Assembly: GCA_012269805.1 (NCBI GenBank) | Contig: JAAXJP010000017.1 | Coordinates: forward strand, 1-10,122 | DNA length: 10,122 nucleotides | Direction of reading: 5' to 3' | From: Rubrivirga sp. | GTDB taxonomy: Bacteria; Bacteroidota; Rhodothermia; Rhodothermales; Rubricoccaceae | Part shown: positions 1 to 10,122 of the stretch, piece after piece | How the letters are laid out: each line of letters starts with the position of its first letter | Numbering within the stretch: the first letter of the stretch is position 1 | Translations under genes and position numbers: made by a program | Notes under the pieces: model-generated | The model's input: the letters and a program-made list of their open reading frames with translations, nothing else | Databases searched by the model: none | What the model was told of the DNA's origin: nothing

Positions 1-1519
1 GTGGGGCCCGGTCGGGGCCGTCGCGCTGGGCGTGCTCGTCCCGCTCGGCTACCTCGCCGCGCGGGCGCTCTCGGCGGACCCCGCCACGCTCGCCGACCTC
101 GTGCTCCGCGCGCGGACGCTCCGGCTGGCGGGCAACACGGTCGGGCTGACGGCGGCCGTCCTCGCCTCGACGGTGTCGCTGGCGCTCCCGCTCGCGTGGC
201 TCGTGGCCCGCACCGACCTACCGGCGCGGCGGCTGGTCACCGTCCTGGGCGCGCTCCCCCTCGCGGTGCCGGGCTACGTGATGGCGTACGCGCTTCTCGC
301 CGCGACCGGCCCGGCCGGGCTGGTCGCCGAGCTGACCGGGTTCGCCGTGCCGCGGCCGGGCGGGGCGGTCGGCGCGTGGCTGGCGCTCACGCTCACGCTC
401 TTCCCGTACCTCTTCCTCGGGCTCCGGGCGGCGCTCCTCGGCCTCGACCCGTCGCTCGACGAGGCCGCGCGGACGCTCGGCGCCTCTCCGTGGCAGCGGG
501 CCCGGACCGTTGTCCTCCCGCAGCTCCGGCCGGCGCTCCTCGCGGGCGGGCTGCTCGTCGGGCTCCACGTGCTCGGCGACTTCGGCGTGGTCTCGCTGAT
601 GCGGTTCGAGACGTTCAGCTTCGCGATCTACCTCCAGTACACGGCGGCCTACGACCGGGTCTACGCGGCCGCCCTCGCGCTCCTGCTCCTCGCCCTGACG
701 GGCGCGCTCCTCTGGGGCGAGGCCCGGCTTCTCCGCGGGCGCCGGTTCGCGCGCGTCGGGGCCGGCGCCGCCCGCCGCCAGCCGGTCGTCGGGCTCGGAG
801 CCTGGCGGTGGCCGAGCGCGCTCGGCGCGGGCGCACTGGCCCTGCTCTCAGTCGGCGTGCCCGTCGGGGCGTCGCTGTTCTGGCTCGGGCGCGGCCTGGA
901 GCCCGACGTCGTGGGCGACCTCGCGACGGCGCTCGGCGACTCGGTTTCGGCCGCGCTCCCGGCCGCGCTCGTAGCCGCCGCGCTGGCGGTGCCCGTCGGC
1001 GTGCTGAGCGTGCGGAGGCCGTCGCGGCGGACGGCCCTGGCCGAGCGCGTGGCGTACCTCGGCTACGCGACGCCCCCGCTCGCCTTCGCGCTCGCGTTCG
1101 TGTTCGTCTCGATCCGCGTGCTCCCCTGGGCGTACCAGACGCTCGGGCTGCTCGTGGCGGCCTACGCGCTGCACTTTCTGGCCGAAGCGCTCGGGCCGGT
1201 CCGCACGGCGCTGTACCAGGCCTCGGCGCGGGCCGAGGAGGCCGCGCGGACGCTCGGGCGCGGCCCGCTCCGCGCCTTCGCCGAGGCGACCCTCCCCACG
1301 CTCCGGCGTGGGCTCGGCGTCTCGGTCGCCCTCGTGTTCCTCTCGGCCATCAAGGAACTGCCCATCGCGTTCCTCCTGTCACCACTCGGGTTCGAGTCGC
1401 TCGCGCTCCGGTCGTGGGCAGCGGCCGGCGAGTCGCTGTTCGCCGTCGCCGCCCCGTACGCGCTCGCCCTCGTCGCCGTCTCGACGCCGCTCGTCGCGCT
1501 CGCCCTCCGCGAGCGGTAG
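1..1519 (+). CDS. FbpB/AfuB-type iron(III) ABC transporter permease, 5'-truncated by the window edge
   Basis: This is an inner-membrane permease, probably for ferric iron, of the fused two-domain binding-protein-dependent type (COG1178-like). The frame is open from base 2 to the TAG at 1517-1519. The GTG at 32 is probably not the real start, because the hydrophobic first helix is already under way upstream of it. About 500 residues are visible, with roughly a dozen hydrophobic segments. Each half carries an EAA loop, the contact site for the ATPase: the first around nt 458-545 (EAARTLGASPWQRA, then VLPQLRPALL) and the second around nt 1235-1310 (EEAARTLGRGPLRAFAEATLP). The segment KELPIAFLLSPLGFESLALR, nt 1353-1412, closely resembles the conserved C-terminal part of FbpB-type permeases. 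Its ATPase partner lies downstream at 2282. The periplasmic iron-binding protein is not seen and would be expected upstream of the window. Iron as substrate is inferred from family and context. Confidence 0.9.
   Translation, partial: WGPVGAVALGVLVPLGYLAARALSADPATLADLVLRARTLRLAGNTVGLTAAVLASTVSLALPLAWLVARTDLPARRLVTVLGALPLAVPGYVMAYALLAATGPAGLVAELTGFAVPRPGGAVGAWLALTLTLFPYLFLGLRAALLGLDPSLDEAARTLGASPWQRARTVVLPQLRPALLAGGLLVGLHVLGDFGVVSLMRFETFSFAIYLQYTAAYDRVYAAALALLLLALTGALLWGEARLLRGRRFARVGAGAARRQPVVGLGAWRWPSALGAGALALLSVGVPVGASLFWLGRGLEPDVVGDLATALGDSVSAALPAALVAAALAVPVGVLSVRRPSRRTALAERVAYLGYATPPLAFALAFVFVSIRVLPWAYQTLGLLVAAYALHFLAEALGPVRTALYQASARAEEAARTLGRGPLRAFAEATLPTLRRGLGVSVALVFLSAIKELPIAFLLSPLGFESLALRSWAAAGESLFAVAAPYALALVAVSTPLVALALRER
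461..1257 (+). repeat. 20-nt exact direct repeat marking the two EAA loops
   Basis: The 20-mer gaggccgcgcggacgctcgg occurs at 461-480 and again at 1238-1257, both in the permease frame and both encoding EAARTLG. The copies are 777 nt (259 codons) apart, one in each half of the permease. This fits the internal duplication typical of fused FbpB/ThiP permeases. Identity at every wobble position may reflect strong codon bias at this GC content, or some conversion between halves. It is not a mobile-element repeat. Confidence 0.8.
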
Positions 1520-1566
1520 GGGCCCGCACCGTCCGGATCGTCCACCGCCCTCCCTCACCCGCTTCC

Positions 1567-2196
1567 ATGTCGCCGTCCGATCCTGTCGACCGCGCGATCC
1601 GCGAGCGCCGGACGCTCAAGATGACCGCGGCGGAGCCCGCCCCGACCGTGGGCGCGCTCTCCCGCGCGACTGTCGAGGAGGTCCTCGCCGTCGCCGGCCT
1701 CGCCCCGTTTCACAAGCCCGCACCGTCCGGGGTGCCCGAGCCGTGGCGCTGCTACGCCCACGACGCCTCGGCCTGCCGCGCGCTCCGCGAGCGCGCGCTC
1801 GCGGCCGGGGTGGGGGGGAAGGTGCCCATGATGCTCGCGGCCGCCGACGCGCTCGTGGTCGTCACGTGGGTGCCGGAGGGGGCGTCGGAGCCCGTCCCGG
1901 ACCTCCGCTTCGAACCCTCGCTGCGGAACATGGAGCTGATCGCGGCGGCCGGCGCGATGATCCAGAACGTGCTCGTCGCCGCGACGGCGCGGGGCGTCGC
2001 GTCGTACTGGTCGAGCGGGGGCTGGCTCGCGACGGCGCCCGGGCTGGCGGCTGTGGGCGTACCCTCCGGCGAACTGGTGCTGGGCGCCGTGTTCTTCTTC
2101 CCCGACGCCGTCGAGGGCGCGGCGACGCACGTCGGCAAGCAGCACGCCGTTCGGACGCCGGCCTCGTCCTGGACGCGCTGGCCCGACATCGGCTGA
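1567..2196 (+). CDS. Nitroreductase-family FMN-dependent oxidoreductase
   Basis: This is a 209-residue cytoplasmic protein with the size and layout of the nitroreductase family, which uses FMN and NAD(P)H to reduce nitro compounds, quinones, flavins or sometimes ferric chelates. Visible family features are an N-terminal basic motif for the FMN phosphate (RAIRERRTLK, residues 9-18), a central helix MIQNVLVAATARGVASYWSS (131-150) of the kind that packs at the flavin and dimer interface, and the late strand LVLGAVFFFP (170-179). The ATG at 1567 lies 47 nt after the permease stop. The leader is C-rich with no Shine-Dalgarno motif. The gene sits between the permease and ATPase genes of the same transporter, so it is probably in that operon. 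A reductase role on iron or flavin is inference, and the substrate cannot be read from sequence. A run of seven G lies at 1812-1818 inside the gene. Confidence 0.87.
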   Translation: MSPSDPVDRAIRERRTLKMTAAEPAPTVGALSRATVEEVLAVAGLAPFHKPAPSGVPEPWRCYAHDASACRALRERALAAGVGGKVPMMLAAADALVVVTWVPEGASEPVPDLRFEPSLRNMELIAAAGAMIQNVLVAATARGVASYWSSGGWLATAPGLAAVGVPSGELVLGAVFFFPDAVEGAATHVGKQHAVRTPASSWTRWPDIG

Positions 2197-2281
2197 CCCG
2201 TCCTGGCGACGTCCGAATCCTTGGGTTCCTGTCGAATCGGGGCCCAGGCCGTGCGTAACTGACCGGCCGCCCCCGCTACCC
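2197..2281 (+). other. 85-nt intergenic spacer before the ATPase gene
   Basis: This is the longest gap between genes in the window. It is less GC-rich than its surroundings around 2211-2240. It contains an imperfect palindrome at 2215-2228 (gaatccttgggttc, one G-T pair) followed by a direct repeat of cgaatc (2214-2219 and 2233-2238). I could not match a well-spaced Bacteroidota -33 TTG and -7 TAnnTTTG pair. It could hold an internal promoter or operator, or simply be a spacer. Confidence 0.3.
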
Positions 2282-3382
2282 GTGCCGCTCCTCACCGTCT
2301 CCTGCCTCTCGAAGTCGTTCTCGTCCTCTAGCGGGGCGTCGGCGCTGCCCGTCGTCAACGGGCTGTCGTTCGGGGTGGAGGAGGGGGAGCTGTTCGCGCT
2401 TCTCGGGCCGAGCGGGTGCGGCAAGACGACCACGCTCCGCTGCGTGGCGGGCCTGGAGACGCCGGACCGTGGGACCGTCACGCTCGCCGGCCGCACGCTC
2501 GACGCCGATGGTGGGCCGCGCGTCCCGCCCGAGAAACGGGGGGTCGGGCTCGTGTTTCAGGACTACGCCCTCTTCCCGCACCTCACGGTCGCGGCGCACG
2601 TCGCTTTCGGGCTCCGGCACCTCTCGCGCGTCGAGCGCCGCGACCGCGTCGCCGAGGTGGTCCGCCTCGTCGGGCTGGCGGGCTTGGAAGACCGGCTCCC
2701 CCACGCGCTCTCGGGCGGCCAGCAGCAGCGCGTCGCGCTGGCCCGGGCCGTCGCGCCGCGCCCGCGGCTGCTCCTCCTGGACGAGCCGTTCTCCAGCCTC
2801 GACGCCGGGCTCCGCCACGAGACCCGCGAACGCGTCCGCGACCTCGTCCGGTCGGAGGGGATGACGGCGCTCCTCGTCACGCACGACCAGCAGGAGGCGC
2901 TCGCCTTCGCCGACCGTGTGGCCGTCATGCAGGGCGGCCAGATCGACCAGGTCGGAACGCCGGAGGCGGTCTACCGAACGCCGCGGACCCTCTTCGTGGC
3001 CCAGTTCCTCGGGCGGACCAACCTCATGCTTGCCGAGGCCAGGGGGGAGACGGCCGAGACGCCGCTCGGGGCCCTCCCGCTTCACCGGCCCGCGTCGGGG
3101 ACCGTCATGGTCTCGCTCCGCCCCGAGGCGCTCGCGCTCACCGCCAGCGCGGAAGGCGGGGGGAGAGAAGGGACCGTCCTCTCGCGCGACTATTGGGGGC
3201 ACGACGTGACGTACCGGGTCCGGCTCCCCGGCGTCGGGCTCGGGCCCATCGAGTGCCTCGTCCACACCGACGCGCGGGCGTCGTTCGCCGTCGGCGACGT
3301 CGTCGGCGTCCGGGCCGTCGAGCCGGCCGTCGTGCTGGAGCGCGTCGGCGTCCCTGAGTCGGGTGCCGATCCTACCTTTTGA
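2282..3382 (+). CDS. FbpC/PotA-type ABC transporter ATP-binding protein
   Basis: This 366-residue cytoplasmic ATPase should power the permease encoded upstream. All ABC signatures are intact: Walker A GPSGCGKTT (42-50), Q-loop VFQDYALFPHLTV (91-103), signature LSGGQQQR (143-150), Walker B LLLLDEPFSSLD (163-174) with catalytic Glu168, and the switch histidine in VTHDQQEA (199-206). Residues from about 240 to the end form a C-terminal TOBE-like regulatory extension (SLRPEAL at 278-284, GHDVTYRVRLPG at 306-317). Such an extension is usual for the ferric iron, sulfate, spermidine and maltose importer ATPases. The start is GTG; the next in-frame Met codon is far inside the nucleotide-binding domain. 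The leader is C-rich without a Shine-Dalgarno motif. Iron specificity rests on the FbpB-like partner; polyamine or thiamine transport is less likely. Confidence 0.92.
   Translation: MPLLTVSCLSKSFSSSSGASALPVVNGLSFGVEEGELFALLGPSGCGKTTTLRCVAGLETPDRGTVTLAGRTLDADGGPRVPPEKRGVGLVFQDYALFPHLTVAAHVAFGLRHLSRVERRDRVAEVVRLVGLAGLEDRLPHALSGGQQQRVALARAVAPRPRLLLLDEPFSSLDAGLRHETRERVRDLVRSEGMTALLVTHDQQEALAFADRVAVMQGGQIDQVGTPEAVYRTPRTLFVAQFLGRTNLMLAEARGETAETPLGALPLHRPASGTVMVSLRPEALALTASAEGGGREGTVLSRDYWGHDVTYRVRLPGVGLGPIECLVHTDARASFAVGDVVGVRAVEPAVVLERVGVPESGADPTF
3373..3381 (+). promoter_or_regulatory. Possible -7-like element upstream of the DUF5916 gene
   Basis: The string taccttttg sits in a rare AT-rich pocket over the ATPase stop codon, 21 nt before the ATG at 3402. 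It resembles the Bacteroidota -7 consensus TAnnTTTG with one extra T. No clear TTG -33 element was found at the expected distance, so a separate promoter for the DUF5916 gene is only a weak possibility. Confidence 0.2.
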
Positions 3383-3401
3383 GCCCGCCTCAGCCTCCCC
3401 G

Positions 3402-5597
3402 ATGACCGCCCGTGCCTTCCTGATCCTCGCCGCGGTCATGACCGTCCGGGCGCCGGCCGCCAGCGCCCAGACGGCCGCGCCCGTCCCGGCCCCGACCGAC
3501 CGGGCGGTCACGGCCGTCTACGCCGAGGCGCCGCCCCGCATCGACGGCCGGCTCGACGAGCCGCTCTGGGACCGCATCGCGCCGGTGACCGCGTTCCGGC
3601 AGGTGTTCCCGGAGATCGGCGCCGAGGCCACCGAGGCCACCGAGGTCCGGATCGCCTACGACCAGGACTACCTCTACTTCGCCTTCCGCAACCGCGACCG
3701 GCAGCCCGGCCTGATCCGGGCCCGCAACCTCGTCCGCGGCGGCCCCAACGCCGACGACGACCACCTCTACATCGGGCTCGACACCTACCGCGACGGCCGG
3801 AACGCCTACCTGTTCGAGATCAACGCGCTCGGCACGCAGGACGAGGCGCTCATCACCGACGAGGACCTCTCGTTCCAGAGCTTCTCGTGGGACGCCGTGT
3901 TCCGCTCGGAGACCTCGATCGACGACGGGGGGTGGTCGGCCGAGCTGGCGATCCCGTTCCGCCAGCTCCGGTTCCCCGACGGCGACGACCTCTCGTTCGG
4001 GCTCATGCTCCACCGGGGCATCCGGCACAAAAACGAGCGGGTCTCGTGGCCGGCCATCAGCCGGGAGGGGTTCGCCGCGCTCGCGCGCGTCTCCGAGTAC
4101 GGCGTGCTGCGCGGGATCCGGGGCGTCCGCCGCGGGCGGAACCTCGAGGTCAAGCCCTACGCCATCTCCGGCGCCCAGCAGGCCCGTCCCGACCTCGGCG
4201 CGCCGACCGAGGCCGCCGAGGTGACCTACGACGCCGGCCTCGACGTAAAGTGGGGCGTGACGTCCAGCCTCACGCTCGACGCGACCGTCAACACCGACTT
4301 CGCGCAGGTCGAGGCCGACGCGGCGCAGATCAACCTGACCCGGTTCAGCCTGTTTTTCCCCGAGCAGCGCGAGTTCTTCCTCGAGCGGGCGGGCCTGTTC
4401 GAGCACGGGACGGGCCGCGAGACCCAGACGTTCTTCTCGCGCCGGATCGGGCTCGACGAGTCGATCCTCGCCGGGGCCCGGCTGACCGGCCAAGTCGGGC
4501 CGCTCTCCGTCGGCCTCCTCAACATCGAGACGGGGCCGGACCTCGGCGAGATCTTCGGCGGGGCCTCGACGAACAACACCGTCGCTCGCGTCCGGGCGGA
4601 CGTCCTCCCGCGCGCGACGGTCGGCGGGATCGTGACGAACCTGGCCGACGACCTCCGGCGGAACACGGCGGTCGGCGTCGACGGCGTGGTCCGGTTCGGG
4701 CGGAACAGCGAGGTCAGCGGGTGGGCCACCCAGGTCTGGGACACGGCCGGCGAGAACAGCGCGGCGGGCCAGGTCTCGGCCCAGCTCGCGACCAACCGGG
4801 TCGGCGCCTATGGCGTGTTCTCGTCGGTCGGGCGCGCGTACGACCCCGCGCTCGGGTTCGTCCGGCGGCGGGACTACCGCCGGCTCGGCGGCGGCGCGTT
4901 CCTCAACACGCCGCTGGCGGGGACGCCGCTCCGCATCCAGCGCCTCGGGGGCGACGTCGACCTCTCGGCGTACTGGGGCCTCGACGGCGTGCTCCAGTCG
5001 TCGGAGGCCGAGGTCGAGACGTTCAGCGAACTCGTAAGCGGCGACGAGGTCGGCGTCGGCGTCCGCCACGTGTTCGAGCGTCTCGAGGCGCCGTTCACGA
5101 TCCGCGACGGCGAGACCGTCCCGGCCGACGACTACGGGTTCTGGCAGGCGTTCGCTGGGGCCGACACCGACGAAGGGCGCCCGCTGTACGGTGGCGTGGG
5201 CGTCGAGGCCGGCGGGTTCTTCTCCGGGTCCCGGGTCGAGGTCGAGGCCGGCCTGGGCTGGCGGCCGTCGCCCGGGGTCGGTCTCGAGGGCGGCGTCGAG
5301 CACTCGGTGATCGACCTCGGCGGCGGCCCGTTCGCGGCCACCGTCGGCTCGGTCTCCCTCTCGACCGCGTTCAGCCGGTCGCTCTTCGGGCGGACGCTGC
5401 TCCAGTACGACAACTTCTCCCGCCAGCTCCGCGCGAACGTCCGCCTCAACTGGATTCACACGCCGGGCAGCGACCTCTTCGTCGTGTTCGACACGGCGTA
5501 CGGCGTCGGGGAGGACGACCCGCTCGACCCGCGTCGGACCGTGCTCCTCCGCGACCGGCTGGCCGTCGTGAAGCTGACGTACCTCGTGCTGATCTAG
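3402..5597 (+). CDS. Secreted CBM9-like/DUF5916 protein, predicted outer-membrane barrel
   Basis: A 731-residue exported protein of unknown function. The ATG at 3402 gives a clean signal peptide (MTARAFLILAAVMTVRAPAASAQ, cut near residue 23). A GTG at 3363 in the same frame would overlap the ATPase gene and bury that signal, so it was not chosen. Residues about 35-225 resemble the family 9 carbohydrate-binding-like fold (PPRIDGRLDEPLWDRI at 44-59, YDQDYLYFAFRNRD at 86-99). The rest matches DUF5916: NTDFAQVEADAAQINLTRF (297-315), FFPEQREFFLERAGLFEHG (318-336), FFSRRIGL (344-351), and near the end DNFSRQLRANVRLNWIHTPG (670-689). Alternating hydrophobic strands through the C-terminal half, ending LTYLVLI, suggest a barrel. 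It begins 19 nt after the ATPase stop, so cotranscription is likely. Any role in iron uptake is only by association; sugar binding is not shown. Confidence 0.88.
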   Translation: MTARAFLILAAVMTVRAPAASAQTAAPVPAPTDRAVTAVYAEAPPRIDGRLDEPLWDRIAPVTAFRQVFPEIGAEATEATEVRIAYDQDYLYFAFRNRDRQPGLIRARNLVRGGPNADDDHLYIGLDTYRDGRNAYLFEINALGTQDEALITDEDLSFQSFSWDAVFRSETSIDDGGWSAELAIPFRQLRFPDGDDLSFGLMLHRGIRHKNERVSWPAISREGFAALARVSEYGVLRGIRGVRRGRNLEVKPYAISGAQQARPDLGAPTEAAEVTYDAGLDVKWGVTSSLTLDATVNTDFAQVEADAAQINLTRFSLFFPEQREFFLERAGLFEHGTGRETQTFFSRRIGLDESILAGARLTGQVGPLSVGLLNIETGPDLGEIFGGASTNNTVARVRADVLPRATVGGIVTNLADDLRRNTAVGVDGVVRFGRNSEVSGWATQVWDTAGENSAAGQVSAQLATNRVGAYGVFSSVGRAYDPALGFVRRRDYRRLGGGAFLNTPLAGTPLRIQRLGGDVDLSAYWGLDGVLQSSEAEVETFSELVSGDEVGVGVRHVFERLEAPFTIRDGETVPADDYGFWQAFAGADTDEGRPLYGGVGVEAGGFFSGSRVEVEAGLGWRPSPGVGLEGGVEHSVIDLGGGPFAATVGSVSLSTAFSRSLFGRTLLQYDNFSRQLRANVRLNWIHTPGSDLFVVFDTAYGVGEDDPLDPRRTVLLRDRLAVVKLTYLVLI
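3624..3647 (+). repeat. Tandem 9-nt coding microrepeat
   Basis: The unit gaggccacc occurs twice in tandem (3624-3632, 3633-3641) and is followed by a partial third copy gaggtc. In frame it encodes EATEATEV, residues 75-82 of the DUF5916 protein, within its CBM9-like domain. It looks like a small replication-slippage expansion that keeps the frame. Confidence 0.75.
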
Positions 5598-5605
5598 GTT
5601 CGGCA

Positions 5606-5618
5606 GGGGCGGAGCCCC
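5606..5618. terminator. Short GC hairpin between the convergent genes
   Basis: The 29-nt gap between the two convergent stop codons contains a perfect inverted repeat, ggggc-gga-gcccc: a 5-bp stem with a 3-nt loop. Its position suits a shared bidirectional terminator. The stem is short and no T-run follows on either strand, so it is not a standard intrinsic terminator. At this GC content such stems also arise by chance. Confidence 0.35.
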
Positions 5619-5626
5619 GGCGTGGT

Positions 5627-8248
5627 CTAGAACTCGGCCCGGATCCCGATGAGGACGGTCCGGGGGAGGCCGGGGCGGAGGCCGGCCGGGCGGCGCGACG
5701 CCACGTAGCGGGCGTCGAGCAGGTTGCGGACGGCGAGGACGGTATGCACCCCCTCGCCGCGGAGCTCGTCGAGATCGAGAAAGGGGACCGGCGTCTCGGC
5801 CGCGAGGTCGACGACGAGCCGGGCGTCGACGCGCTGGCTCTCGGGGATCGGCCCCTGGCCGGCGCGGTCGCGCGTGGCGGCCGCGTACGCCGCGCGGAGG
5901 TCGAGCCGCGACCGGTCGGTCTCGACGCCGACGCCGAGCGCGAGCGTGTGGGGCGCCACGTACGGCAGCCGGTCGCCCTCGCGGACGACGCCCCACGGGA
6001 GGAACGCGCTCGTAAAGCTCTCCTCGAACCGGGCGTCGGTGAAGGTGTACGCCAGCCGGACCGGGACGCGGACGCGCCGGCCCACCCACATGCCGTCGAC
6101 CGAGGCCTCGGCGCCGAGGACGCGCGCGGCCCCGCCGTTGAAGAGGTCGCCCGTGCCCGTCCCGCCCGACGAGGCGAAGTCGGCCCCGAGGAGGTTGTCG
6201 TAGTCGGTCAGGAACGCGACGGCCTGCCCGGCGAGCGAGCGACCGCGGCGGTCGTTCGTGCGGAGGCGGAGGCCGAGTTCGCCGTTCAGGCTCCGCTCGG
6301 CCTCGACGCCGGGCTCGCTCGACGGCGGCGCGAACCCGCGGTGGAGCCCCGCGAACACGAGCGCCGGTCCCACGCCGAACCGCGCGGCGAGGCCCGGGAT
6401 GAGCGCCGTCACCGTATTGTCGCGCGTTTCCGGAGCCCCGGCCCGGTCGGGGTCGGCTGTCCCGTAGTCCTCGCGCCGCTGGCGGACGTGCTCGACGCGC
6501 ACGCCGGGCGTGAGCGTGAGGTACCCCGCCGGCGTCCCGATCCCGACCTCGCCCTCGGCGAAGGCCGCCACCGCCTGCGCGCGGTCGACCCGGTTGCCCC
6601 GGTCGCCCGGCGCCCCGAGCTCCACGATCCGGAGCGGCGACTCGTCGAACAGCCACCCCGCGTCGAGAGCTTCCGTGTTGAGGCGGTAGGTGTAGCCGCG
6701 CTGCATCCGGTCGGCGCGGTCCTGGTGGAGCCGGAGGCCGACGCGGACCGACGACTGCTCGGGCACGATCGGGACGCCGACGGTGAGGTCCAGGCCCTCG
6801 GCCCCGAACCGCCGGTCGTTGGAGACGACGGTCAGCGTCGCGTCGGCGAGCCGGGGGTCGGCCGTGCCGCGCGCGACCGCGAGCTCGTCGGCAAAGAGGA
6901 CGGGGTCGTCGACGAACCGGTTGATCGGGACGTCGAGGTCAGCGTCGTTGAGGCCGTCGCCGTCGGTGTCGAGGTCGTCGCCGAGGCCGTCGGAAATGGC
7001 GTCGAGGCGGCGCCAGTCGCGCCGGAACCGGGTCGCGTAGGCCGTCGCCGTGATCGTCACGCCGTCGCCGACGTAGCCGACGTAGCGGAGGTGGCCGAGC
7101 CCGTGCTCGCTCTCGAACGCGTCGGCGGCAGTCGAGACGTAGCGGGCCGTCGGGTCGGCCTCGAAGTCGGCGGGGGCGAGGCCGAGGTAGGTCTCGTCGG
7201 AGGTCTGGCCGTCGGCGGTCAGCTTGAGCTCGACGCTGTGGAACGACTGGTCGGGCGCCATCCACTGGAGGCGCGCGCGGCCGTGGGCGCTCCACAGGTC
7301 GTACCCGGTCGGGCCGTCGAGCCGCGTCCCGGCGGCGCCGGCGGCCGGGAAGCGCGTGAGGTGCTTGAACCCGTCGGTCCCGTCCCAGAGCCCCTCGGCG
7401 AGCACGTCGAGCGTCGCCTCGCCGACCCCGACCCCGCCGCGCCCGAGCCGCACGAGCGCCGTCCGCGCCCGGTCCGTTCCGCCGCGCACGTCGACACGGG
7501 CGAGCGTGCCGGCCGACGGGGGCTCGAACGAGACGAAGTTGACGGCGCCGCCCGTCGTGTACGGCCCGTAGGCGATCTGGGCCGACCCCTTCCGCACCTC
7601 GAGCGCGTCCATCCGCGCGACCGGTGGGGCGTAGTAGGCCGCGGGCGCGGCGTACGGCGCGGGCGCGATGAGGACGCCGTCCTCCATGAGCGTGATGCCC
7701 GACGACCGGTCCGAGATCGTCCCTCGGATGCCGATGTTCGGGCGGAGCCCGTACCCCTCCTCCTCCTGCACCGTCACCCCGGGCACCTCGGCGAGCACGC
7801 GGAGCACGTCGGTGTCGGCGAACCGCTCCAGCGCCTCGCCCTCGAGGACCGTCGCCGCGCCCGGCACCTCGACGACGCCGCGCGAGCCGCCCGCCAGTCG
7901 CGCGGCCGACACGACGGCGACCTCGCCGAGCGACTCGATCGACGGCCCGATGGCGAGGTCGAGCCGGAGCGTGTCGCCCGCGACGAGCGTCGCCGTCTGC
8001 CGCACCGGGCGGTACCCGACCGCCGAGACGACGAGCGTGGCTGGGCCGGCCGGGAGCCCGCCGATCTGGTACCGGCCGTCGGCGTCGGCCGCGGCCCCGC
8101 GTCGGATCTCCTCGACGAGGACGGTGGCGCCGGGCAGCCCGCCGCCACTCTCGGCATCGGTGATGCGGCCCACCAGCGCGGCGGTCTGCGCACTAGCGGA
8201 GGCCGTGGACAGAAGGGCCGCTACCGCGGCGAAGAGAACTCGCGACAT
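5627..8248 (-). CDS. FecA-like TonB-dependent outer-membrane receptor
   Basis: An 873-residue outer-membrane active transporter driven by TonB/ExbBD. In order it has a signal peptide (1-20, ending TASASA before QT), a carboxypeptidase-regulatory-like domain (about 22-100: LVGRITDAESGGGLPGATV at 25-43, GRYQIGGLPAG at 58-68), a TonB-box-like strand (GEVAVVS, 108-114), the plug (about 125-240) and a long barrel ending in the C-terminal Phe of VLIGIRAEF. The plug segments GYGLRPNIGIRG (165-176), GITLMEDGVLIAPAPYA (184-200) and AYGPYTTGGAVNFVS (226-240) resemble FecA, the ferric dicitrate receptor, so a ferric chelate is the likely cargo. The exact ligand is unknown. The ATG overlaps the HTTM stop by one base (TGATG), which indicates translational coupling. 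The stop lies 29 nt from the convergent DUF5916 stop. A DxDxDG loop occurs at residues 427-439. Confidence 0.93.
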   Translation of the reverse strand: MSRVLFAAVAALLSTASASAQTAALVGRITDAESGGGLPGATVLVEEIRRGAAADADGRYQIGGLPAGPATLVVSAVGYRPVRQTATLVAGDTLRLDLAIGPSIESLGEVAVVSAARLAGGSRGVVEVPGAATVLEGEALERFADTDVLRVLAEVPGVTVQEEEGYGLRPNIGIRGTISDRSSGITLMEDGVLIAPAPYAAPAAYYAPPVARMDALEVRKGSAQIAYGPYTTGGAVNFVSFEPPSAGTLARVDVRGGTDRARTALVRLGRGGVGVGEATLDVLAEGLWDGTDGFKHLTRFPAAGAAGTRLDGPTGYDLWSAHGRARLQWMAPDQSFHSVELKLTADGQTSDETYLGLAPADFEADPTARYVSTAADAFESEHGLGHLRYVGYVGDGVTITATAYATRFRRDWRRLDAISDGLGDDLDTDGDGLNDADLDVPINRFVDDPVLFADELAVARGTADPRLADATLTVVSNDRRFGAEGLDLTVGVPIVPEQSSVRVGLRLHQDRADRMQRGYTYRLNTEALDAGWLFDESPLRIVELGAPGDRGNRVDRAQAVAAFAEGEVGIGTPAGYLTLTPGVRVEHVRQRREDYGTADPDRAGAPETRDNTVTALIPGLAARFGVGPALVFAGLHRGFAPPSSEPGVEAERSLNGELGLRLRTNDRRGRSLAGQAVAFLTDYDNLLGADFASSGGTGTGDLFNGGAARVLGAEASVDGMWVGRRVRVPVRLAYTFTDARFEESFTSAFLPWGVVREGDRLPYVAPHTLALGVGVETDRSRLDLRAAYAAATRDRAGQGPIPESQRVDARLVVDLAAETPVPFLDLDELRGEGVHTVLAVRNLLDARYVASRRPAGLRPGLPRTVLIGIRAEF

Positions 8249-9702
8249 CAGGGAATCGGGGGCGGGTCACGGAGAACCCACGGCTTGGGGCCGAGCCCGC
8301 GGGGCGCGGCAGTGAGGTCGACCGCGGGGTCGACGAGCGGGGCCCCGGGGCGGCCGTTCACGCTCACGTACGTCTCGGCGCGGACCTCGACGTCGGCGTA
8401 GCCCGCGGCCTGGAACCGGCGCTCTAGGTACTGGGCGTACTGCCAGAGCAGGTCGGGCTGGAACGCCATCTGCTTTTCTTGCAGCGGCGTGAGGTCGGCG
8501 CTCGGGGCGACCGTCCACGTTCGCCCGCTGGCGGGGTCGGTCACGAGGAACTCGGCGGTCCCGGTCTTCTCGGCCACCATGACGTGCCAGGCGAACCGGA
8601 AGCCCTCCTCGGTCCAGAGCCGGTCCCCAGGGTAGAGCCAGTGCCGCAGCGGGAGCGCGAGCTGGACGAGGAGCAGCGCGCCGGCGACGCCCGCCGCCCA
8701 CCGCGCCGGCCGCGCCGCGGGCCGGGCCGCCTCACCGAGGCGGGGGGACCGACCGAGCAGCGCCCGCCACTCGTCGGCCTCGAAAAAGACGAGCGCGGCC
8801 GCCACCATCACGAACGGGAAGACGCCGATGTTGAACAAGGCGTACGTCGCCGCGTGGAACGCGACGGCCGCCGCGTACGCCCATGGCCGCCAGCGACGGA
8901 CCGAGAGGAGGAACGGGGCCATGAGGTCGAAGAGGGCCCCTCCCCACGCGAAGGCCCACGGCATCCACTCGAGGTCGAGGATCGGCCCGACGACCGGGAG
9001 CCCGCCGCGCGCCGGCAGCCAGATCCGGAGCGGCATCGCCGCGATCAACCAGTCGGCGTTGAGCTTGGCAACCCCGGCGAAGACGTAGACGAGGCCGACC
9101 TGGAGCCGGAGGGCCCCGACCGTCCACGCCGGCACCGAGGCGCGGTCGGCCCGGCCGGGCACGAGCGCGGCGCCCATCGGCAGCGCCAACATCAGCACGC
9201 CGACGGCGCTCACGAAGTAGTAGTGGTTGAGGTACGTCGCCGCGTCGATCAGCTCGACGTAGGTGAACGCGACGACGAACACGGCCAGCCACCCCCGTGC
9301 GGCGCGGCCCCACGCGAAGGCCAGCGCCGAGCCCGCCGTGACCAGGAGGGCCGCATTCAACGCCCACAGCGGGAGCGGCCGGACCCACCCGAAGCCGGGG
9401 TACGAGAAGTGGACAGGCGGGTCGGCGTAGAGGGGACCGGCCCAGCCGAGGAGCAGGAACCGGACGGCGCTCGCCGCCATCACGACCCCGAACCCGACGC
9501 GGAACACGCCGAGCACGACCGGGTCCGTCGGCACCGTCAGCCGATGGCGGAGGCGATCGGCCAAGCCGCGAGCGCCCCGTGGACGACGGTCGCCGGCGCG
9601 CAGAGGGGGGGGCGAGCGCCGCGCCCCGCTCGGCGGCGGCCGCTCGGCCGTTGCTCCGGGTGTGAGGTCTCCTGTACCCGGTCCCTCGTACCCCGTGCTC
9701 AC
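8248..9702 (-). CDS. HTTM protein, vitamin K-dependent gamma-carboxylase-like membrane protein
   Basis: A 484-residue inner-membrane protein with about eight or nine hydrophobic segments (roughly residues 61-355) followed by a soluble C-terminal domain. The motif FAGVAKLNADWL (208-219) parallels the active-site segment of animal gamma-glutamyl carboxylase; Lys213 falls where the catalytic base (human Lys218) lies. YLNHYY (157-162) parallels the region of human His160, and FHAATYALFNIGVFPFVM (282-299) another conserved stretch. The tail keeps EGFRFAWHVMVAEK (366-379) and VSVNGRPGAPLVDPAVDL (446-463), which also resemble the animal enzyme. These alignments are from memory. The start is GTG, 1 nt after the imelysin stop, and the stop overlaps the receptor ATG. 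Residues 1-55 are Pro/Arg/Gly-rich and encoded over a C8 tract, so the exact N-terminus is uncertain. In such enzymes reduced vitamin K drives Glu carboxylation; bacterial activity and substrate are unknown. Confidence 0.9.
   Translation of the reverse strand: MSTGYEGPGTGDLTPGATAERPPPSGARRSPPPLRAGDRRPRGARGLADRLRHRLTVPTDPVVLGVFRVGFGVVMAASAVRFLLLGWAGPLYADPPVHFSYPGFGWVRPLPLWALNAALLVTAGSALAFAWGRAARGWLAVFVVAFTYVELIDAATYLNHYYFVSAVGVLMLALPMGAALVPGRADRASVPAWTVGALRLQVGLVYVFAGVAKLNADWLIAAMPLRIWLPARGGLPVVGPILDLEWMPWAFAWGGALFDLMAPFLLSVRRWRPWAYAAAVAFHAATYALFNIGVFPFVMVAAALVFFEADEWRALLGRSPRLGEAARPAARPARWAAGVAGALLLVQLALPLRHWLYPGDRLWTEEGFRFAWHVMVAEKTGTAEFLVTDPASGRTWTVAPSADLTPLQEKQMAFQPDLLWQYAQYLERRFQAAGYADVEVRAETYVSVNGRPGAPLVDPAVDLTAAPRGLGPKPWVLRDPPPIP
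9605..9612 (-). repeat. C8 homopolymer tract early in the HTTM gene
   Basis: Eight G on the plus strand read as eight C in the HTTM gene, across codons 31-33 (Pro-Pro-Pro), ahead of the first membrane segment near residue 61. It lies at a point where a one-base slip would destroy the frame from the annotated GTG. It is the longest homopolymer I noticed in the window. Confidence 0.7.
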
Positions 9703-9703
9703 C

Positions 9704-10122
9704 CTAGTCCCCGTCGTTGTCGCTGAACGTGATGCTCACGCCGAGCCAGTTGGCGAGGTCCGTTTTGATCAAGCGGAGAAGCGTGCCGGTCTCGGCGTAG
9801 AGCGCCTCGGCCTGCGGCGACCGGTCGGCGACGGCCTGCTGATATCCGTCGCCCAGCGCGGCCGCGGCCCGGTCGGTCGCGTCGATCTGGGCGAGGAGCG
9901 CCGCGCCGAGCGGCTGCCCGTCGATCTCGGCGCCGAGTGTCGCGAGGTAGTCGTCGAGGCCGGTCCCACCGCCGCCGGTGACGAGCGCGCGGAGCCCGAC
10001 GAGGTCCTCCCGGAACAGCGCCATCGACGCGCCCGCGTACGGCGACTCGACGAGCGAGGGGTCGGGAGCGCCGGCGGCGTCCGTGGCGCTCCGCGCGATC
10101 CCGAGCGGCCGGCCGCCCTTCA
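9704..10122 (-). CDS. Imelysin-family iron-regulated protein, C-terminal part only
   Basis: The last 138 residues of an imelysin (peptidase M75-like, ICMP/EfeO-related) protein are visible; the gene enters from beyond the window. The Met codon at 10024 is internal, because the frame stays open upstream and continues with family sequence: KGGRPLGIARS near the edge, then SLVESPYAGASMALFREDL, which corresponds to the conserved ESPYSG..S...L region of imelysins. The C-terminus TDLANWLGVSITFSDNDGD is the usual family ending. Imelysins are exported, helical, iron-regulated proteins found beside iron transporters, some of which bind iron; they are not proven proteases. The N-terminal metal-binding GxHxxE-type motif and signal or lipoprotein peptide would lie outside the window, so function here cannot be tested. 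It is the first visible gene of the tight imelysin-HTTM-receptor operon, with 1 nt before the HTTM start. Confidence 0.9.
   Translation of the reverse strand, partial: KGGRPLGIARSATDAAGAPDPSLVESPYAGASMALFREDLVGLRALVTGGGGTGLDDYLATLGAEIDGQPLGAALLAQIDATDRAAAALGDGYQQAVADRSPQAEALYAETGTLLRLIKTDLANWLGVSITFSDNDGD

Follow-up and report, generated by a model that had tools for sequence, protein, structure and literature searches.

The animal vitamin K carboxylase that activates clotting proteins, GGCX, carboxylates Glu. For its bacterial homologues, to which the VKG of Leptospira is said to belong in the same way as the protein described here, we know of no established role. A glutamyl carboxylase homologue of Leptospira is mentioned in PMC4555120. 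Human GGCX contains an HTTM core and a lumenal domain, and its substrate is a propeptide-bearing Gla protein. As its active site is described in PMC12589487, K218 is the base, N159, H160 and Y395 contact the Glu side chain, and the Gla backbone is held by N158 and R436. In the same source M401 belongs both to the quinone pocket and to the wall separating the two pockets, N290 lies in the isoprenyl tunnel and K217 is linked to substrate binding (PMC12589487).

Two described imelysin systems are also relevant. Imelysins with the motif GxPxx[D/E] form the IPPA family (PMC3143127), and the IPPA/PA4372 family is found in DUF1513 operons. Leptospira has an iron-responsive gene group of the order LruB imelysin, DHOR, imelysin, and all three are induced when iron is limiting (PMC13066512).

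The locus considered here lies in a window of 10,122 nucleotides from a Rubrivirga sp. contig, the window being the whole stretch of DNA that was analysed. A gene at 8248..9702 on the reverse strand, with a GTG start whose position is uncertain, encodes a VKGC-type protein of 484 amino acids. An HTTM domain and a VKGC lumenal domain sit on a single chain, and human GGCX is its top match both by sequence and by structure, which bears out the GGCX-like fold proposed in a sequence-only reading of the same DNA. The protein is thus a bacterial relative of the animal enzyme. Lys213 (codon 9064..9066, reverse strand) aligns with the catalytic K218 of human GGCX, and His160 (codon 9223..9225, reverse strand) with human H160, preceded in both proteins by Asn at 159; the proposal that Lys213 and His160 are conserved catalytic residues holds, the two being identical in all 107 aligned rows described below. 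The likeness proposed for the C-terminal, lumenal-type domain stands. The structural match stops at human residue 512, which corresponds to the window protein's own C-terminus, and in the structural comparison human 513-758, comprising the complete propeptide-binding and arch domains, has no counterpart. Unlike human GGCX, the window protein also lacks the C99/C450 pair, has L158 and Q411 where the human enzyme has the Gla-backbone residues N158 and R436, and F368 in place of Y395, the third contact to the Glu side chain. Human N290 and M401 are replaced by Thr and Val, and K217 by Ala.

The imelysin partner and its acidic tail

Whereas the human enzyme acts on a Gla protein, the protein paired with the window enzyme is a bacterial lipoprotein. 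The C-terminal part of an imelysin-type protein is encoded at 9704..10120 on the reverse strand, truncated at the window end, which appears to be the end of the contig as well. The fragment matches PF09375 (Peptidase_M75) with 32.1 bits against a cut-off of 23.5. The region that would carry the diagnostic motif lies beyond the contig end, and in a sister locus (L002) it reads GLPALEYL; most tailed imelysins have GxPxx[D/E] instead of GxHxxE. Judged by this motif, the carboxylase partner is predicted to be an IPPA-type imelysin lipoprotein.

The earlier suggestion of a recurrent neighbourhood with imelysin and TonB receptor genes is confirmed by a scan of genome contigs. Among the best 80 of 108 loci, 75 have an imelysin gene immediately upstream in the same orientation, 72 a TonB receptor gene, 63 a DUF4856-type gene and 26 a DHOR gene. 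Within the neighbourhood the imelysin is the constant partner. Of the five loci without a directly linked imelysin, three (L035, L056 and L078) have no upstream sequence, L058 has the order imelysin, receptor, carboxylase, and the Myxococcales locus L077 has the order carboxylase, imelysin, receptor, its imelysin being recognised by Pfam with 107.3 bits.

The pairing is also seen at the level of genomes. In 395 Bacteroidota genomes, PF22777 (the VKGC lumenal domain) gives 96 matches in 82 genomes, and 75 matches to the imelysin query, spread over 71 genomes, extend to the final residue of that query. All 71 carry PF22777, as against 82 of 395 overall, and they span 36 genera by label. For 69 of the 75 imelysins, PF22777 follows on the same strand at a distance of no more than 3 kb; the other six have no carboxylase gene next to them, although one is present in each of their genomes. 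Four of these six (L148-L151) are tailed imelysins within imelysin-DHOR-imelysin clusters. Seen from the carboxylase side, 26 of the 96 PF22777 matches lack an imelysin match at that distance and orientation upstream. In 201 genomes of Chloroflexota, the phylum of L036 (an Anaerolineales bacterium), an imelysin match occurs in eight and extends to the last residue in seven, once in two pieces. The same seven genomes carry PF22777, and in six of them the two genes are convergent, on opposite strands, so that the pairing is not just a frozen operon. The Fisher p values of 4e-67 (Bacteroidota) and 4e-13 (Chloroflexota) ignore kinship and are descriptive only. One imelysin query missed the divergent L077 imelysin, and tailed imelysins in enzyme-free genomes may therefore have been missed too.

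The window imelysin ends in F-S-D-N-D-G-D (9707..9727, reverse strand), a conserved acidic tail whose commonest form is F/Y-x-D-x-D-G-D. In the first locus set, every one of the 75 directly linked imelysins terminates in DGD-COOH, compared with none of the 25 canonical GxHxxE imelysins of those loci; the L058 imelysin, the last of the 101, has the DGD end, as do all 30 from loci fetched as best matches (L118-L147). Across 74 linked genes the codons for Asp (GAT/GAC), Gly (four codons) and the stop (three) vary, so that selection must act at the amino-acid level. The chain in the IPPA crystal structure 3pf0 likewise terminates in DGD, and residues 384-389 of its 389 are reported as disordered (PMC3143127). 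A free terminal DGD is not required, since six of the seven Chloroflexota imelysins extend the tail to DGDSMR or DGDSTR and the Myxococcales protein ends in TDND. The additional S-M-R or S-T-R (L193-L197 and L200) looks as if the tail could be trimmed.

The same tail occurs beside another protein. Four alphaproteobacterial plasmid loci (L188-L191), opened out of 20 matches, all contain an IPPA-type imelysin ending in LDGD, preceded by a DHOR or c-type cytochrome gene and followed by DUF1513, and no HTTM gene is annotated within these four stretches. They share the tailed imelysin type with the window locus but have DUF1513 in place of the carboxylase. Among 79 genomes with both a tailed imelysin and VKGC, DUF1513 is above cut-off in none, with seven partial matches below it. 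The position next to the tailed imelysin thus seems to be filled by either VKGC or DUF1513, in an apparent non-homologous replacement. The tail is therefore either older than the carboxylase or independent of it, unless DUF1513 serves the same purpose. Psychrobacter-type imelysins likewise end in LDGD in all 120 matches listed (of 1258), but at 90-94% identity to the query these count as one case. DHOR is not a necessary partner of the tail, being found in 25 of 71 tailed-imelysin genomes and giving no match in 46.

The earlier link to iron is supported by genes of Riemerella anatipestifer. The neighbouring tags RAYM_09779 (TonB receptor), 09784 ('Vitamin K-dependent gamma-carboxylase'), 09789 (imelysin lipoprotein) and 09794 (hypothetical) all appear in a table of putatively Fur-regulated genes, and their expression in the wild type is higher under iron restriction, with -Fe/+Fe ratios of 2.11 to 3.07 (PMC5609570). 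Another strain of this species (L053) has the order imelysin-carboxylase-receptor. Taken together, the carboxylase clade and the IPPA-type imelysin very probably form one functional unit in iron-regulated operons.

Active-site residues and clade structure

Residues of human GGCX were compared with those of the window protein, 82 class I rows and 25 class II rows. Class I comprises 78 proteins from the first locus set together with L117, L157, L178 and L179; L157, L178 and L179 have no adjacent imelysin, and the contigs of L035, L056 and L078, also included, start at or just before the carboxylase gene. Class II comprises 22 proteins from Bacteroidota genomes and three from plasmids. N159, H160, K218, W223, F286 and F299 are invariant in 82 of 82 and 25 of 25 rows, respectively, and G259 is kept in 106 of the 107. 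The window protein shares N159, H160, K218, W223, F286, F294 and F299 with the human enzyme. Other positions have changed throughout class I: N158, N290 and M401 have become L, T and V in all 82 rows, R436 is replaced in all (by Q in 81) and so is K217 (by Ala in 78), whilst the Y395 position has Y in 42 and F in 39. In view of the invariant N159, H160, K218 and their companions on the one hand and the replaced N158, R436 and K217 on the other, the core chemistry of class I looks conserved and the substrate side altered. The L, T and V at N158, N290 and M401 would be expected were the substrate something other than a Gla domain. The seven Chloroflexota rows, of which L201 duplicates the class I row L036, all have this L, T and V, with R at the R436 position in six and Q in one.

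In a tree of 54 rows, the class I and Chloroflexota rows, 28 in all, form one supported group (100/99), with human GGCX as a long branch outside it. Since the class I enzymes are one clade, the 71 paired genomes do not represent independent events.

Class II has the same catalytic residues as the window clade but differs from it in retaining N290 and M401 as in the human enzyme in 25 of 25 rows, and in being mostly adjacent to ribF. N158 is kept in 17 of the 25, and all have His at the Y395 position. The one class II protein scanned (L154) has the same two Pfam domains as the window protein. The class II loci have no imelysin alongside, and no substrate candidate was seen. In Bacteroidota (L154-L170) these genes adjoin ribF, encoding FAD synthetase/riboflavin kinase, as identified by Pfam on four loci and by similar starts in 15; at L154 a seryl-tRNA synthetase gene also adjoins. 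A plasmid of Paracoccus albus (L114) carries a VKGC homologue near a DUF393 gene, with no imelysin annotated within the stretch.

Possible chemistry and competing explanations

The usual adjacency to an imelysin with an acidic tail makes this imelysin the first place to seek the target of the enzyme. The reading that we tentatively prefer, whilst rating it somewhat short of probable, is that of a menaquinol-dependent periplasmic carboxylase dedicated to the IPPA-type imelysin, encoded in an iron-regulated operon, with the acidic tail as entry point. The chances seem evenly balanced that the enzyme performs quinol-dependent chemistry on the imelysin at all; that this chemistry is carboxylation is possible but somewhat doubtful, and that the tail is the target is rather unlikely. 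Fold, catalytic residues, clade, pairing and conservation of the tail are computational results, and regulation by iron and Fur is published for one relative; quinol use, carboxylation, the residue modified and metal binding we infer.

In such a mechanism the membrane core would bind menaquinol, Lys213 (human K218) would deprotonate it and O2 would convert the deprotonated menaquinol into a strong base. An acidic residue of the imelysin, for which the flexible C-terminus is the likeliest entry point, would be drawn past Asn159 and His160 into a periplasm-facing pocket, where the strong base could remove a proton. CO2 would then be added at the deprotonated residue, leaving menaquinone epoxide and a tail with one or more extra carboxylates, which would make it a stronger ligand for hard metals. 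Several points count against carboxylation of the tail. It offers Asp, while carboxylation by the known enzyme is of Glu, and the window protein does not retain Y395, K217 or R436. The tail also occurs beside DUF1513 in all four opened plasmid loci, and six Chloroflexota imelysins continue for three residues beyond it. A bolder version, which we consider distinctly improbable, holds that a menaquinol-dependent carboxylase builds an iron ligand into an imelysin at the surface or in the periplasm by converting Asp of its acidic C-terminal tail to beta-carboxyaspartate, that the receptor of the operon works with this iron carrier and that in Pseudomonadota the unrelated DUF1513 carries out a corresponding step on the same tail. 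A C-terminal beta-carboxyaspartate would carry three carboxylates, similar to citrate, and if this were true the use of the chemistry in blood clotting would be a late branch of an older chemistry of metal handling.

Gla modification, which the sequence-only reading had put forward, keeps the support of the fold, the catalytic Lys and His, the recurrent neighbourhood and the link to iron, and is narrowed to the imelysin. What is weakened is the expectation of Glu carboxylation: a column comparison of tailed imelysins with 10 relatives found no VKGC-specific Glu, N158 is replaced and VKOR is not enriched. In its classical form this reading would place gamma-carboxylation of Glu at other sites, whether in the core of the imelysin, the TonB receptor or DUF4856, with the tail merely docking or unrelated, and we regard it as unlikely. 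The Glu-side residues N159 and H160 are invariant, and candidate positions in the imelysin core are E225 and E255 (L002 numbering): the first is Glu in all 89 tailed imelysins compared, the second in 87. E225 is, however, also Glu in eight of 10 sampled relatives from DUF1513 operons and Psychrobacter, and E255 in four of 10; moreover, the imelysin alignment columns contain no Glu-rich stretch, some VKGC-imelysin loci lack DUF4856, and Y395 is only partly kept. A comparably low probability attaches to a quinol epoxidase or oxidase that does not carboxylate and instead couples menaquinol and O2 to an iron-related redox step or to signalling on the imelysin. The base and much of the quinone pocket are indeed kept (K218, W223, F286 and F299 in 107 of 107 rows, G259 in 106), and the Leptospira VKGC homologue reportedly does not carboxylate. 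Yet H160 and N159 on the Glu side are just as invariant (107 of 107), although a pure epoxidase would have no obvious use for them. VKOR homologues, furthermore, occur in 18 of 82 VKGC carriers as against 92 of 395 Bacteroidota genomes overall (p 0.88), and have no match in the window's own genome, which is 81% complete.

Non-catalytic explanations are less probable. The carboxylase fold may have been reused for assembly or anchoring, serving the imelysin tail as receptor or chaperone, with DUF1513 as a non-catalytic counterpart in Pseudomonadota. The presence of DUF1513 in the slot beside the tailed imelysin in all four opened plasmid loci, and its absence above cut-off from the 79 genomes with tailed imelysin and VKGC, fit this, and an HTTM protein of unclear mechanism is described in a linaridin cluster (PMC9927463). 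That the catalytic residues are strictly conserved throughout the clade nevertheless argues for chemistry, and we consider the idea quite doubtful. Least credible is a frozen operon, co-transcribed for iron regulation and lacking any direct biochemical link, even though joint putative Fur regulation is reported in one species (Riemerella anatipestifer, PMC5609570) and the class I enzymes are one clade. The convergent genes of Chloroflexota (six of seven genomes), the reversed order on the L077 contig, the receptor placed between imelysin and carboxylase at L058 and the co-presence of the pair in genomes even where they are non-adjacent all speak against it.

The observations that are new here are the imelysin pairing, the DGD tail in the linked imelysins, the L/T/V changes in the pocket and the presence of DUF1513 beside the same tail. 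The pairing points to a definite protein partner and to a single short conserved peptide in an iron-regulated setting, and thereby reduces the question of whether bacteria make Gla-like residues to a test on a single lipoprotein. The IPPA imelysins and DUF1513 would also gain a candidate function.

The receptor and other neighbouring genes

Downstream of the carboxylase, at 5627..8248 on the reverse strand, lies a gene for a TonB-dependent receptor with a CarboxypepD_reg-like N-terminus, a plug and a barrel, whose start overlaps the carboxylase stop. The description of this receptor as FecA-like is apt for the plug but not for the remainder, as the FecA match in the PDB is confined to residues 123-244. 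With only 64.6 bits against the NCBIfam FecA equivalog cut-off of 1100, it does not qualify as a FecA ferric-dicitrate receptor.

Two members of the DUF4856 type differ greatly in their Pfam scores, with 506 bits at L009 and 19.9 bits, below cut-off, at L072. The model of the L009 protein (L009:7437-8735; pLDDT 88.5) has no confident fold match and at most a weak, doubtful similarity to imelysin. On the forward strand of the window, 2-3382 encodes an ABC permease, cut at the window start, and an ATPase; their listed NCBIfam matches, to phosphonate, sulfate, iron and related types, are all below cut-off. Between the two lies a nitroreductase-family protein (1567-2196; 31.2 bits). A CBM9-like/DUF5916 protein is encoded at 3408-5597, also on the forward strand and convergent with the TonB receptor gene.
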